Assembly: GCF_023734775.1 (NCBI RefSeq) | Contig: NZ_AP025732.1 | Coordinates: forward strand, 4,834,501-4,898,500 | Direction of reading: 5' to 3' | Length of the DNA: 64,000 nucleotides | Source of the DNA: Nostoc cf. commune SO-36 | GTDB taxonomy: Bacteria > Cyanobacteriota > Cyanobacteriia > Cyanobacteriales > Nostocaceae | In this document: piece after piece, positions 1 to 64,000 of the stretch | Layout: each line of letters starts with the position of its first letter | How positions within the stretch are numbered: position 1 is the first letter of the stretch | Made by a program: the position numbers and the translations under genes | The notes under the pieces: model-generated | Seen by the model: only the letters and a program-made list of their open reading frames with translations | What the model was told of the DNA's origin: nothing | The model's database searches: none

Positions 1-1
1 T

Positions 2-3000
2 TGGCTAGGTGGTTCTCCAGAAAACCTGGAAAACTTTTTGCTGATGCTAGCTGATAAATACGTATTTAAAGGTTTAGAAAAACAAGATTTTGCACCTTCT
101 ACATACGAACAGCCGGTGGTTTATCCCGATTTAGGGATTTGGCATCCTTTGGCTCCCAGTATGTTTGAAGATGTCAGAGAATACCTCAATTGGTATACAG
201 CTCGTAAGGATATTTCTAGTGATCTAAAAGATCCCCTAGCTCCTTGTGTCGGGTTAGTATTGCAACGCACTCACCTAGTTACAGGGGATGATGCCCATTA
301 TGTAGCAATGGTGCAGGAGTTGGAAGCACTAGGCGCACGGGTATTACCTGTGTTTGCTGGTGGTTTGGATTTCTCCAAACCTGTTGAGGCGTACTTCTAC
401 GAACCAATTACCAAAATACAGTTAGTAGATGCAGTGATCTCGCTAACTGGTTTTGCTTTAGTGGGTGGCCCAGCCAGACAAGATCATCCCAAAGCAATTG
501 AGGCACTCAAACGCTTAAACCGTCCTTATATGGTGGCGTTACCCTTAGTATTCCAAACCACAGAAGAGTGGATGGATAGCGATTTAGGGTTACATCCAAT
601 TCAAGTAGCTTTGCAAATTGCAATTCCTGAATTGGATGGGGCAATTGAGCCAATTATATTATCTGGTAGAGATGGAACTACAGGGAAAGCGATCGCACTG
701 CGCGATCGGGTTGAAGCTGTAGCCGAACGCGCCTTAAAATGGGCTAACCTCCGCCGCAAGCCAAAACTTGATAAAAAAGTCGCCATCACCGTTTTCAGCT
801 TCCCGCCAGATAAAGGCAATGTGGGAACCGCCGCTTACTTGGATGTATTCGGCTCCATTTACGAGGTGATGAAAGCCCTCAAAAATAACGGCTACGACTT
901 ACCAGAATTACCAGAATCAGCCGAAGCATTGCTGCAAGAAGTCATTCACGATGCCCAGGCGCAGTACAACAGCCCAGAACTGAACGTTGCTTACAAAATG
1001 TCGGTTCCTGAGTATGAGGCGCTGACTCCCTACTCTCACCGCTTAGAGGAAAACTGGGGCCCACCTCCCGGACACCTTAACAGCGACGGGCAAAACTTGC
1101 TGATTTATGGTAAGCAATTCGGTAACGTCTTCATCGGTGTCCAACCTACATTTGGTTACGAAGGCGACCCGATGCGGTTGTTATTCTCCCGTTCAGCTAG
1201 TCCTCACCACGGTTTTGCTGCTTACTACACTTACCTAGAGCAGGTTTGGAAAGCTGACGCTGTACTGCACTTTGGTACACATGGTTCCTTGGAATTCATG
1301 CCAGGTAAACAGATGGGGATGTCTGGTGACTGTTATCCAGATAACTTAATTGGCTCAATTCCCAACCTGTATTATTACGCAGCGAATAATCCTAGTGAAG
1401 CGACAATTGCCAAACGTCGGAGTTATGCCGAAACAATTTCCTACTTGACACCGCCAGCAGAAAATGCTGGGTTGTACAAAGGTTTGAAGGAACTCAGCGA
1501 GTTAATTGCTTCCTACCAAACCTTAAAAGATAGTGGACGCGGTGTTTCCATTGTCAACAGCATCATGGATAAATGCCGGATCGTGAATCTGGATAAGGAT
1601 ATCAACCTGCCAGAAACCGATGCCAGAGATATGAGTGCCGAAGAGCGCGATAATATTGTTGGTAACGTCTACCGCAAGTTGATGGAAATCGAGTCTCGGT
1701 TGTTGCCTTGTGGTTTACACGTCATTGGTAAACCGCCAAGTGCAGAAGAAGCGATCGCAACTCTCGTAAACATTGCTAGTCTAGATCGTCAAGAAGAAGG
1801 ACTTCAAGGCTTGCCGGGAATTATCGCCAACAGCATTGGGCGTAACATTGACGATATTTACCAAAATAATGACAGAGGCATTTTAGAAGATGTCCAGTTG
1901 TTGCAAGATATCACTTTGGCAACCCGTGCAGCAGTTACCGCCCTTGTCCAAGAGCAAATCGACGCGGAAGGACGAGTTTCTCTGGTTTCCCGGTTGAATT
2001 TCTTCAACATGGGCAAAAAAGAACCTTGGGTAGAAGCATTGCATAAAGCAGGTTATCCCAAAGTTGACACCGCAGCCTTAAAACCCTTACTTGAGTATTT
2101 GGAATTCTGCCTGCAACAAGTTTGTGCAGATAACGAACTCGGAGCATTACTCAGAGGGCTGGAAGGTGAATACATCTTACCCGGCCCTGGTGGCGATCCC
2201 ATCCGCAACCCGGATGTATTGCCCACAGGTAAGAATATCCATGCTTTAGATCCGCAATCCATCCCAACAACAGCAGCAGTCCAATCAGCCAAAATCGTTG
2301 TAGACAGGCTTTTGCTCCGTAACAAGGCTGAAAACGATGGGAAATGGCCAGAAACCATCGCCTGCGTCCTTTGGGGAACCGATAACATCAAAACTTACGG
2401 TGAATCCCTAGCGCAAATTATGTGGATGGTGGGCGTGCGTCCAGTTCCCGATGCCTTGGGACGGGTGAACAAGTTGGAATTGATATCTTTAGAAGAGTTG
2501 GGACGACCCAGAATTGATGTGGTAATCAACTGTTCTGGTGTATTCCGCGACTTGTTCATCAACCAAATGAACCTGCTAGACCAAGGGGTGAAGATGGCAG
2601 CCGAGGCAGATGAACCCTTAGAAATGAACTTTGTTCGCAAACACGCTTTGCAGCAAGCTGAGGAAATGGGGATTAATCTGCGTCAAGCAGCAACTCGTGT
2701 TTTCTCCAATGCTTCTGGTTCCTACTCGTCAAATATCAACTTGGCAGTAGAAAACAGTACTTGGGATAGCGAAGCCGAGTTGCAGGAAATGTATCTCAAC
2801 CGGAAATCTTTCTCCTTCAATTCCGATAACCCCGGAATCATGGATGAATCGCGCGGTATTTTTGAAAGTACATTGAAAACTGCTGATGCAACTTTCCAAA
2901 ATCTGGATTCTTCCGAGATTAGCTTAACGGACGTTTCCCACTACTTTGATTCAGATCCTACTAAACTAGTGGCAAGTCTGCGGGGTGATGGTAAAAAACC

Positions 3001-3415
3001 AGCATCTTATATTGCAGATACAACCACAGCTAACGCCCAAGTGCGGACATTATCAGAAACCGTCCGTTTAGATGCACGTACCAAATTGTTAAATCCCAAA
3101 TGGTACGAGGGGATGCTGTCTCACGGTTACGAAGGTGTGCGCGAACTCTCCAAGCGGTTGGTGAATACAACAGGTTGGAGTGCGACAGCCGGCGCTGTGG
3201 ATAACTGGATTTATGAGGATACTAACGAAACCTTCATCAAAGATGAAGAAATGCAGAAACGGTTGTTGAACCTCAACCCCCATTCTTTCCGCAAGATTGT
3301 ATCAACTTTGTTGGAAGTGAATGGACGCGGTTATTGGGAGACTAGCGAGGATAATTTAGATCGTCTGCGCGAGTTGTACCAAGAGGTTGAAGACCGGATT
3401 GAAGGGATAGAGTAG
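2..3415 (+). CDS. chlH: magnesium chelatase subunit H (5' end cut by window)
   Basis: Large porphyrin-binding subunit of Mg-chelatase. With ChlI and ChlD it inserts Mg2+ into protoporphyrin IX, the first committed step of chlorophyll synthesis. The frame is open from the first bases of the window ([10 protein letters not shown] precedes the first in-window ATG at 38), so the gene starts upstream. About 1138 codons are visible of a family length near 1330, so roughly 190 N-terminal residues are missing. The CobN/Mg-chelatase region is clear, with [15 protein letters not shown] and a conserved C-terminal block. No frameshift is visible. A hairpin follows the stop. Confidence 0.97.
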
Positions 3416-3442
3416 GTTTATACATACCCTACAATATTAAGA

Positions 3443-3461
3443 GGCACGGTTATACCGTGCC
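3443..3461 (+). terminator. hairpin after chlH
   Basis: Perfect 8-bp inverted repeat GGCACGGT/ACCGTGCC with a 3-nt loop, 28 bp after the chlH stop. The following bases are only moderately T-rich, so this is a probable but weak intrinsic terminator. Confidence 0.55.
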
Positions 3462-3492
3462 TTCCGCATTTATTAAGTATTAATTCTAGCAC

Positions 3493-4485
3493 ATGAGCAG
3501 CAAGTTCTTGAAACGCTGTTATCTGAAAATTGAGGACTGGCTAAACCCTTTTTTAGTGCCAATTGTTGAAACTCGTAATCTGACAATCCCACTTGCAATT
3601 CTAGCTCTTGTCTGCCTTTTCTTCTGGAAGAAGAACATTCCAGGGCTGGCTGATTTTGGCTTAAATGCATTTACTGAAATACTTGGCATTATCTTGACAG
3701 TTGTTTTTGTTGATCAGTTAATTCGACAGCAGGAATTACGAAGAACTCTTCCTCTTCAAGCTGCTGCATACGAAGATGTTCGGATGTTGGCAACAAGAAT
3801 AATTCAATTTTGGGAATCTGCTTTCGCACAAACTGTTCCTCGTCCAGCACCATCAGAAATCATCCAATTCTGGGAGAATGTATGTAAAGCGCCTGTTTCA
3901 CAGTCAGTACCTTTAACAGTTAATCAACTTCTTTCGCTCGAAACAATCGATGCAATAAAAACGTATCTTGATTTAGATAGTCAGCCAAGCGTAGCTCCAC
4001 CACGTACTTGGTGGGAATGGTTGCCTGAACGAGAACAGGAGTTTTACACCAGAGCAGAACGTATTCTTGAAAGACATACCGGAATTCTTGAGCCACAGAC
4101 ATACGCTCTTGTTCATCAACTTGTATCTGGCTCGGGACTTTTACATCCTGATACTGGAATGCAAATTATCAGAGCAATGAGGCAGTATGACCAGCAAGAG
4201 GGGTTTCCACGCCCTCATAATCTTGGATCATATTGGGGAACTACTACAGAGGCTCTTAATACTGTTATTAAACTTAATGAGTGGTGTATTGAGAAAAAGC
4301 GATTTCTTGAAAAGCAAGGCATAAGTGGACTACTGAATCCTACTCTTGCGATAAATGCTTTTGATGAGAATTCATCGCCAAAATGCATGATTGATCCAAA
4401 TAAATTTTTCCAACAAGTTCTTGCTGTTCAGGCTTATCGAGAGCAACTTGCACAGCGAACACACCAATCAAATACTGGCATATAG
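3493..4485 (+). CDS. hypothetical two-helix membrane-anchored protein
   Basis: 330 residues, family not recognised. The N-terminus holds two hydrophobic segments (about residues 31-45 and 60-75) joined by a short basic loop. A soluble, mostly helical region of about 250 residues follows, rich in Trp, Gln and Arg. The topology suggests an inner-membrane anchor with a cytoplasmic C-terminal domain. No catalytic motif is seen. It stands alone between chlH and the repeat-rich zone. Codon use and an open frame of this length support a real gene; the function is unknown. Confidence 0.7.
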   Translation: MSSKFLKRCYLKIEDWLNPFLVPIVETRNLTIPLAILALVCLFFWKKNIPGLADFGLNAFTEILGIILTVVFVDQLIRQQELRRTLPLQAAAYEDVRMLATRIIQFWESAFAQTVPRPAPSEIIQFWENVCKAPVSQSVPLTVNQLLSLETIDAIKTYLDLDSQPSVAPPRTWWEWLPEREQEFYTRAERILERHTGILEPQTYALVHQLVSGSGLLHPDTGMQIIRAMRQYDQQEGFPRPHNLGSYWGTTTEALNTVIKLNEWCIEKKRFLEKQGISGLLNPTLAINAFDENSSPKCMIDPNKFFQQVLAVQAYREQLAQRTHQSNTGI

Positions 4486-4541
4486 AGCGTTGTCAAAGAC
4501 ATTGTTGGAGAGGACAAGTGAAAGCCGCTACGCATCTACGC

Positions 4542-4670
4542 TTTATTTTTGAGGTTTTCTGCAAGGCGATCGCTTAGTTTTTGAGGTTTTCTGCAAGGCG
4601 ATCGCACTTACTCTTCCACAACAGGCGATCGCTTAATTTTTGAGGTTTTCTGTAAGGCGATCGCTTCTCA
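4542..4670. repeat. HIP1-containing dispersed repeat, three tandem units
   Basis: Three near-identical units of the form GCGATCGCTTA, TTTTTGAGGTTTTCTG, CAAGGCGATCGC, some followed by ACTTACTCTTCCACAAC. The same unit recurs at 4928-5000, 5640-5880 and 7647-7765, always in intergenic DNA around toxin-antitoxin genes. GCGATCGC is the HIP1 octamer that is over-represented in many cyanobacteria. Confidence 0.85.
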
Positions 4671-4729
4671 TCAACTATCAAACCATTATCAAACCATAAA
4701 ATTAAAGCATAACTGTTCAAAAAACAGAT

Positions 4730-4927
4730 ATGTTAAAAACGCTTTGGGCTACTGTTCGGCATGGAAAAATCGAATTGCTGGAGTCAGAGGAATTACCGGA
4801 AGGAACAAGAGTGCTAGTGACGCTGCTTCCTGATGATGAAACTGAATTTTGGCTTCAAATCAGTCAAACATCACTTTCATCAGTTTGGGATAACGCTGAG
4901 GATGATGTCTATGCCGAACTACTCTAA
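4730..4927 (+). CDS. antitoxin-like protein, copy 1 (orphaned)
   Basis: 65 residues, nearly identical to the protein at 5051-5248. The two differ at a handful of positions (RHGKI versus REGKI, QIS versus QTS, AELL versus AQLL). The N-terminal half (KLEL-like strand pattern, EGTRVLVTLLPDD) looks like the small antitoxins placed before MazF/PemK toxins in cyanobacteria. This copy has lost its partner: the toxin start codon is present at 4911 but homology stops after about eight codons, where a HIP1 repeat begins. It is probably a remnant of a tandem duplication; whether it is expressed is unknown. Confidence 0.6.
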   Translation: MLKTLWATVRHGKIELLESEELPEGTRVLVTLLPDDETEFWLQISQTSLSSVWDNAEDDVYAELL

Positions 4928-4935
4928 AAGCGATC
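4911..4935 (+). pseudogene. truncated MazF/PemK toxin start, copy 1
   Basis: ATG CCG AAC TAC TCT AAA matches the first codons of the intact toxin at 5232 and overlaps the antitoxin stop in the same way. It then runs into repeat sequence starting GCGATCGC. Only about 24 bp of toxin remain. Confidence 0.7.
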
Positions 4936-5000
4936 GCACTTACTCTTCCACAACAGGCGATCGCTTTGTTCTTGAGGTTTTCTACAAGGCGATCGCTCTT
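4928..5000. repeat. HIP1-containing dispersed repeat
   Basis: Same family as 4542-4670: GCGATCGC, ACTTACTCTTCCACAACAG, a second GCGATCGC and a variant of the TTGAGGTTTTCT core, then a third GCGATCGC. It occupies the place where the copy-1 toxin gene should continue. Confidence 0.8.
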
Positions 5001-5050
5001 CATAAACTATCGAAGCATAAAATTAAAGCATGACTATTCATAAAACAGAT

Positions 5051-5248
5051 ATGCTAAAAACGCTTTGGGCTACTGTTCGGGAAGGAAAAATCGAATTGCT
5101 GGAGTCAGAGGAATTACCGGAAGGGACAAGAGTGTTAGTGACGCTGCTTCCTGATGATGAAACTGAATTTTGGCTTCAAACCAGTCAAACATCACTCTCA
5201 TCAGTTTGGGATAACGCTGAGGATGATGTCTATGCCCAACTACTCTAA
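5051..5248 (+). CDS. antitoxin of MazF/PemK-type module, copy 2
   Basis: 65 residues from ATG 5051. An in-frame ATG lies at 5030, but the matching position in copy 1 reads ATA, so 5051 is the start shared by both copies. The protein is acidic and small and sits directly before a PemK/MazF-like toxin whose ATG lies inside its 3' end (17-bp overlap). This arrangement is typical of translationally coupled type II TA operons. The partner and layout give the role; the antitoxin family itself is not named with certainty. Confidence 0.75.
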   Translation: MLKTLWATVREGKIELLESEELPEGTRVLVTLLPDDETEFWLQTSQTSLSSVWDNAEDDVYAQLL

Positions 5249-5564
5249 AAATGACATCATTTTGGTTCAGTATCCCTTTTCAGATTTGTCCAGTTCAAAA
5301 GTTAGACCTGCTGTTGTTGTAAGTGCGCCACACGTTTCCCAAGACATTTTAATCACGCCCTTGACGAGCAAAACTGGAGCATTGCTAGAAGGTGAGTTTG
5401 TCTTGTCTGAATGGGCAGCAGCAGGGCTAAACGTGGCTACAGCAGTCAAGAGAGGTTTATACACAGTGCATAAAAGCTTAGTTGTCAAAGTGATTGGCAA
5501 GTTAGCTGATGCTGATGCTGAACTTTTAGAGCAATCTTTGCGGTGTTGGTTGGGGTTGTCATAG
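5232..5564 (+). CDS. type II toxin, MazF/PemK-like endoribonuclease
   Basis: 110 residues from ATG 5232, chosen because MPNYSKNDIILVQYPFSD is a standard PemK/MazF N-terminus. Reading from further upstream would add residues from the antitoxin's other frame. Family hallmarks are the early D-I-I-L-V-x-Y-P-F-S-D strand, KVRPAVVVS, and ITPLTS in the central sheet. The family cleaves mRNA in the cytoplasm and is neutralised by the co-encoded antitoxin. The gene overlaps the antitoxin by 17 bp, and the next segment is HIP1 repeat DNA. Confidence 0.88.
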   Translation: MPNYSKNDIILVQYPFSDLSSSKVRPAVVVSAPHVSQDILITPLTSKTGALLEGEFVLSEWAAAGLNVATAVKRGLYTVHKSLVVKVIGKLADADAELLEQSLRCWLGLS

Positions 5565-5599
5565 TATTGGCAACTTCGCAAAATTGAGAATTGAATACC

Positions 5600-5880
5600 T
5601 AAACAAAGGGTAGGCGTAGCCCGTCGTAGACATTGCACTCACTCTTCCACAACAGCGATCGCTTTATTTTTGAGGTTTTCTGCAAGGCAATACCTACGGT
5701 GAGCTTCTCTACGAGACGCTGCGCGAACGCTAACGCACTCACTCTTCCACAATAGGCGATCGCTTAATTTTTGAAGTTTTCTGCAAGGCGATCGCTCACT
5801 CTTCCCCAACACGCGATCGCTTAGTTTTTGAGGTTTTCTGTAAGGCGACGCCGAATAGCCCGTCGTAGACATCGCTCTTT
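5600..5880. repeat. HIP1 repeat cluster with GTAGCCCGTCGTAGACAT element
   Basis: A gene-free stretch of about 330 bp made of dispersed repeats: the TTTTTGAGGTTTTCTG unit three times, a TACCTACGGTGAGCTTCTCT unit at 5691-5760 that recurs almost exactly at 7685-7752, and two copies of TAGCCCGTCGTAGACAT (about 5611 and 5859). Open frames here arise from the repeats and are not gene-like. Confidence 0.85.
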
Positions 5881-5898
5881 TGTTAACTATTATTTTCT

Positions 5899-6324
5899 TT
5901 AAGGCAAAATCTCAAAGCTATCGCAGTGCTGAGGTCGATATAATCTAAAATCTCGCTGATCTAAAGTAAATATTTTTTTAATCCCATAGCGTTCAGCTAT
6001 AGCCATAACACTTGCATCTACAAAATCAATCCGACTATCTGCATACTCATCCAAGATTTCCGCCACACGAATTACATCTTGCTCTGTTAAAGCTACTAAA
6101 CTAAAACGACTCGCAGATAGTCCTTGTAAAAAAGCTACTACTGTCGCTATACCTGCATTACGTCCTACCAAATAAGCTAATTCTGCTAATACTGTTTGGG
6201 GTAACAGAATTTGTTTTTGTTGTGTATATAGTGGTGCAACAATACTGTGCATTGCATCCGAACGGTTCAACAATGCTACAACAAAACCTGTATCAGCTAC
6301 TGCTAATTTTATTTCCACGTCCAA
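5899..6324 (-). CDS. PIN-domain toxin (VapC-like ribonuclease)
   Basis: 141 residues with the PIN-domain acidic set in order: D11 in ADTG, E48 in VLAELA, D103 in FVDAS and D122 in TLDQRDF. PIN toxins are Mg2+-dependent RNases acting on tRNA or rRNA in the cytoplasm. The start overlaps the end of the upstream antitoxin by 16 bp, which indicates coupled translation. The length and the closing FRLYRP pattern are normal for the family. Confidence 0.9.
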   Translation of the reverse strand: MDVEIKLAVADTGFVVALLNRSDAMHSIVAPLYTQQKQILLPQTVLAELAYLVGRNAGIATVVAFLQGLSASRFSLVALTEQDVIRVAEILDEYADSRIDFVDASVMAIAERYGIKKIFTLDQRDFRLYRPQHCDSFEILP

Positions 6325-6572
6325 CCAGATTTTTCAGTAATCTCCTGTTGGAGAACATCTTCTGAGTTTATAGCCAAATCAGGTGTTGCTGCAAATAAAC
6401 CAATTAATGGGTCAGATGCAGCATCATCAACTGTTTCTAGCAATTGGGTTTCGAGATATAGCCTAACAGCTTCACTGACTATTGATTCAGGAGATTGCCC
6501 TCGTTGAGTAGCCAGATTTATGACTTTTTCAAGTAAAGTCTGTTCCAGTTTCCAGTTAAATGTAGAGTCCAC
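6309..6572 (-). CDS. antitoxin of the VapC pair (ribbon-helix-helix-like)
   Basis: 87 residues. The first 45 (FNWKLEQTLLEKVINLATQRG, then SPESIVSEAVRLYLE) look like a short CopG/ribbon-helix-helix DNA-binding fold, and the acidic tail would wrap the toxin. It sits directly upstream of the PIN toxin with a 16-bp overlap. Such proteins normally repress their own operon; no operator was identified here. Confidence 0.8.
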   Translation of the reverse strand: MDSTFNWKLEQTLLEKVINLATQRGQSPESIVSEAVRLYLETQLLETVDDAASDPLIGLFAATPDLAINSEDVLQQEITEKSGWTWK

Positions 6573-6879
6573 CAGATAACTTCTCTCTCTTTAGTAACAA
6601 AAGATATTCTAACAAATAGAGGTTTGATGCTCTATACTTTTTTTGTCTTGAAGTCAAATATACAAAGTGATACCTACGGTGAGCTACGCTAACGCTGACT
6701 CTTTCACAACAGGCGATGTCTGCTTTAGCACAGGAAGCGGTTGGTAATTCTGATGCACTATACAATGCGACGTTTCTGGCAATGTTATAATTCTCTGCCT
6801 TGGGATATTGAAGTTCTCGGCCAGTGAGTATAATTATAATAACTAAGCTTAATATCTAGCCAATATTACCACAAAGGAA
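6573..6879. other. intergenic region with repeat fragment
   Basis: No convincing gene. It contains a shortened copy (about 6671-6720) of the TACCTACGGTGAGC...TTCACAACAGGCGAT dispersed repeat. The rest is AT-rich and is the likely promoter region of the antitoxin-toxin pair on the minus strand and of the xisH remnant on the plus strand. Confidence 0.6.
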
Positions 6880-7247
6880 ATGCCAGCAAAAGACATTTAC
6901 CATAATGCTGTTAAAAATGCCTTAATTAAGGATGGCTGGACAATTATAGTTGACCCTTATTTTTTGCAGTATGAAGATGCAGAACTTTATGCTGATTTAT
7001 TTATAGAAAAAGCCTTATTAGCATAACAAGAAGGGACGAAAAATAGTTGTAGAAATCAAGAGTTTTATCAGTCCTTCTCCCATGAGAAATTTTGAAAATT
7101 CTCTAGGTCAATATATTTTATACCGCTATATTTTACAACTAGCCAGTAAAACCTATAAAATTTATCTAGCAACTCAGAGATACAGTGTTTGATACTTTCT
7201 TTCAAAGAAAATCTATTCAAGCAGTAGTTAAACTTCAGCAAATTTAA
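6880..7247 (+). pseudogene. xisH: xisH-like gene broken by two frameshifts
   Basis: XisH-type sequence is read in three frames. Frame 1, from ATG 6880, gives MPAKDIYHNAVKNALIKDGW and stops at 7024-7026. The homology continues one frame over from about 7028 (KKGRKIVVEIKSFISPSPMR, then GQYILYRYIL) to a stop near 7194. It then shifts again (VFDTFFQRKSIQAVVKLQQI) to a stop at 7247. Intact XisH proteins have this whole order in one frame. XisH was described as a factor in fdxN-element excision in Anabaena; with XisI it is widespread in cyanobacteria and nuclease-like (VEIKS core). The downstream xisI is intact. Confidence 0.85.
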
Positions 7248-7285
7248 TTTATTGTTTTTAACAATGAAAGGGAGGAAATTACTTT

Positions 7286-7627
7286 ATGGATAAATTAACA
7301 CAATATCGAGAGTTAATTAAACAGGTGCTAACTGAATATGATAATTTATCTCGTCAATCACCTGATAAAATTGCTGAAAATTGTTTAGTGTTTGATGAAA
7401 GTCATGATCATTATCTCTGGTTAACTGTAGATTGGCAAGGTAGCAAAAGACTTAAATATACTCATGTTCATATTCGGATTAAAAATGAGAAAATTTTCAT
7501 AGAAGAAGACTGGACAGAAGAAGGAATAGCGACTGAATTAATAAAATTAGGTGTAAGTAGCAACGATATTGTGTTAGCTTTTCAGCCTCCAGATGTGAGA
7601 AAATTTACAGAATTTGCAACAGCTTAG
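7286..7627 (+). CDS. xisI: XisI family protein
   Basis: 113 residues, full length for XisI, with the family pattern [18 protein letters not shown] at the start, then [31 protein letters not shown] and [21 protein letters not shown] strong ribosome-binding site (AGGGAGG) lies 9-16 bp before the ATG. XisI is the usual partner of XisH; the biochemical role is not settled. Here it outlives its broken partner, which lies 38 bp upstream in the same orientation. Confidence 0.92.
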
Positions 7628-7646
7628 TAAATTATTGTTCTACTCA

Positions 7647-7765
7647 GGCGATCGCATTATTTTTGAGGTTTTCTGTAAGGCAATACCTACGGTGAGCTTC
7701 TCTACGAGACGCTGCGCGAACGCTAACGCACTCACTCTTCCACAATAGGCGATGTCTAACGACAA
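7647..7765. repeat. HIP1 dispersed repeat, near copy of 5640-5760
   Basis: GCGATCGC, ATTTTTGAGGTTTTCTG, then TACCTACGGTGAGCTTCTCT through CTTCCACAATAGGCGAT matches about 100 bp at 5660-5760 almost perfectly. High identity over 2 kb distance points to recent copying or gene conversion. Confidence 0.88.
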
Positions 7766-7867
7766 GCCGCTACGCTTCTATATTTTCAATGATATCATAA
7801 TATGATATCATTATATCTGTGGCTATATTCAACTTAACTGTAAGATGGCTGAAATTGTATTGATTAA

Positions 7868-8130
7868 ATGGATCTCAATAACAAACAACGTCAGATTTTA
7901 GAGTTAATTTTTACGAATCCTGTACCATCTAATATTCTTTGGAAAGATATTGAAAGTTTATTTATAGCTCTCGGTGCTGATATTACTCAAGGTAGAGGTT
8001 CGCGGGTTCGCTGTGAAATTAAATGATGTGAAAGCTGTTTTTCACGAACCGCATCCTCAAAATGAGACAGATAAAGGAGCAGTCAAAGTCTGTTAGAGAA
8101 TTTTTAATTAAGGCAGGAATTGAAATATGG
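7868..8130 (+). pseudogene. hicA: hicA-like toxin gene with two frameshifts
   Basis: ATG 7868 opens a HicA-type reading (LNNKQRQILELIF, then LWKDIESLFIALGADITQGRGSRV) that stops at 8024-8026. Homology continues in the next frame (VKLNDVKAVFHEPHPQNETDKGAVK) and then in a third (SVREFLIKAGIEI), which runs straight into hicB. HicA is normally a double-stranded-RNA-binding-like mRNA interferase of about 85 residues. The order of the three pieces matches one ancestral gene. The toxin is presumed inactive. Confidence 0.8.
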
Positions 8131-8466
8131 ATGACTTATAAAGGATACACAGCTAGTATAGAAGTAGATGTAGAAGCGGGAATACTTTTTGGTCAAGTCC
8201 TAGATATTAATGACGTGATTACCTTTAAGGCAAAAACTGTAGAGGAAGCGCGTCAAGAATTTCAAATTTCTGTTGATGATTATCTTGCTTTCTGTGAAGA
8301 ACTAGGAGAGGAGCCTGATAAACCATTCTCTGGTAAACTTCCATTCCGCACAACTCCAGAACACCACCGCAAAATATTTATTGCTGCTAAAAAGGCTGGC
8401 AAAAGCATAAATGCTTGGATGGATGAAATATTAACTGGTGCTGCGGATAAAGTAATTAATCCTTAG
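8131..8466 (+). CDS. hicB: HicB family antitoxin
   Basis: 111 residues from ATG 8131 (MTYKGYTASIEVDVEAG), the standard HicB start. A longer frame from 8062 is open, but its extra residues are the tail of hicA. The N-terminal partial RNase H-like fold (GILFGQVLDINDVITFKAKTVEEA) is followed by a short helical tail (HHRKIFIAAKKAGKSINAWMDEIL), probably a ribbon-helix-helix DNA-binding segment. HicB neutralises HicA and represses the operon. It is intact although hicA is broken, as expected if loss of the toxin comes first. Confidence 0.88.
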   Translation: MTYKGYTASIEVDVEAGILFGQVLDINDVITFKAKTVEEARQEFQISVDDYLAFCEELGEEPDKPFSGKLPFRTTPEHHRKIFIAAKKAGKSINAWMDEILTGAADKVINP

Positions 8467-8549
8467 GGTCAATCATTCTAAATATGTTTTTTCGCTAAAG
8501 TGTATTCGCCTTTGGCATTTGATGGGAATATTCAAGTTGAAATTTTTCT

Positions 8550-8780
8550 ATGGATGCGTTAACTATCAACTTTGCTCCTGTTATTCAAATAACAGATGAG
8601 CAATTCTTCCAGTTATGTCAGATAAATGAATTAATCAGATTTGAGCCTAATGCTGATAGCATGAGTCAACAGCTTAAGTTTGCGAGGGATGCGATCGCTC
8701 CTGAAAGCAAAATATTTTTGAGAGATGCCTTAAAATACAAAGACGCAAAAGTGCCTCTGCACCTTTGCGTCTCTGCATGA
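8550..8780 (+). pseudogene. 5' fragment of a Uma2-family gene
   Basis: The first 36 residues (MDALTINFAPVIQITDEQFF, then QLCQINELIRFEPNADS) match the N-terminus of cyanobacterial Uma2 (DUF820) proteins. After that the family sequence ends, and the frame continues through unrelated DNA and a terminator hairpin to a stop at 8780. Intact Uma2 proteins have about 190 residues (see 20183 and 56470), so this is a truncated relic. Confidence 0.7.
8741..8772 (-). terminator. terminator hairpin of secA
   Basis: Inverted repeat AGACGCAAAAGTGC/GCACCTTTGCGTCT with a 4-nt loop, about 20 bp past the secA stop. Read on the minus strand it is followed by TTGTATTTT. One G-U pair in a 14-bp stem. Confidence 0.75.
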
Positions 8781-8793
8781 AATTATTCCCTAC

Positions 8794-11586
8794 TTACACC
8801 ATCTCAGATGAAGCTTGCATCATCTGCTGAGGCTGCGGCTGGAACATGAATAACGAGTACACTACATCTCGGCGAATGTTAACCATCATATCCAAGAAGA
8901 GTTCGTAACCCTCGCTCTTATATTCAATTAGTGGGTCTTTTTGACCGTAACCACGTAGCCCCACTGATTCGCGCAAGGCATCCATTTGTTGCAAGTGTTC
9001 CCGCCACAGAGTATCAATGCGTTGCAAGATAAAAAAGCGTTCCGCTTGCCGCATCAGTCCGGGTTGAACTTGGTCAATCTGCGCTTCTTTGAGGTCGTAA
9101 GCAATTCGCACCTGTTCGTGCAAAAAGGCTTTAATCTCGCCGACTGTGATATCTTCTAATTGACTCGCTTGTAAATCTGCTAGCAGATAAACGAATTCTT
9201 TGACTTTCTCAACCAACTTTTCTAACTCCCACTCTTCCGAGGGCAAGTCTATGTTGATGTAGTAGTCAACGATATCATCCATCGTTTTTTCAGCGTACTT
9301 GATTACTTGTTCTTTCAAATCTTGACCTTCTAACACCCGGCGGCGTTCGGCATAAATAGCCCGACGTTGATTATTCATCACCTCGTCGTACTCAAACACC
9401 TGTTTACGAATGTCGTAATAGTAGGTTTCGACTTTTTTCTGTGCGCCTTCCAAACTGCGGGTAAGCATCCCAGATTCAATGGGCATATCTTCTTCCACTT
9501 GGAAAGCATTCATTAATCCGGCAACGCGATCGCCACCAAAAATTCGCAGTAGGTTATCTTCTAAACTTAAGAAGAATCTCGTGGTTCCAGGGTCGCCTTG
9601 TCGTCCTGCACGTCCCCGTAACTGGTTATCAATCCGCCGCGATTCGTGGCGTTCTGTACCAATTACGTGCAAACCACCGATTCCCACTACCTCATCATGT
9701 TCGCGGGTAGTAAATTGTTCATATTCCTGCTTAATGCGGTTGTAAGCTTCCCGCAATTTCTGAATCACAGGGTCATCGATGGGAGCTTTTTCTGCGGCTA
9801 CAGCTACCTTTTCTTCAGCTTCTAGTTCTGGTAAACTGCGATCGCCATACTCACGCACTGCAATTTCTACTGCATCTTTGAGTAGTTTTTCTGTTTCTTT
9901 GGTCAACTGGGTGGGGAAAATTTCTGGCGAAGCCCGCCAAGTTTTGACTTTTTTACCAGGGACAAAGCCTTGACCGCCACCATGTCCTGTAGGTAATCCG
10001 GCTGGTTTTTGCACACTAAAGTTATCTTCATCTTCTGGCATGACAATCCGGGGCATGAAGTATTCCCGCAGCTTCAGACGTGCCATGTATTCGGAGTTAC
10101 CACCCAAGATGATGTCTGTACCTCTACCAGCCATGTTAGTAGCAATAGTGACAGCGCCTTTCCGTCCAGCTTGAGCGACAATTTCCGCCTCACGCTCGAC
10201 ATTTTCCGGCCTAGCGTTAAGTAATTCGTGGGGAATTTCCAGTTGCTTTAACAGCCGGCTGAGAAGTTCGGATTTTTCCACACTAGTGGTTCCTACTAAC
10301 ACAGGTCTGCCGAGTTCGTGCATTTCGGCACATTCGCTAGCGATCGCACCCCATTTGCCTGGTTCCGTCTTAAAGACCATATCAGACAAATCTTCGCGTC
10401 TGCGATCGCGGTTGGTAGGAATTACCGCAACTTCCAACTTATAAATTTTTTCAAATTCTGGTTCTTCTGTTTTTGCCGTTCCCGTCATTCCACCGAGTTT
10501 TGGATACAGCAAAAACATATTTTGGTAAGTAATTGTCGCTAGAGTTTGAGTTTCTGGCTGAATCTCTACGTGTTCTTTAGCTTCAATCGCTTGGTGTAAT
10601 CCATCACTCCAACGCCGTCCGGCTAGCACCCGACCGGTAAATTCATCCACAATTACCACTTCACCATTGCGGACGATGTAATTTACATCCTTGAGGAAAA
10701 GTTCTTTGGCTTTAATTGCATTAAAAACAAAGTGCGCCCAAGGATCTTCTGGGTCAAATAAATCTGTGACTCCTAAAAGATTTTCCGATTCCGCAAATCC
10801 TTCATCTGTCAATAAAACGTTACGAGCTTTTTCGTCTACATCGTAATGTTCGTCTTTTTTGAGTGTGAAAGCTATTTCCGCGGCTTGCAGATACTTTTCT
10901 GTAGGTCTTTCCACCTGCCCAGAAATAATTAGTGGTGTCCGCGCCTCATCAACTAAAATCGAGTCCACCTCGTCAATTACGCAATAATTAAACGGGCGTT
11001 GTACCACATCTGCCATTGATGTCGCCATGTTATCCCGCAGATAGTCGAAGCCGACCTCGCTGTTGGTAACATAGGTGATATCGCAGTCGTAGTTTTTCTG
11101 GCGTTCACTAGGAGTCATGCTTGACTGAATTAGCCCCACACTCAGCCCCAAGAACCGATGCACCTGTCCCATCCATTCAGCGTCCCGACGAGCCAGGTAA
11201 TCGTTCACAGTGATGACGTGTACACCTTTACCAGTAAGGGCATTTAAGTAACTTGGCAAGGTAGCAACTAGGGTTTTACCTTCGCCGGTTTTCATTTCGG
11301 CAATTTGTCCCACATGCAAAATGATACCGCCAAGGAGTTGGACATCAAAGTGCCGCAAGCCTAAGACTCGTTGTCCTGCTTCCCGAACAACGGCGTAAGC
11401 TTCTGGCAATATGTCGTCTAGGGTTTCCCCTTTAGCAATCCGTTGTTTAAATTCGACGGTTTTACCTTTTAACTCATCATCAGAAAGAACCTTAATTTCT
11501 TCCTCTAAAAGGTTAATTTCAGTAACAGAAGGTTGATATTTTTTAAGCTTACGAGCGTTGGGGTCGCCCAACAAAAGTTTTAGCAT
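8794..11586 (-). CDS. secA: preprotein translocase ATPase SecA
   Basis: 930 residues, normal cyanobacterial length. SecA drives unfolded precursors through SecYEG in plasma and thylakoid membranes. The sequence shows the N-terminal motor with Walker A ([10 protein letters not shown], near residue 100), the DEVD box, the preprotein cross-linking region, the second motor domain ([10 protein letters not shown]), [25 protein letters not shown] (split here for description) and the helical scaffold. The C-terminus ends in a Gln/Met-rich tail without the Cys-rich zinc finger of E. coli SecA. The gene stands alone, ending at a strong hairpin. Confidence 0.98.
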
Positions 11587-12027
11587 GGCAGATTATAGAA
11601 CTGAATCAAGGGGGATGGGGATTAAAGGCTCGGCATTGATTATAAACATTTAACCCAGCCCAACCGTCTCGGTCGTGGATGGGTGTGAAATGACAATTAC
11701 CTCAAAAACAGGAGAAAAACTAGCCAATCAGTTTACTAAATGATTGGTTTTAACTCTTATCTTATATTTACTCTTTCTTCATAGTATCATTTTGCCCCCA
11801 GATGGGGCCAGAGAGGGAGTAAGGGAATGGAGTTATAAGTTAACGCGATGTGCGACTTATTCTTAAAACCCCTCTCCAAACCTCTCCCCGAAACGGAGAG
11901 AGGCTTTGATTATTGCTCCCCTTCCCTTGTAGGGAAGGGGTTGGGGGTTAGGTCTGAGAGAAAGTTGCACACGGCGTAAGTTATGAATTTTTCAACTCCT
12001 AACTTCTAACTCCTCATTCCTAACTCC
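11587..12027. other. intergenic region with stem-loop repeats
   Basis: 440 bp between secA and the cytochrome gene with no gene seen. At 11918-11940 lies a perfect 9-bp hairpin CCCCTTCCC/GGGAAGGGG, and just before it (11881-11903) a CCTCTCC...GGAGAGAGG hairpin. Together they form a C/G-rich dispersed element typical of Nostoc intergenic DNA. The secA promoter should lie at 11590-11700; no clear -35/-10 pair was picked. Confidence 0.6.
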
Positions 12028-12597
12028 TCACTTCCATTCTGCTGACAGCTGGCGGAAATTATAATCACTAGCACTGGGATGACAGCTGACACAACTGCCA
12101 ACCTGGACGGGACGTGATAACTCAACTCCTGGATGCAAAGCTTTAAAATAACGCGAGTTATCGAGGCGGTATGGTGTTTCTTCGTCGTCTAGCTGGATAC
12201 GGGAGAAAGTCGAAAGATATTTCCACACTAAAATGCGCGGCGGATCGACTAAAGGCTTGATTTGTGCGCCGTAGTGTTGTGAATCTTGCAGGAGATTTTT
12301 CCAAGTTTGGGTAGGTAAAACGGCTGGTGGTATGCCAATGTGGCACGTGGAACAGTTTTCCAAATACAGTTCTTGCCCCAGTTGGTATTGTGCAGGCACA
12401 ACGTCAACACTACCAATTTCAGGGGTGGTAACAGCACTTTGGGCGTTAGTTGCCAAGGCTAGAAGCCAGCCCATAGCCAAACTCCACGTTACAATTACCA
12501 AAAGTAAACCAAAAAATTGGCGTTTAAATTCACGTTCGGCGCTTTGGCGTAGCCCGCCGTAGGCATCGCTGGTTTTGCGCTTAACAAAAATTGACAT
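12028..12597 (-). CDS. membrane-anchored dihaem cytochrome c
   Basis: 189 residues with two c-type haem motifs, CSTCH at 82-86 and CVSCH at 169-173, behind one hydrophobic segment (about 31-50) that acts as signal or anchor. Haem attachment implies a lumenal or periplasmic location and a role in electron transfer; the partner is unknown. Spacing and flanking residues (YLENCSTCHIGIPPAVLP) resemble the small dihaem cytochromes of cyanobacteria. Residues 10-18 are encoded by a dispersed repeat (12546-12569), so the true start or N-terminus has been altered by repeat insertion. Confidence 0.85.
   Translation of the reverse strand: MSIFVKRKTSDAYGGLRQSAEREFKRQFFGLLLVIVTWSLAMGWLLALATNAQSAVTTPEIGSVDVVPAQYQLGQELYLENCSTCHIGIPPAVLPTQTWKNLLQDSQHYGAQIKPLVDPPRILVWKYLSTFSRIQLDDEETPYRLDNSRYFKALHPGVELSRPVQVGSCVSCHPSASDYNFRQLSAEWK
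12546..12569. repeat. GGCGTAGCCCGCCGTAGGCAT repeat inside a CDS
   Basis: A 24-bp match to the dispersed element also seen near 5606 and 21605 and, in part, at 5859 and 43970. Here it lies in the coding region of the dihaem cytochrome, adding about eight residues (DAYGGLRQ) ahead of the membrane segment without breaking the frame. Confidence 0.75.
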
Positions 12598-12782
12598 TCC
12601 TCACATTCCCAGATATTTAAAAGTAGCGCTTGTGCTAATCATAGGACTTACGCAGTATTGGTAGTGTTTCGGATTTTGTGTCAGTAGTTTTATAATGGCA
12701 AGCAGCCCTGTGTCTATACATCTCTAAAGATTAATCACAGTGGCACACCACTGACTTTCCCAGAAAAAATCTGTTGGCAGTT

Positions 12783-13148
12783 TTAAACTGACTCACCAGA
12801 AAAATCAGCCAAAATATCTCGGATTTCATTTACACCAATATCTTCTCGATCAGACTTGGAATAAATCGTTAATAGCAAAATACTTGTAGGTGACTCAACT
12901 TGATAAATCAATCGGTATCCAGCACTCTTACCTTTTTGGATACTACTGTTGCGAACTCTTCGCTTGTAAATAATATACTCTTCACCGATACCCGCAATGC
13001 GATCGCCGACAAAATTGCCTTGCTGTAATTGCTCAATAATCGCTTGAACATCAGAGCGAATATTGCGAAATCTCTTAGAAAGATCGCGCAAGTTTTGTTT
13101 ATATTCAGGAGTTAAATCGATTAATACCAATGGCTGTTCATTCGGCAT
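12783..13148 (-). CDS. RelE/ParE-superfamily toxin
   Basis: 121 residues. The C-terminal half (GKSAGYRLIYQVESPTSILL, then LTIYSKSDREDIGVNEI) is the classic RelE-type sheet with the YSKS-x-R-x-D-I block. The family cleaves ribosome-bound mRNA or targets gyrase. It overlaps the upstream antitoxin by 11 bp. The N-terminal MPNEQPLVLIDLTPEYKQNL is a little longer than minimal RelE. Confidence 0.85.
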   Translation of the reverse strand: MPNEQPLVLIDLTPEYKQNLRDLSKRFRNIRSDVQAIIEQLQQGNFVGDRIAGIGEEYIIYKRRVRNSSIQKGKSAGYRLIYQVESPTSILLLTIYSKSDREDIGVNEIRDILADFSGESV

Positions 13149-13395
13149 CGATTCCCTCCCACATTTCGGATAATGGTAGGCGTTGACCAGCTTTTGCTTG
13201 CTGCAAGGCTCTTCTCAAGCTAGCTTTAATCTCCTCAATGGGTGTATCATCAGGGTCAACCTCTTCTGCTTCTGCTGGTTCTGGAACCAACACAATTACC
13301 CGAACCTGATGAGGATAAGTGCTTCCCTGAATCGGCTCATCTAAAACTAGGTTTCCTTGAGAGTCAATCCTACCGGTAACTTCGATCGCTTTCAT
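13138..13395 (-). CDS. antitoxin of RelE-type pair
   Basis: 85 residues. The N-terminal beta-rich part (IEVTGRIDSQGNLVLDEPI) and acidic middle (EPAEAEEVDPDDTP) lead to a helical tail with the KAGQRLPLSEMWEGI pattern often seen in cyanobacterial antitoxins before RelE-like toxins. The overlap with the toxin start signals translational coupling. It probably represses its own promoter together with the toxin. Confidence 0.8.
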   Translation of the reverse strand: MKAIEVTGRIDSQGNLVLDEPIQGSTYPHQVRVIVLVPEPAEAEEVDPDDTPIEEIKASLRRALQQAKAGQRLPLSEMWEGIDAE

Positions 13396-13419
13396 CTGTT
13401 GTCTACCTCATTAGAATCT

Positions 13420-13734
13420 ATGGGAAAGGATTATGCTCTCATTCTTGAACTTCTTGATCTAAAAGGTGATGAAGGAGTTCACTGGTACAAGCTCGACCGT
13501 TTAATGATGTTAATAGATGAACTACTAGCTGGTCATAAATATATTTCGCAAGTAGTGAGAGAATTATCAGATTTGGGATTATTGAAAGTTATCAATGACA
13601 AGAGTCTATCAAGTGGCAACTGTGTCATCTCAGATAAAGGTAAAAAATGGTTGGCTGACAGAAACTATAGTGGCATTCTTGCCCGTTCAATATTGTCTAC
13701 ACTGGTAGAAAAATATCATATAACCCTGTATTAG
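13420..13734 (+). CDS. hypothetical protein, winged-helix-like
   Basis: 104 residues from ATG 13420; a longer frame from 13357 would overlap the divergent antitoxin, so the shorter start is preferred. The spacing of hydrophobics in LDLKGDEGVHWYKLDRLMML and YISQVVRELSDLGLLKV, followed by a G-K-K-W-L stretch, looks like a winged-helix fold. No family is named. It is divergent from the RelE pair. Confidence 0.55.
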   Translation: MGKDYALILELLDLKGDEGVHWYKLDRLMMLIDELLAGHKYISQVVRELSDLGLLKVINDKSLSSGNCVISDKGKKWLADRNYSGILARSILSTLVEKYHITLY

Positions 13735-13897
13735 CTCAGTGTTAACATGGCTATTGTCGGTCATTTATGACATTTCCAAATAGTGTACATTTTGTGAATG
13801 TATCTACTTAATAAGGTAGAATATAACTAAGAGAACAAGCACAAAATTTGAGAAACATCGAACTCACTTTAACACGCACAAATTGAAGCAGGATAAA

Positions 13898-13916
13898 GAA
13901 TCTAAAGTTTAGATTC
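13898..13916 (-). terminator. possible terminator of the MoxR gene
   Basis: Perfect palindrome GAATCTAAA/TTTAGATTC with a single-base centre, 10 bp past the MoxR stop. On the minus strand it is followed by TTTAT. AT-rich, so stability is modest. Confidence 0.4.
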
Positions 13917-13925
13917 ACTCTTACA

Positions 13926-14834
13926 TTAAGGAATAGAAACCGATCGCAATAATCGCTCAACAACAGTTCTAGCGTTGCGTCCTCCTCTAGGAATAAGGCG
14001 ATGGCAAAGAACGTGAGGGACGAGAAATTTCACATCATCGGGGATGGCATAATCACGCCCTAATAGAAAAGCTAGCGCTTTGGCAGCCCGTTGTAATGCT
14101 AATGTACCACGCGGACTGACGCCAAGGGCGATTTCCTCATCTTGGCGTGTTGCCCGCACCAATTCGAGGATGTACTGTTGCAAAGAAGTTGCCACTTTTA
14201 CTTGAGAGCATAAGTAACGTAATTCTTGTACTTCTGCCAAGGTAATACAAGGCTGCAAATCAGCAATCTTTACACCATTTTGGAGATTTTGCAGCATAAG
14301 TAGTTCTTCTACCTCGGAAGGATAGCCTAAACTTAGCGACAACATAAACCGATCCATTTGCGCTTCTGGCAGGGGAAAAGTACCTTGGTACTCGATAGGG
14401 TTTTGAGTGGCAATAACAAAAAATGGCTGGGGAACTGCACGAGACACACCATCGACTGTTACCTGATGTTCTTCCATAACTTCCAGCAAAGCTGATTGAG
14501 TGCGGGGTGTAGCGCGGTTGATTTCGTCAGCTAGTAATATATTGGCAAAGATTGGCCCAGGAAGATAAGTAAATTCGCCGCTTTTTGGGTTCCAAATGTT
14601 GGTGCCAGTTATATCCGTTGGCAGTAAATCGGGGGTACATTGTAGCCGTTGAAACTTGCCATCCAGTGAACGAGCTAGAGATTTAGCGAGGAGAGTTTTA
14701 CCAACACCAGGAACATCTTCTAGGAGGGCATGGCCACCACCGAGGAAGGCGACTAGCACTAAGCGTATTGCCTCAGCTTTGCCAACGATGGTAAGAGCCA
14801 GATTTTGTGTTAAAGCGTCGATTTTTTCTCTCAT
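13926..14834 (-). CDS. MoxR-family AAA+ ATPase
   Basis: 302 residues from ATG 14834 (MREKIDALTQN). The frame is open further upstream, but that extension is a Pro/Ala-rich reading of a GGAGCAGGG repeat and is not a credible start. Walker A (DVPGVGKTLLAKSLA), Walker B with sensor residues (ILLADEINRATP), ATQNPIE and the C-terminal lid (GVSPRGTLALQRAAKA) identify a MoxR ATPase. These act as chaperones for protein maturation, often with vWA proteins. No vWA partner is adjacent. Confidence 0.93.
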   Translation of the reverse strand: MREKIDALTQNLALTIVGKAEAIRLVLVAFLGGGHALLEDVPGVGKTLLAKSLARSLDGKFQRLQCTPDLLPTDITGTNIWNPKSGEFTYLPGPIFANILLADEINRATPRTQSALLEVMEEHQVTVDGVSRAVPQPFFVIATQNPIEYQGTFPLPEAQMDRFMLSLSLGYPSEVEELLMLQNLQNGVKIADLQPCITLAEVQELRYLCSQVKVATSLQQYILELVRATRQDEEIALGVSPRGTLALQRAAKALAFLLGRDYAIPDDVKFLVPHVLCHRLIPRGGRNARTVVERLLRSVSIP

Positions 14835-14858
14835 GCGTTGTGGGGAGTGGGGAGTAGG

Positions 14859-14905
14859 AGGAGCAGGGGGAGCAGGGGGAGCAGGGAGCAGGGAGCAGGG
14901 AGCAA
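14859..14905. repeat. GGAGCAGG tandem low-complexity repeat
   Basis: Purine-rich run of GGAGCAGGGG and GGGAGCA units between the MoxR and ribF genes, on the upstream side of the MoxR start. It extends the open frame artificially. Confidence 0.8.
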
Positions 14906-15019
14906 GGGCGAAGGTTTTCCCTTCTGCCCCCTGCACCCGCCCCTCTGCCTCTTCTCCATGCCCAATTTCCCTAAATACATTGTTCCCACTCAGAACACCT
15001 AATTCTTAACTCCTAACTT

Positions 15020-16099
15020 TTAACTTTGCGCTTTAGCACTCAAAATTTCTTTGGCAACAACGCAGTCAAGTTGGATTTGGGTTTTTAGGGCTTCTAGAGA
15101 AGCAAATTTTTGTTCAGGGCGCAAAAATTTCACTAGTTCCACAGCCAATTTTTTGCCATACAAATCACCAGACCAATCGAGTAAATGTACTTCTGCCGAT
15201 GAATCAGTACCGTTTACAGTTGGGCGATTACCGATATTCATTACGCCTAAGCTCTCACTAAGAGCGGTATCTAATGTTTCAGTGAGAGTGAAAACGCGAA
15301 CAGCGTAGACTCCTTGGCGCGGCAAAAACTTTTCTTTTGGTAGTTGGAGGTTGGCAGTAGGAAAGCCAATTGTTCTGCCCAATTGTTGACCTTGAACGAC
15401 TACACCAACCAAGGTGTAGGTGCGTCCTAGTAGTAGATTTGCGTTTTCGATGTCGCCGTTTTCCAGGGTTTGGCGGATCAATGAAGTGCTAATAGGGACA
15501 TCCTGGCTCGGAGTAGTGGTGACACAACTGCTTTCTATAGGCGAGTCACCTGTATAAGTTTGCAAGGGAACGATAGTAACGGGGATATTGTGCTTGGCGG
15601 CGAGTAATTGCAAATCCTTGGCAGTACCACTTCGCTTTTCGCCAAAACAAAAATCTTGCCCAATACTAATTCTTTGGCATTGTAGTTGTTGCACGAGAAT
15701 TTTGTCGACAAATTCTTCGGGAGTCAAAGCCGATAATTCTTTGTCAAAGGGTAGTAGTACCAGTTGCTCTACCCCAAGCGATCGCAATTGTTGGACTTTT
15801 TCATCCAGTGGCGTTAACAAAGTCCGGGGTTGCCCTGTAAAGAACTCCTGTGGATGGGGGTCAAAGGTGACAACTGTTGAGTAAGTATATTCTTGATTTG
15901 TTAGTTGTTGATTTTCCTTTGACTGCGGACTACTAGCTCCTGACAAGTGATCACCAGCGTGCAAGACTGGTTGAATTACCCTTTGATGCCCAAGATGAAC
16001 ACCATCAAACTTGCCAAGGGCAACAGCAGTCGGCGTTAGTAGCCCAACGCTTGAAGAAGCAACCCGCACAGAACACCCATTTTTAGACAAATTTAGCAC
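15020..16099 (-). CDS. ribF: bifunctional riboflavin kinase/FAD synthetase
   Basis: 359 residues. The N-terminal FMN adenylyltransferase half carries GKFDGVHLGHQRVI (HxGH nucleotidyl-transfer motif), the ISTSLIRQTL block follows, and the C-terminal riboflavin kinase half carries GRTIGFPTANL. It converts riboflavin to FMN and then FAD. An insert with many Ser/Thr/Gln (about residues 55-70) is longer than usual. A stand-alone gene, directly upstream of the MoxR gene on the same strand with about 185 bp between. Confidence 0.95.
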   Translation of the reverse strand: MLNLSKNGCSVRVASSSVGLLTPTAVALGKFDGVHLGHQRVIQPVLHAGDHLSGASSPQSKENQQLTNQEYTYSTVVTFDPHPQEFFTGQPRTLLTPLDEKVQQLRSLGVEQLVLLPFDKELSALTPEEFVDKILVQQLQCQRISIGQDFCFGEKRSGTAKDLQLLAAKHNIPVTIVPLQTYTGDSPIESSCVTTTPSQDVPISTSLIRQTLENGDIENANLLLGRTYTLVGVVVQGQQLGRTIGFPTANLQLPKEKFLPRQGVYAVRVFTLTETLDTALSESLGVMNIGNRPTVNGTDSSAEVHLLDWSGDLYGKKLAVELVKFLRPEQKFASLEALKTQIQLDCVVAKEILSAKAQS

Positions 16100-16587
16100 G
16101 TGGATTCTGAGATTTTAGGTTTATTTTAGCTATCAGCAGGAAGCTACCCTATGGTAAACCGCCTTGAGGAGGACATTCACTAACTGCCCATGAGGTTTTG
16201 TGCGATCAGCCAGGGTATTGATGCCATCCCTTTTAGCTATCAGCCAAAAGCATAACCAGGGGAAGTTGCCCAAGATGATTTCTTGTGCCATTAGCTTGAG
16301 AGCTAATCGCTAAGTCTAGATAACCCCAAATAGCAGAGCTAAAAAGGCTCTAGTTCTGCATTGAGATTACAAGGTTTTACCCTGTAATCAGCAGCAAGAG
16401 AGGGTATCTGGGCTGTGTTGGTAGAATCGATAAAATGTGTCCTCCTGTTGTCGCCCTTATCCTGTGTCGGCGCTTTGACAACTCTGGGCAGCGCTGTCTC
16501 ACTGTGCAGCCAACAGGTACGCTCTCGCGCTAAAAGCTTCTGATCACCAATCTAATCTAAAATCTCCAATTCCTCCGATCGCGATCT
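16100..16587. other. 488-bp gene-free region rich in stem-loops
   Basis: No protein gene seen. Several stem-loops are visible: GATTACAAGG/CCCTGTAATC at about 16364-16388 (one mismatch), TTAGC/GCTAA near 16290 and AGAGC/GCTCT near 16335. The word TTAGCTATCAGC occurs twice (about 16126 and 16231). Base composition is richer in G+C than AT-rich spacers nearby. It may hold a structured RNA or a long leader of ribF; it did not match rnpB, tmRNA or SRP RNA by eye. Confidence 0.4.
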
Positions 16588-17484
16588 TTAACTAGAAAAC
16601 TTACTAACAGGAAAAGATTCTGATAAGACAACTGAGGTAGGAATCTGAAGTACCATTCCTTCCCGTGCCATAATAGCACCAGGAAATTTCGCAGATGCTT
16701 GTTTGCCTACACGATCTAAAAAGTCGTCATTGTGGGCGGGGTCGTGGTGGTAAATTACTAGAGTTTTGACATTAGCAGCTTGTGCCACTTTCACCGCTTC
16801 TTGCCAGGTGGAATGTCCCCAGCCAATTTTTGGCGATGTTGGGCAATGATATTCTTCGTCTGTGTACGTAGAATCGTAAATTAAAATGTCGGCATTACGA
16901 GCTAGCCACAGCACATTGTCATCAAGTCGATCGGGAAAATGTTCGGTATCAGTGATATAAGCAGCAGCACCACCATGCCAGTTGACGCGGTATCCTACAG
17001 CTTCTCCTGGATGGTTTAAAGGTGCTGTTTCTACAGTGACATCATCGATGTGGATTGGTTGCCCTGGTCGAATGTCGTAGAAATTTAAATTGGCTTGCAT
17101 AATCTGCAAGGGTACGGGAAAGTTAGGGTGTAACATTTGATCGTTGAGGCGCTGTTCTATGGTAGAACCATCAGGTGCGATCGCGCCGTAGATATGAAAG
17201 TCATTACCCTTTACAAACCCTGGGCTAAAGAAGGGAAAACCCTGCATGTGATCCCAGTGAGAATGGGTAAAAAATATGTGAGCTTCTAACGGCATTTGGC
17301 GCAACATAGATTGCCCCAAAACATGTAATCCTGTGCCAGCATCGAAAATTAAGCGTTTATCGCCCGCTTGCATTGATATGCAAGGGGTATTACCGCCGTA
17401 ACGAACAGTGTGTGGCCCTGGACTGGGGATGCTGCCGCGAACGCCCCAAAATTGCACGGTAAATTGTTTCTCTATCCTAGACAT
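16588..17484 (-). CDS. MBL-fold metallo-hydrolase
   Basis: 298 residues. FWGVRGSIPSPGPHTVRYGGNT at the start (described in two parts: VRGSIP and YGGNT) and the metal site THSHWDH place it in the metallo-beta-lactamase superfamily, close to phosphodiesterase/RNase Z-like branches found in cyanobacteria. Further ligands are D in YDSTYTDEEY and H in YHHDPAHND. The substrate is unknown; a cyclic-nucleotide or phosphoester bond is plausible. Single gene. Confidence 0.88.
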   Translation of the reverse strand: MSRIEKQFTVQFWGVRGSIPSPGPHTVRYGGNTPCISMQAGDKRLIFDAGTGLHVLGQSMLRQMPLEAHIFFTHSHWDHMQGFPFFSPGFVKGNDFHIYGAIAPDGSTIEQRLNDQMLHPNFPVPLQIMQANLNFYDIRPGQPIHIDDVTVETAPLNHPGEAVGYRVNWHGGAAAYITDTEHFPDRLDDNVLWLARNADILIYDSTYTDEEYHCPTSPKIGWGHSTWQEAVKVAQAANVKTLVIYHHDPAHNDDFLDRVGKQASAKFPGAIMAREGMVLQIPTSVVLSESFPVSKFSS

Positions 17485-17770
17485 GGGTATTGCTTGCTGG
17501 ACTGAGCGGGCGATAAATGAAATAATTGTTACTTATTTTGTCTAAGTTTGTACTGTCTCACCGATTTTGGTAGAGGGAGGATTTCTTGGTAAAACAGCAT
17601 ACCCTGTTTCTGGCTGATTGTGTAAATGTGAATGAAATCCTGTAACTTAGAATTTTCCCGGTTTTGGGATGGATGTGTATCGCTTATTTCAAGAGTTCCC
17701 TACGTTATAGCCTACATTTTTCTGTGATGCATTTGAATAACTCCAGTTTTGTCCTGATTAATCAAATGAT

Positions 17771-18574
17771 TCACAGAAAATTAAATTCCCAATCAGACAA
17801 TTTATCTAGTCCAGTTGCGTAAGTAAGATTGTATTGCAACGGGGTAATACTGATGTAGTTATTACGTACAACTTGTACATCTGTCGGTACATTTTGAGGC
17901 AGATTTAATCCAGATGGGGGTTCTACATCCTCAATGACTTCTCCGGTTAGCCAATAGTACGTTTTTCCACGAGGATCAACTCGTTTATCAAACACATCAA
18001 TGTAACGCCGTACTCCTTGACGGGTGAGAGTAACACCGGCAATTTCTTCCCATTTGACCGCAGGAACATTGACGTTGAGCAACATTAAATCTGGCAGTGG
18101 TTTTTGGGCTAAATGGTCTACAAGAATTTTGGCAAACTTAGCAGCAGATTGAAAGTCTTTAGATGTGTGACTAATAAGACTCAGCGCTACACTGGGAATA
18201 CCTTCAATTAGACCTTCCATTGCCGCAGAAACAGTACCGGAATATAAGATTTCAGTTCCCAAATTTGCACCTTGATTAATGCCAGATAGAACCAAATCGG
18301 GGGGAGTATCTAGCAAAGCCCACAGCGCCAATTTGACACAATCTGAAGGCGTACCATCGCAAGCCCAAGCTTTGATAGCAGGATGAAAAATCCCTTCAAC
18401 AATTTCGGCGCGAATGGGTTGGTGTAAAGTTAACCCGTGTCCAGTTGCCGATCGCTCTCGATCTGGGCAAACTACACTCACATCATGACCTGCCTCTGCC
18501 AAGTAGTTGGCTAGGGTACGAATCCCCAAGGCAGAAATGCCATCATCGTTGCTAATTAGTAATTTCATAGTCAT
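17771..18574 (-). CDS. surE: 5'/3'-nucleotidase SurE
   Basis: 267 residues. The family begins with [17 protein letters not shown], and the two Asp of NDDG bind the metal. [19 protein letters not shown] and [20 protein letters not shown] complete the active site. SurE dephosphorylates nucleoside monophosphates and helps in stationary-phase survival. The gene has a second in-frame ATG two codons downstream of the first, either possible. Upstream lies a heptanucleotide repeat tract. Confidence 0.95.
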
Positions 18575-18735
18575 TAGTCATTGGTCGTTGGTCACTTGTA
18601 CTGAGCGACTTGCCCTGAGCGCAGTCGTACCCCTGCGGGGAAGCAAGCTACGCGTAGCGTCCCGTAGGGAAGGGAGCCGAAGTATTAGTCATTGGTCATT
18701 AGTTATTAGTTGGTTGTTATTAGCCATTTGTCAAT
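18569..18735. repeat. ATTAGTC/ATTGGTC heptad repeats and dispersed element
   Basis: Tandem seven-base words (CATTAGT, CATTGGT, CGTTGGT) directly upstream of surE are interrupted by a GC-rich dispersed element (GCCCTGAGCGCAGTCGTACC through GCGTAGCGTCCCGTAGGGAA), and the heptads resume. These are the short tandemly repeated sequences typical of Nostocales. Confidence 0.8.
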
Positions 18736-18849
18736 GTCTGAGGTCACAAGCAGCAAAAAAACATTTATACTCACTAGTACACTGTGGCATCAGTTTGCCT
18801 ACCTTTAACATAAGTTGCTCAATCCCCAAGTCTCATTAAGTGAGATGTT

Positions 18850-18948
18850 TTAGCTAGATTTACGCGCCTGCTGTACTAGCCCAATCGTCTCTAACTGATA
18901 AACAGAGGTTTGATTTTGACCTTCACCTTTCATTGCTGTTAATGGCAT
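18850..18948 (-). CDS. possible 32-residue peptide
   Basis: ATG 18948 to TAA 18850 gives 32 residues with a gene-like composition (PLTAMKGEGQNQTSVYQLET then IGLVQQARKSS). The frame is open for another 14 residues upstream without a start codon. No ribosome-binding site stands out. It may be a small protein or the tail of a lost gene. Confidence 0.3.
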   Translation of the reverse strand: MPLTAMKGEGQNQTSVYQLETIGLVQQARKSS

Positions 18949-18992
18949 AGCGTAAGTTGATTTATCGAGCAGCTTACAGCTTTTGAATATAG

Positions 18993-19030
18993 ACTAATGA
19001 CTAATGACCAATGACTAATAACTAATGACT
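18993..19030. repeat. ACTAATG/ACCAATG heptad tract at the pheS start
   Basis: Five seven-base words run into the ATG of pheS; the start codon is itself inside the last word. They are the complement of the tract upstream of surE. Confidence 0.8.
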
Positions 19031-20017
19031 AGCAATTTAGAAGCTCAACTTTTAGCACTGCGGCAGGAAGGAGAAAAAGCGATCGCAGCCGCCGACACCC
19101 TAGAACGTCTAGAGGAACTCAGAGTTAACTATCTGGGTAAAAAAGGGGAACTGGGGGCACTGTTGCGAAGTATGGGGCAGATGAGTGCAGAGGAACGGCC
19201 AAAAATTGGAGCGATCGCTAATACAGTCAAAGAATCTCTGCAAACTAGTCTAGACCAGCAACGCGTTGCCCTGGAATCCGCGCAAATTCAACTACAGCTA
19301 GAGGCGGAAACTCTGGATGTTACTATGCCGGGAATTTACAGCCCCCAAGGTCGCATTCATCCCCTCAATGGAATTATTGACCGGGCGCTGGATATCTTTG
19401 TTGGTATGGGCTATACCGTGGCTCAAGGGCCAGAGATGGAAACAGATTATTATAATTTCGAGGCTCTTAATACCCCGCCTGACCACCCCGCCCGTGATAT
19501 GCAGGATACTTTTTACCTGCCAGATGGGAATCTTTTACGGACTCATACATCGTCAGTGCAAATTCGTTACATGGAAAGAGAAGAACCACCGATTCGAGTT
19601 GTAGCTCCAGGGCGAGTTTATCGGCGAGATAATGTAGATGCGACTCACTCGGCTGTTTTCCATCAAATAGAACTTTTAGCCATTGACGAGGGACTAACTT
19701 TTACAGACCTCAAGGGCACAATTAAAGTATTTTTACAAGCAATATTTGGCGATTTACCTATTCGCTTCCGCGCCAGTTATTTCCCGTTTACTGAACCTTC
19801 AGCTGAAGTGGATTTGCAGTGGAATGGGCGCTGGTTGGAGGTGATGGGCTGCGGTATGGTTGATCCAAATGTACTTAAGTCTGTGGGTTATGATCCAGAA
19901 GTTTATACTGGGTTTGCTGCCGGTTTTGGTGTAGAACGCTTTGCAATGGTGTTACATCAAATCGATGATATTCGTCGCTTGTATGCTAGCGATTTGCGGT
20001 TTTTGCAGCAATTTTAG
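19025..20017 (+). CDS. pheS: phenylalanyl-tRNA synthetase alpha subunit
   Basis: 330 residues, normal length. The N-terminal coiled coil (about 1-90) is followed by the class II catalytic core: [39 protein letters not shown] ([11 protein letters not shown] before it), motif 2 [20 protein letters not shown] and motif 3 [13 protein letters not shown]. It charges tRNA-Phe together with PheT, which is not adjacent here, as is common in cyanobacteria. The ATG lies within a heptad repeat, so there is no usual ribosome-binding site. Confidence 0.97.
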
Positions 20018-20182
20018 GGAAGCGATCGCTTTAAATAATCAGGCGTTTACTAAATTTACAAAAGTCAATTTGATGAAAATATAACCACAGATAAATATCT
20101 ATGAATTATCTGTGGTTTTAAATAATAGATCAGGATTGATGAATTTGGTAAACTATTAGTACGTAACTTCTGTTGACCTGAT

Positions 20183-20785
20183 ATGACTACAATCATTGGC
20201 AAAGGTCTAACGCTTGAGGAATATTTGAAGTATGACGATGGCACGGATAGTCATTATGAACTTGTGGCAGGTGAGTTAGTTGCAATGCCACCCGAAAGTC
20301 CAAAAAATGTCCAGATATCTCTATTTTTGCTGGTCAATTTTCTCAAGTTCGTCCCGTTCAATCGGTTAAGTAACAAAGTTGAAATTGTTGTTGCTGGTTC
20401 TCGTGCAACAACTCGCATTCCTGATTTAGTTGTGCTAACGGATGAACTTGCAACAATCTTAGAAGGTGCAACTCGATCCACAATCACCCTGGATATGCCA
20501 CCTCCAGCACTAGTTGTCGAAGTTGTTTCTCCTGGCAAAGCTAACGAAGATCGAGACTATCGCTACAAACGTTCCGAGTATGCCGCAAGGGGAATTACTG
20601 AATATTGGATTGTTGACCCTCAGATAAATGCAGTTACCGTACTGATATTAGTTAACGGGTTTTATGAAGAAACCAGATTTGCAGGAAACACTGCGATCGC
20701 TTCTACTATTTTTCCAGAGTTACAGCTAACCGCAGAGCAAGTACTCAAAGCTGGAGAAAGCAATACGTGTGACGCCATTTCTTAG
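20183..20785 (+). CDS. Uma2 family (DUF820) endonuclease-like protein
   Basis: 200 residues. The PD-(D/E)XK nuclease core is visible: E in YELVAGELVAMPPES, PDLVVLTDE, VVEVVSPGKANEDRDYRYKR (E and K/R positions) and EYWIVDPQINAVTVL. The C-terminus (ELQLTAEQVLKAG) is standard. Uma2 proteins occur in dozens of copies per cyanobacterial genome and their biological role is unclear. A piece of this gene's 3' end is duplicated at 21629-21688. Confidence 0.9.
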   Translation: MTTIIGKGLTLEEYLKYDDGTDSHYELVAGELVAMPPESPKNVQISLFLLVNFLKFVPFNRLSNKVEIVVAGSRATTRIPDLVVLTDELATILEGATRSTITLDMPPPALVVEVVSPGKANEDRDYRYKRSEYAARGITEYWIVDPQINAVTVLILVNGFYEETRFAGNTAIASTIFPELQLTAEQVLKAGESNTCDAIS

Positions 20786-20908
20786 TTTAAATTTAATAAG
20801 GAAGACTGACGAAGGGATTTTAAAAGTGCGATCGCGATCAAAACTTTCATCATCTCAAACAGTAAAATGTAGTAAATAATTGCTACCCAAAATTCATGCC
20901 ATGAGCCG

Positions 20909-21241
20909 ATGGCCTTTTTACCGCAGGATGCAATAATCGCAGAAGAAAAGCTAACCAAGTATCTGCTTGTGCCGTTGCCAAAAGACGATAAATCTAAATT
21001 TCTAGCTAGGGCTGGGTACACACTAGACAACTGGCAACAACTGGAAAGGGATCTACGCGCTCAAGTTTTAACGCAACCTGCCGAGACGATCGAAACAACT
21101 CGTTATGGGCAGAAGTATGCTATTCGTGCGTGTCTGCGAGGGCTTAATGGTGTTGAACTAAATATCTTAACCATTTGGATGGTTGCAAACGATACAACCA
21201 AATTTGTCACCTTAGTGCCAGATCAAGGAGCTAACTTATGA
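20909..21241 (+). CDS. DUF6883-like protein
   Basis: 110 residues. Features are PQDAIIAEEKLTKYLLVPLP, the KSKFLARAGY loop and WMVANDTTKFVTLVPD at the end. The sequence resembles DUF6883, small proteins often paired with DUF4926 partners in cyanobacteria and suspected to be toxin-like. The stop overlaps the next start by 4 bp (ATGA), indicating translational coupling. The family label is from memory of sequence pattern. Confidence 0.65.
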   Translation: MAFLPQDAIIAEEKLTKYLLVPLPKDDKSKFLARAGYTLDNWQQLERDLRAQVLTQPAETIETTRYGQKYAIRACLRGLNGVELNILTIWMVANDTTKFVTLVPDQGANL

Positions 21242-21579
21242 AGGTACAGTACCCCTTATTCTCTCAAGTTGCATTAGCACAGGATTTACCAGAATACAAT
21301 CTCAAGCGAGGGAATGTTGCAACAATTGTGGAACATTATCCCATGCCTGAAGGGGAAGAGGACGGGTATAGTCTGGAAGGGTTTGATCTGCCCCATGTGA
21401 CGATCGAAGTAGCAGCATCTCAAATTATCCCCATTGCCCAGTTGCAGCAAGAAGAAATGATTTTAGCCAAGTTACGCCAGCTATCTGGAGCGAGATTGTT
21501 ACAATTACAAGATTATCTCGATTTTCTGTTGCAAAAAGAAGAGTCTGAGCATCAGAGTAGGTTAAAATCTCCCACCTAA
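21238..21579 (+). CDS. DUF4926-like protein, partner of the upstream gene
   Basis: 113 residues. The first 60 (FSQVALAQDLPEYNLKRGNV, VATIVEHYPMPEGEEDGYSLEG in two steps) match DUF4926, a small SH3-like beta fold; the rest is a helical extension (LRQLSGARLLQLQDYLDFLL). The last few codons and the stop lie in DNA derived from an old peptidase fragment (21564-21603), so the natural C-terminus may be changed. It is coupled to the DUF6883-like gene by a 4-bp overlap and is likely its antidote or partner. Confidence 0.65.
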   Translation: MKVQYPLFSQVALAQDLPEYNLKRGNVATIVEHYPMPEGEEDGYSLEGFDLPHVTIEVAASQIIPIAQLQQEEMILAKLRQLSGARLLQLQDYLDFLLQKEESEHQSRLKSPT

Positions 21580-21603
21580 GTATTTGGTGAGAAAATCTTC
21601 TGC
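21564..21603 (-). pseudogene. fragment of S9 peptidase C-terminus
   Basis: On the minus strand it reads AEDFLTKYLGGRF, matching AEEFLAKYIGGRF at the end of the peptidase at 26982-28868. It overlaps the 3' end of the DUF4926-like gene on the other strand and is followed by a GCGTAGCCCGTCGTAGACAT repeat. Confidence 0.65.
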
Positions 21604-21628
21604 GTAGGCGTAGCCCGTCGTAGACATC

Positions 21629-21688
21629 GCTTCTACTATTTTCCCAGAGTTACAGCTAACCGCAGAGCAAGTACTCAACGCTGGATAA
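21629..21688 (+). pseudogene. duplicated 3' fragment of the Uma2 gene
   Basis: Reads STIFPELQLTAEQVLNAG then TAA, matching the C-terminus of the Uma2 protein at 20183-20785. Similarity continues past the stop into GTGCGATCGCG. The left edge is a GGCGTAGCCCGTCGTAGACAT repeat that replaces the natural upstream sequence. Confidence 0.8.
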
Positions 21689-21868
21689 AGCAATGCGGTT
21701 AAAAGGCAGACAGGCGAAGTGATTTGAGAAGTGCGATCGCGTAGTTTTATTGCCTGGTAGCAAGTAGGTTACATTTACTTGCTAGAGAAATTCATAAAAC
21801 TTACGTTTTTTTGCGGATTTTGTTTTGCTTACTTCCCCTCTAGATTGGATATATAGAAGGGAGAAGAT

Positions 21869-22351
21869 ATGTTTAGAAAACTTACTTTGGGATTGATACT
21901 GGCATTATCTACTGTGCTACCATCCCATGCACAATCTATGGATTGGGTGAATGTTGGTAGTTCTAATGAAGGTATTGAGTTAGATGTTGATGCAAATTCT
22001 ATTCAAAGGTCTGGTTATTTAGTCGAATATAGTATCAGAATGCGATACCTACGCCCAGATAAAAGTGGTGCAGTTATAGCTGGAATTCGAGAAATTGCAG
22101 ACTGTAATTCAGGTGTATTTCAAGTTCAAGAATCAATAGCTTTCAATCGGCAAAACAAAATTGTTTTTAATCAAAAATATAATAATGCTCCTGTGCAACA
22201 AGTGGAATCAGGAACTTTGGGACACGCAAAATACAGCTTTGTATGTCAAGCTCAAATGCACAGAGATGTGGTACAAGACTTTGTGGATATTTCTCGTGCA
22301 GCCACAGAGTCTGTTAATACTGTCATAAAAGCAAGGTTTATAGACCCTTAA
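21869..22351 (+). CDS. secreted protein of unknown function
   Basis: 160 residues with a clear signal peptide (MFRKLTLGLILALSTVLPSH, cleavage after HAQ near residue 22). The mature part begins WVNVGSSNEGIELDVDANSI and is beta-rich with two Cys (about 98 and 132), perhaps a disulphide. The start resembles the surface-adhesin E-like pattern (W-V-x-V-G-S, then D-x-x-S-I), but this is only a suggestion. A purine-rich GGGAGAAG lies before the ATG and a strong terminator follows. Confidence 0.75.
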   Translation: MFRKLTLGLILALSTVLPSHAQSMDWVNVGSSNEGIELDVDANSIQRSGYLVEYSIRMRYLRPDKSGAVIAGIREIADCNSGVFQVQESIAFNRQNKIVFNQKYNNAPVQQVESGTLGHAKYSFVCQAQMHRDVVQDFVDISRAATESVNTVIKARFIDP

Positions 22352-22395
22352 TTATGCTTTGCATCTACGTTATTACACAATAGTATTTAATTAAA

Positions 22396-22446
22396 GCTTG
22401 CTCTAATTCCCTCCATAAAAATCAGGGAATTAGAGCAAGCCTTTTT
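22396..22446 (+). terminator. strong intrinsic terminator
   Basis: Perfect 17-bp stem GCTTGCTCTAATTCCCT/AGGGAATTAGAGCAAGC with an 11-nt loop, followed by CTTTTT. It lies about 45 bp after the secreted-protein gene. Confidence 0.92.
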
Positions 22447-22550
22447 ATAAGGTGGGTTCGAGGACTATTGCAAGGACAAATATCAATATCGCGCAACAAT
22501 GGTGAGCGTTTGCACCTCTTAAATTGCTTTATCAGTAAGGCTTTCAAAAG

Positions 22551-22577
22551 GGTGGTTAGTGTAATTCACCGACCACC
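22551..22577 (-). pseudogene. remnant of peptidase terminator region
   Basis: GTGGTTAGTG/CACCGACCAC hairpin followed by GAATGACCGGGGATA at 22605-22619. The same order (hairpin, TTTATTTA, GAATGACCGGGGATA) forms the 3' end of the S9 peptidase at 26944-27012. This is the left half of a decayed second copy; the right half lies beyond the IS element. Confidence 0.7.
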
Positions 22578-22634
22578 ATTTTGAAACTTTATTTAGGGGT
22601 TGCTGAATGACCGGGGATACAGCACTTCCCGGTG

Positions 22635-23231
22635 TTATGAGGTACAATAGCAACAATTAGTAAACCAGTTTTTTAAATGTTGAGGATTCATTAAGTCGAG
22701 TGCAACTGAGATTACTGTATCAACCATTTCTGTTGTAGTTGGAGCAAAACTGCGTAAAAAAGATTTGAGTTGTGACCACCATAACTCGATTGGATTAAAA
22801 TCAGGAGAGTATGAGGATAAACAAATAACTTTCGCACCTACAGCTTCAATCATTGGTACAATTGATGCTAGTTTATGGGCAGGTAAGTTATCCATGACGA
22901 CTACTGCTCCTGTCCATAAATTAGGCGCTAAAAACTTCTCAATGAATACATCAAATGCTTGGCTATCCATTGAGTTATTCATCGTCATTAACGCCACTAC
23001 TTTTTTAATACTAATTGCTCCAATTACTGTGACTTTTGCACCTCTATAAAATGGTTTTTGGTCGTAAGCTCTTGTTCCTTGTTGCGAACGCGCATGAGTT
23101 CTTGCCAGACCTAATAAAACTCCTGTCTCATCTAGGAATACTAAGTTATCTGGATCTATATCTCTGACCTGTTCCCAATATTCTACTCTTAGTTTTTGAA
23201 CTCTTTCTGTTGCTGCTTGACTACTCCGCAA
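22635..23231 (-). CDS. IS630 transposase, C-terminal DDE part
   Basis: 198 residues as read from the first ATG. The DDE catalytic triad is visible: D in LVFLDETGVLL, D in VVMDNLPAHK and E in FNPIELWWSQLK. It is probably not made alone: it overlaps the upstream frame, and fusion by frameshift at the A9 run (23234-23242, minus strand AAAAAAAAA) would give a transposase of about 315 residues. Confidence 0.9.
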   Translation of the reverse strand: MRSSQAATERVQKLRVEYWEQVRDIDPDNLVFLDETGVLLGLARTHARSQQGTRAYDQKPFYRGAKVTVIGAISIKKVVALMTMNNSMDSQAFDVFIEKFLAPNLWTGAVVVMDNLPAHKLASIVPMIEAVGAKVICLSSYSPDFNPIELWWSQLKSFLRSFAPTTTEMVDTVISVALDLMNPQHLKNWFTNCCYCTS

Positions 23232-23581
23232 TGTTTTTTTTTACGATTTAATCCTAATTTTTGTAAGGCACGACACATTGCACTTCGACCTACCCAATTA
23301 CCAGTTTTGTCTGCAAATAATTCACACAACTCTATCAATGTTGCATCTGGATGTGCTTCAACTAATTCTCTTAACTCTATGTCAGCATTTGTCAGATGAC
23401 TAAATTGTGGTTTTCCTCGCGGCTTTGGTTGTAAATTTCCTTCAAGTTTTTGTTGTTTTACAAGCTTTTGCACTAAACTCTTTGAGACAGAAAATATGTT
23501 AGCTACTTTCCTGATTGAGATATTTTTTTGAATATGTGCTGCAACTATTTTTTCTCGAAGCTCGATAGAGTATGACTTCAT
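23189..23581 (-). CDS. IS630 transposase, N-terminal DNA-binding part
   Basis: 130 residues with a helix-turn-helix (EKIVAAHIQKNISIRKVANI, SVSKSLVQKLVKQQ) and a second winged segment (VGRSAMCRALQKLGLNRKKK). The Lys run is encoded by nine A, where ribosomes can slip into the DDE frame. The start is ATG 23581, about 50 bp inside the right inverted repeat. Confidence 0.9.
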   Translation of the reverse strand: MKSYSIELREKIVAAHIQKNISIRKVANIFSVSKSLVQKLVKQQKLEGNLQPKPRGKPQFSHLTNADIELRELVEAHPDATLIELCELFADKTGNWVGRSAMCRALQKLGLNRKKKHCGVVKQQQKEFKN

Positions 23582-23636
23582 TTAAAAGTATTTATATTTT
23601 AACCTAGTGTACCTTATAACAGGCGGAAGCGCTGTA

Positions 23637-23695
23637 TCTGCCAAAGGTTCAAATCTGCCACCTAAGTATTTGGCGAGAAACCCTTCTGCGATCGC
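23637..23695 (-). pseudogene. fragment of S9 peptidase C-terminus, right of IS630
   Basis: On the minus strand it reads AIAEGFLAKYLGGRFEPLAD, matching AIAEEFLAKYIGGRFEPLTD of the intact peptidase. Together with the left half (22551-22619) it marks an old copy of the peptidase 3' end that the IS entered at a TA. Confidence 0.85.
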
Positions 23696-23767
23696 AACCC
23701 TCGCCTAAGCAATTTTCTAGTCTGGTAAACTAAAGACAGCGCCAGTTATGCTTCCTTCATTCGTTAT

Positions 23768-24061
23768 ATGTTTGCTGAAACCTCCTCACGCTACGTGACC
23801 CGCAACCCTGAAATTTTAAGTGGAGAGCCAATTATTATAGGTACTCGCACATCTGTTCGTGCCATTGTCGGTTTGTGGCGGTTGGGGATTATGCCAGAAG
23901 AAATCCTGAACCATTTGCCACATCTGACGCTAGCACAAGTGTTTGATGCTTTGAGTTTTTATCTCGATCATCAGGCAGAGATTAATGAATACATTGAGCG
24001 AAACCGAGTACCCGATGAATTAATACATCCATCTGTAAAAGCTATATTGGGGACATTGTGA
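23768..24061 (+). CDS. DUF433 antitoxin-like protein
   Basis: 97 residues with the DUF433 pattern NPEILSGEPIIIGTRTSVRA followed by a small helix-turn-helix (EEILNHLPHLTLAQVFDALS). DUF433 proteins are the usual partners of DUF5615 PIN-like toxins. The TGA stop overlaps the partner's GTG start (GTGA), giving tight coupling. Confidence 0.88.
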   Translation: MFAETSSRYVTRNPEILSGEPIIIGTRTSVRAIVGLWRLGIMPEEILNHLPHLTLAQVFDALSFYLDHQAEINEYIERNRVPDELIHPSVKAILGTL

Positions 24062-24402
24062 CGGTTTTTGCTGCACTTTACAGTGATGAGGATATGTCAG
24101 CATTGGTTGCTAGACTGTTGCGATCACGCGGTCTGGATATCGCAACTGTTCCTGAACAAGCAACCCTCGGCAAAACTGACCGTGAGCAACTTGAATTTGC
24201 AACTTCTGTAGGCAGATGTATTCTGACACATAACCATGTCGATTTTGAGCGGTTGCATCTCCAGTATATAGAGGAGAATAGAGAACATTTTGGTATTATC
24301 GTTGTGCCTCAGAAAAACGCTTATGAAGTGGCGCAACGGATTGGGATTCTGGTAAGTACACTAACGGCTGACGAAATTAAGAATCAGTTATTGTATGCAT
24401 AA
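24058..24402 (+). CDS. DUF5615 PIN-like toxin
   Basis: 114 residues from GTG 24058. The PIN-like acidic residues appear as D10 and E11 in YSDEDMS and D in THNHVDFERLH. The family is a shortened PIN domain thought to act as an RNase toxin. The GTG start overlaps the DUF433 stop by four bases. No sign of damage. Confidence 0.87.
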   Translation: MTVFAALYSDEDMSALVARLLRSRGLDIATVPEQATLGKTDREQLEFATSVGRCILTHNHVDFERLHLQYIEENREHFGIIVVPQKNAYEVAQRIGILVSTLTADEIKNQLLYA

Positions 24403-24534
24403 ATCGTTTCAAATATTTACACCGCACAGTAATTACTCCAAGCCGGAGAAAGGAATACACCCAGCAAGGCAAAAGTAAAAAGTTAAAATTCACTCATCAA
24501 AAAAAGGTTTATAACTACTTTTGTATCGCTATGT

Positions 24535-25779
24535 TCAGCCAAATAATATGTGTGAAGCCAATCCAATGGCTCCTCCTGCTAGCACTAACCATGCTGAATT
24601 TATTTTAAATCTAAACACAGCGATCGCACTCAAAATTGCCAGAATAATTGTTAACCAATCTACCAGCGCAGCTCGTCCTAATGTGTATGTGACTCCTGCC
24701 ATTAATCCTAAAGAAGCTGCATTTACACCATCCAAAAATCCACTTGCCCAAGGAGATTGACGCAACTTAGGAACCCAAGGATTAATCACCAACACCAGCA
24801 CAAAAGCTGGCAAGAAAATGCCGATTGTACCTGCGATCGCTCCGGCATTTCCTGCTAGCAAGTACCCAATAAATGTTGCGGTGGTGAAAACAGGCCCCGG
24901 TGTAAACTGCCCGATCGCTACAGCATCTAAAAGCTGTTGTGATGTCAACCACTGGTTGCGCTCGACTAAATCTCGTTGCAGAAATGCCAGCAATACATAG
25001 CCACTACCATAGAGAACACATCCAATTTTGAGAAAAAAGACAAAGACGTTAATCCAACTGACTGATGTAACTGCTGCTGTTGTACTCCCAACCTGCGCCA
25101 GAATACCTGACATAGGTAACAGGAATGCTCCGCTTGTATGTCCTCTGGCTTGCCAATTCTTGAGTAGCATCACAGCGATACCTAGCAAAATCAGCACCAA
25201 AATTTCATTCAATCCAGCTAAGTATGCTGCGATCGCAGCTATCCCTGCAATAATCGTCGGTACGTCTTTGGCTGCCTTTTTCCCCAAATTCCACACAGCC
25301 TGAATCACGATCGCAATAATTACAGGTTTAATTCCATAGAGCAGCCATTCTACCTGGGGAACTGTTTGATAACGAGCATAAATGGCGGCTAATGCCCAAA
25401 CAATTAACATCGCAGGTAGAATAAAGCAGCTACCCGCAACTACTAAACCACGCCATCCGGCTCGTTCGTAGCCAATGTGAATGGCTAATTCCGTCGAGTT
25501 GGGGCCTGGAATCAAATTCGTAATTCCCAGTAAATCTAGCAGTTTCTCCCGGCTCATCCACTGACGGCGATTCACTACTTCATTGTCCATCATGGCGATG
25601 TGAGCAGCAGGGCCACCAAAAGCGATCGCTCCCAGTCGCAAAAACACCGCCGCCAGTTCTGTTAATCGCTGCTTCTGTTCTTTGGGAGTCAAAACCTTAT
25701 AGGAAATCACTTCTTGCTCTTTCTGGATATCCTCAGCTTCTTGCGTCACTATAATTTTCCTGATTAATGATGATGACAA
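24535..25779 (-). CDS. chrA: chromate transporter ChrA
   Basis: 414 residues, the long two-domain form. Each half has the CHR signature: FGGPAAHIAMM with a PGPNSTE segment in the first, and a GSGYVLLAF...FTPGPVF segment in the second. About ten membrane helices are expected. ChrA exports chromate across the plasma membrane, driven by proton motive force, and gives resistance. It is divergent from a DUF442 gene, and a PadR regulator lies beyond it, so a small metal- or stress-responsive cluster is likely. Confidence 0.95.
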   Translation of the reverse strand: MSSSLIRKIIVTQEAEDIQKEQEVISYKVLTPKEQKQRLTELAAVFLRLGAIAFGGPAAHIAMMDNEVVNRRQWMSREKLLDLLGITNLIPGPNSTELAIHIGYERAGWRGLVVAGSCFILPAMLIVWALAAIYARYQTVPQVEWLLYGIKPVIIAIVIQAVWNLGKKAAKDVPTIIAGIAAIAAYLAGLNEILVLILLGIAVMLLKNWQARGHTSGAFLLPMSGILAQVGSTTAAVTSVSWINVFVFFLKIGCVLYGSGYVLLAFLQRDLVERNQWLTSQQLLDAVAIGQFTPGPVFTTATFIGYLLAGNAGAIAGTIGIFLPAFVLVLVINPWVPKLRQSPWASGFLDGVNAASLGLMAGVTYTLGRAALVDWLTIILAILSAIAVFRFKINSAWLVLAGGAIGLASHILFG

Positions 25780-25792
25780 AACAAGAATATCG

Positions 25793-25811
25793 GATTTCGA
25801 TAACGAAAATC
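25793..25811. promoter_or_regulatory. imperfect palindrome between chrA and DUF442 gene
   Basis: GATTTCG-ATAA-CGAAAATC lies between the divergent starts. A -10-like TATACT is at 25835-25840 for the plus-strand gene. The palindrome is placed where a repressor could cover both promoters; the PadR protein nearby is the natural candidate. Pattern only; no known PadR consensus match is claimed. Confidence 0.4.
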
Positions 25812-25890
25812 TATATAATTAGAAATTAATTTGTTATACTATGCCATTGACTAAAAAACACTGCAATACAATCGAGATTACGGAGTATGT

Positions 25891-26316
25891 ATGAGTGATG
25901 TCAAGAAAGTGAGCGATGAGTTTTCGGCAGGTGGACAGCCAACCCCAGAGACACTAAAACAGCTTGCTGATGAAGGGTATAAGTCTGTGGTGAATCTGCG
26001 ATCGCTTGATGAAACTGGAGCCTTAGTAGACGAACAGCAACAAGCAAAAGCCGCAGGTCTTGAATATGTCAATGTTCCACTCAAGACAAATTCAGCCAAC
26101 GACAACTTGACTGCAACAGTTCTCTCAGAATTAGAGGAATTGCCGACTCCTGTATATTTTCATTGCGGTGCAGGAGGACGAGCCAGTGCCTTAGCGCTCA
26201 TTGCCTTTGCAACTCAACAAAAGCTAAACCGTGAACAGGTTTTAGCAAGAGCAAAAGAACTTGATATCAACCCAGGTCAACCTTATCTCCAGAAGTTTTT
26301 AGAAAGCTTATCGTGA
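25891..26316 (+). CDS. DUF442 phosphatase-like protein (Blh type)
   Basis: 141 residues. It contains the tyrosine-phosphatase loop H91-C92-G-A-G-G-R97 (HCxxxxR with one residue fewer between C and R) and the N-terminal FSAGGQPTPETLKQLADEGY block of the DUF442 family, found in sulfur-metabolism and biofilm (Blh) proteins. The likely reaction is phosphate or persulfide chemistry on Cys92. GGAG stands before the ATG. Divergent from chrA. Confidence 0.85.
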   Translation: MSDVKKVSDEFSAGGQPTPETLKQLADEGYKSVVNLRSLDETGALVDEQQQAKAAGLEYVNVPLKTNSANDNLTATVLSELEELPTPVYFHCGAGGRASALALIAFATQQKLNREQVLARAKELDINPGQPYLQKFLESLS

Positions 26317-26448
26317 GTAGTGGTGAGTAGAGGAGATGACAATACGGTTTGGTTAAGGTTTTTTGATGAAAATCTAGATATAAAGACGCGATAAATCACC
26401 GTCAAGACGAAAAATTGATCCTTGTAGAGACGGCGATTTATCGCGTCT

Positions 26449-26751
26449 CTACTCCTCGAACAATTCGCCAAATAATTCGCGTACCTTTTCTTTGGCATCC
26501 TCTAGAGTCATTTTTCCTAAATCAGTAGCTCGGTAGAGTCGTCGGCTTTGCCGTCCCGATCTCTGCTCAACGGAATATAGATATCCCTTGCGCTCCATAT
26601 CATGCAACATTGGATAGAGTGTTCCGGCACTGAGTTTATAGCCGTGACGTGCCAGTTCTTCAATAATGCCTAGCCCAAAAATTGGCTCCTGAACTGCATG
26701 ATGCAGAATATGAAGCCGAATTAAGCTTGAGTAGAACTCTCGTCCATTCAT
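26449..26751 (-). CDS. PadR family transcriptional regulator
   Basis: 100 residues from ATG 26751 (MNGREFYSSLIRLHILHHAV). A GTG seven codons upstream (26772) is also open; the ATG is the more usual start in this family. The winged helix is plain (EPIFGLGIIEELARHGYKLS, AGTLYPMLHDMERKGYL, SGRQSRRLYRATDLGK), with a C-terminal dimerising helix. PadR proteins are usually repressors. Its place next to chrA and the DUF442 gene suggests it controls them. Confidence 0.9.
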   Translation of the reverse strand: MNGREFYSSLIRLHILHHAVQEPIFGLGIIEELARHGYKLSAGTLYPMLHDMERKGYLYSVEQRSGRQSRRLYRATDLGKMTLEDAKEKVRELFGELFEE

Positions 26752-26943
26752 TAGGCAAGGCTTTTGCGACACTTAGAATTTCATTTTCGCTCATCGCGCT
26801 GGGCATTGTGGGATTTTTTTATTCAACTGTCCAAGCAGCCTCATAAGTATTAGTAAACTTATGACGACAGGACTCAATTCTTCTGTCTAAGCAGATGTAG
26901 AAGCGTGCGAAATCTAGGTTTCTCAAATATTTGTCGCTAAAAA

Positions 26944-26968
26944 GTGGTCAGTGAATTACACTAACCAC
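26944..26968 (-). terminator. intrinsic terminator of the S9 peptidase gene
   Basis: 10-bp stem GTGGTCAGTG/CACTAACCAC (one mismatch) with a 5-nt loop, followed on the minus strand by CTTTTTAGCG. It lies 14 bp past the peptidase stop. Confidence 0.85.
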
Positions 26969-26981
26969 CATGCGTGAGACT

Positions 26982-28868
26982 TTATTTAACAATTCCTGAA
27001 TGACCGGGGATATCTGTCAAAGGTTCAAACCTACCGCCTATGTATTTGGCGAGAAACTCTTCTGCGATCGCAAAAAAGTGCAACCGATTTTCTGGTCTGG
27101 CAAAACCATGTCCTTCATCTGTATAAAGTGCATATTGTACTGGTAAACCAGCTTGCTGCATTGCGTTGACAATTTGATCGCTTTCTGATTGTTTCACTCG
27201 CGGATCATTTGCACCTTGACCGATGAGTAAAGGTTTTTGAATTCGGTCAGCAAAGAATAAAGGCGATCGCGATTTCAAAAATTCCTCTTCTGTCTCTAAG
27301 TTACCGACGCGATGATAAAGCATTGCCTTTAATGGTTCCCAATAAGGCGGTATAGTTTCTATCAAAGTAATTAGGTTACTCGGCCCCACAATATCCACAC
27401 CAGCCGCAAAGATTTCTGGTGTAAAAGTTAACCCCACTAAGGTGGCGTAACCGCCATAAGAACCGCCCATAATCGCAATCTTTTGCGGGTCGGAAATGCC
27501 TTTTTCCACTAGCCAGTTCACGCTGTCAATCAAGTCATCGTGCATTTTGCCAGCCCATTCCCGATTTCCGGCATTTAAAAATGCTTTACCGTAGCCAGTA
27601 GAACCGCGAAAGTTCACTTGCAGAACGGCATAACCCCGGTTAGCTAGCCATTGCGCTGTGGGAGAGAAACCCCAAGTATCCCGCGCCCAAGGGCCACCAT
27701 GAACCAGTAATACTGTTGGTAGATTCTGGGTAGGTATTCCTACAGGGGTTGTCAGGTAACTGTGAATAGTTAAACCATCCCGCGCTTCGTAAGAAATCGG
27801 TTGCATTGAAGCTAACTGCAACGTTTCGAGTTTGGATTGGTTGCTAAAGAGGAAAGTGCTAGTTTTGGACTCTCGGTTATAGGCATAGTAATAAACTGGG
27901 CCATCGTCAGTTCTATAAGCTACTAGCCAGGTTTTGTCTTCCAAGTCGCGGCTAATTATAGAGAATTCTCCAGGACGCACCTTAGCGATTTCCTCAAAAT
28001 CTGCGGCGATGCTTTGGTCAATTACCTGCCATTCCTGTTTATCTTTGTAGAAAGAAACTGCTTGGATAACTCGCGTTAATGGCTGAATGATTATCCCCAC
28101 GACATCATACTGCTCATCTTCAGCAATGACAGTTTCTTGACGGGTGTCTAGGTCAACAGCTAGCAGACGTTTGGCGTTAGCATCGTGATTCCCTTGAATG
28201 TAAAGGGTTTTACCATCATCTGAGAAGCTAACAGAATTCCCTTCTTCTTCTGACCCCCAGTGGCGGAGAGTTTCCCACTGTTTATCTGATTTCTGCAATA
28301 AGAGGTCGTAACCACCATCGGGTGTACTAGCTGTCGCTGCACGTATTTGGAAATCAGCGTCAGATGTCCAACTGATAATGTTACCGGGGTTATCGGTGTC
28401 GAACTCAACTGCACCATTTTTAAGGTTGATACGGTAAACGTCAAACTTTTGAGGATTGTTTAAGTTCAACGCTACCAGCACTTCATCTGGAAATTTAGGT
28501 TCCAGTTCCACAAGTCCGGTTTTCACACCCTGGAATGGCGTTAAGTCACGCACAATCTTGGAGTGAATATTAACCAAGTGGAGGTGAAAGTTCTCGTCAC
28601 CATCCGAGTCCTGCATATAAATCAACTGGTTGGCATTATAAGTCCAGAAGAAAATGCGGATACCGCGCTTTTTGTCGGCAGTCAGTATCTGGTCGTCTTC
28701 TTGTCCTACAGTTCGCAACCATACCTGCAATACATTTTTCTCATCGGGGGCAATATATGCCAAGTACTTGCCATCAGGGGAAAGTTGTGGGCTGGTTTTT
28801 TCGGGATTCCCAAACAGAATTTCGCGCGGAATCAACGGTGATAGGGAGGGCGCTTGAGCAGATGACAT
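26982..28868 (-). CDS. S9 family (prolyl oligopeptidase-type) peptidase
   Basis: 628 residues. The first two thirds are a beta-propeller of WD-like blades (for example SPDGKYLAYIAPDEKN), the last third an alpha/beta-hydrolase. The catalytic triad is Ser in IMGGSYGGYATL (about 470), Asp in GANDPRVKQ (about 550) and His in DEGHGFARPENR (about 588). The family cleaves short peptides, here probably in the cytoplasm because no signal peptide is seen. Fragments of its 3' end are scattered at 21564 and on both sides of the IS630 element. Confidence 0.95.
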   Translation of the reverse strand: MSSAQAPSLSPLIPREILFGNPEKTSPQLSPDGKYLAYIAPDEKNVLQVWLRTVGQEDDQILTADKKRGIRIFFWTYNANQLIYMQDSDGDENFHLHLVNIHSKIVRDLTPFQGVKTGLVELEPKFPDEVLVALNLNNPQKFDVYRINLKNGAVEFDTDNPGNIISWTSDADFQIRAATASTPDGGYDLLLQKSDKQWETLRHWGSEEEGNSVSFSDDGKTLYIQGNHDANAKRLLAVDLDTRQETVIAEDEQYDVVGIIIQPLTRVIQAVSFYKDKQEWQVIDQSIAADFEEIAKVRPGEFSIISRDLEDKTWLVAYRTDDGPVYYYAYNRESKTSTFLFSNQSKLETLQLASMQPISYEARDGLTIHSYLTTPVGIPTQNLPTVLLVHGGPWARDTWGFSPTAQWLANRGYAVLQVNFRGSTGYGKAFLNAGNREWAGKMHDDLIDSVNWLVEKGISDPQKIAIMGGSYGGYATLVGLTFTPEIFAAGVDIVGPSNLITLIETIPPYWEPLKAMLYHRVGNLETEEEFLKSRSPLFFADRIQKPLLIGQGANDPRVKQSESDQIVNAMQQAGLPVQYALYTDEGHGFARPENRLHFFAIAEEFLAKYIGGRFEPLTDIPGHSGIVK

Positions 28869-28990
28869 ATTTTCATCCTCTACTTGACTACCCTATTGTC
28901 ACTTAGTGGTGAAAATGACAATTCATCCTATTGGATGAACCTCATTGGAAAATAAGGGATCAGGTATTGATCTCCTGAACGAGTTTTTTA

Positions 28991-29200
28991 TACTCGTGAA
29001 CGAGGCTTTTAGCTCCATTCATCCACCTTTTATACTCGTGAATGAGGCTTTTAGCTCCATTCATCCACCTTTTATACTCGTGAATGAGGCTTTTAGCTCC
29101 ATTCATCCACCTTTTATACTCGTGAATGAGGCTTTTAGCTCCGTTCATCCACCTTTTATACTCAGCGACGAGTCTTTTATCAGAAAAAGCTAGGTTCAAA
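28991..29200. repeat. 42-bp tandem repeat (minisatellite), four units plus a partial
   Basis: TACTCGTGAATGAGGCTTTT then AGCTCCATTCATCCACCTTTTA recurs at 28991, 29033, 29075 and 29117, with a degenerate unit from 29159. Units differ by one to three bases. Because 42 is divisible by three, frames stay open on both strands with 14-residue repeats; these readings are probably artefacts. The unit contains an inverted pair (CTCGTGAA/GAGG region), so it may form hairpins. Confidence 0.92.
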
Positions 29201-29280
29201 ACCTCGCCCCTTGTGGGCGAAAAAATCCTTGTTTCTCAAGGTAGGTAAAAACCCCACCCCTTGTGGGTGGCTGAATTAAT

Positions 29281-29311
29281 TGCGAATTGCGAATTGCGAA
29301 TTGCGAATTGG
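29281..29311. repeat. GCGAATT heptad repeat
   Basis: Four tandem copies of the seven-base word GCGAATT, next to two GC-rich hairpin-like segments (CCCCTTGTGGG, twice at 29210 and 29260). Lies just past the recQ stop. Confidence 0.85.
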
Positions 29312-29319
29312 TTTTATAC

Positions 29320-30765
29320 TCATTGACGGCAATTGTCGCAATGTCCGCAGCGCAGGTTAGCAGCTTCTTTGTCAAAACCAAAGGCATTTAGCAAAAACTG
29401 CCAGCGACACTGCTTAGTTGTTAGATATTGATGCATCTGTTTAGCAGCATTTAATTGAGTCGCTGGCTGATTTCCCGCTTTTTGAGCAATGCTGTAATGA
29501 AAAGGATCAAGCCAGTTTAGCTGACCACTGCTATGGAGTAAAGCTAGCGCCGTAGCACCTTCAGGAAATTGTCGAGTTACTGTATTCACTTCTCCCTGTT
29601 TTGGTAATTTTTTCACAAGTTGCTGCGCTATTTGCTGTTGCGATCGCATTTGTTCTTGAAAAAATTCCTGTCTTTGCTTATCCCCCGAATCTAACCACCC
29701 CGTAGGTTCACTTACCAATGTCAACGCTTCTGCTGGTTTCCCATCCCTTCCAGCGCGGCCAATTTCTTGCACATATTCAGATAACAAATGTGGTGCGTGA
29801 AAATGTGCCACCCAGCGAACATTACTTTTATTTATCCCCATACCAAACGCACACGTACAGACAACAAAGAGGATTTTGCCACTTAACCAACTTGCTTCTA
29901 CTTCACGGCGTTCAGTTGCACCCAATCCCGCATGATAACTAGCTGTGGCATAACCCATCTCTGCTAACCATTGGGCTAAATCTTCGCTATCTCTCCGAGT
30001 GCGAACATAAACTAATCCCGATTGTTGGGGTCTATTTTGAATAAACTTTAATAATTGTTGTTTTCTACCTCGTGGTGTCCAAGCAATGCGAACGCTGGGA
30101 TGCAAATTCGGACGGTAGGGATTCAACCGGAAAATCTCTGGTTGCTGTAATTGTAAAACTGTTTGAATAATCTTTTGGGCTGAGGGGTCAGCAGTCGCGG
30201 TAAAAGCGGCGATACTAATTTTTGTTCCTGGTGGTTTTGATTTTAGCAATGCCGGACGCACTGCCCCTAATCTGCGATAAGCTGGGCGAAAAGTATCACC
30301 CCACTGCACTAAACAATGAGCTTCATCCAAAATTAAGCCATTAATTTGCAATTCTGGCTGACATAATTTTTCCCACACTGGCGGACTGAGTAAAGTTTCT
30401 GGTGACAAATACAGTAATCTTAGCTGTTGACGTTCCAAAGCTTGTAGCGTTGTACGGCGTTGGAATGAAGATAATTCACTATGCAAAAGTGCTGCTTTTT
30501 GATGGCTTTGTAGTAGTTCCTGAACTTGGTTTTCCATCAAAGCAACTAAGGGCGAAACTACTAAGGTTAATCCTGTTTGTAGCAGTGCAGGAAGTTGAAA
30601 ACAAATCGACTTGCCGCCACCTGTGGGCATAATAATCAGCGCATCTTTTTGTGCCAATAAACTGCTGACAATTTCTCCTTGTGGTGGACGAAAATCTTCA
30701 TAACCCCAGATTTTTTTAAAAGCAGCAAGAACTTCTTGCCAAGATTTTGTTGTAGGCTGATTCAT
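29320..30765 (-). CDS. recQ: RecQ-family ATP-dependent DNA helicase
   Basis: 481 residues from ATG 30765 (MNQPTTKSWQEVL); an ATG seven codons upstream is less likely. Helicase motifs in order are FRPPQGEIVSSLL, Walker A MPTGGGKS, ILDEAHCLVQWG, AFTATAD, YHAGLGATERREVE and QEIGRAGRDGKP. The zinc site is reduced to C-x2-C-x2-C at the end (RCGHCDNCRQ) with an upstream Cys. There is no HRDC domain, so this is a short RecQ. It unwinds forks and recombination intermediates. Confidence 0.93.
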   Translation of the reverse strand: MNQPTTKSWQEVLAAFKKIWGYEDFRPPQGEIVSSLLAQKDALIIMPTGGGKSICFQLPALLQTGLTLVVSPLVALMENQVQELLQSHQKAALLHSELSSFQRRTTLQALERQQLRLLYLSPETLLSPPVWEKLCQPELQINGLILDEAHCLVQWGDTFRPAYRRLGAVRPALLKSKPPGTKISIAAFTATADPSAQKIIQTVLQLQQPEIFRLNPYRPNLHPSVRIAWTPRGRKQQLLKFIQNRPQQSGLVYVRTRRDSEDLAQWLAEMGYATASYHAGLGATERREVEASWLSGKILFVVCTCAFGMGINKSNVRWVAHFHAPHLLSEYVQEIGRAGRDGKPAEALTLVSEPTGWLDSGDKQRQEFFQEQMRSQQQIAQQLVKKLPKQGEVNTVTRQFPEGATALALLHSSGQLNWLDPFHYSIAQKAGNQPATQLNAAKQMHQYLTTKQCRWQFLLNAFGFDKEAANLRCGHCDNCRQ

Positions 30766-30918
30766 AATCAATAGTAGATGCACCAATATACTTGAACACT
30801 GAATATAGCCTCTACTATCCAGCTACTGGTTCAGTAATTTCATCATCTTAGTTTGCAAAGCACTGACTGTAATAATGAATTATTAGGCATCAACATATTA
30901 AATAAAAAATTCAGCCAA

Positions 30919-31356
30919 ATGAACGAAGAATTAAAACACAAGTTTTACATCAGCACCGATAAATCTAAATTAGATACTCAAATTATTCATGATTTTTTAC
31001 AAACTTCCTATTGGGCTGAAAACATCCCGTTAGCTACTGTTGAAAAGTCAATACAAAACTCTTTATGTTTTGGAATTTATGAAGATAATCAACAAGTTGG
31101 CTTTGCGAGAGTCATTACTGATTATGCAACTTCTGCGTTATTAAAAGATGTTTTTATTCTTGAACCTTATCGAGGACAGGGTTTAGGAAAATGGTTTGTA
31201 GAATATATTTTGGAATATCCAGAACTGCAAGACGTGCAAAGATGGTTGTTAGGGACAAAAGATGCTCATGGACTTTATCGCCGTTATGGTTTTAAAAATT
31301 TGACAGAGCCGGAAAAAATCATGATGCGTTTAAATTCTAATGTTGATCAATCATGA
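30919..31356 (+). CDS. GNAT family N-acetyltransferase
   Basis: 145 residues from ATG 30919 (MNEELKHKFYIS). An ATG at 30853 would add 22 poorly conserved residues. The acetyl-CoA site is seen as VFILEPYRGQGLGKWFVEYI (R/Q-x-x-G-x-G/A), followed by LGTKDAHGLYRRYGF. The acceptor substrate is unknown. A single gene between recQ (divergent) and a MITE-like repeat. Confidence 0.85.
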   Translation: MNEELKHKFYISTDKSKLDTQIIHDFLQTSYWAENIPLATVEKSIQNSLCFGIYEDNQQVGFARVITDYATSALLKDVFILEPYRGQGLGKWFVEYILEYPELQDVQRWLLGTKDAHGLYRRYGFKNLTEPEKIMMRLNSNVDQS

Positions 31357-31383
31357 GTCAGAGGATATTTTAAAAGTATCAAA

Positions 31384-31523
31384 CGATTAGAAGTCGCTAC
31401 TACACAAATATATGCGCTTTGCTGCTTACCGCAGGGTAGTCCATGCAGCTGGACTAACACAAAATCAAAGTTTGGCTAACCTGCGGAGGCAGGTTTTGTT
31501 TGTATAGCCGCGACTTCTAGTCG
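31384..31523. repeat. 140-bp MITE-like element with 14-bp inverted ends
   Basis: Left end CGATTAGAAGTCGC and right end, read in reverse, CGACTAGAAGTCGC, differ at one base. The interior has no open frame but contains a hairpin AACCTGC/GCAGGTT. The end word GCGACTTCTAGTCG is a frequent intergenic word in Nostoc-type genomes. No transposase, so non-autonomous if mobile. Confidence 0.65.
31478..31500 (+). terminator. terminator hairpin inside the MITE-like element
   Basis: AACCTGC-GGAG-GCAGGTT stem followed by TTGTTTGT. Suitably placed to end transcription of the GNAT gene, about 120 bp after its stop. Confidence 0.55.
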
Positions 31524-31529
31524 CCAAAT

Positions 31530-32202
31530 CTACTGATTTGGGGAATGAAAAGGACAACCACCTGCTGTTAATTTCTGAAGAAAGACATTATTATCAAAAT
31601 AATGCTCTAAAGACTCAATCTTCAAATCATCAGTCACACGAGCAATACTAATTCCTACTATTTCTATGGTTTCCCCTGTGGGCGTATAGTCTTTGTAGGA
31701 ACCATTAAATGTTCCCCAATGTCGCCACTTAAAGGTTACATTAGGCGGCCCCGAAAGGATTTCTGTTAATTCCCAAAGGAAGCCATTAGGAAAAGCATTG
31801 TGAAAAACTTGAAATGACGATTCAAAGGTTTCTGTTTCAGAGCTATACTGCTCACTTTCACCCAAAAATAGGTTATAAGTCCCTTCAGTTGCGACATCCT
31901 GAGCAGTGAATTGTTGCCCTCCATTGGTACTCATTTTAAACTTATCAGTAACAATCGAAAGCCACTGTTCAGGGATTAGATTTATTAGAAGCTTCCATCT
32001 CAAAATTTCGGACTAAGTTTTGAGCGATCGCTTCTAAAGAACCTTCCGGATGTTGAAATTTACTTTCTTGATGAAGAAATTCATTGGTGTAAGAATAATC
32101 CGGGCGTTTTCCTTCTCGCCACTGTACTTCTTCATCATGAGCAATGACTATATCTCTATCTTGTACCCAGAGTGGCAATTCTGTAGTTTTTTCGCTACTC
32201 AT
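31530..32202 (-). pseudogene. SnoaL-like (NTF2-fold) gene split by a frameshift
   Basis: Two overlapping frames make one protein of about 220 residues. The first (from ATG 32202: LPLWVQDRDIVIAHDEEVQW through MEASNKSNP) stops at 31969. The second resumes with PEQWLSIVTDKFKMSTNGGQ and runs to 31530. Removing one base near 31978 joins SNP to EQWLSIV. Signature patches (GPPNVTFKWRHWG, YTPTGETIEIVGIS, SLEHYFDNN) fit SnoaL/ester-cyclase-like small-molecule enzymes. Either a real single-base insertion or a sequencing error. Confidence 0.75.
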
Positions 32203-32383
32203 ACAAGCTGACTGATTATAAACGTCGTTTCTTAGAATAAAGTTTTATGGATATAAGTAAATATAAAAATCTAAAAAAGCAAACAATATTAATAATCAAA
32301 TCAATATTGCATAAAGCTCCTTGAGCTAGAAACTTATCCTATTGAATTTAGAAGCTTTTTAGTCTGCAAAAAAATTGCTGTAC

Positions 32384-32863
32384 TTAAATCAAATCTAATT
32401 GCATTATATTCCCTTCAGCAAAACCGAGGCTAGAGTAAACGGGTTTACCCAATGGCGAGGCATTAAGAACCACTCGTGTACAACCGATCGCTTTTAAATA
32501 TTCAATTGCTTTATTAGTTAGGTCTTTGGCTATGCCTTGTCTGCGGTAAGATTGTTCAACGTAAACACCCCAAATATATCCAAATTTGCGGTATTCATCT
32601 TTAAAAACATTTGGGTATAAACCTGCAAATAGTTGACAACTTGCAGAACCCACAACTGTATTATCAACCTCTGCAACAAAAGCTTGATAAAATAAATCCC
32701 GACGCGCTTTTTCTATGAATTGAAGGGTAATGTTTTCCCACTCTAGGTGGATATTACTCTCATCAACACCAATATCTAACCACATTTGGTAAGAGTGTTT
32801 TGCAATCAGTGAGTTTTCTTTGATTGTGGCTTCTCTAATAGTGATTTGTTCTTCTGTTAGCAT
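32384..32863 (-). CDS. GNAT family N-acetyltransferase
   Basis: 159 residues. The acetyl-CoA motif is IWGVYVEQSYRRQGIAKDLT, preceded by VGSASCQLF and followed by GCTRVVLNASPLGKPVYSSL, an ordinary GNAT layout. Substrate unknown. Single gene ahead of leuA, on the same strand but with about 210 bp and a terminator between. Confidence 0.88.
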   Translation of the reverse strand: MLTEEQITIREATIKENSLIAKHSYQMWLDIGVDESNIHLEWENITLQFIEKARRDLFYQAFVAEVDNTVVGSASCQLFAGLYPNVFKDEYRKFGYIWGVYVEQSYRRQGIAKDLTNKAIEYLKAIGCTRVVLNASPLGKPVYSSLGFAEGNIMQLDLI

Positions 32864-32980
32864 AAATTTTCAACAAATTTTTGGAATCCACACCTGTACC
32901 GTTTCTCGCTTATGTAAGGACACGACATATTCCCTACACCTTGCGATATAGTTTTGTACTGCATCTTAATGGGAACCGCT

Positions 32981-33013
32981 AAAACTCCCTCCCAAATTGG
33001 GAAGGAGTTTTTT
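32981..33013 (-). terminator. terminator of leuA (bidirectional shape)
   Basis: AAAACTCCCTCCC/GGGAAGGAGTTTT stem with a short AT loop, flanked by A and T runs on either side. About 60 bp past the leuA stop. Confidence 0.88.
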
Positions 33014-33072
33014 AGCATCAGTTAAAAACAAGATGCGGTGCTTGTATTATGGACAGTTTGACAGATACGATC

Positions 33073-34677
33073 TTAGACTTTCTGTGCAGATACTTCCTCT
33101 GGCTTTTTTTGAGTTTGCAAAGATGCATACAACCTATTTAACGCATTTACATAAGCTTGCGCTGAGGCGACGATGATATCTGTGTTCGCTGCATGACCAG
33201 AAAAGACTTTAGATTCATAACGTAAACGAATCGTCACTTCTCCAAGGGCATCAATACCACCTGTTACCGACTGTACAGAAAACTCAATCAATTGGTTAGG
33301 CACATTCACCACACGGTTGATGGCTTTATAAACTGCATCCACCGGCCCAGTACCGATCGCAGCATCGGTTAATTCTTCGCCTTCTGGGGTACGCAAGGTA
33401 ACTGTAGCAGTAGGACGGGCGTTGCTACCACAGGAAACTTGCACTAACTCTACCCGGAATAAATCGGGTGCTTGTTGGATTTCATCGTTAACAATCGCTT
33501 CCAAATCCCAATCAGAAATTTCTTTCTTTTTATCTGCTACTTCTTTGAATCTGACGAATGCTTTATTTAATTCAGTATCCGACAGTTCAAAGCCCAATTC
33601 TTTTAACCGAGTCCGGAAAGCATTTCTGCCTGAATGTTTGCCCAAAACTATTTGATTGTCTGTTAAACCAATCAATTGGGCATCCATAATTTCATAAGTC
33701 AGTTTGTTTTTTAACACACCATCTTGGTGAATTCCTGACTCATGGGCAAAGGCATTAGCCCCGACGATCGCTTTATTTGGTTGTACCAACATTCCCGTCA
33801 AATTGGAAACTAAGCGTGAGGTTTTATAAATTTGTCGGGTGTCGATATTTGTCAGGGATTCTTGAGATTCTTCTGGTCTACCGAGATAAGGATTAAAATA
33901 TTGCCGCCGCACATGCAATGCCATCACCAATTCTTCTAATGATGCATTTCCGGCGCGTTCGCCAATGCCATTGATGGTACACTCTAGTTGCCGTGCGCCA
34001 TTTTTCACGGCTTCTAAGAAGTTAGCAACTGCCAAACCTAAATCATTATGACCGTGAACGGAAATAATCGCTTGGTTGATGTTGGGGACATTTTCAATAA
34101 TGCCCTTAATCATGGCTCCAAATTCGCTAGGGGTTGTGTAACCCACAGTATCGGGAATATTAACTGTTGTTGCACCAGCTGCGATCGCAGCCTCTAATAC
34201 TTGGTACAAAAATTCTGGATCGGTACGAGCCGCATCCATCGGTGAAAATTCTACATCACTCATGAAGGACTTGGCATAAGCTACCATTTCTTGGGCGATC
34301 GCTAGTACTTCTGCCCGTGACTTCCGCAACTGATACTCTAAATGAATATCAGAAGTGGAAATAAATGTGTGAATCCTGGCGTTAACTGCTGGTTTTAAGG
34401 CTTCAGCAGCCGCTTCAATATCTGCTTTAATGGCTCTTGCCAAACTACAAATTACTGGCCCGTTTTCTGTGCCGACAATTTGAGCAATTTTCTTGACTGC
34501 TTCAAAATCTCCGGGACTTGCAAAGGCAAAGCCTGCCTCAATTACATCTACACCCAGACGCGCTAATTGCTTGGCAATAACTAGCTTTTCGTCTATATTC
34601 AAAGTCGCTCCGGGACATTGCTCTCCATCTCGCAATGTTGTATCAAAAATGATGATTCGATCTGTTTTGTTTGTCAT
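33073..34677 (-). CDS. leuA: 2-isopropylmalate synthase
   Basis: 534 residues. It condenses acetyl-CoA with 2-oxoisovalerate, the first step of leucine synthesis. The catalytic TIM barrel starts with [19 protein letters not shown] and holds the metal ligands of [19 protein letters not shown]. The C-terminal part (about 400-520) is the leucine-binding regulatory domain ([16 protein letters not shown]). Full length. A single-gene unit with its own terminator. Confidence 0.97.
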
Positions 34678-34773
34678 CTGCTGTTTGTTGTTTAGTGTTT
34701 GCTTAGGGTGTAATATATCTTCAACCTTAGTTTTTCTTTTACTCTTAACTTTTGTAAATAATTGCTAAGACTA

Positions 34774-35283
34774 CTAACCTTCGGTTTTTTCTATTTGATC
34801 TCTGATATCATTTAAATCTATATATCTATCAGTAGCATTGCGTAGTTCTCTAGCAATCATTCCTTCAGTTGAGACTACTGTAATATGTGTATTTTTTGAG
34901 CGTAATAGTTCGATTGCTCGTTCAAAATCTCCGTCGCCACTGAATAATACTACTCGGTCATACTGGTCTACTGTATTAAACATATCTACAACAATTTCAA
35001 TATCTAAATTCGCTTTTTGCGAGTAACGACCGGAGGTATCATCATAGTATTCTTTAAGAATTTTAGTTCTAACTGTATATCCTAGACTAATTAGAGCATC
35101 TCTAAAACCTCGCTGATCTTGTGGGTCTTTTAAGCCAGTGTACCAGAATGCATTAATTAATGTTGTTTCTGATTGCTCATGTTTGAAATATTCTAAGACT
35201 CGCCGTGGGTCAAAAAACCAGCCATTTTTTTGTTGAGCATAGAACATATTGTTTCCGTCTACAAAAATAGACAGACGATTCAC
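34774..35283 (-). CDS. LabA-like NYN-domain protein
   Basis: 169 residues from GTG 35283 (VNRLSIFVDGNNMFYAQQKN). An ATG at 35340 is open, but its extra 19 residues look non-coding. The NYN (PIN-like) nuclease core is seen in IFVDGNNMFY, ANLDIEIVVDMFNTV and VVLFSGDGDFERAIELLRS, with the acidic residues in place. LabA in Synechococcus takes part in clock-output feedback; many paralogues exist. Function here not known. Confidence 0.88.
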   Translation of the reverse strand: MNRLSIFVDGNNMFYAQQKNGWFFDPRRVLEYFKHEQSETTLINAFWYTGLKDPQDQRGFRDALISLGYTVRTKILKEYYDDTSGRYSQKANLDIEIVVDMFNTVDQYDRVVLFSGDGDFERAIELLRSKNTHITVVSTEGMIARELRNATDRYIDLNDIRDQIEKTEG

Positions 35284-35340
35284 TTGGAGAACCCATACAA
35301 ATTTACACCTAATATATATATATGAATTTAGATGGAACAA

Positions 35341-36247
35341 TAAATTATAGCAATTTTCAAATGCCTTGTTTGCTAATCTTTATAAGATAGCTCTTCATCT
35401 ATAGCTTTTATCCTACCTCTTTCAAGGCATGAAAACGTCTACAACATTGGAGTTGAGATCCTGGGTGCTAACCTTATTCACCTCCAGTACTACAAGAGCT
35501 ACCCGGCGATCAAAATCTACCAATAAAATTGACTCAGTAACAGCATTCATCGCTGCTTAACATTAAAGTTTACTCCTAAAGAGGTATAGAATAGGCTGAC
35601 GGTAGGACATAAGTTAATGCTTATCTTTAAGTTTTGCATTCAGCAGTGCTGAATGCCGAGTCCTGTTAGCGATAGTAGGGCGTTTAATCGGTGCTGAGTC
35701 TTCGCTCATAACTAAAATAATCGGGATTGAATAAAGAACTTGTTTCTTTTTTCTTCGACTCAACTAGCTTGCTCTTGTACCAATGACTAAAGTTGTTCAA
35801 CAATGATGTGCAATGTGTTAACTTAGCAGACTCATTGCTCGTAACTGTTTCGCTCACTATCAGGATAAGGTTTTTGGGTAGTACCAATATTGCGCCAGAG
35901 ACAAAAGACTGACTTGGGACAGCTTTCGGTAAAACACCCAGTTAAAAACATACTTGTTGGTGGGGTGAGAGTAAAATTTTGTCACAACTAAATACACAAT
36001 CAGAGTATATCCGGCTCTGATCTGTGAGACAATTACCAGTTGAAACTCATTCGACACAAAAATAAGTTAAGTAGTGCTTGAATACGAATCTCTTGGGGGC
36101 TAGCTCTGCCAATAAAAGTTTGTTGATGAATAAAAGATACTTTACAAATGTATAAGATTGTCATTTAATTGTTATTTCAATATGCTTACACTAAAACGTG
36201 GTCTGAATAAATAAAAGTGTTGGACTTAAATCAATCAGTAACACGAC
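35341..36247. other. 907-bp gene-free region with a perfect palindrome
   Basis: Small open frames on the minus strand (35684-35887, 35860-36057) lack coding character. A perfect 21-bp palindrome, GCATTCAGCA-G-TGCTGAATGC, stands at 35636-35656; nearby GTGCTGAGT words (35692) are related to the heptad family. The last 200 bp are the likely promoter of the CHASE2 kinase gene. No RNA gene was recognised. Confidence 0.5.
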
Positions 36248-38524
36248 ATGGCAGAAGAACCTACATCTACCTTAACTAAAAACTATGTCTCTGCTGCCAA
36301 TAAACTGTCAAGTAAACCGACAAAAGTAACTTCGACAGCATCGGCTCGCCAGTCTCGGTGGATGCTTCGCTTAGGTCATCTCCTTGGTGGCGCTTGGGTA
36401 ATGGGGGCAGCACTGCTGAGTGCTTCTGGTTGGGATTTGGTTGAATTGATAGAAAAAAAGACGCTTTCTGGCTTTTTTCAACTGCGTGGGCCGATTGTGC
36501 CTCCAGCAGACATTGTAATTTTAGCAATAGACGATCAATCAATATCAGTTCCCGCACAGTACTATAAAACAGATCCAAAACAATATGCCTACTTAGAAAC
36601 ACTGAAATCTTTTCCTTATCAACGTGCTGCTTATGCCCAAGTAATTACAAAATTAATCAAAGCAGGCGCCCGCTCTGTAGCAGTAGATGTGGTTTTTGAT
36701 ATGCCAAGTAGTTATGGAGCTACTGATGATCGCCAATTGCAGACAGCATTGCAAAAATATGGCAGCAAAGTTGCCTTAGCAGCCGTTTACGAAAATTCCC
36801 AGACGCATCAAGGGTCTTTTATGCAACTGACAGACCCACAAAAAATATTTCGCACAGGGTCAGTTTCCATTGGCTCAGTTAATTTCCCTGTGGAGGTGGA
36901 TGGAAAAGTTCATCGATTGGCAAACGAGTTTTCTAAGTCGTTTGCTGAAGATAGTTTGATGGAGAAGCTAGCTTCTTTTGATGAAGCAGCACTCACGGCA
37001 GCACAAGTAAATTATCCTCCGCCAAAGGGCGATCGCATTTATTTTTGGGGGTCTGCGGGTACATTTGAGCAAATACCCTTTTGGCACGTACTCGAACCGG
37101 AAAACTGGAACACCTATTTGCAGCAGGGAAACTTCTTTAAAGACAAGATCGTGCTGATTGGTGCAACAGATCAGTTAAATAATGATTATCATCCAGTCGC
37201 TGTTAGCAATAGCAATAAACCCATGTCCGGCGTGGAAATTCACGCCAATGCGATCGCAACTTTGATGTCAGGTAAAGCGATCGCTCCAGCAATTCGCAGT
37301 CTACCATTGCAGGGTTTGTTTGTACTAATGCTAGTTGGTAGTACAACCTTAATGATTAGTAGACGCAAGCTTAGTATCAATCGATTTCTGTATAGCCTCG
37401 CACTGTCTGGCACTTGGGGAGGAATTAGTTATGGGTTATTTGTCTATGGTCAGTTAATTTTTCCTACTACTGTACCAATGATAGCGATCGCCATGACCGG
37501 ACTTTCCTACTTAGGAACCTCAGTAGCCAGAGAAAGCATCAGAAAACGCCAATTAGTAGACATTTTTCAGAGGTATAAAACTTCCGCCGTTGTTCAAGAG
37601 ATTATCAGTCAACAAAATGACTTGCAAGACTTAATCCAGCAACGAGATATAGCCTTATCAGGAAAAATCTTGGCTCGACGCTATAAAATTGTCAAAGTTC
37701 TCGGTTCTGGTGGATTTAGTGAAACTTACATTGCCGAAGATACTCAACGTCCTGGTAATCCGCAATGTGTAGTCAAACAGCTAAAACCAGCCAGCACTAA
37801 ACCAGAAGCTTTACAACTTGCCAGACGCTTATTTAATTCAGAGGCGCAAACACTAGAAAAATTGGGAATTCATGATCAAATCCCTCAACTTTTGGCGTAT
37901 TTTGAAGAAGATGATGAATTTTATTTAGTGCAAGAACGGATCATCGGTCATCCTTTAAAACAGGAATTGCTAGAAGGTAGAGCAATTGATGAAATTGCGG
38001 CGATCAAAATTGTCAGAGACTTATTGCAAACATTAACATTTGTCCATAAAAACAATGTGATTCACCGAGATATTAAACCCAGCAACATCATGCGGCGACA
38101 TTCAGACGGGAAACTAGTATTAATTGACTTTGGTGCAGTAAAGGACGCCACCATAAAACCGCTTGACGATCAAGAACAAAGCCCTTTCACCATTGGTATT
38201 GGAACTCAGGGTTACGCACCAAGCGAACAATGTTTTGGTCGTCCACACTACAGTAGTGATATCTATGCAGTCGGGATGCTTGGGATTAAAGCCTTGACTG
38301 GTGTTGCACCCCGTGAGCTAAATAGAGATGCTGATGGAGAGATAAAATGGAGCAATCGCACTCAGGTAAGCCACTCCCTAGCTAAGGTTCTCAGTAAGAT
38401 GGTGTTGAATGACTTCAAACAGCGATATCAATCAGCATCAGAGGCTCTTGAGGATCTTAGAGCTATTGGAGCTATTGATGATTTAGTAGATTCCCAATAC
38501 GGATACCATATCCCACCAAAATGA
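36248..38524 (+). CDS. CHASE2-domain Ser/Thr protein kinase
   Basis: 758 residues in three parts. A first membrane helix (about 45-65) precedes a CHASE2 extracellular sensor (about 75-350, with VAVDVVFDMPSS and KIVLIGATDQLND). Three membrane helices follow (about 355-425), then a cytoplasmic Hanks-type kinase (about 480-750) with GSGGFSETYIAED, Lys in CVVKQL, HRDIKPSN, DFGAVK and GTQGYAPSEQ. It senses an unknown periplasmic or lumenal signal and phosphorylates proteins on Ser/Thr. A common architecture in filamentous cyanobacteria. Full length. Confidence 0.95.
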   Translation: MAEEPTSTLTKNYVSAANKLSSKPTKVTSTASARQSRWMLRLGHLLGGAWVMGAALLSASGWDLVELIEKKTLSGFFQLRGPIVPPADIVILAIDDQSISVPAQYYKTDPKQYAYLETLKSFPYQRAAYAQVITKLIKAGARSVAVDVVFDMPSSYGATDDRQLQTALQKYGSKVALAAVYENSQTHQGSFMQLTDPQKIFRTGSVSIGSVNFPVEVDGKVHRLANEFSKSFAEDSLMEKLASFDEAALTAAQVNYPPPKGDRIYFWGSAGTFEQIPFWHVLEPENWNTYLQQGNFFKDKIVLIGATDQLNNDYHPVAVSNSNKPMSGVEIHANAIATLMSGKAIAPAIRSLPLQGLFVLMLVGSTTLMISRRKLSINRFLYSLALSGTWGGISYGLFVYGQLIFPTTVPMIAIAMTGLSYLGTSVARESIRKRQLVDIFQRYKTSAVVQEIISQQNDLQDLIQQRDIALSGKILARRYKIVKVLGSGGFSETYIAEDTQRPGNPQCVVKQLKPASTKPEALQLARRLFNSEAQTLEKLGIHDQIPQLLAYFEEDDEFYLVQERIIGHPLKQELLEGRAIDEIAAIKIVRDLLQTLTFVHKNNVIHRDIKPSNIMRRHSDGKLVLIDFGAVKDATIKPLDDQEQSPFTIGIGTQGYAPSEQCFGRPHYSSDIYAVGMLGIKALTGVAPRELNRDADGEIKWSNRTQVSHSLAKVLSKMVLNDFKQRYQSASEALEDLRAIGAIDDLVDSQYGYHIPPK

Positions 38525-38678
38525 TTTATTAATGAATACTTTAGATGAATTAGGTACTTCTACAAAATCTTGCCCAGAACCATCCTCAGAAACTCCTTGA
38601 GAACGACACGGGGATAATATTCGATTCAAAAGGAACAGCGATCGCTCAATTATTGCTAAGTTATATTACATCGCACTT

Positions 38679-39338
38679 CTACGCAGCAACTGCACTGAAG
38701 AAAAAATTCAGCCGATTAAGCCATTGATGCCAGACATGAATTAGCCTTGCACGGTCAAATTCAAAAATTTCTGCTTCTTCACCTGGCAAGGCTACGACAA
38801 TGAGAGCATGGTTAATTTTGCAGTTCAAGAGGCGATCGCTATAATACCGATTTATCGCACCACCATAAGCAGCTAGTTGTAAAGGCTTGTCATAAAGCTT
38901 ATCAATTCTCAGTTTCGGTTCTTCGGCTGTAGTCCATTCAATTAAATGGGGAACACCTTGATAACGAGCAACTAAATCAACTTTTGCGGCGTAAAGTTCC
39001 TGATAGTTAGGCACAAGTTGCTCAACCAGTTGAACATCGCTAAGTTGATTTAACACAGATTGAACGCTATCCCAGTAAGGCTGAATCAGGCTGCTGTCAG
39101 GTTTGGGCGAGTAACCTCGCTGGTGTTCTTTAATTAACTGATGTAAAGCATTTCCTCGACGGCGGCTGTTAGCTGCAATTCGATTTGCTTCTGCATCGCC
39201 AACTTTATTACGCCAATAGGAAAGGGCGGCAAGAGACTTTGGTGGCTGTGTCGCTTTTAAAACTGTGGTGACAGCAGGAAGAAGAACGCCACCATTGCCT
39301 TGATAGTAGCATCGTCCGTTGATGTAGGTAGATTTCAT
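38679..39338 (-). CDS. PD-(D/E)XK exonuclease-like protein, catalytic Lys replaced
   Basis: 219 residues resembling the MGME1/RecB-like single-strand exonuclease group: LPAVTTVLKAT, NSRRRGNALHQLIKEH, AAKVDLVARYQGVPHLIEWT and PLQLAAYGGAINRYY. The core normally reads D...(D/E)-x-K; here it is D(LVA)...IEWTT, with Thr where Lys is expected. The Lys may be supplied elsewhere or the enzyme may be inactive. Divergent from the STAND gene by 150 bp. Confidence 0.75.
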   Translation of the reverse strand: MKSTYINGRCYYQGNGGVLLPAVTTVLKATQPPKSLAALSYWRNKVGDAEANRIAANSRRRGNALHQLIKEHQRGYSPKPDSSLIQPYWDSVQSVLNQLSDVQLVEQLVPNYQELYAAKVDLVARYQGVPHLIEWTTAEEPKLRIDKLYDKPLQLAAYGGAINRYYSDRLLNCKINHALIVVALPGEEAEIFEFDRARLIHVWHQWLNRLNFFFSAVAA

Positions 39339-39489
39339 AAGTGTTGTGAATGACTACATCAACTAGCTTCGAGGGCTGCTGTCTGAGATTGTGTCTGAGT
39401 AAGCTATCCAGAGCGTCTGACTTGGTGTATGAGTGTGTATGACTTTTAATTAGCTCAGTTAAAATGATTAAAAATTGCGTAGTTAGAAT

Positions 39490-41393
39490 ATGACCAAACG
39501 AGGGCTTCAAGCATCTACACAAGGTATCGCAAAAGCAAATCAAGCTTTGATCCGTAATAATTTAAATAAGACTGCTTTAGCAAGAGATTTAGGACTGTCT
39601 CGCGCAACAGTTACCAATTTCTTTCGTGTGATACCAATTGAACGCCTCAATTTTGAAGAAATTTGTAAAAGGCTCGGTCTAAATTGGCAAGAGATAGTTG
39701 ATATTCCAGTTTGCAAATCTCAAACAGAGGAACATCAAAATCCAACATCAGAAAATTATGATTTTGTGGGGCGTGAGGAAGCGATCGCACACCTCAACAA
39801 TTTTGTTAACGAAGGTGCAAAAGTTATCTTAATCCAGGCAGAGGGTGGTGTAGGCAAAACTAAGTTAGCTAAAAAATGGTTTGAGCGTCAAGGTTTAAAA
39901 ATGTTGGAACTAAAATTCCCAACGATGCTGGAGCAACTTAAAAGTGAGCTTCAGACTCAAAAAATCGGCTTTTTAATTAATAACTTAGAATCATCTCTTA
40001 TAAATGGTCAATTCATAGAACCACATCAAAGCGACTATGTAGAACTATTAAAATCGCTAGCTGATACTAGTGTAAAATCAATTACACTTATTACAAGTCG
40101 TGAGCCACTGGATGATGATAGATTAAAATCAGAGGATATCAAACCTTATCACTTGGAAGGTTTGAAAGTAGACGCATGGAAAGATTTTTTCAAAATTAAT
40201 AATATTAATATAGACATAAATGCTATTAGTGAAATGAACCAAGCCTATGGTGGAAATGCTGAGGCTATGTCTCTTATTTGTGCCGATATTAAGGGCGAGG
40301 AGTTTAAAAATGATTTAAATGCATATTGGCATAAATACAAAAACGATTTATTAGTCAATGCAAAGTTAGAGAATCTTGTTAAACGTCAGTTTGATAAATT
40401 TAAACGAGATAATGTCCAAGCCTATGGACTTTTATGTAGATTAGGATGTTACCGTTATCAATATATATCTGTAATATCTGAAAAAGGAATTTTTTGCTTA
40501 CTTTGGGATGAGCAAAATGAGCGAAATCAACGTCGAATTATCAGGGAGTTAAAAAACAGGGCTTTAGTGAAGTTTAGCAGTGAAGGATACTATTTATATG
40601 AAGTTATCCGCCAAGAAGCGATAGAAAGACTTAATTAACAGATGATTGGAAACAATCTCACGCTGAAGCCGGAATATTTTTATCTACATTAATATCTAAT
40701 AGCTACCAAATAATTATCCCAAAAATTAGTTTTACGAAAGTGAATGATATTGAAGAACAAATGTATCTAAATATAGAAAATGCAGAAACAGCAATTAAAC
40801 AAGAACTTACTAGACAGGAAACAATTGCCTTAGAAGTTGTTCATCATGCTATGGAATTTTATGAATTAGATTGTTTTCAAGAGTTAAGACAAAAACCAAA
40901 AGTATTAGATAATCCTTTCTTCAAAGCTATCAGAAATATGGTTTTTGAATATGTTGAGTGTTACAGTAACTTAGGCATAGTACTTTATAAATTTGCATTA
41001 AATACACAAGTATTAGGAATAATCGATGAAAGGGAAGGAAATTTTAAGGAAAGTACTAAGAAATTTGAGTATTACCAAAGAAGTTTGAAAGTAAGCCAAT
41101 GTTTTTTTAAAACAGCTTTGTTGATAGCGATAAGAGTTAAAGAGCATAAATTAATGATTAATTTACTTTGCTCTTTAGCTGAATGTCAGGATTTTACGGA
41201 AATGTTTTTACATCAAATTACAAAAAATAACGAAACTAAAGAAGCTTTTGATGAAATCAAAGTAAACTTAGAAAAAGTAGTACAAATATTTGATAATCTG
41301 TCGTTTGAGCAACAAATTGAGGAAGTAAAACAAGCAATTTATAGTCTAAGAATAAATGAAGAATATACAGTACATTCATACCAACATTTTTGA
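39490..41393 (+). pseudogene. STAND (NB-ARC-like) NTPase gene with a frameshift
   Basis: Segment 1 (39490-40638, 382 residues) has an N-terminal helix-turn-helix (about 15-70, SRATVTNFFRVIPIERLNFE) and an NB-ARC-type P-loop (GGVGKT, 119-124) with a sensor motif LITSREPL and a winged-helix end. It stops at 40638. In another frame DDWKQSHAEAGIFLSTLISN follows within a few bases and continues in the same frame through 40740-41393, a helical repeat-like domain. One missing T in AATTAACAG would restore TTAACAGAT in frame. STAND proteins are signal-triggered switches, some antiviral. Broken unless recoding occurs. Confidence 0.75.
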
Positions 41394-41538
41394 CTTAATT
41401 AGCAGAATTTTAACTCACAAGTTTGACAAATCCGATCGCACATCGAAGACACCCTACTCTTACCCATCGCTGAAATAGAAAAACGACCATTCAAAAATTA
41501 AATCGCCTTCTTCTTGGCGTGAGGTAAAAATCAAACAA

Positions 41539-41647
41539 AGGCGGGTGCGGGGATTGAACCCGCTAATCCCCACAATGGTGGAGACGTAACCGATAACCCT
41601 AAATTCTTCGTCCCCGAAAGGCAAGTTGCGAACAAGGATAACCCGCC
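41539..41647 (-). ncRNA. tRNA-like Y RNA (Yrl type), copy 1, D arm lost
   Basis: On the minus strand GGCGGGT pairs with ACCCGCC as a 7-bp acceptor stem, and GCGGG-TTCAATC-CCCGC is a perfect T arm. The D arm is absent. The insert retains GTTATCG and GACGAAGAATTTAGG, and its hairpin loop is UUCG (CCT-TTCG-GGG) where the other copies have GNRA. ATCC and GGAT can pair at the base of the insert. It lies 48 bp after the ro60 stop on the same strand, so it may be on the same transcript. Most divergent of the four. Confidence 0.7.
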
Positions 41648-41695
41648 ATGAAGTATGAAGGATAAAGTTTTTCATCCTTTACCCTTCAGCAATAT

Positions 41696-43297
41696 CTACA
41701 ATTCACCCGTAGCTAGCATCTGGATGATCCGAGGCGTACCTGGGTCGAACCCTGCCAAATCCCAAGACAGCGAATCTTCAGGATCTACCAAAGTAATTTG
41801 GTAAGGTGTCAAGGTGACATACACCGCCTTGACGTTAGGATTTACCTTTTTGCGGTACTCCTTCAGCGCTTGACTTGGGTGCTTATACCCAGCCCAGCTT
41901 TCCGAGTCAGTCCAAAAGCAGACAACATCCGCCTTGAACTTATTCTTAATCATCCATTCATAAGCTACAGATGCATCTGTTCCACCAAAGTTTTGGTTGC
42001 TAGCTTTGCGAACCGCAGAACTAAAACTATCTTTAGCAGTAATATCTAATTCACGGAATTCGGTAGCAAAGCCGCGAATCATGTAGTTTTTCTCTGCTTT
42101 TGCTGTTACTAATGCCATTGCGGTGGCAATTTCACAACAAGTCAGTCCCATATCCGCAACCAAATTACCCATAGAACCAGAAATGTCTACGGCGTGCATG
42201 AATACTTTACCTGTGGGTTGCACAACATCAAAAGACAGTTCAACCGCCTTTTCTAAAATGTCCACAATTCGAGGAACTGGATTCCAAGTTTTCTTACTGC
42301 GTCCTAATCTTCCACCAGATTCATAAGTTTTGAGTGCTTTCAAAACATCAATCGGATGGATGCGACCTTTACGCAGATGTTCTCTACGATTAAGAACTGC
42401 TTCCACTTGCAGCAAGTTGGCACTTTCATCAGCTCGCAACACACCCAGTTCAGTCAAAGAAACCAAGTTACGCAACATTGCACCTATTGGCATTTCCTGA
42501 AATAGCAACTGCCAAGCAAGCTGATCCATTTTGCCCACGGGTGCAGCCATTTCGTGGGTTAAGCGTCCTTGGGAAATAGCTTCATGGGTTTGAGTTGGAT
42601 TCCGCTTGAGCCACTCATACCACCAAATCTGCGCCAACGCCTCTGAAGGGATATCTGCTGGCAATTCTTCCCAGCCTCTAACTACCCACTCAAATAGTTG
42701 ACGGTGATTTTCTGTAGGCGGTTTGACATGGAATAACCGCAACGCATCTCGGTGAGAGAAGCCTTGACGCTGTTGATATTTCAACAGTTGATAAGCTAAC
42801 CCTTTGACATCTTCCCTTGAGAGCCAAGTTTTACCAGCTTCCCGTACTACTTTGCCAAATCCCCGCAGAGATTTGGTGTAATTCAACCATTCGTAGAAGT
42901 GGCTACCAGTGCGGACAACTTGCCCAAAGATTTCACCAAACGCCTGTTTTGCTTCTGGTGCTTTATCCATCGAGAGCAACACCAAAGCTAATATAGGCGC
43001 ACTGTTATTGATGGCGCGTCCATCGCTAGCATAGAGAATTTCTTCTGCTACACGGCTGGGATTTTCAGTAACAGCAAGTCTTACAACTGCCACAAAATCT
43101 TCAGTTAATTCCTGTTTTCCTGCGTAGTAAGTGCTTTTTGCTGTGCCAACCAAAAGACAGCGACGCAGCATTTTCCAAATGCCAGCATCAAACATAAAGC
43201 CGCCAGAACGTCCCTGAACCATTTCTGCTTCTCGTCCGGGGATAGGTTGATTTTGGGGTATAGTTGTTTTCTTTTTAGTGAAAAAATTGTAATTCAT
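41696..43297 (-). CDS. Ro60-family RNA-binding protein (TROVE + vWA)
   Basis: 533 residues. The N-terminal TROVE domain (about 20-340) is a ring of helical repeats that binds Y RNA on its outside and misfolded RNA ends in the hole; LYASDGRAINNSAPILALVL and GRIHPIDVLKALKTYESGGR are family landmarks. The vWA domain (about 360-533) has an intact MIDAS: D371-x-S373-x-S375, T440 in FGGTDAS and D464 in WTDSES. Bacterial Ro (Rsr) works with Y RNAs and exoribonucleases in RNA quality control and stress survival. GGGAG precedes the ATG. Three tRNA-like Y RNAs lie upstream and one downstream on the same strand. Confidence 0.95.
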   Translation of the reverse strand: MNYNFFTKKKTTIPQNQPIPGREAEMVQGRSGGFMFDAGIWKMLRRCLLVGTAKSTYYAGKQELTEDFVAVVRLAVTENPSRVAEEILYASDGRAINNSAPILALVLLSMDKAPEAKQAFGEIFGQVVRTGSHFYEWLNYTKSLRGFGKVVREAGKTWLSREDVKGLAYQLLKYQQRQGFSHRDALRLFHVKPPTENHRQLFEWVVRGWEELPADIPSEALAQIWWYEWLKRNPTQTHEAISQGRLTHEMAAPVGKMDQLAWQLLFQEMPIGAMLRNLVSLTELGVLRADESANLLQVEAVLNRREHLRKGRIHPIDVLKALKTYESGGRLGRSKKTWNPVPRIVDILEKAVELSFDVVQPTGKVFMHAVDISGSMGNLVADMGLTCCEIATAMALVTAKAEKNYMIRGFATEFRELDITAKDSFSSAVRKASNQNFGGTDASVAYEWMIKNKFKADVVCFWTDSESWAGYKHPSQALKEYRKKVNPNVKAVYVTLTPYQITLVDPEDSLSWDLAGFDPGTPRIIQMLATGEL

Positions 43298-43334
43298 CGT
43301 TTCATCTCCCGGCCCTTGGGGGCAAAAATGAAAG

Positions 43335-43460
43335 GTGGCAGAGCAGGAATCGAACCCGCGACATCCGGCTTAACAGGCGATAATCCTAATTCGTCGGCCT
43401 TTGCAGGCAAGGTGTGAACAAGGATGTTTTTCGGCGCTCTACCAACTGAGCTATCTGCCA
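43335..43460 (-). ncRNA. tRNA-like Y RNA (Yrl type), copy 2
   Basis: Minus strand. Acceptor TGGCAGA/TCTGCCA (7 bp), T8-A9, D arm GCTC-AGTTGGTA-GAGC and T arm GCGGG-TTCGATT-CCTGC follow tRNA rules exactly. The anticodon arm is replaced by a conserved insert: ACATCC pairs with GGATGT, then a GCCT-GCAA-AGGC hairpin (GNRA loop), then CCGACGAATTAGG and ATTATCG, which resemble the Y RNA Ro-binding core (GGUCCGA...GUUAUC). A leftover TGTTAA before GCCGG looks like a tRNA-Asn (GUU) anticodon loop. It ends 37 bp before the ro60 ATG. Confidence 0.85.
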
Positions 43461-43465
43461 CATGA

Positions 43466-43515
43466 AAATTTTGGATTTTGGATTTTGGATTTTAAATTTA
43501 ATCCAAAATTATTTG
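43466..43515. repeat. TTTTGGA heptad repeat between Y RNA genes
   Basis: Four tandem ATTTTGG words separate copies 2 and 3. Such heptads are common spacers in Nostocales. Confidence 0.75.
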
Positions 43516-43517
43516 GT

Positions 43518-43641
43518 GTAGCGGAGCGGGATTTGAACCCGCGACCTCTCGAACCCTAATCGATAACCCTAATTCGTCGGCCTTCGCAGGCAAGGGGTGA
43601 ACAAGGATGTTTAGCGCTCTACCAAACTGAGCTACCCGCCA
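43518..43641 (-). ncRNA. tRNA-like Y RNA (Yrl type), copy 3
   Basis: Minus strand. Acceptor TGGCGGG/TCCGCTA (7 pairs with two G-U), T-A, D arm GCTC-AGTTTGGTA-GAGC and a perfect T arm GCGGG-TTCAAAT-CCCGC. The insert carries ACATCCTTGTTCACC, a GCCT-GCGA-AGGC hairpin (GNRA), CCGACGAATTAGGG and TTATCG. The Ro-like core is identical to that of copy 2 over about 20 bases except one. The 3' edge of the insert (TTCGAG-AGGTC) still resembles an anticodon stem and variable loop. Confidence 0.85.
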
Positions 43642-43644
43642 CAT

Positions 43645-43680
43645 GAAAATTAAAAATTAAAAATTAAAAATTAAAAATTT
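43645..43680. repeat. AAATTAA heptad repeat between Y RNA genes
   Basis: Four to five tandem AAATTAA words separate copies 3 and 4. Confidence 0.75.
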
Positions 43681-43702
43681 AAATTTCAGCACTAGATTTG
43701 GT

Positions 43703-43827
43703 GTAGTGGAGCAGGAATCGAACCCGCGACCTCCCGCTTGGCAGGCGATAACCCTCAATTCGTCGGCCTTTTCAGGCAAGGGTTGAATAAGGATGTTTAG
43801 GCGCTCTAACCACTGAGCTACCCACCA
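43703..43827 (-). ncRNA. tRNA-like Y RNA (Yrl type), copy 4, first in the array
   Basis: Minus strand. Acceptor TGGTGGG/TCCACTA, T-A, D arm GCTC-AGTGGTTA-GAGC, T arm GCGGG-TTCGATT-CCTGC. The insert has a GCCT-GAAA-AGGC hairpin (GNRA) and the clearest outer helix, AACCCT/AGGGTT, enclosing CCGACGAATTG on its 3' side, then ATCG. CTGCCAAGCGGG-AGGTC after the insert looks like the 3' half of an anticodon arm with GCC (Gly-type). It is closest to the promoter at 43857-43885. Confidence 0.85.
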
Positions 43828-43856
43828 CATATCAAGTAAAGTTGACTTGTATTATT

Positions 43857-43885
43857 AATGTAGTATATGTATTATTTGTTGTCAA
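43857..43885 (-). promoter_or_regulatory. sigma70-type promoter of the Y RNA-ro60 array
   Basis: On the minus strand a perfect TTGACA (-35) is followed after 17 bp by TACATT (-10). Transcription would begin about 20 bp before copy 4. No other good promoter was seen between copy 4 and ro60, so the array and ro60 may be one transcription unit. Confidence 0.7.
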
Positions 43886-44043
43886 GGGGCTGGTAAGCTA
43901 ATTTATAGAGTTGTTGGTTGAGTTAAAAACCCTCTTATTTCCTCTGGTAAAAACTTTTGCGCGTAGTTTACCGCCGTAGGCATCGCAGTCCGATGTTAGA
44001 TAAGCAAAAGGGTAATAAGCCTATAACACCTACTGAAGATAGC

Positions 44044-44147
44044 TTTTGCCAATAAATTTGCCGCAACTTTGCCAAAATATACAAAAAAGTGCCCCAATTT
44101 TTGCCAATATAGATAGTATTATTTCCCAAAATTCACTTGGCAAAAAT
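44044..44147. promoter_or_regulatory. cluster of TTGCC(AA) words
   Basis: TTGCC occurs at 44046, 44058, 44069 and 44101, three with AA after it, and once inverted (GGCAA at 44139). The first three are one helical turn apart (12 and 11 bp). They lie in the upstream region of the membrane-HTH gene at 44152 and may be binding sites for a regulator, perhaps that protein itself. Confidence 0.4.
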
Positions 44148-44151
44148 CGGC

Positions 44152-44880
44152 ATGAGTGAAAAACCCATAGAAGATAACGGCAAGGCTTTTCTCGTTCTAC
44201 TTTTGCCCATCTCGTTTTTGATTATTTTCCTAGTTACCACTTGGAGAATTTTACTGGCACTAATTGTTCTGGTAATTGGCTTCAAGCTTTGGCAGGAATA
44301 TCAATGGCAACAGTGGACTCATCGAGTTAACCCAATTTTTCATCAGTTAGTTCGCGAAAATCAGGGCAGACTTACGCCAATGGACTTGGCAATTAAGGGC
44401 AATTTTCCGGGAACAACGGCAAAACGCTACTTGGATAGTAAAGCCTCGGAATTTGGAGCTAGTATAGTCAACTCTGAAGATGCAGGGCAGTCTTATTACT
44501 TTATAACTGCCAGTATTCTCGGTAATATTCTTGATAGTAGTGAACCTGTTAAAGAACTTCCGGCTCAACCAGTTACTAAAACTGCGCGATCGCTCCTAGC
44601 ATCACCACCACCACCAATCCCACAGGAGGAAGCAGAAACCGAATCACCACCACAGCCAACCCATGAGCAAGCTAAACGATCGCTGGAAAAACAGTTAATT
44701 TTTGGCTCTCTCATCCAATCTGAACTTGCTAAACGGTTAAATGTCTATTCCAGTACGGTTTATAAACGGCGAAATGATCCAGAGTTTCCTGAATGGAGTC
44801 GCAGCAAAGACCCTGATGGTATTGCCTGGTCATACTCGGAAAAAATTAAGGAGTTTTTCCCAGTGGATGAAGAAGGGTAA
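44152..44880 (+). CDS. membrane protein with C-terminal HTH-like region
   Basis: 242 residues from ATG 44152; a TTG five codons earlier is open but less likely. Two hydrophobic segments (about 11-30 and 34-48) anchor the N-terminus. A basic region follows (QWTHRVNPIFHQLVRENQGR), then a Pro-rich linker (about 140-170) and a segment IQSELAKRLNVYSSTVYKRR that looks like a helix-turn-helix. Possibly a membrane-tethered DNA-binding protein. It is divergent from the Y RNA-ro60 array. Family not named. Confidence 0.7.
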   Translation: MSEKPIEDNGKAFLVLLLPISFLIIFLVTTWRILLALIVLVIGFKLWQEYQWQQWTHRVNPIFHQLVRENQGRLTPMDLAIKGNFPGTTAKRYLDSKASEFGASIVNSEDAGQSYYFITASILGNILDSSEPVKELPAQPVTKTARSLLASPPPPIPQEEAETESPPQPTHEQAKRSLEKQLIFGSLIQSELAKRLNVYSSTVYKRRNDPEFPEWSRSKDPDGIAWSYSEKIKEFFPVDEEG

Positions 44881-44906
44881 AACAATTCGTAATTCGTAAT
44901 TCGTAA

Positions 44907-46040
44907 TTAGAATTTTGGAATTTTTGTTTGTAAACCCACAGCTTCGTTGATGGAATTTAATCCGCTTTGTTCTAGCTTGGAAAGTAAACCTTCTAGGATT
45001 CGGCTTACCATCAGTGGGCCTTCGTAAATCCAGCCTGTATAAACCTGGATCAAGCTAGCACCAGCAGTAATTTTTTCCCAAGCATCTTCAGCAGAAAAGA
45101 TGCCACCAACGCCAATAATCGGGATTTGCCCTTGAGTTTGCTGCCAAATAAAACGAATTACCTCAGTGGAGCGATCGCGCAATGGTTCACCGCTAATTCC
45201 GCCAGCTTCATCCTGGGGTGATTTGCCCGTTTGGTCAATTACCTGGGTTTTCAGTCCATCACGGCTGATGGTGGTGTTAGTGGCGATAATTCCTGCCAGT
45301 TGGTAGGTTTTAGCAAGAGTTATAATGTCAGCGATCGCTTCCCATGATAAATCTGGCGCTATCTTGACAAAAACTGGTTTTTGTGTATTATTTTCTTGTT
45401 GTAATAAATCTAAGATGGCACTTAGCATAGAGGCATCTTGGAGCGATCGCAACCCTGGTGTATTGGGAGAAGAAACATTAACAACAAAATAATCTCCCAA
45501 ATCCTTGAGTAAGCGAAAACTATCGAGATAATCCTGTGCGGCTGCTTCTAGAGGAGTTATCTTAGATTTACCCAAATTTATCCCTATGGGTATTGACTGG
45601 GTTAATTTCTGCTTTTCTAGCGCCAAACGTGCCGCCATTGCTGCTGCACCGCGATTATTAAAGCCCATCCGATTAAGAGCAGCTTTATCCAACGGCAGTC
45701 GAAACAAACGGGGAGGCGGATTTCCTGGCTGTGCGTGAAAAGTTACAGTTCCTAATTCCGCGAAGCCAAAACCCAAGTTAGACCAAATGCTAGCAGCTAC
45801 TCCATCCTTGTCGAAGCCAGCCGCTAACCCTACAGGATTTGGAAAGTTTAGCCCAAACAAATTTTGTTCTAGGCGTGAATCGTACAGACATAAAGACTTT
45901 TGTAAGCGTTGGTTTGCCCAACTATCAGGGGTTTGCGATAGCCAGCTAAAAGTACGAATCGTCTGCTGGTGTAACCACTCTGAATCAGTTTTTATCAGAT
46001 TGAACAAAAGCGGGCGAATAGCAAACTTATAAATATTCAT
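44907..46040 (-). CDS. pyrD: dihydroorotate dehydrogenase (quinone), class 2
   Basis: 377 residues. It oxidises dihydroorotate to orotate in pyrimidine synthesis, with FMN and a quinone acceptor. Class 2 features are the N-terminal membrane-association helix ([20 protein letters not shown]), [24 protein letters not shown], the catalytic Ser in [13 protein letters not shown] and the FMN loop [20 protein letters not shown]. Full length. Confidence 0.97.
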
Positions 46041-46211
46041 TAACTTACTATAAATATAAAGAATAACTCAGAATTCAGCAGTCATAATTAACTCCAGAAT
46101 TCTGTACAAGTGGATAATAATTCAATGTAGTGAGGTAAGCGAGAACATTTTTTGATTTTAGCGATCGCTTAAGTCCGCAATATTCAACAGCGATCGCAAC
46201 TACGATTCAGT

Positions 46212-46460
46212 TTATTCTTCATAATGCCCACCAATCGCAATAATGTATATATTTTCTTCATCAAAACTATAGATTAATCGGTCTTTATCAGATAGTCTTC
46301 TTGAATAATATCCAGCTAATTCATACTTCAAAGCTTCAGGTTTTCCTGTTCCTTGTGTGGGATCTCCTTTTTGCATTTCTTTGATAATATTAAACAATTT
46401 TTTGTGAATAATTTTATTAGTTTTCTCTGAAATATTCATAGGTTTGCAGAGTGTCCTCAT
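46212..46460 (-). CDS. YoeB/Txe-family toxin with altered N-terminus
   Basis: 82 residues. The region HKKLFNIIKEMQKGDPTQGT, GKPEALKYELAGYYSRRLSD, KDRLIYSF is typical YoeB, a ribosome-dependent mRNase, ending GGHYEE. The usual N-terminal strand with a W/Y-E-D-Y pattern is missing in frame; another frame at about 46425-46450 reads TYEYFREN, suggesting a small indel near the start. It overlaps the upstream gene by 4 bp. Confidence 0.75.
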   Translation of the reverse strand: MRTLCKPMNISEKTNKIIHKKLFNIIKEMQKGDPTQGTGKPEALKYELAGYYSRRLSDKDRLIYSFDEENIYIIAIGGHYEE

Positions 46461-46675
46461 GAAATACGATTGATCGCATGATGCTGCTGTTTGTGGGTTT
46501 CGATTAGTAATTGAATTTGTGGAATCAGTTCTGGATTATTTAGAATGTAGTCGAAATCAATCGAATGGATTGGTTGGTTAGGGTGTGATTTTTGGGAATT
46601 ATGCTTGAATTGCTCGATCTGTTGCATTAGATGCGAGTTGCCTAAGACATATTCGGTTTCTTGATGGGTATCCAT
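46457..46675 (-). CDS. antitoxin-like partner of the YoeB protein
   Basis: 72 residues, polar and Gln/His-rich (ETEYVLGNSHLMQQIEQFKH), with no obvious fold. Its 3' end overlaps the YoeB start by 4 bp (ATGA-like), the usual layout of such modules. Role assigned by context. The second half (IDFDYILNNPELIPQIQLLI) is unlike standard YefM, so it may itself be altered. Confidence 0.6.
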   Translation of the reverse strand: MDTHQETEYVLGNSHLMQQIEQFKHNSQKSHPNQPIHSIDFDYILNNPELIPQIQLLIETHKQQHHAINRIS

Positions 46676-46826
46676 AAGGTTTAGTAGATTTTATAGGCTA
46701 CGTTTATGTTCTAGCATATCTGATAATTCGTTGAAAAGCGATCGCTTAATAACAAAATCTCAATGCGTTCGCCTATCACCATTACTTAAGCGCACTTACG
46801 TCAAATGTAGGAAACTCAAAAATCAT

Positions 46827-47320
46827 TTATAAGTATCTTTTCATTACTTGTTGCTTAAGATTAGGAGATTCATCTACAATCTTCTGGTTTTTAGTAATTT
46901 CTTGCTCTAATTTTTCCACTTCTGAAACTAAGCTTTCTCAAACTCTTTACCAGCAGTTTTGCACTCAACGATCAAGATTGGTTTTCCTTGTTGATATTTT
47001 ACTAAAATATCAGCACGACCTCCACTAGCACCATGCCCAACTTTCCATTTTGGTTCAAGTTCTATGTGTTCAGGTTTATATCCTTTTCCTAAAAGTCGAT
47101 GCACACACTCAAAAACAACAAAATTTTCATTTTGGTAGAAGTTGCAAGTCTGACGCTCATTAATAATTAATCCATAATCTTCAGGATAAATTAATTCTTT
47201 TTTATTAAAATCTACCTTGAGTATCCCTTCAGTATGCGAAAAATGCTTTGATAATACATCTTCATTTTCCTTAAAACCTAGCGATAGTAAAAGAGATTTA
47301 AAGTTGTCTTGAGTAATCAT
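46827..47320 (-). pseudogene. restriction-modification gene collapsed by internal deletion
   Basis: The first 130 residues (from ATG 47320) form the N-terminal nuclease-like domain of a type I/IIG-like enzyme, with the PD-(D/E)XK signature GRADILVKYQQGKPILIVECK. The frame stops at 46928 just after KEFEKA. Directly after, in another frame, VSEVEKLEQEITKNQKIVDE, SPNLKQQVMKRYL then stop (46827) is a typical C-terminal tail of a DNA methylase subunit. The large methylase middle is gone. No specificity gene is nearby. Confidence 0.7.
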
Positions 47321-47697
47321 TTATTGCTTGTTTACGCTGATTTAACGATCATATATGAAATGCAGGAAGCCAAAGCACTGCCAGAAATCAATAGAGGTGA
47401 AAAATTTGACGAACTCAAAACCTTCAGCGCGATCGCTATGGTCATGCACGCAAAACTTATGCTTACGGCATTCGCTGTCAGCTAAATGCTCATGTATGGG
47501 TCATTTTGCTAGTTTGGCTAAAATTTTTGTTTTGTAGGCTCTTTTTTGGTGAAGGTATTGTTACTGTTAAGTCGTTCTGGGTACATAATCTCCTATTAAG
47601 CTGTCCAGGTTCAATATTAAACACCCGTGGCAATATTACTCAGGGTGCTTTTCTGGGCATCTTATATATTACAAGTTATAATTAACCAATAAATCAG
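47321..47697. other. gene-poor spacer
   Basis: Short open frames (for example 47355-47537) lack coding character. One frame reads RYGHARKTYAYGIRCQ then stops, possibly a relic of an unknown gene. The last 60 bp hold a C/G-rich inverted segment (CACCCGTGG...CAGGGTGCT) before the sensor-kinase start. Confidence 0.4.
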
Positions 47698-50616
47698 ATG
47701 GGGCAGCCACAAAAACCTATAGCCGCCGAACAGCAGATCCTCTCATTGGGGCGCGTCCTTCAGAGCCTTAGAGAAGAAGATGATGTTGACGTTCTGATTG
47801 AAACCACTATTTCTTATCTCAAAGAACAGTTTGACTACAGACTGATTTGGATTGCTCTTTACGATCGCCTGAATCACATATTATTTGGGCAAGGGGGCAT
47901 TACACCTGATCGGGACATGAACTTTTTACGGCAAAGGGTTGTTCTCAGCCCTGGGGATTTATTAGAGCAGGTGGTGATTGAACAACATCCCTTGGGTGTA
48001 GCTGATTTGCAAACTGAAATTCGCGCCGCCGAATGGCACAAAGTTGCCACAAAATTCCACATCCAAGGAACGATTATTTTACCAATTCGTTATAAAGACC
48101 GTTGCTTAGGCTTGGTGTTATTGGGTTCAGAACGCTGGGGCTACTTACTGACTGGAGAAACCAAAGCACGTTTGATGATGGTTTTAGGTGAACTGGGGGC
48201 AGTGCTTTATCAAAATGAGATGCATAAGCAGCAAAAGCAAACCAGGCGAAGCGACGAACCATTATTAGAATTGGTTAGAAAATTTACGCACTCTCAGTAA
48301 CCTGAATCAAAGACTTGAAGCCGCAGTGCAAGCAACTCATAAATTTGTTTCCCCCAGTCGGACAAATGTTTACTGGTTTGTAGCGGGAAGGGCGCTACTT
48401 TTGGTGTCGGATGAGCAATCAAATGGTCAAAATAGATCGCAATTCTAGCAGTCAGCAAGCAGCAGGAATGACTGTACAGGACTTGAGCGACTTTTATTAT
48501 GCTTTGGCAGTTAACCAAATTGTCTCCATTGGTGATGCCCGCAGTTCTTTAAAGAGCCATTTTACGGCAAAATTGCTGGAACGGCTAAAGGTGCGATCGC
48601 TCTTGGCAGCGCCGATTATTTGGCAAAAGAACTTAGTCGGTTTTCTGGCGGTGGAAAGCAATCAACCTCGCATCTGGACTGACACAGACAGAAATTTCGT
48701 TCAGGGTGTTGCTGGTTTAATTTCTCTAGTTGCACCTACCGAAAGCATGGAAAGCACTATCAAACAGATTCAAGAGGATGCTCAACTGACTAGCCAAGTT
48801 GCCCAAGGTATTTATAGCGAACATGACCTTCAGACAACTTTACATAATTGTGCTAAAAGCGTTTTTAGCTCGATTAGGTGCTACCCGCTTTTTGCTTTTG
48901 CAGTATGACCCTGAGCAAAAGAATTATCAATTTACTTACCAAAGTCAGCCGCATAATCGCCGGTCATTTACATTTACCCTGAATACTCTCAAAGAATTAG
49001 ATGGGCAGCTTTTGCAACGTTCAACTCAAGCGGTAGAAGTTGAGAACTTAGATGAAGATTTACGCTTTTTTAACTGGCGTCCCTCGTTGTTAGAGAATGG
49101 TGTGCGATCGCTACTTGTTTGTAAATGCACTCATGAGCATATACCAGCAGCACTTTTAGTCATTACTCATGAAACCCATCGTTCTTGGACAACCCTGGAA
49201 AAAGAATTGTTGTGGGCTGTCAGTCAACAGATTGGTGTAATTGTTCGTCAGTGGCAATTACACAACCGCACTACCCAGCAGCAAAAAACTTCCCAGGCAT
49301 TTGAGCAATGCCTACGCGTATTGACACAATCCCAGAACAGCATTCAGGTAGAGAAAAAGCATTTAGAACGTACAGCACTCGAACAAATAGCATCAATTTT
49401 GGGTTGTCCCCTAGCGGTAATGCTATCGTGGACACCTGGTGAAAGTTGGGCAGAAATTATCCCTGGAGTAAGTGACAATAGCCAATTTGGGATTTTTTCT
49501 GATGTATCTATTTCTATTCAGGCTGAAGCCCTAATTCAGTGGGCACTTGCCACAGAGAGTTACCTAACTTTGAAAGTGGGTAATTTGCTCCCAGAAACCC
49601 GGAAATGGTTGAATATTCCGGACAAAAGTCAAGTTTTTGTGATGGCATTACGTACAACTGCTGATTATGAAATCACAGGTGTAGTCTTGTTAGTAGACTA
49701 TCAAGAGCGTCGCTGGTCAGAACAAAACCTCAGTGCGATCGCAACTTTAATTTCTCAATTAGCTTGGTGGCGTCGTCAAAAGCAAATTACCCGACTTCTA
49801 GAATCCACAACTGAGGAATTAAGACAACTTAACTGGTATAAACATCGTCGTCTAGAGGAAATTCAAAGAATAACGACGCACTCTCTTAAGCAAATACATG
49901 ACTTAGGGATTCCTGCTAATGAACTGAATCAGATGCGCTACCAGCTATTGCTGCGGCAGTTAGACCATACAACCGCTTCCATGAATGGAATGCTAAAACT
50001 TGAACACTGGCAGCTACATATCAGTTGGGAAACCATGTCCATAGCCAGTTTACTGAAGCGATCGCTCGAACGGATCGAAAATCACCTTAAACAACAAAAG
50101 CTGTGGATTGGCGTACATGGTTTGGGACAACCAATTGACGAGCAAGAATCGCCCAATAATTCTTCATTAGTCAGAGGTGTTGCCACTTCCAGCATTCAAT
50201 CTGCAATGGCGATCGCTGGTGATATTGTCAAAATTGAGTTAGTTATCCATGAATTGTTGGTTACTGCCTGTAACCGTTCTCAAATCGGCGGCAGAATTGA
50301 TATTTGGTGTCGGCGTTTAGATGCCTCCAAACCAGTAAATACAAAGTATTCTTCTACAAGTTTAGGAGATGAACATCATACATCGTTAGAACTCTCGATT
50401 ACATATAACGGTGCGATCGAACCACAATTACTCACAGAACTACATGATAATACACCAAAAGATGTGCTTGCTCCCTCAAACCTTGATCAACCACCAGCTT
50501 TACATCTAGTGATCTGCCAAAACCTCATGCACGAACTAGGGGGAGAGTTGAATTTCTATCAATTACCAGATAATCGGGTAGTCAGTCGCTTGTTGTTGCC
50601 GTTAGTCTTTAACTAA
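47698..50616 (+). pseudogene. GAF-domain sensor histidine kinase gene with three frameshifts
   Basis: One long protein of about 970 residues is split over frames 1, 2, 3 and 1 again. Piece 1 (47698-48300) is a GAF domain (DYRLIWIALYDRLNHILFGQ). Piece 2 (about 48275-48390) reads LENLRTLSNLNQRLEAAVQA. Piece 3 (48399-48880) is a second GAF (LLAAPIIWQKNLVGFLAVES). Piece 4 (from about 48855) has a third GAF and a C-terminal histidine-kinase ATPase-like region (IHELLVTACNRSQIGGRIDI). Each junction is a one-base shift in the same direction. Probably decayed; full function would need three corrections. Confidence 0.75.
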
Positions 50617-51358
50617 CTCAACCATTAACTGAAAGGTTTGATGGCTTACTCCGATGAGTCGTTTAAATTTCTTTGAAGTAAGCTGTTTGGCTCTCCAAAA
50701 TTTCACTGCTAACTAAAGTCCTAATCGCCAATTGACAAATAAAAAAATTAATCATACCACAAAACACTTTTGCAAGAGTCTTTTTTTGAAAAGATAAAAG
50801 AAGCATATCAGCGTGTGGAAACAGGTAGTAACTATTAAACTTTAACCAAAATGCTATGAAACCTTAACAGTTAGAAAAGTTTTTCTTAATATTACTCAAA
50901 TATTCTTTTATTTAAGATAACTCCAAATACAGTTCTTAAACTTAAATTTTGACTTTTGATGGGCAAATTAAAGACGCTTAAATCTCTGTTCATTTAATCC
51001 GAATTGGGAATGATAAATTTTCAAAGAATGTGCTGTAAGTGTAACTTGATGTAGTTTTGAAATTTTTACCTCGACATCAAGTTCTCACATACTTTACTTT
51101 CACAAAATGAGCAAATTGAGTTAATTTGTCTTAGCCTGTTTACAGTCAAAATTTTAGTAATATTTCAGCCTTGCAAGCTTCTTGGCTATATAAGCAAAGT
51201 AAGATAACGCACACTAACCTTAAATCTCGCCCTGCGAAGTTTAGCTCTTGTTTGTGTCGTTAAAGACTTTTAGTCAGATACCAATTTGCACATTTGAAAT
51301 ACTGCATATTTGGAATTTTCCCGAAAGTTTAACAGGTTTCAACAAGGAGAAAATTCTC
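50617..51358. other. 742-bp region without a gene; leader of next gene
   Basis: AT-rich, no coding frame of substance. The final 120 bp include ACAAGGAGAA just before ATG 51359. A long 5' untranslated region is possible. Nothing else recognised. Confidence 0.5.
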
Positions 51359-52324
51359 ATGGTTCTTTACGGTTATACCATTGGAGATGCGGATAGCAAT
51401 CCTAGCCGAGGTGGAGAACAATTCGCAGTTTACCGCTTTCCCATAAGCTCCCCTAGTACTGGTCTCCTAAAAGTAGGCGAAATCGATGCTGCGAATATTC
51501 CAAACGCAGACCTAGAAGGTTTGGGAACTAACCCCACTACCGGAAGGGTAAGTGCAATTAACGAAGCACGTGCCTCTGGTTCTACAACAGCTGGTTCTGT
51601 TATTCGGGTCAATAATGTAGATCAGCCTTTTGCTCCAGCTAGTTCGTCACCAACACCAACACCATCTGACCTACGTCGTTTTGGGTTTGACTCAGGTGCT
51701 GACTTTGGACGTGACTTTTCAGCAGCTGGTCAACCAATTGTTCTATACAACATTTCAGGGAATAATAGCGGCAGTAGTGCAGGTAGCTCTCTTTATAAAG
51801 TTACTACAGCTACCCCTGGAGCTATTAGCCTTGTAGACGGCTTTGGCGCACCTACTACAGCTGCACAAAGACAAGGAACTCAAGCTACCAACCCTGGAAA
51901 ATTTGCCGATGGATTAGCTATCGACAATCTCAACCCTGGTAGAACTCGCGCTTTTGCTAGCGATTTCAGCACTGCTGATGGAGATGGAGCGCAGCTTTAC
52001 AAAGTAGATTTGCTCACTGGTGAGCTATCTGCGCCGATCACTCTGAGAACTCCTTCAGGGCAACCTCTGAATGTCAACGCCGATTCTGGGCTGGCATTTA
52101 CTAACAGCGGTTCTCAAAGATTATTGGCTTTGCTAGAAACGGGTGCTGTCTACGAGATCACAGGCTATCAAGATGAACTTGCTGCATCAGGTTTAGGTTT
52201 AGGTAGTGCTGGTGGTGCTAATGGTGCTCGCTTTGCAACCGCTACTTTACTCGGTACAGTTCCTTTACCAAGTGCTGCAAGTGGAGCCATTGATTATGAA
52301 GGCTTTACGATTGTTAATGAATAA
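51359..52324 (+). CDS. putative extracellular beta-propeller-like protein
   Basis: 321 residues from ATG 51359, which has AAGGAG 10 bp upstream; a longer frame from 51248 lacks such a site. Composition is rich in Gly, Ser, Thr, Ala and Asp, poor in Lys and lacking Cys, as in secreted or surface proteins of cyanobacteria. Repeated strands (FADGLAIDNLNPGRTRAFAS, LLALLETGAVYEITGYQDEL) suggest a propeller such as DUF4394-like. No classical signal peptide is present; the C-terminus IDYEGFTIVNE could be a motif. Function unknown. Confidence 0.75.
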   Translation: MVLYGYTIGDADSNPSRGGEQFAVYRFPISSPSTGLLKVGEIDAANIPNADLEGLGTNPTTGRVSAINEARASGSTTAGSVIRVNNVDQPFAPASSSPTPTPSDLRRFGFDSGADFGRDFSAAGQPIVLYNISGNNSGSSAGSSLYKVTTATPGAISLVDGFGAPTTAAQRQGTQATNPGKFADGLAIDNLNPGRTRAFASDFSTADGDGAQLYKVDLLTGELSAPITLRTPSGQPLNVNADSGLAFTNSGSQRLLALLETGAVYEITGYQDELAASGLGLGSAGGANGARFATATLLGTVPLPSAASGAIDYEGFTIVNE

Positions 52325-52347
52325 CAGTCGTTAGGATACTCTTTCTT

Positions 52348-52379
52348 CAACTCTTGTAAAAGTACTTTTGCAAGAGTTG
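52348..52379 (+). terminator. palindrome after the extracellular protein gene
   Basis: CAACTCTTG-T-AAAAG/CTTTT-G-CAAGAGTTG, a nearly perfect 15-bp arm stem 24 bp after the stop. No T run follows, so it may act as a stability hairpin more than a terminator. Confidence 0.55.
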
Positions 52380-52526
52380 AAGAAGGGGAAAAGTAAAAGG
52401 AGCTAAAGAGGAAAAAGTATTATTTGTAAAACTAGCTGTACTTTTTATAAAGACTAGCTAAATTTTTATTTTTAAATTTATTCAATCTATTCAATCTATT
52501 CAACTACTTATAAAAACTAGATACTT

Positions 52527-52840
52527 ACAGCGACAATCAAAGAACTCTACAAACGGCAGTTAGATCAATTTGAACAACGGACGGCTCAAGAATTGGGATT
52601 GAGTCTTTATCGTTTAGAGCAGACTGCATCTGCTGCGATCCCAACTTCCTGGGAACGCGGTCTTAACCGTCCCAATGGACTAGCTTATGTTATGGATACT
52701 TAGAAGAACGTATCGAAACATTTGAACGTGATTTTGTCTATCATAAATTACAAAAATTCGGAACATCTGCTTCATCTTTAAATCCTTCCGAAAGCAAGGT
52801 TTTAGATCATTTACTCTCAGACTATAACCCTCTGAATTAG
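52527..52840 (+). pseudogene. relic of an unrecognised gene, one frameshift
   Basis: TIKELYKRQLDQFEQRTAQE, LGLSLYRLEQTASAAIPTSW, ERGLNRPNGLAY is open to TAG at 52702; the next frame continues YLEERIETFERDFVYHKLQK to TAG at 52838-52840. Charged, helical and gene-like. No start codon fits, so the 5' end is lost as well. Family unknown. Confidence 0.55.
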
Positions 52841-52891
52841 GCATGAATTTGTAGACATTGTATCCAGAAAATCTTCAACCAACTTACATTG

Positions 52892-53467
52892 TTAAAATTT
52901 AGGTGCTTGCCAGTTAGGATTTGTGAGACTTGTCAAAACATGATCTTCCCATTGCCCATTAATTAATAAATAGTCTCTAGCATATCCTTCAATGACAAAA
53001 TTGAGCCTTTTGAGTACATTGCCACTACGTCGATTGTGAGGCATATAGTTAGCCATAACTCGGTGAAAGTTTAACTCTTGAAAGAGATATTCAATTGCGG
53101 CTTTTAGCCCTTCTGTCATATATCCTTTACCTTGTCTATTTTCAGCAAGGCTATATCCTACATAGCAAAAATGAGCGGCTCCTCGGACAAAATTACTAAA
53201 ATTTACGGTTCCAATAATTACCGTAGGATTTTTTTTTGTAAAAATAAATAGTTTTAACGATTGCCCGTTGATAAATTCCAGAAAACTATTTTCTATCTGA
53301 TACTGCCAATATTCTTCAGTAAAAAAACCATCAGCCCAAAGAGGATAGAATGGAGTAAGATAAGTTTTATTATCAATAAAGTATTTGAGAATTTGGGGTA
53401 TATCTTCATGGATAGCCGCTCGCAAGAACAGGCGATCGCTTGCAATTATTGGCAGTTCTGATATCAT
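52892..53467 (-). CDS. RimJ-like GNAT acetyltransferase
   Basis: 191 residues. ASDRLFLRAAIHEDIPQILK at the start and VGYSLAENRQGKGYMTEGLK, AAIEYLFQELNFHRVMANYM, NVLKRLNFVIEGYARDYLLI are standard RimJ/RimL features. Members acetylate N-termini of ribosomal proteins or small amines. Full length. Confidence 0.9.
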   Translation of the reverse strand: MISELPIIASDRLFLRAAIHEDIPQILKYFIDNKTYLTPFYPLWADGFFTEEYWQYQIENSFLEFINGQSLKLFIFTKKNPTVIIGTVNFSNFVRGAAHFCYVGYSLAENRQGKGYMTEGLKAAIEYLFQELNFHRVMANYMPHNRRSGNVLKRLNFVIEGYARDYLLINGQWEDHVLTSLTNPNWQAPKF

Positions 53468-53569
53468 AAACGACTTAATCGGCGGGATCTCTTCTCAAAA
53501 CATTCTCTAAATTTATAAATTCTCTCATACCCTGCGGTTTAGCAGCAGCTAGGTCAATAGAATTCACAG

Positions 53570-53791
53570 CTACACAGGCAAAATCCACCTCCGCAGACTA
53601 AGCAAGAATGCTTCTTGTGCCTGTTTTGTTGCTGACCAACAAAAGATATATGCGCCAGTTGTGTCCTGGCAATTCTCAACCTCCAATCCATGAGTATTTT
53701 TACTGGTAATCTGCCATTCAACCAAAATCTTGATAAGCTGATGTCTAATATCTAGAGCGGAAGGATTGAGAGCCAATGGGTAATAAAGCAC
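53570..53791 (-). CDS. small hypothetical protein
   Basis: 73 residues from GTG 53791; the frame is open for another 20 residues upstream (TAFGQSDFIEVTPRS) without a better start. Composition and a compact pattern (LDIRHQLIKILVEW...GAYIFCWSATKQAQEAFLLS) look coding. Family not recognised. It lies between a GNAT gene and bioB. Confidence 0.5.
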   Translation of the reverse strand: MLYYPLALNPSALDIRHQLIKILVEWQITSKNTHGLEVENCQDTTGAYIFCWSATKQAQEAFLLSLRRWILPV

Positions 53792-53900
53792 AGAACGCGG
53801 CGTAACTTCGATAAAATCGCTTTGCCCAAACGCTGTACCGCAGGAGATTCAACCTAAAAACAGCTCTTGATTTAACCCAGTCTACAAGAAGGATAGTGAT

Positions 53901-54908
53901 GTGGTGGGAATACGCTACGATTGGCAGGAATTAGAGATTCGCGCGATATACAACACGCCATTGCTAGAGCTTATTTATCAAGCTGCTAGCGTGCATCGCC
54001 AATATCATGACCCAACAAAAATACAAGTTTGTAAGCTTATATCTATTAAAACGGGAGGTTGCCCAGAAGATTGCAGCTACTGTGCCCAATCTTCCCGCTA
54101 TAAAACAGAGGTAAAGGCGGAAGCACTCCTAGAAAAGGAAACGGTAGTTAGCATCGCCCAGAAAGCGAAAGAAACTGGTGTTAGCCGCATCTGCATGGGT
54201 GCTGCTTGGCGCGAAGTGCGGGATAACTCACAATTTGAGGAAGTCCTGGAAATGGTCAAGGATGTAACCGCAATGGGTTTAGAAGTGTGCTGCACTCTGG
54301 GTATGCTGACGGCAAATCAAGCCAAGAAATTGGAAGAAGCGGGACTTTACGCTTACAACCATAACTTAGATACCTCGCAGGAATATTACAGCACAATTAT
54401 TACCACGAGGACATATAGCGATCGCTTGAACACAATCGAGAATGTCCGTCAGACAAATGTTACTGTTTGTTCCGGCGGTATCCTGGGTTTAGGCGAAACT
54501 GTCGATGACCGGGTTGGAATGTTACAAACTCTGGCAAACTTACATCCGCATCCAGAGTCTGTGCCAATTAATATTCTTTCACAAGTACCGGGCACACCTT
54601 TAGAAAATCAGCCTGATGTCCCCATTTGGGATATTGTGCGGATGATTGCCACAGCCAGAATTTTAATGCCAGCTTCCGATGTGCGTCTGAGTGCAGGTAG
54701 GGCTAGACTTTCTCAAGTTGAGCAAGCTTTCTGCTTTATGGCAGGAGCCAATTCTATCTTTTCTAGCGACGACAACAAGATGTTGACAGTGACAACTCCC
54801 TGTCCAGATTATGATAGCGATCGAGAAATGCTGAATTTACTTGGTTTGGGAATGCGATCGCCTTCCCAAAGGCAAGAGAAGGTAACAAGTCCGGCTGTTG
54901 TAGGATAA
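53901..54908 (+). CDS. bioB: biotin synthase
   Basis: 335 residues from GTG 53901. A radical-SAM enzyme that inserts sulfur into dethiobiotin. The [4Fe-4S] cluster motif is C54-PED-C58-SY-C61, followed by [26 protein letters not shown] and the [2Fe-2S] Arg region ([11 protein letters not shown]). The ATG at 53899 is in another frame. Full length. Confidence 0.96.
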
Positions 54909-54990
54909 ATATCTTTATTGTAGGATGGGTGTCTCGCCCGTCCTTAGTCAACTGAGGGCAGGCAAGATGCCCGCCCCACAAAAGTCTTGG

Positions 54991-55086
54991 TTAAATTATC
55001 TTGGCAGTCCGTAGACCGAACAGCAGACCGACAGCCAAACCAAAGAATAAAGCTAAAAAGCCAATGTAAGCTGCAATTGCAAACAT
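54991..55086 (-). CDS. petL: cytochrome b6f complex subunit PetL
   Basis: 31 residues, one membrane helix: [20 protein letters not shown] then [11 protein letters not shown]. This is the size and pattern of PetL ([11 protein letters not shown]-x-x-x-KI ending), a small thylakoid subunit that stabilises the cytochrome b6f complex. GGAG stands 10 bp before the ATG. It is too short for many gene callers. It sits between bioB and aroB on the opposite strand. Confidence 0.85.
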
Positions 55087-55137
55087 TTATTTTTCTCCAC
55101 AATACTTCCTAAATCTATTGAATCATTAGTTGTTGGG

Positions 55138-55212
55138 TATTGGGCATTGGGCATTGGGCATTGGGCATTAGTCATTAATTATTCTTCCCCTGCTTCCCCT
55201 GCTTCCCCTGCT
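55138..55212. repeat. TTGGGCA and CCCCTGCTT short tandem repeats
   Basis: Four TTGGGCA heptads (55138-55168) followed by three TTCCCCTGC words (about 55185-55212). Upstream of aroB and of petL on the other strand. Confidence 0.8.
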
Positions 55213-55262
55213 CCCAGATTGCGATACAATACAGCCCACGGGCGCTTGTTAGGGGTTGGGCA

Positions 55263-56375
55263 ATGACTTCTGTAATTAATGTGAATTTACCAGACCAGTC
55301 TTATGAGATTGCGATAACTTCGTTGAGCTACGCTAACGCACCTTCGAGTTTAGATCAACTCGGTCAGCAGATGGCTAGTCTCAAGCTAGGCAAGAAGGTA
55401 TTGCTGGTTTCTAATCCTACTATTTTTAAGCATTTTGGGGAAAGAGCAATTACATCCCTGAAATCTGCTGGATTTGAGGTTGCTAGCTGCACCTTACCAC
55501 CTGGTGAACGCTACAAAAACCTCAATTCCATCCAAAAACTCTATGATGCCGCCTTAGAAAACCGCCTAGAACGTTCTGCTACGATGGTGGCTTTGGGCGG
55601 AGGTGTAATTGGCGATATGACTGGCTTTGCAGCCGCAACTTGGCTGCGCGGCATTAATGTTGTCCAAGTACCTACTACTCTCTTAGCGATGGTGGATTCG
55701 GCAATTGGTGGCAAAACTGGCGTAAATCATCCTCACGGGAAAAACTTGATTGGGGCATTTCATCAACCGCGCTTGGTTTTGATTGACCCAGAAGTATTGA
55801 AAACTCTACCTATGCGTGAGTTTCGGGCAGGAATGGCAGAAGTTATTAAGTATGGTGTGATTTGGGATGCCGAATTGTTTGCCCAGTTGGAAGCAAGTAA
55901 ACGCCTCGACCAACTCCGCTATGTAAAACCTGACTTAATAACATACATACTAACGCGCTCTTGTCAAGCTAAAGCTGATGTTGTTAGCAAAGATGAGAAA
56001 GAAGGCGGATTGCGGGCAATTCTCAATTATGGACATACCATCGGTCATGCAGTAGAAAGTTTGACTGGTTATCGTTTAGTAAATCACGGTGAAGCGGTAG
56101 CCATTGGTATGGTAGCAGCCGGTCAAATTGCTGTGGAATTGGGAATGTGGCAAAAAGAAGACACAGAACGTCAAAATGCTTTAATTCAAAAAGCAGGTTT
56201 ACCGACTCAGTTACCATCTGGGGTAGATATTGAAGCAATTATTGACGCGTTGCAATTAGATAAGAAGGTCAAAGCGGGGAAAGTGCGGTTTGTTTTACCA
56301 ACAGAGATTGGTGTAGTGACAATTACTGATGACGTGCCATCAGATATCATTCGGCAAGTTTTGCAGGGAATGTGA
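55263..56375 (+). CDS. aroB: 3-dehydroquinate synthase
   Basis: 370 residues. Second step of the shikimate pathway, NAD- and Zn-dependent. Signatures: [52 protein letters not shown], the Zn ligands in [11 protein letters not shown] and [10 protein letters not shown]. Full length. Confidence 0.97.
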
Positions 56376-56432
56376 ATAATTTAAAGAAGAATTCAGGAGT
56401 CAGAATAAAATTTAGTTGCTCTATTCTTCAAT

Positions 56433-56464
56433 TACGAATTACGAATTACGAATTACGAATTAAT
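56433..56464. repeat. ACGAATT heptad repeat
   Basis: Four tandem ACGAATT words directly upstream of a Uma2 gene. The complementary word occurs after pyrD's 3' end (44886-44905) and after the thioredoxin gene (59202-59222). Confidence 0.85.
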
Positions 56465-56469
56465 GAGCC

Positions 56470-57048
56470 ATGATACTCCAAGCTAAGAATCAATTAACTT
56501 TGCAAGAGTTCTTAAATCTTCCAACAGGTGAGGGAGATATAACTTATGAACTTGTTGATGGTCAAGCCATTCTTAAAATGTCACCAAAAAAATTCCACTC
56601 TAAACTTACCCGCGCCCTTCTCAACTTTATTGAGCAATGCTGTGAAGATAAAGGAGAAGTTTGCCCAGAATTAGCTGTCGCATTAACTCGTCGAGGGCGA
56701 GATTGGATGCCAATACCGGATATTTTGTATATTTCTAATGAACGTTTACCCCCGGATTGGAATCAAGAAGGAGTATGTTCTGTTCCTCCCGATTTGGTCA
56801 TTGAAATTATTTCGCCTGGACAAACTTTTGGACAAATGGCAGCTAAAGCCAAAGACTATCTAGATGCTAAGGTGCTGCGGGTGTGGGTATTAGATAGTAA
56901 AGCCAGAAGCATTACTGTTTTTTATCCAGATGCAGCGCCACAAACTTATATGGGAGAAGAATTAATTACAGATTCTTTATTCGAGGGACTAGAATTTACT
57001 GTTGAGCAGGTATTTCAAAAGGCGAAAATACCATTAGATGCTCAATAA
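56470..57048 (+). CDS. Uma2 family (DUF820) endonuclease-like protein
   Basis: 192 residues. PD-(D/E)XK core: YELVDGQAILKMSPKKFHSK, PIPDILYISNERL, PPDLVIEIISPGQTFGQMAA and KVLRVWVLDSKARSITVFYP. Ends with TVEQVFQKAKI as usual. The upstream heptad tract ends at the stop-like TAATG before the start. Role unknown; one of many paralogues. Confidence 0.9.
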   Translation: MILQAKNQLTLQEFLNLPTGEGDITYELVDGQAILKMSPKKFHSKLTRALLNFIEQCCEDKGEVCPELAVALTRRGRDWMPIPDILYISNERLPPDWNQEGVCSVPPDLVIEIISPGQTFGQMAAKAKDYLDAKVLRVWVLDSKARSITVFYPDAAPQTYMGEELITDSLFEGLEFTVEQVFQKAKIPLDAQ

Positions 57049-57265
57049 CGCACTTTTTGCATCTAGCACAATTATCTTGCTTTCAACATCCATCGAAACT
57101 TCAAGCTTAATTTAGATTGTAGCTTGATTGACGCAGCGCTGTACTAAAGCTGGTTAATTCATCCATTTGTAGGAGGTAATTAGCAACCCAATAAGTGTAT
57201 TTTGTTTATAGTCAGACCAATGCAAGATGGTTTGAAGCAGAACTCACTTAACAGATGTATCAATC

Positions 57266-57586
57266 ATGTTAAACCTGATATTCAACAGACGTATAAAAAT
57301 AAAACCCTTGTTGCTTTCAACAGCTTTTTTGTTGGCTGTACAGACTTCTGCCAATGCTCAACAAGCTGTTCCAACTTTGACTCCAGCACAAGCTCAACAT
57401 TTATCCCGTGACTTGGTTCCATCTAGTTCTCAAGACTTTTTTCGACAAGGAAAAGATTCATTTGAGAGAGAAATTCAAATTCTTAGGCGAAGGAAACTAA
57501 GCCCAATTAAACCAATTCTTAAGATTGATTCAGTATCGCAAACTGAAAAACCACAGATTCAGCAAAAACCTAAAGGTTTTATCTAA
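57266..57586 (+). CDS. small exported protein
   Basis: 106 residues with a signal peptide (KIKPLLLSTAFLLAVQTSAN, cleavage after ANA near residue 31). The mature part is basic with Gln/Ser stretches (AQHLSRDLVPSSSQDFFRQG) and a Pro/Lys-rich tail. No family recognised. A periplasmic location is expected. Single gene. Confidence 0.65.
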   Translation: MLNLIFNRRIKIKPLLLSTAFLLAVQTSANAQQAVPTLTPAQAQHLSRDLVPSSSQDFFRQGKDSFEREIQILRRRKLSPIKPILKIDSVSQTEKPQIQQKPKGFI

Positions 57587-57739
57587 GCAAAAATCATCCT
57601 TCGATGACTCTTTAGATTACACTTGTTGTCTTGTTAATTTTTAAGCTGTAGCACAGAAGCTACATTCCTAGCGATAAAAATTACTGTACTCTGTTTCTTA
57701 ATAAGAGAGGAATAAAATTTGTAACAGAATTTTACAATT

Positions 57740-57955
57740 TTAGTCGTCTAGCAAAGTCATTAACGCTTGAATTTCAACGTCTTGCTCTTGCGGCTCTGAT
57801 AATTGACCCTGTAGCTTTAATAATTGATCTTGCAATTCTTCTGCCACATGAATCATATTAGATTCTTGGGCAATTTTGAGTTGATTTTCTTTAACTTTGA
57901 TTTTTTTCAGCAAGTTGTTTTCAATATGAATTGAATTGTAATTTTGAGCAATCAT
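57740..57955 (-). CDS. small coiled-coil protein
   Basis: 71 residues, almost all helix with heptad spacing (NNLLKKIKVKENQLKIAQES, IHVAEELQDQLLKLQGQLSE) and an acidic end (ALMTLLDD). No family named. Plausible small regulatory or structural protein; nothing in the surroundings explains it. Confidence 0.55.
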   Translation of the reverse strand: MIAQNYNSIHIENNLLKKIKVKENQLKIAQESNMIHVAEELQDQLLKLQGQLSEPQEQDVEIQALMTLLDD

Positions 57956-58125
57956 AGCTTTACATTTATTATCAATCTATGGAGTGCAGTTAAATTTTCA
58001 CCTATGTATTATTCCACACTTTTGTCATTTTTTAAATATCTGGTTATCTAATCTTAATTGCTCATAGTTTTTTCTCTGTTTTATTCTTAGCATTTTGAGA
58101 ATATTAGCTTAATATAGCGGTTCCC

Positions 58126-58176
58126 GTACAGGATACTGCTAAGGGCACAGCTAGCTGTGCTAATTTATCCCTGTAC
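58126..58176. repeat. nested palindromic element
   Basis: Outer arms GTACAGGATA/TATCCCTGTAC enclose a perfect 16-bp palindrome GCACAGCTAGCTGTGC (58145-58160). A folded cruciform-like element in a 350-bp spacer without genes; resembles REP/MITE-type repeats. Confidence 0.65.
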
Positions 58177-58306
58177 CTCATCTATATTTTTACAAAAATA
58201 GAAGTCATGAGATAAGATTAGTTGGCTTAGGGCTAACTTTTAGATAATACACATTAACTGATTTGTTAGTTTACCAAGTCTTGTAGATATATTAGACATT
58301 ATTTTT

Positions 58307-58627
58307 GTGAACAGTATGGACTTCAAGTTTATCAAGAAAAAGATTTATACTATTGTGAAAATTATATCTACAGTGCTTATAACAAGCGCAATTGGATTGG
58401 AATCGTGGAATATTTATGCCCTAATAACTGATACTAATGTACCAAGCAGCCTTAATCCAATTTTTTGGATTGAGCGCTTTGCGATGACGAGCCATTTTAT
58501 CGAAGGTATTATAGCAGCTTTTTATGCACCTTCAAGAAAAAAGATGCCAATAAAATATGCTACTTATACTTTTTTTGTAGGCACAATTGGGTTGTTAGAA
58601 CTGTTTGATCAAGAGGATGACTATTGA
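58307..58627 (+). CDS. small membrane protein
   Basis: 106 residues from GTG 58307; ATG 58316 is equally possible (MDFKFIKKK). Three hydrophobic segments (about 15-35, 45-70, 85-100) separated by short basic loops. No family recognised. No clear ribosome-binding site. Confidence 0.6.
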   Translation: MNSMDFKFIKKKIYTIVKIISTVLITSAIGLESWNIYALITDTNVPSSLNPIFWIERFAMTSHFIEGIIAAFYAPSRKKMPIKYATYTFFVGTIGLLELFDQEDDY

Positions 58628-58860
58628 TGCTTCTACGTCTTGAAAGCATGAGTTATTGGATTAGTGTCGATTTGTAGGGTGCGATCGCACTCTACAGAAA
58701 AAGATTGTAAGTTATTAAATATACGCTAGTAAGCAAAATTCAGTTGCGGGGTTTTACCAATGAATGTAGGTAACTGGTGAATCTAACACGTCAGAAAGGA
58801 GTATAGTTTATATAGTTAGCTTTTTGCTGAAATTTTAGTTTTACACTCAGGAATTAAAAA

Positions 58861-59199
58861 ATGTCTACTAATACTGACATAGTTGCTTACGTTGAAGAAA
58901 GTGAATTTGATGTTGTTTTAAATGGAAGTGAAGAGAAAGTTGTTGTTGTTGATTTTACTGCTACTTGGTGTGGCCCCTGTCGCCTCGTTAGTCCCTTAAT
59001 GGATCAACTTGCTGAAGAATACAAAGGTCGCGCTAAAGTCGTTAAGGTAGATGTTGACAGGAATAAGCCAATTTTCAAGAAATTCGGTCTTCGCAGTATT
59101 CCTGCGGTTTTAATTTTCAAAGATGGTATTTTAGCAGAAACCATAGTGGGGGTTTCTCCTTACGAAGACTTTAGCAACGCTGTTCAGAAGCTTGTTTAA
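58861..59199 (+). CDS. trxA: thioredoxin
   Basis: 112 residues with the redox site W36-C37-G-P-C40, followed by KVVKVDVDRNKPIFKKFGLR, SIPAVLIFKDG with the conserved cis-Pro. A soluble protein-disulphide reductase. The N-terminal extension (about 20 residues, TNTDIVAYVEESEFDVVLNG) is a little longer than m-type thioredoxins. Confidence 0.95.
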   Translation: MSTNTDIVAYVEESEFDVVLNGSEEKVVVVDFTATWCGPCRLVSPLMDQLAEEYKGRAKVVKVDVDRNKPIFKKFGLRSIPAVLIFKDGILAETIVGVSPYEDFSNAVQKLV

Positions 59200-59252
59200 C
59201 TAATTCGTAATTCGTAATTCGTAGAGAACATCATTCAGAATTACGAATTATT

Positions 59253-59786
59253 TTAAATCTTTACTTTTCGCCTATAATGTGTTTGCAGTAAACCGTTTGG
59301 ATATTGTTTTGAGCTAATAAGCTCCAATTTTTCTTCAGGGGTGGGTGGTGGAAAAAGGTATATACCACCACCTAAGATAATTGGAATAGTTGAAATAATG
59401 TATTCGTCAATCAAGCTGTGCTGAAGAAACGAATTGATTAATTCTCCGCCGCCAACTAGCCAGATGTTTTCTAAACCTTGAGCTTCTATATCTGCTAATG
59501 CCTGTTTTACTGAGCCAGAAACAAATACAACGTCCTCACGATCAGATTGCAGATGACGCTGGGTGAATACGAAAGATTTTTTTTCTGGATAAGGCCATTG
59601 ATCAAATCCAAGCCCTACTTCATACGTCTTGCTACCTAAGACGATCGCATCAATCGATTCGTAAAAATCACCGTAACCATAGTCTTCACCTTCTATATCA
59701 AGGATTGATAGCCAATCAATTCCGCCATCGCTGCGAGCAATGTAGCCATCCAAGCTAGCTGCAATGTAGAGTGTAACTTTCGTCAT
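59253..59786 (-). CDS. dihydrofolate reductase-fold (RibD C-terminal-like) protein
   Basis: 177 residues. MTKVTLYIAASLDGYIARSD, GGIDWLSILD, AIVLGSKTYEVGLGFDQWPY and NIWLVGGGELINSFLQHSLI are the RibD_C family pattern, an NADPH-binding fold. The substrate is not known; these stand-alone forms are often called dihydrofolate reductase family. Full length. Confidence 0.9.
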   Translation of the reverse strand: MTKVTLYIAASLDGYIARSDGGIDWLSILDIEGEDYGYGDFYESIDAIVLGSKTYEVGLGFDQWPYPEKKSFVFTQRHLQSDREDVVFVSGSVKQALADIEAQGLENIWLVGGGELINSFLQHSLIDEYIISTIPIILGGGIYLFPPPTPEEKLELISSKQYPNGLLQTHYRRKVKI

Positions 59787-59821
59787 TGTGCTTCTGAATT
59801 TGGTAGTTTTAACCCAATTAC

Positions 59822-60076
59822 TTACGTTTTTTGATTGTGCGATTTAAACCGACCTGCAATAAATTCTCGCTTAGATAAATGTTTTGTATTGCGTTTGGTG
59901 ACTCGTTCTCGCCACATCTTAAAGCTAGATTCCTTCATTTCGCGCCTCATTAGGGCGATTACCTCTTTCTCCAGCAGCCCAAATTGAGCCTCAATAGCAT
60001 CAAAAGATGTTCTATCTTCCCATGCCATTTCAATGATGCGATCGATGGTTTGTGAATCAAGGTCAGGTAGCTTCAT
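59822..60076 (-). CDS. TIGR03643-like small protein
   Basis: 84 residues. LDSQTIDRIIEMAWEDRTSF, DAIEAQFGLLEKEVIALMRR, EMKESSFKMWRERVTKR match the TIGR03643 family of small basic proteins containing a predicted helix-turn-helix. Role unknown. Just downstream (minus strand) of the ABC exporter genes. Confidence 0.82.
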   Translation of the reverse strand: MKLPDLDSQTIDRIIEMAWEDRTSFDAIEAQFGLLEKEVIALMRREMKESSFKMWRERVTKRNTKHLSKREFIAGRFKSHNQKT

Positions 60077-60123
60077 TCTTTTGCTAGCAATTGATAAATT
60101 AGAGCTATATATATATTTTACTT

Positions 60124-61917
60124 TTAGTTTTGAAGAACCGTTGTGTCTGCTGTACCCAGTTGCAGAGCATACAAGTTGGCATAAACACCCTGCTGATTGA
60201 CGAGTTCGGCGTGAGTACCCTGTTCTACAATTTCTCCCTGCTGAATTACTAATACCTGATCTGCCTGAGTAACTGTACTGAGGCGGTGGGCAATTACGAA
60301 ACTGGTACGACCTTGGAGCAAACGAGCGATCGCACTTTGTACTAGCGCTTCTGTGCGGGTATCAATGCTACTGGTGGCTTCATCCAGAATCAGAATTCGG
60401 GGATTAATTAATACCGCACGAGCAATACTGATTAGTTGTCTCTGTCCTTGGCTCAGAGGTGCGCCCCGTTCGCCCAATTGAGTTGTATAACCCTGTGGTA
60501 ATGAGGTAACGAACTCATGTACATTTGCTAGTTGTGCAGCTGCTTCGATATCAGCTTGAGTGGCGTAAGGAGCGCCAAAAGCTATATTTTCGGCGACAGT
60601 GCCGGTAAACAAAATATTGTCTTGTAAAACGATGCCAATTTGACGGCGCAGACTTGCTTGAGTCACGCTACGCACATCAATATCATCAATTTTTACTGCA
60701 CCACTTGATACATCATAGAAGCGCAAAATCAAATTAATAATTGTACTTTTTCCCGAACCGGTCGCCCCTACTAATGCAACCATCTGCCCTGGATAGGCGT
60801 GCAAATTCACTCCTTTAAGAACCAGTTGATCTGGGTTGTAGGCAAACTTGACATTCTCGAACCTCACTTCACCTTGAATAGGCGGCATTTCTGTGGCATC
60901 GGGTGCATCTTGGAGTTTTGACGGCTCATCTAATAATAGAAAAATTCGCTCTAACCCGGCAAAGGCAGATTGAGCTTGGGTGTAAAACTGGCTGAGAATC
61001 TGAATAGGGCGGAAGAATTGCTGGACATAAAGTAAAAAGGATGTCACCACACCCACTGTTGCAGCTCCCGTTACCGCCAGATAGCCACCATAAGCTAGTA
61101 CACCTGCGGTTGCTAGTGTGTTGAGAAAATCGATGGAGGGCAAAAAGGCTGAAGTAATTGCCACAGCTTCAACGTTGGCATCTCTATTGGCGGCGTTAAG
61201 AACGTCGAATTCTTCAATATTCATCTCTACACGATTAAATGCCTGTGCTTCTCGTACGCTGCCAATATCTTCTTCCAACTTGGCAGAAAGTTCCCCAATA
61301 GTTTGTCGGGTAATGCGAAATCTCGCTCTCGCCCAACGTGCAAATAAGCTTGTGGTAAAAATCATTAATGGCACCACCAGATTGCTCAACAAACCTAGTT
61401 TGAGGTTGATTGACAGCATCGCAATTACAATGCCCACCAAACTGAAACTGTTGCCTAGCATTTGGGCAATCGTCAATCCAAATGCCTGATTCACAGTATT
61501 GACATCATTCAGTAAGCGGCTCATTAAATCGCCTGCTTCACTCCGGTCAAAAAAGCTGAGTGGTAGACTTTGGATTTTAATAAAAATGTCTTGCCTTAGT
61601 TGAGCCAGCACTCGCTGCATAATCCAGCCGACTCGAACAATTTGACCGCGAATTGCCAAGACACCAAGCCCATAGTTCAGCCCTAATAGCCCTAATAACA
61701 GCAGCAGTCCCTGCAAATTACCTTGTGCAATCAGACGATCAATCGACCAACCGAGAAAGAATGGCCCAACTGACTGGGTTATCGCCCCAATTAATACTAA
61801 TGTTATGGCAAAGGGAATTTCTTTGCGATAGAGTAGCACGTATTGTAAAAAGCGCCGCAGGGTGGAAAGTTGCGGACTCGTTTCCTCAGATGCAACAACG
61901 GGAATAGTGCCTCTCAT
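60124..61917 (-). CDS. ABC exporter half-transporter (catalytic subunit)
   Basis: 597 residues. An N-terminal six-helix export domain (about 25-320) precedes an ATPase domain with Walker A GATGSGKST, the signature LSQGQ, Walker B ILILDEATSSID (catalytic Glu present) and the His switch IAHRLST. It probably pairs with the protein at 62003-63781, 85 bp upstream on the same strand, whose Walker B ends in Asp. Together they resemble asymmetric exporters of the TM287/288 or BmrCD kind, moving drugs or lipids. The true substrate is unknown. Confidence 0.93.
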   Translation of the reverse strand: MRGTIPVVASEETSPQLSTLRRFLQYVLLYRKEIPFAITLVLIGAITQSVGPFFLGWSIDRLIAQGNLQGLLLLLGLLGLNYGLGVLAIRGQIVRVGWIMQRVLAQLRQDIFIKIQSLPLSFFDRSEAGDLMSRLLNDVNTVNQAFGLTIAQMLGNSFSLVGIVIAMLSINLKLGLLSNLVVPLMIFTTSLFARWARARFRITRQTIGELSAKLEEDIGSVREAQAFNRVEMNIEEFDVLNAANRDANVEAVAITSAFLPSIDFLNTLATAGVLAYGGYLAVTGAATVGVVTSFLLYVQQFFRPIQILSQFYTQAQSAFAGLERIFLLLDEPSKLQDAPDATEMPPIQGEVRFENVKFAYNPDQLVLKGVNLHAYPGQMVALVGATGSGKSTIINLILRFYDVSSGAVKIDDIDVRSVTQASLRRQIGIVLQDNILFTGTVAENIAFGAPYATQADIEAAAQLANVHEFVTSLPQGYTTQLGERGAPLSQGQRQLISIARAVLINPRILILDEATSSIDTRTEALVQSAIARLLQGRTSFVIAHRLSTVTQADQVLVIQQGEIVEQGTHAELVNQQGVYANLYALQLGTADTTVLQN

Positions 61918-62002
61918 AAAAATTTTGGATTTTAGATTTTGGATTTTAGATTAAAAGTCTTTATTACAAGGCTGCAAAAAAATTAATTATGCTAATTGGG
62001 GA

Positions 62003-63781
62003 TCATTTTTTCTCCTTTGGTTTTACTTGAGATTCCAAAATCACACCGTAGAGTGGGCTGTTTTGCATCAATTCCTCGTGAGTGCCTTGTGCTACCAATC
62101 GTCCTTTATCCATGAGAAAAATGCGATCGGCATTCTGGACGGTACTGATGCGTTGAGCGACTACAAAGGTTGTACAAGCTTTTTGGTGCATTAAGTCATC
62201 TAATTCGGCTTGAATTTGGGCAGCAGTTTTGGCATCTACAGCCGAGGTACTATCATCCAAAATCAGAATGCTGTAATCGGTTAACAAAGTGCGAGCGATC
62301 GCAATTCGTTGTTTTTGTCCACCAGATAAGCCCACGCCCCTTTCACCTACAATCGTTTCGTAGCCATCGGGTAGACCGCTAATAAAATCGTGCATTTGGG
62401 CAGTTTTTGCAACTTCAATCACTTCTTCTAAGGTTGCATCGGGTTTGGCGTAGGTAATATTTTCGCGGATTGTGCCAGAGAAGAGAGTGGTTTCTTGAAA
62501 TACAATCCCAATATGCGATCTGAGGCTTTTGAGTGTGAAACTTTTTACATCTCGTCCGTCAATGCGAACTGCTCCCTTTGTGACATCGTAAAAGCGGGGA
62601 ATCAGATTCATAATTGTGCTTTTTCCCGAACCAGTCATCCCTAAAACGGCGATTAGCTCGTTGGGCTTTGTTTCAAAGGAAACTCCTTTGAGAGTTTCAG
62701 TGCTGGCTCCTGGATAGCGAAAGCAAACATTTTCAAAGGTGATTCTACCACCACAGGTAGTAAAGGGGACAGCACCGGGGCGATCGCGAATTTCTACCTC
62801 TGCATCCACAACTTCATAGACACGTTCAGCAGAAGCTGCTGCCTGAGCGATCGCGGGTGCTGCAAATCCAATCAACAAAATCGGTTGGAGAATCAACGCT
62901 AGATAAGAGTTAAACGCCACCAGTTCGCCAATGGAGAATCTACCCCCAATTACCTGCGCTCCCCCGTAAGCGAAAACTGCTAGTGTTACCAAATTACTCA
63001 GCAAAAAGATCAAGGGGAAAGTACCACGGATGGCGCTAATGGTCTTCATGTTTGCCTTGACTAGGCCATCATTCAGAGTTGTGTAACGCGATCTTTCCGT
63101 TGACTCCCGCACAAAGGCTTTTACTACCCGGATTCCTAGTAAGTTCTCTTGCAATACAGCATTCAGATTGCTCAGTTGCTCTTGTACTTGCCGAAAAAGT
63201 TTGTTATTTTTGCCGATGAATCGTCCCATTAACCATGCGGTTATAGGCACTGCTGTTAGGCTAATCAGTGCTAATCGCCAGTTCATTATTAGCAAAACCA
63301 CCGAAATACTCACCAATGTGACAACTGAACCCACAACCTGAATTAAGCTAGTACCAACAAAGCTACGAATTTGCTCAATGTCGCTGGTGACACGGGTTAG
63401 TAGTTGGGAAGTCTGCGCTTGGTCATGAAAGCTGAAACTAAGATTTTGAATTTTGCTAAAAATTTTGTTTCGCAGGTCATAAGCAACACCCTGAGATGCT
63501 GCTTCTGCTAAATAGCTTTGTCCAAAGTTAAATACACCACGAGCGATCGCCGCAACTACCATCCAGGCGGCGCTATATAGTACAACTTGGAGGTTTTTTT
63601 GCGTGATACCCTCATCAATTCCCCACCGAAATAGTTGTGGAGTTAGTGCGTTGGCAAGCGTCAACAGCAACAGGCTAACCAATGCTCCCAGCGAAGTCCA
63701 TCGGTAAGTGCTTAAACTCCTAAGCACACGCTGGGTTGACCGGATCGACGAATTTTCTTGGAGTTCTGGTTGCTGAACCAC
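62003..63781 (-). CDS. ABC exporter half-transporter (degenerate-site subunit)
   Basis: 592 residues. Six-helix export domain (about 30-330), then an ATPase with Walker A GMTGSGKST, signature LSGGQ and Walker B ILILDDSTSAVD, where Asp takes the place of the catalytic Glu. The switch residue is Gln (VVAQRIST) in place of His. Both changes mark the weak ATP site of heterodimeric exporters. First gene of the pair on the minus strand. Full length. Confidence 0.93.
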   Translation of the reverse strand: MVQQPELQENSSIRSTQRVLRSLSTYRWTSLGALVSLLLLTLANALTPQLFRWGIDEGITQKNLQVVLYSAAWMVVAAIARGVFNFGQSYLAEAASQGVAYDLRNKIFSKIQNLSFSFHDQAQTSQLLTRVTSDIEQIRSFVGTSLIQVVGSVVTLVSISVVLLIMNWRLALISLTAVPITAWLMGRFIGKNNKLFRQVQEQLSNLNAVLQENLLGIRVVKAFVRESTERSRYTTLNDGLVKANMKTISAIRGTFPLIFLLSNLVTLAVFAYGGAQVIGGRFSIGELVAFNSYLALILQPILLIGFAAPAIAQAAASAERVYEVVDAEVEIRDRPGAVPFTTCGGRITFENVCFRYPGASTETLKGVSFETKPNELIAVLGMTGSGKSTIMNLIPRFYDVTKGAVRIDGRDVKSFTLKSLRSHIGIVFQETTLFSGTIRENITYAKPDATLEEVIEVAKTAQMHDFISGLPDGYETIVGERGVGLSGGQKQRIAIARTLLTDYSILILDDSTSAVDAKTAAQIQAELDDLMHQKACTTFVVAQRISTVQNADRIFLMDKGRLVAQGTHEELMQNSPLYGVILESQVKPKEKK

Positions 63782-64000
63782 TGCAATTCACCCCTGTATC
63801 TTTGGAAGATTATCGTACTTTGATTGTAAAAAAACAATTAGCCATTAGACAGTGGCGAATGTGAGACATTGAGTACTTTCCTATTTGTGGTGGAAATTCT
63901 GAGTTTTGGCACAGTGGCATGGGAGAATACCTCTTTGGCAAGCATTGCGGCTAATCGAATTCAATATCTAAGAAAACCAAAGAACAAGAATAATGGCTCA
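63782..64000. other. spacer at window end
   Basis: No gene seen. An ATG at 63993 (ATGGCTCA) may start a plus-strand gene beyond the window; AAGAACAAGAA before it is only a weak ribosome-binding site. Confidence 0.35.

Follow-up and report, generated by a model that had tools for sequence, protein, structure and literature searches.

The 64,000-nucleotide stretch of Nostoc cf. commune SO-36 DNA analysed here (the window) carries a gene for the RNA-quality-control protein Ro60, flanked on the same strand by four tRNA-shaped RNAs, R1 to R3 upstream and R4 downstream (Table 1), and the predicted module order of R1-R3 is a circular permutation of that in the known bacterial Y RNAs. In R1-R3 a free acceptor is followed by a D arm, a closed docking hairpin, an anticodon-loop-like remnant and a T arm, whereas Rfam YrlA and many ro60-adjacent Y RNAs of bacteria and phages end in the docking stem and have a closed acceptor. 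Reading of the sequence has shown that the docking hairpin of R1-R3 has the D arm on one side and what is left of the anticodon arm on the other, and that the tRNA body is otherwise complete, its acceptor end being free. Our favoured reading, to which we assign a probability of roughly 0.8, is a Ro60 ribonucleoprotein locus in which the RNAs are freed by tRNA-type processing and dock on Ro60. We regard the tRNA-order topology as a new point for Y RNAs, while unsure of priority; neither tRNA-order nor cyanobacterial Y RNAs were found in the portions of the literature searched, a minor share of the field.

The protein was initially annotated as having TROVE and vWA domains, and this is borne out over its whole length by Pfam matches to vWA_Ro60 (E 3.4e-38) and TROVE (E 3.1e-18) and by full-length alignments to Deinococcus Rsr (2nvo, E 1e-72) and vertebrate Ro60 (E 1.6e-71 and 5.4e-71). 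Residues K173, R177 and H190 align with Xenopus K170, R174 and H187, which we take to be Y RNA contacts. The genome contains two TROVE matches, both fragments of this same gene, RtcB was not found in the window, and a search of viral contigs with the window Ro60 protein returned one locus.

R1-R3 share an acceptor stem, T8-A9, a D arm, an insert of the form CCGACGAA...TTATCG and a T arm, in agreement with the initial annotation of the three upstream RNAs and their insert. R1 has an 8-bp acceptor including G-1:C73, a D arm, the docking hairpin followed by the anticodon-loop-like CTGCCAA, a T arm and an encoded ACCA end; R2 has the 7-nt loop TTAGGGT and also encodes ACCA, and in R3 the anticodon-loop-like heptamer CTGTTAA lies behind the docking hairpin and CCA is not encoded. 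R3 ends 37 nt before the ro60 ATG, and R4 starts 48 nt past the stop codon. This downstream RNA had likewise been placed on the minus strand, but it was overlooked that R4 lacks a D arm, being made up of a 7-bp acceptor, the docking module, an extra hairpin and a T arm, with CCA not encoded. The docking core, GGCCGA...GGTTATC opposite CTTGCC, is found in all four RNAs, forms conserved columns in alignments A2 and A3 and resembles that of animal Y RNA.

Table 1. Features of the ro60 locus (positions are those of the window).
Feature	Position	Strand	Description	Basis
Sigma-70-like promoter candidate	43857..43885	(-)	TTGACA-17-TACATT, 28 nt ahead of R1 5' end	weak
R1	43699..43828	(-)	tRNA-order Y RNA	sequence, covariance model, covariation
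Ro60-docking hairpin of R1 (bounds approximate)	43746..43795	(-)	CATCCTTATTC...CTTGCCT-GAAA-AGGCCGACGAATTGAGGGTTATCG	sequence, conserved columns of alignment A2
R2	43514..43642	(-)	tRNA-order Y RNA, layout as R1	sequence, covariance model, covariation
R3	43335..43461	(-)	tRNA-order Y RNA, layout as R1	sequence, covariance model, covariation
ro60 / rsr gene	41696..43297	(-)	533 aa ORF, TROVE and vWA domain with DxSxS motif	
R4	41540..41647	(-)	variant without D arm	sequence, covariance model, similar RNAs at the same place in other loci

Evidence that the RNAs are real comes from covariation. The 28-pair structure is preserved in 92.2% of cells. Double-sided changes number 363 and occur in all six helices; shuffles give 103.6 (none of 500 reaching the real count) and slid versions 69-93. 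Acceptor pairing and the core were part of the basis on which the alignment rows were selected. With no selection for pairing, acceptor strands picked at a fixed offset are paired at 7/7 positions (G-T counted) in 100 of 102, and mean pairing is 6.94, compared with 6.23 in 200 reassignments of the strands among copies (maximum 6.34). Our own covariance model, trained on 58 rows that include R1-R3, scores these at 113.9, 109.8 and 116.9 bits and R4 at 40.0; this model gives plain tRNAs about 30-60 bits, so the R4 score alone is no evidence. Folding energy was discarded as proof, given weak z-scores for the four RNAs (-1.45, -0.86, -1.03 and -2.01) and single RNAs that are not separable from shuffles.

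YrlA resembles the window RNAs in being ro60-adjacent, in its docking core and in having a T arm, acceptor helix and D arm as a tRNA-like body (excerpts of PMC8394870 and PMC11472068; Salmonella structure 6CU1). The two differ in that YrlA ends in the docking stem and has a closed acceptor, whereas in the window the docking hairpin is closed and the acceptor free, with CCA in R1 and R2; the window order is acceptor - D - docking hairpin - T - acceptor, as against docking strand - T arm - closed acceptor - D arm - docking strand in YrlA. The initial annotation of a cyanobacterial Ro60-Yrl ribonucleoprotein locus stands as regards a ro60 gene with tRNA-shaped, Y-like RNAs sharing a core, but it missed this tRNA order and the anticodon-loop-like heptamer behind the insert in R1 and R3. 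Rfam YrlA (RF02553, gathering cut-off 69 bits) gives only sub-threshold matches, at 43401-43570 and 43584-43770 (32.7 and 29.9 bits), each spanning two neighbouring copies, and our own permuted model matches 43401-43585, also across copies, with 77.1 bits. These matches would suit an array encoding ordinary permuted YrlA-type RNAs, each joining the 3' half of a copy to the 5' half of the one after it. We consider this decidedly unlikely, as it requires acceptor loops of about 60 nt, leaves R4 standing alone, and is at odds with nine ro60 loci that have one RNA only (by regex) and with acceptor strands that pair better with their own copy than with the neighbour's (6.99 vs 6.06, 51 neighbours). 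The tRNA-order model also gives 110-117 bits per copy, albeit with such RNAs, R1-R3 included, in its training set, and in other phyla loci L109, L105 and L121 show a single tRNA-order match apiece and no permuted match among those listed (E up to 1e-4). The RF02553 cut-off is itself narrow, because none of nine chosen loci (six permuted, three tRNA-order) gave a YrlA match at cut-off either.

The two orders are related by rotation. When permuted RNAs are cut at the acceptor loop and their ends rejoined they fit the cyanobacterial profile, and that cut is the best in 30 of 33, with medians of 37.0 vs 18.3 bits in this test and no match for one shuffle of each. Ten of the 69 permuted candidates had been lost to a failed trimming rule and 37 of the remaining 59 kept as non-redundant, from which L042, L100 and both L165 rows were excluded by hand to leave the 33. 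Among 80 named ro60 loci, 26 have tRNA order, 33 are permuted, one has both and in 20 neither was found; nine of these labels were given by hand from model matches (tRNA order for L063, L066, L053, L055 and L032, permuted for L071, L074, L152 and L085), and L154 was labelled permuted by score (94.8 vs 62.1 bits). L085 and L071 are the same contig, and L071 also has one tRNA-order RNA. 'Permuted' matches in the cyanobacterial loci L042 and L040 are tandem tRNA-order copies (spacer of 8 nt in L040), and of the 100 permuted-model matches in 69 stretches across the phylum, those in the main clade were taken, without individual checking, as readings across neighbouring copies. In the Ro60 tree, in which L040 was relabelled as tRNA order and loci labelled both, unlabelled loci, near-copies and L074, L077, L079, L085, L086, L163 and L165 were left out, a single change of order is rejected. 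The predicted order, mapped on this tree, has switched several times.

This repeated switch is an unusual natural change of RNA topology for which a tandem array offers a simple route, and we take it to be the one by which the two forms interconvert: in such an array one stretch of DNA yields either order according to the register of the RNA ends. Circularly permuted tRNA genes exist, and share with this case a permutation around the tRNA fold. We tentatively extend the argument, at a little short of an even chance, to two natural circular permutations of one modular tRNA-like Y RNA in many phyla, interconverted in tandem arrays by shifted RNA ends. On this view the tRNA-order form would truly derive from tRNA and have a mature acceptor end; tRNA-processing enzymes would release it from the ro60 transcript, and enzymes of CCA addition, aminoacylation or tRNA repair could act on it.

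The RNAs accompany ro60 in related genomes and share the docking core there. Within the window's genus, a strict docking-core pattern is present in 28 of the 30 genomes that have ro60 (the window's own included) and in 0/5 of those that lack it. Of its 68 places, 67 are at most 0.7 kb upstream of the gene, and the reversed pattern gives 0. The pattern is seen only in this genus and is absent from six ro60-bearing genomes of other genera, and other-genus genomes without ro60 are therefore no test. Searched with a single mismatch allowed, the core 12-mer turns up 10 times in the window's own genome, and the 3 exact occurrences are all in the window; the other 7 were dismissed as chance level, the reversed control giving 17. 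A loose core regex is passed by 179/186 tRNA-order and 64/69 permuted RNAs, all picked without the core; by eye the seven tRNA-order candidates that fail it comprise an overlap of true tRNAs (L164), a chance pairing (L089 714) and five that look real (L111, L153), and five permuted candidates fail it. Across the phylum 53 of 66 ro60 stretches (the window's included) hold 140 RNAs with core and T arm, numbering one in 9 stretches, two in 15, three in 17, four in 10 and five in 2, and the four RNAs of the window are not the unusually large number that had been supposed. The last upstream RNA lies 37 nt from the ATG in 34/53, and an R4-like RNA is found at the same place in 32 loci, again counting the window's, 48 nt from the stop codon in 16 of them. 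The tRNA arms and anticodon-loop-like remnants might otherwise mark decayed tRNA genes with an insertion, near ro60 by chance. Such decay is highly improbable in the face of double-sided changes in every helix, nearly invariant docking-core columns, genus-wide occurrence tracking ro60 and a common spacing to it.

True tRNA order, loop remnants and encoded CCA (about half of the cyanobacterial cases) point to descent from tRNA. It is the tRNA order of the modules, with acceptor, D and T arms, a free acceptor end and an anticodon-loop-like remnant, that makes up the likeness, the differences from tRNA being the inserted docking hairpin and the usually 8-bp acceptor. In cyanobacterial tRNA-order RNAs the acceptor includes G-1:C73 in 116/141, and its 8 bp may fit some tRNA enzymes poorly. 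CCA is not encoded in 72 of these 141 RNAs, nor in 29/36 non-cyanobacterial ones, and in the window's own genome it stands at the standard place in 1/29 sampled tRNAs. Imitation of tRNA-His (G-1:C73 then CCA) was rejected as an account of the acceptor, as it fits at most the N73-CCA class (17/141), 52/141 having one further base and the remainder no CCA. The triplets of the loop remnants include GCC, CTT, GTT, TTT, CAT, ATT, GAT and others, and the triplet at 34-36 varies among R3-type RNAs of related genomes. Derivation of each RNA from one particular host tRNA was set aside, none of the 29 host tRNAs being close as judged by eye only; the varied remnants would keep such descent open. Hairpins after TTATC are in excess in permuted RNAs at loops of 5 and 6 nt as well as 7, which weakens an anticodon-loop reading for that class.

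In the Ro60 ribonucleoprotein reading that we favour, R1-R2-R3-ro60-R4 would form a single transcript, in which RNase P would cut the 5' side of each acceptor stem and tRNA 3' processing the other, so that tRNA-like units would punctuate the ro60 mRNA. The hairpin of a freed RNA would dock on the outer face of the Ro60 ring, shutting out other RNAs or tethering the ring. The binding partner of the tRNA-like body could be a tRNA-handling enzyme or an exonuclease, for instance PNPase as in the Deinococcus radiodurans Rsr-Y RNA-PNPase complex (RYPER), which the locus resembles in its Ro60 orthologue and a locus-linked Y-like RNA. The particle would probably be made under translation stress. Excerpted reports describe a TROVE gene of the cyanobacterium Chlorogloeopsis fritschii PCC 9212 as 'increased dramatically' with erythromycin (PMC6424891) and up by log2 4.5 in far-red-light coculture, with RtcB up by 3.5 (PMC11423583). 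The erythromycin response, and the common distances of R3- and R4-type RNAs to the start and stop codons, would also suit R3 and R4 acting mainly in cis, as tRNA-like elements of the ro60 mRNA in processing or translation-stress sensing, with a trans Y RNA role secondary. This we think unlikely, since R1 and R2 lie farther from ro60, copy number is variable, and the docking core is alike in R1-R4, where a pure processing signal would need none. As to the promoter proposed ahead of the array, TTGACA-17-TACATT is present, but sites of this type number 6 in the region against 5.0 expected from shuffles, no better than chance; terminator-like sites number 0 against 3.3 expected, a weak result. These points, together with the weak folding z-scores, the missing CCA in R3 and R4, the 8-bp acceptor, the restriction of the strict core pattern to one genus and the cross-copy match of the permuted model, count against the favoured reading.

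Y RNAs in tRNA order offer a handle on which tRNA enzymes act on them, bearing on why Y RNAs mimic tRNA, and the culturable Picosynechococcus PCC 7002 (plasmid pAQ7, L080), whose RNAs of this kind lie at 2541-2668, 2689-2799 and 2821-2947 of L080, is a candidate strain for study. Their topology also explains why Rfam YrlA and tRNA finders overlook such RNAs: at standard thresholds neither Rfam nor ARAGORN gives any match in the window, including 0 tRNA calls by ARAGORN or RF00005. The likeness to tmRNA, a tRNA body carrying a large insert, goes no further than 20.3 bits against a cut-off of 47 (RF00023), with no ARAGORN tmRNA call in the window. Elsewhere, a single tRNA-order RNA reaches the RF00005 cut-off in each of L087, L099 and L102.

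The window protein is Ro60, with a Pfam assignment and full-length matches to Deinococcus Rsr and vertebrate Ro60; its Picosynechococcus counterpart is 67-68% identical, and remote similarity (E about 7e-10) links it to two solved ~500-residue 'TROVE domain-containing proteins', 9l5y and 9kop. The gene lies in a minus-strand array running from a promoter-like site through RNA genes R1, R2 and R3 to ro60 and a downstream RNA gene, R4. R1-R3 share the module order acceptor, T8-A9, D arm, docking hairpin, anticodon-loop-like piece, T arm, acceptor; the D arm is absent from R4. Rfam at gathering thresholds and ARAGORN make no call anywhere in the window, and at relaxed thresholds Rfam YrlA (RF02553) reaches 32.7 and 29.9 bits against a cut-off of 69, each match spanning two adjacent copies. 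Two RNA spacers consist of AT-rich short repeats, and folding gives a possible hairpin between R2 and R3 (-8.8 kcal/mol, z -2.5).

Coordinates of the window array and of features at other loci (window positions unless a locus or contig is named)
Feature	Position	Strand	Remarks
Promoter-like site	43885-43857	minus	first element of the array, ahead of R1, R2, R3, ro60 and R4
RNA spacers	43462-43513; 43643-43698		
ro60	43297-41696	minus	between R3 and R4; Pfam and full-length matches
R4	41540-41647	minus	
tRNA-order RNA, locus L089	270-476		Anaerolineae
Permuted RNA, locus L089	2275-2406		Anaerolineae
Rotated docking module	L012 (795), L026, L027, L030, L033, L043, L044, L058, L069, L080:2821-2947		
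RtcB, own genome	G000:C1:5174855-5176912		L196, L197; outside the window

In 34 of 53 loci 37 nt separate the end of the last upstream RNA from the ro60 ATG, and an R4-type RNA starts 48 nt after the ro60 stop in 16 of 32 (41 to 57 nt in the other loci listed). Terminator-like sites number zero in 41300-44200, against 3.3 expected from shuffles. This spacing and the absent terminators would fit a single transcript punctuated by tRNA-like units.

Counting the window's own genome, Ro60 has matches in 36 of the 59 genomes that make up the relatives set and in 41 of the 386 in the phylum set. The hairpin core, the conserved Ro60-docking sequence, was searched with a strict pattern, which occurs at 68 places in 28 of the 59 genomes, all 28 carrying ro60; the reversed control pattern occurs at 0 places in the same 59. 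These 28 genomes all belong to the window's genus, where ro60 is present in 30 of 35 and the strict core in 28 of the 30 with the gene versus none of the five without it, one of the five being only 72% complete. Because the six other-genus relatives with ro60 all lack the strict pattern too, the 18 other-genus genomes that lack ro60 cannot inform on the link. The core lies at most 0.7 kb upstream of ro60 at 67 of 68 places, the remaining one being on a separate contig of a genome (G033) whose ro60 contig starts right there. With a looser regex 53 of 66 phylum ro60 stretches, the window's included, hold 140 RNAs (one in 9 loci, two in 15, three in 17, four in 10, five in 2). A D arm is found by regex in 102, and with the acceptor strand taken at a fixed place before it 100 of these pair 7/7; mean pairing is 6.94 of 7 versus 6.23 with strands dealt among copies, a background that is high because acceptors resemble each other within the cyanobacterial group. 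The other 38 RNAs include 32 of R4-type downstream of ro60. R4-type RNAs lack the D arm, have an extra hairpin before the T arm and occupy a similar position after the ro60 stop codon across their 32 loci.

In A2, an alignment of 58 tRNA-order RNAs chosen partly by acceptor pairing and core, which favours helix 1, the 28-pair structure holds in 92.2% of cells, 25 of the pairs show double changes, and the covariation value of 0.637 exceeds those of shuffles (0.206) and of slid versions (0.11-0.19). The weakest helix is the short one at the anticodon base (71.3%). Plain tRNAs, too, score about 30-60 bits with the A2-built model.

Y RNAs of ro60 loci fall into two topologies, the tRNA order, with a free acceptor end and closed docking hairpin, and the permuted or YrlA-type order, ending in the docking stem with the acceptor closed. 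A script that classed RNAs at 155 loci by how the acceptor partner and the D arm are placed with respect to the T arm, leaving the core unused, found 186 in tRNA order (core regex in 179, in 87 loci) and 69 permuted (core in 64, in 36 loci). Among 80 named loci, the best 80 of 444 matches with some topology labels set by hand, 26 show tRNA order, 33 the permuted order and 1 both, and in 20 neither was found; permuted examples include Gordonia and Microbacterium phages and one Bosea plasmid. The locus with both forms is L089. The Rfam YrlA structure line likewise runs T arm, closed acceptor, D arm, and the Salmonella Y RNA is reported to be a circular permutation of tRNA in three dimensions (PMC11472068). 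We searched 33 permuted RNAs of named prokaryote records with a profile built from 30 cyanobacterial tRNA-order RNAs. Uncut, they score a median of 18.3 bits over a median 45% of the model; with the acceptor loop cut out and the docking strands joined the median is 37.0 bits (88%; range 10.8-56.5). The acceptor loop is the best cut in 30 of 33 (cut places tried every 10 nt), and one shuffle per permuted RNA gave no match. These scores show that the two forms are circular permutations of one modular RNA. A third cyanobacterial arrangement also has a tRNA body but a rotated docking module, in which the CCCTT strand comes after TTATC and not ahead of CTTGCC; a strict regex places it at ten sites, none of them in the window's locus.

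A G-1:C73 pair, giving an 8-bp acceptor, is present in 116 of 141 cyanobacterial tRNA-order RNAs and 13 of 36 others. CCA is encoded in 69 of the 141 (17 at N73-CCA, 52 one base later; 49 of 59 loci) and in 7 of the 36. Among 29 host tRNAs, taken from the best 30 of 44 matches with ends judged by eye, CCA is encoded at the standard position in one (Tyr) and a base later in another (Gly-GCC). Directly after TTATC, 78 of 178 tRNA-order RNAs carry a YTNNNAR 7-mer (at most 18 in 50 shuffles). Of 85 non-redundant tRNA-order segments, 31 hold a hairpin of at least 4 bp with a 7-nt loop, a number that reaches no more than 20 across 50 shuffles, and no other loop size is in excess in these 85; 42 permuted segments show an excess at 5, 6 and 7. 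We read the 7-mer and its loop as a probable remnant of a tRNA anticodon arm whose 5' side received the docking hairpin as an insert. In R3-type RNAs the loop triplet varies (CTT, GTT, GAT, TTT), and it is therefore unlikely to decode.

A shift of RNA ends within a tandem array could convert one form into the other. Spacers between adjacent tRNA-order copies span 17-346 nt (median 56, n=75), acceptor loops of permuted RNAs 3-26 nt among the matches listed, and in locus L040 just 8 nt separate the acceptor strands of two tRNA-order copies. The permuted model (A3, built from 27 RNAs) matches the window at 43401-43585 with 77.1 bits, lower than the tRNA-order model on R1-R3, whereas permuted arrays score the other way (114.8 versus 36.7 bits at L142). 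In 13 of 64 permuted RNAs (L085-L165) an N-CCA comes directly after the acceptor strand, within the closed loop, versus about one by chance with related RNAs counted separately; it could be a vestige of a tRNA end.

On a 116-row Ro60 tree (quick search under LG+G4, with 42 of its 113 forks weak) the topology label needs eight changes. A 62-row tree (37 tRNA order, 25 permuted; same simple model) needs five, at least four of them forced by strong branches. For these 62 rows, a tree that sets every tRNA-order row apart from the permuted ones by a single branch is rejected (p-AU 4e-7). Judged by record titles, many of which belong to metagenome bins, loci with tRNA order outside the cyanobacteria come from Chloroflexota, Armatimonadota, Abditibacteriota, Gemmatimonadota, Planctomycetota, Myxococcota, Thermodesulfobacteriota, Pseudomonadota and Actinomycetota. 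Within the main cyanobacterial Ro60 clade the script's permuted calls are limited to tandem copies in two loci, L040 and L042. One member of the window's family (L074) has a distant Ro60 (32% identity) and a permuted Y RNA alongside 17 tRNA genes, possibly on a mobile element. Arrays of tRNA genes often host ro60: at least three ARAGORN calls fall in 24 of the 80 named loci of about 6 kb (L140, L150, L091 and L092, for example), and L071 and L074 are likewise in such arrays. The 80 loci hold 264 calls in 484 kb, a total that may include Y RNAs; two Polyangium genomes have 24 each at their ro60 locus.

The Ro60-Y RNA kind and the tRNA likeness of YrlA are already known. Searches of an open library, covering listings and parts of some papers, turned up no account of the tRNA-order form; the four key Y RNA papers lie outside that scope. 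A 2014 survey reportedly covered Y RNAs of more than 250 species, and given its breadth and the scope of our search, others may already have seen this form.

We regard the Ro60 particle as a probable stress RNP whose RNA would close the Ro60 ring or tether it. Published work on Deinococcus has the Y RNA linking Rsr to PNPase and gating Rsr (PMC7790460, PMC4726728, PMC8394870). Among cyanobacteria, transcripts of a TROVE gene of Chlorogloeopsis fritschii PCC 9212 'increased dramatically' with erythromycin 'for unknown reasons' in one study (PMC6424891); in another they rose by log2 4.5 in far-red-light coculture, with RtcB up 3.5 alongside (PMC11423583). RtcB of the window's genome is about 0.3 Mb from the locus. 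Its match is split in two, with about 900 bases between the pieces and both within one 724-residue frame, a pattern resembling an in-frame insertion, for instance an intein.
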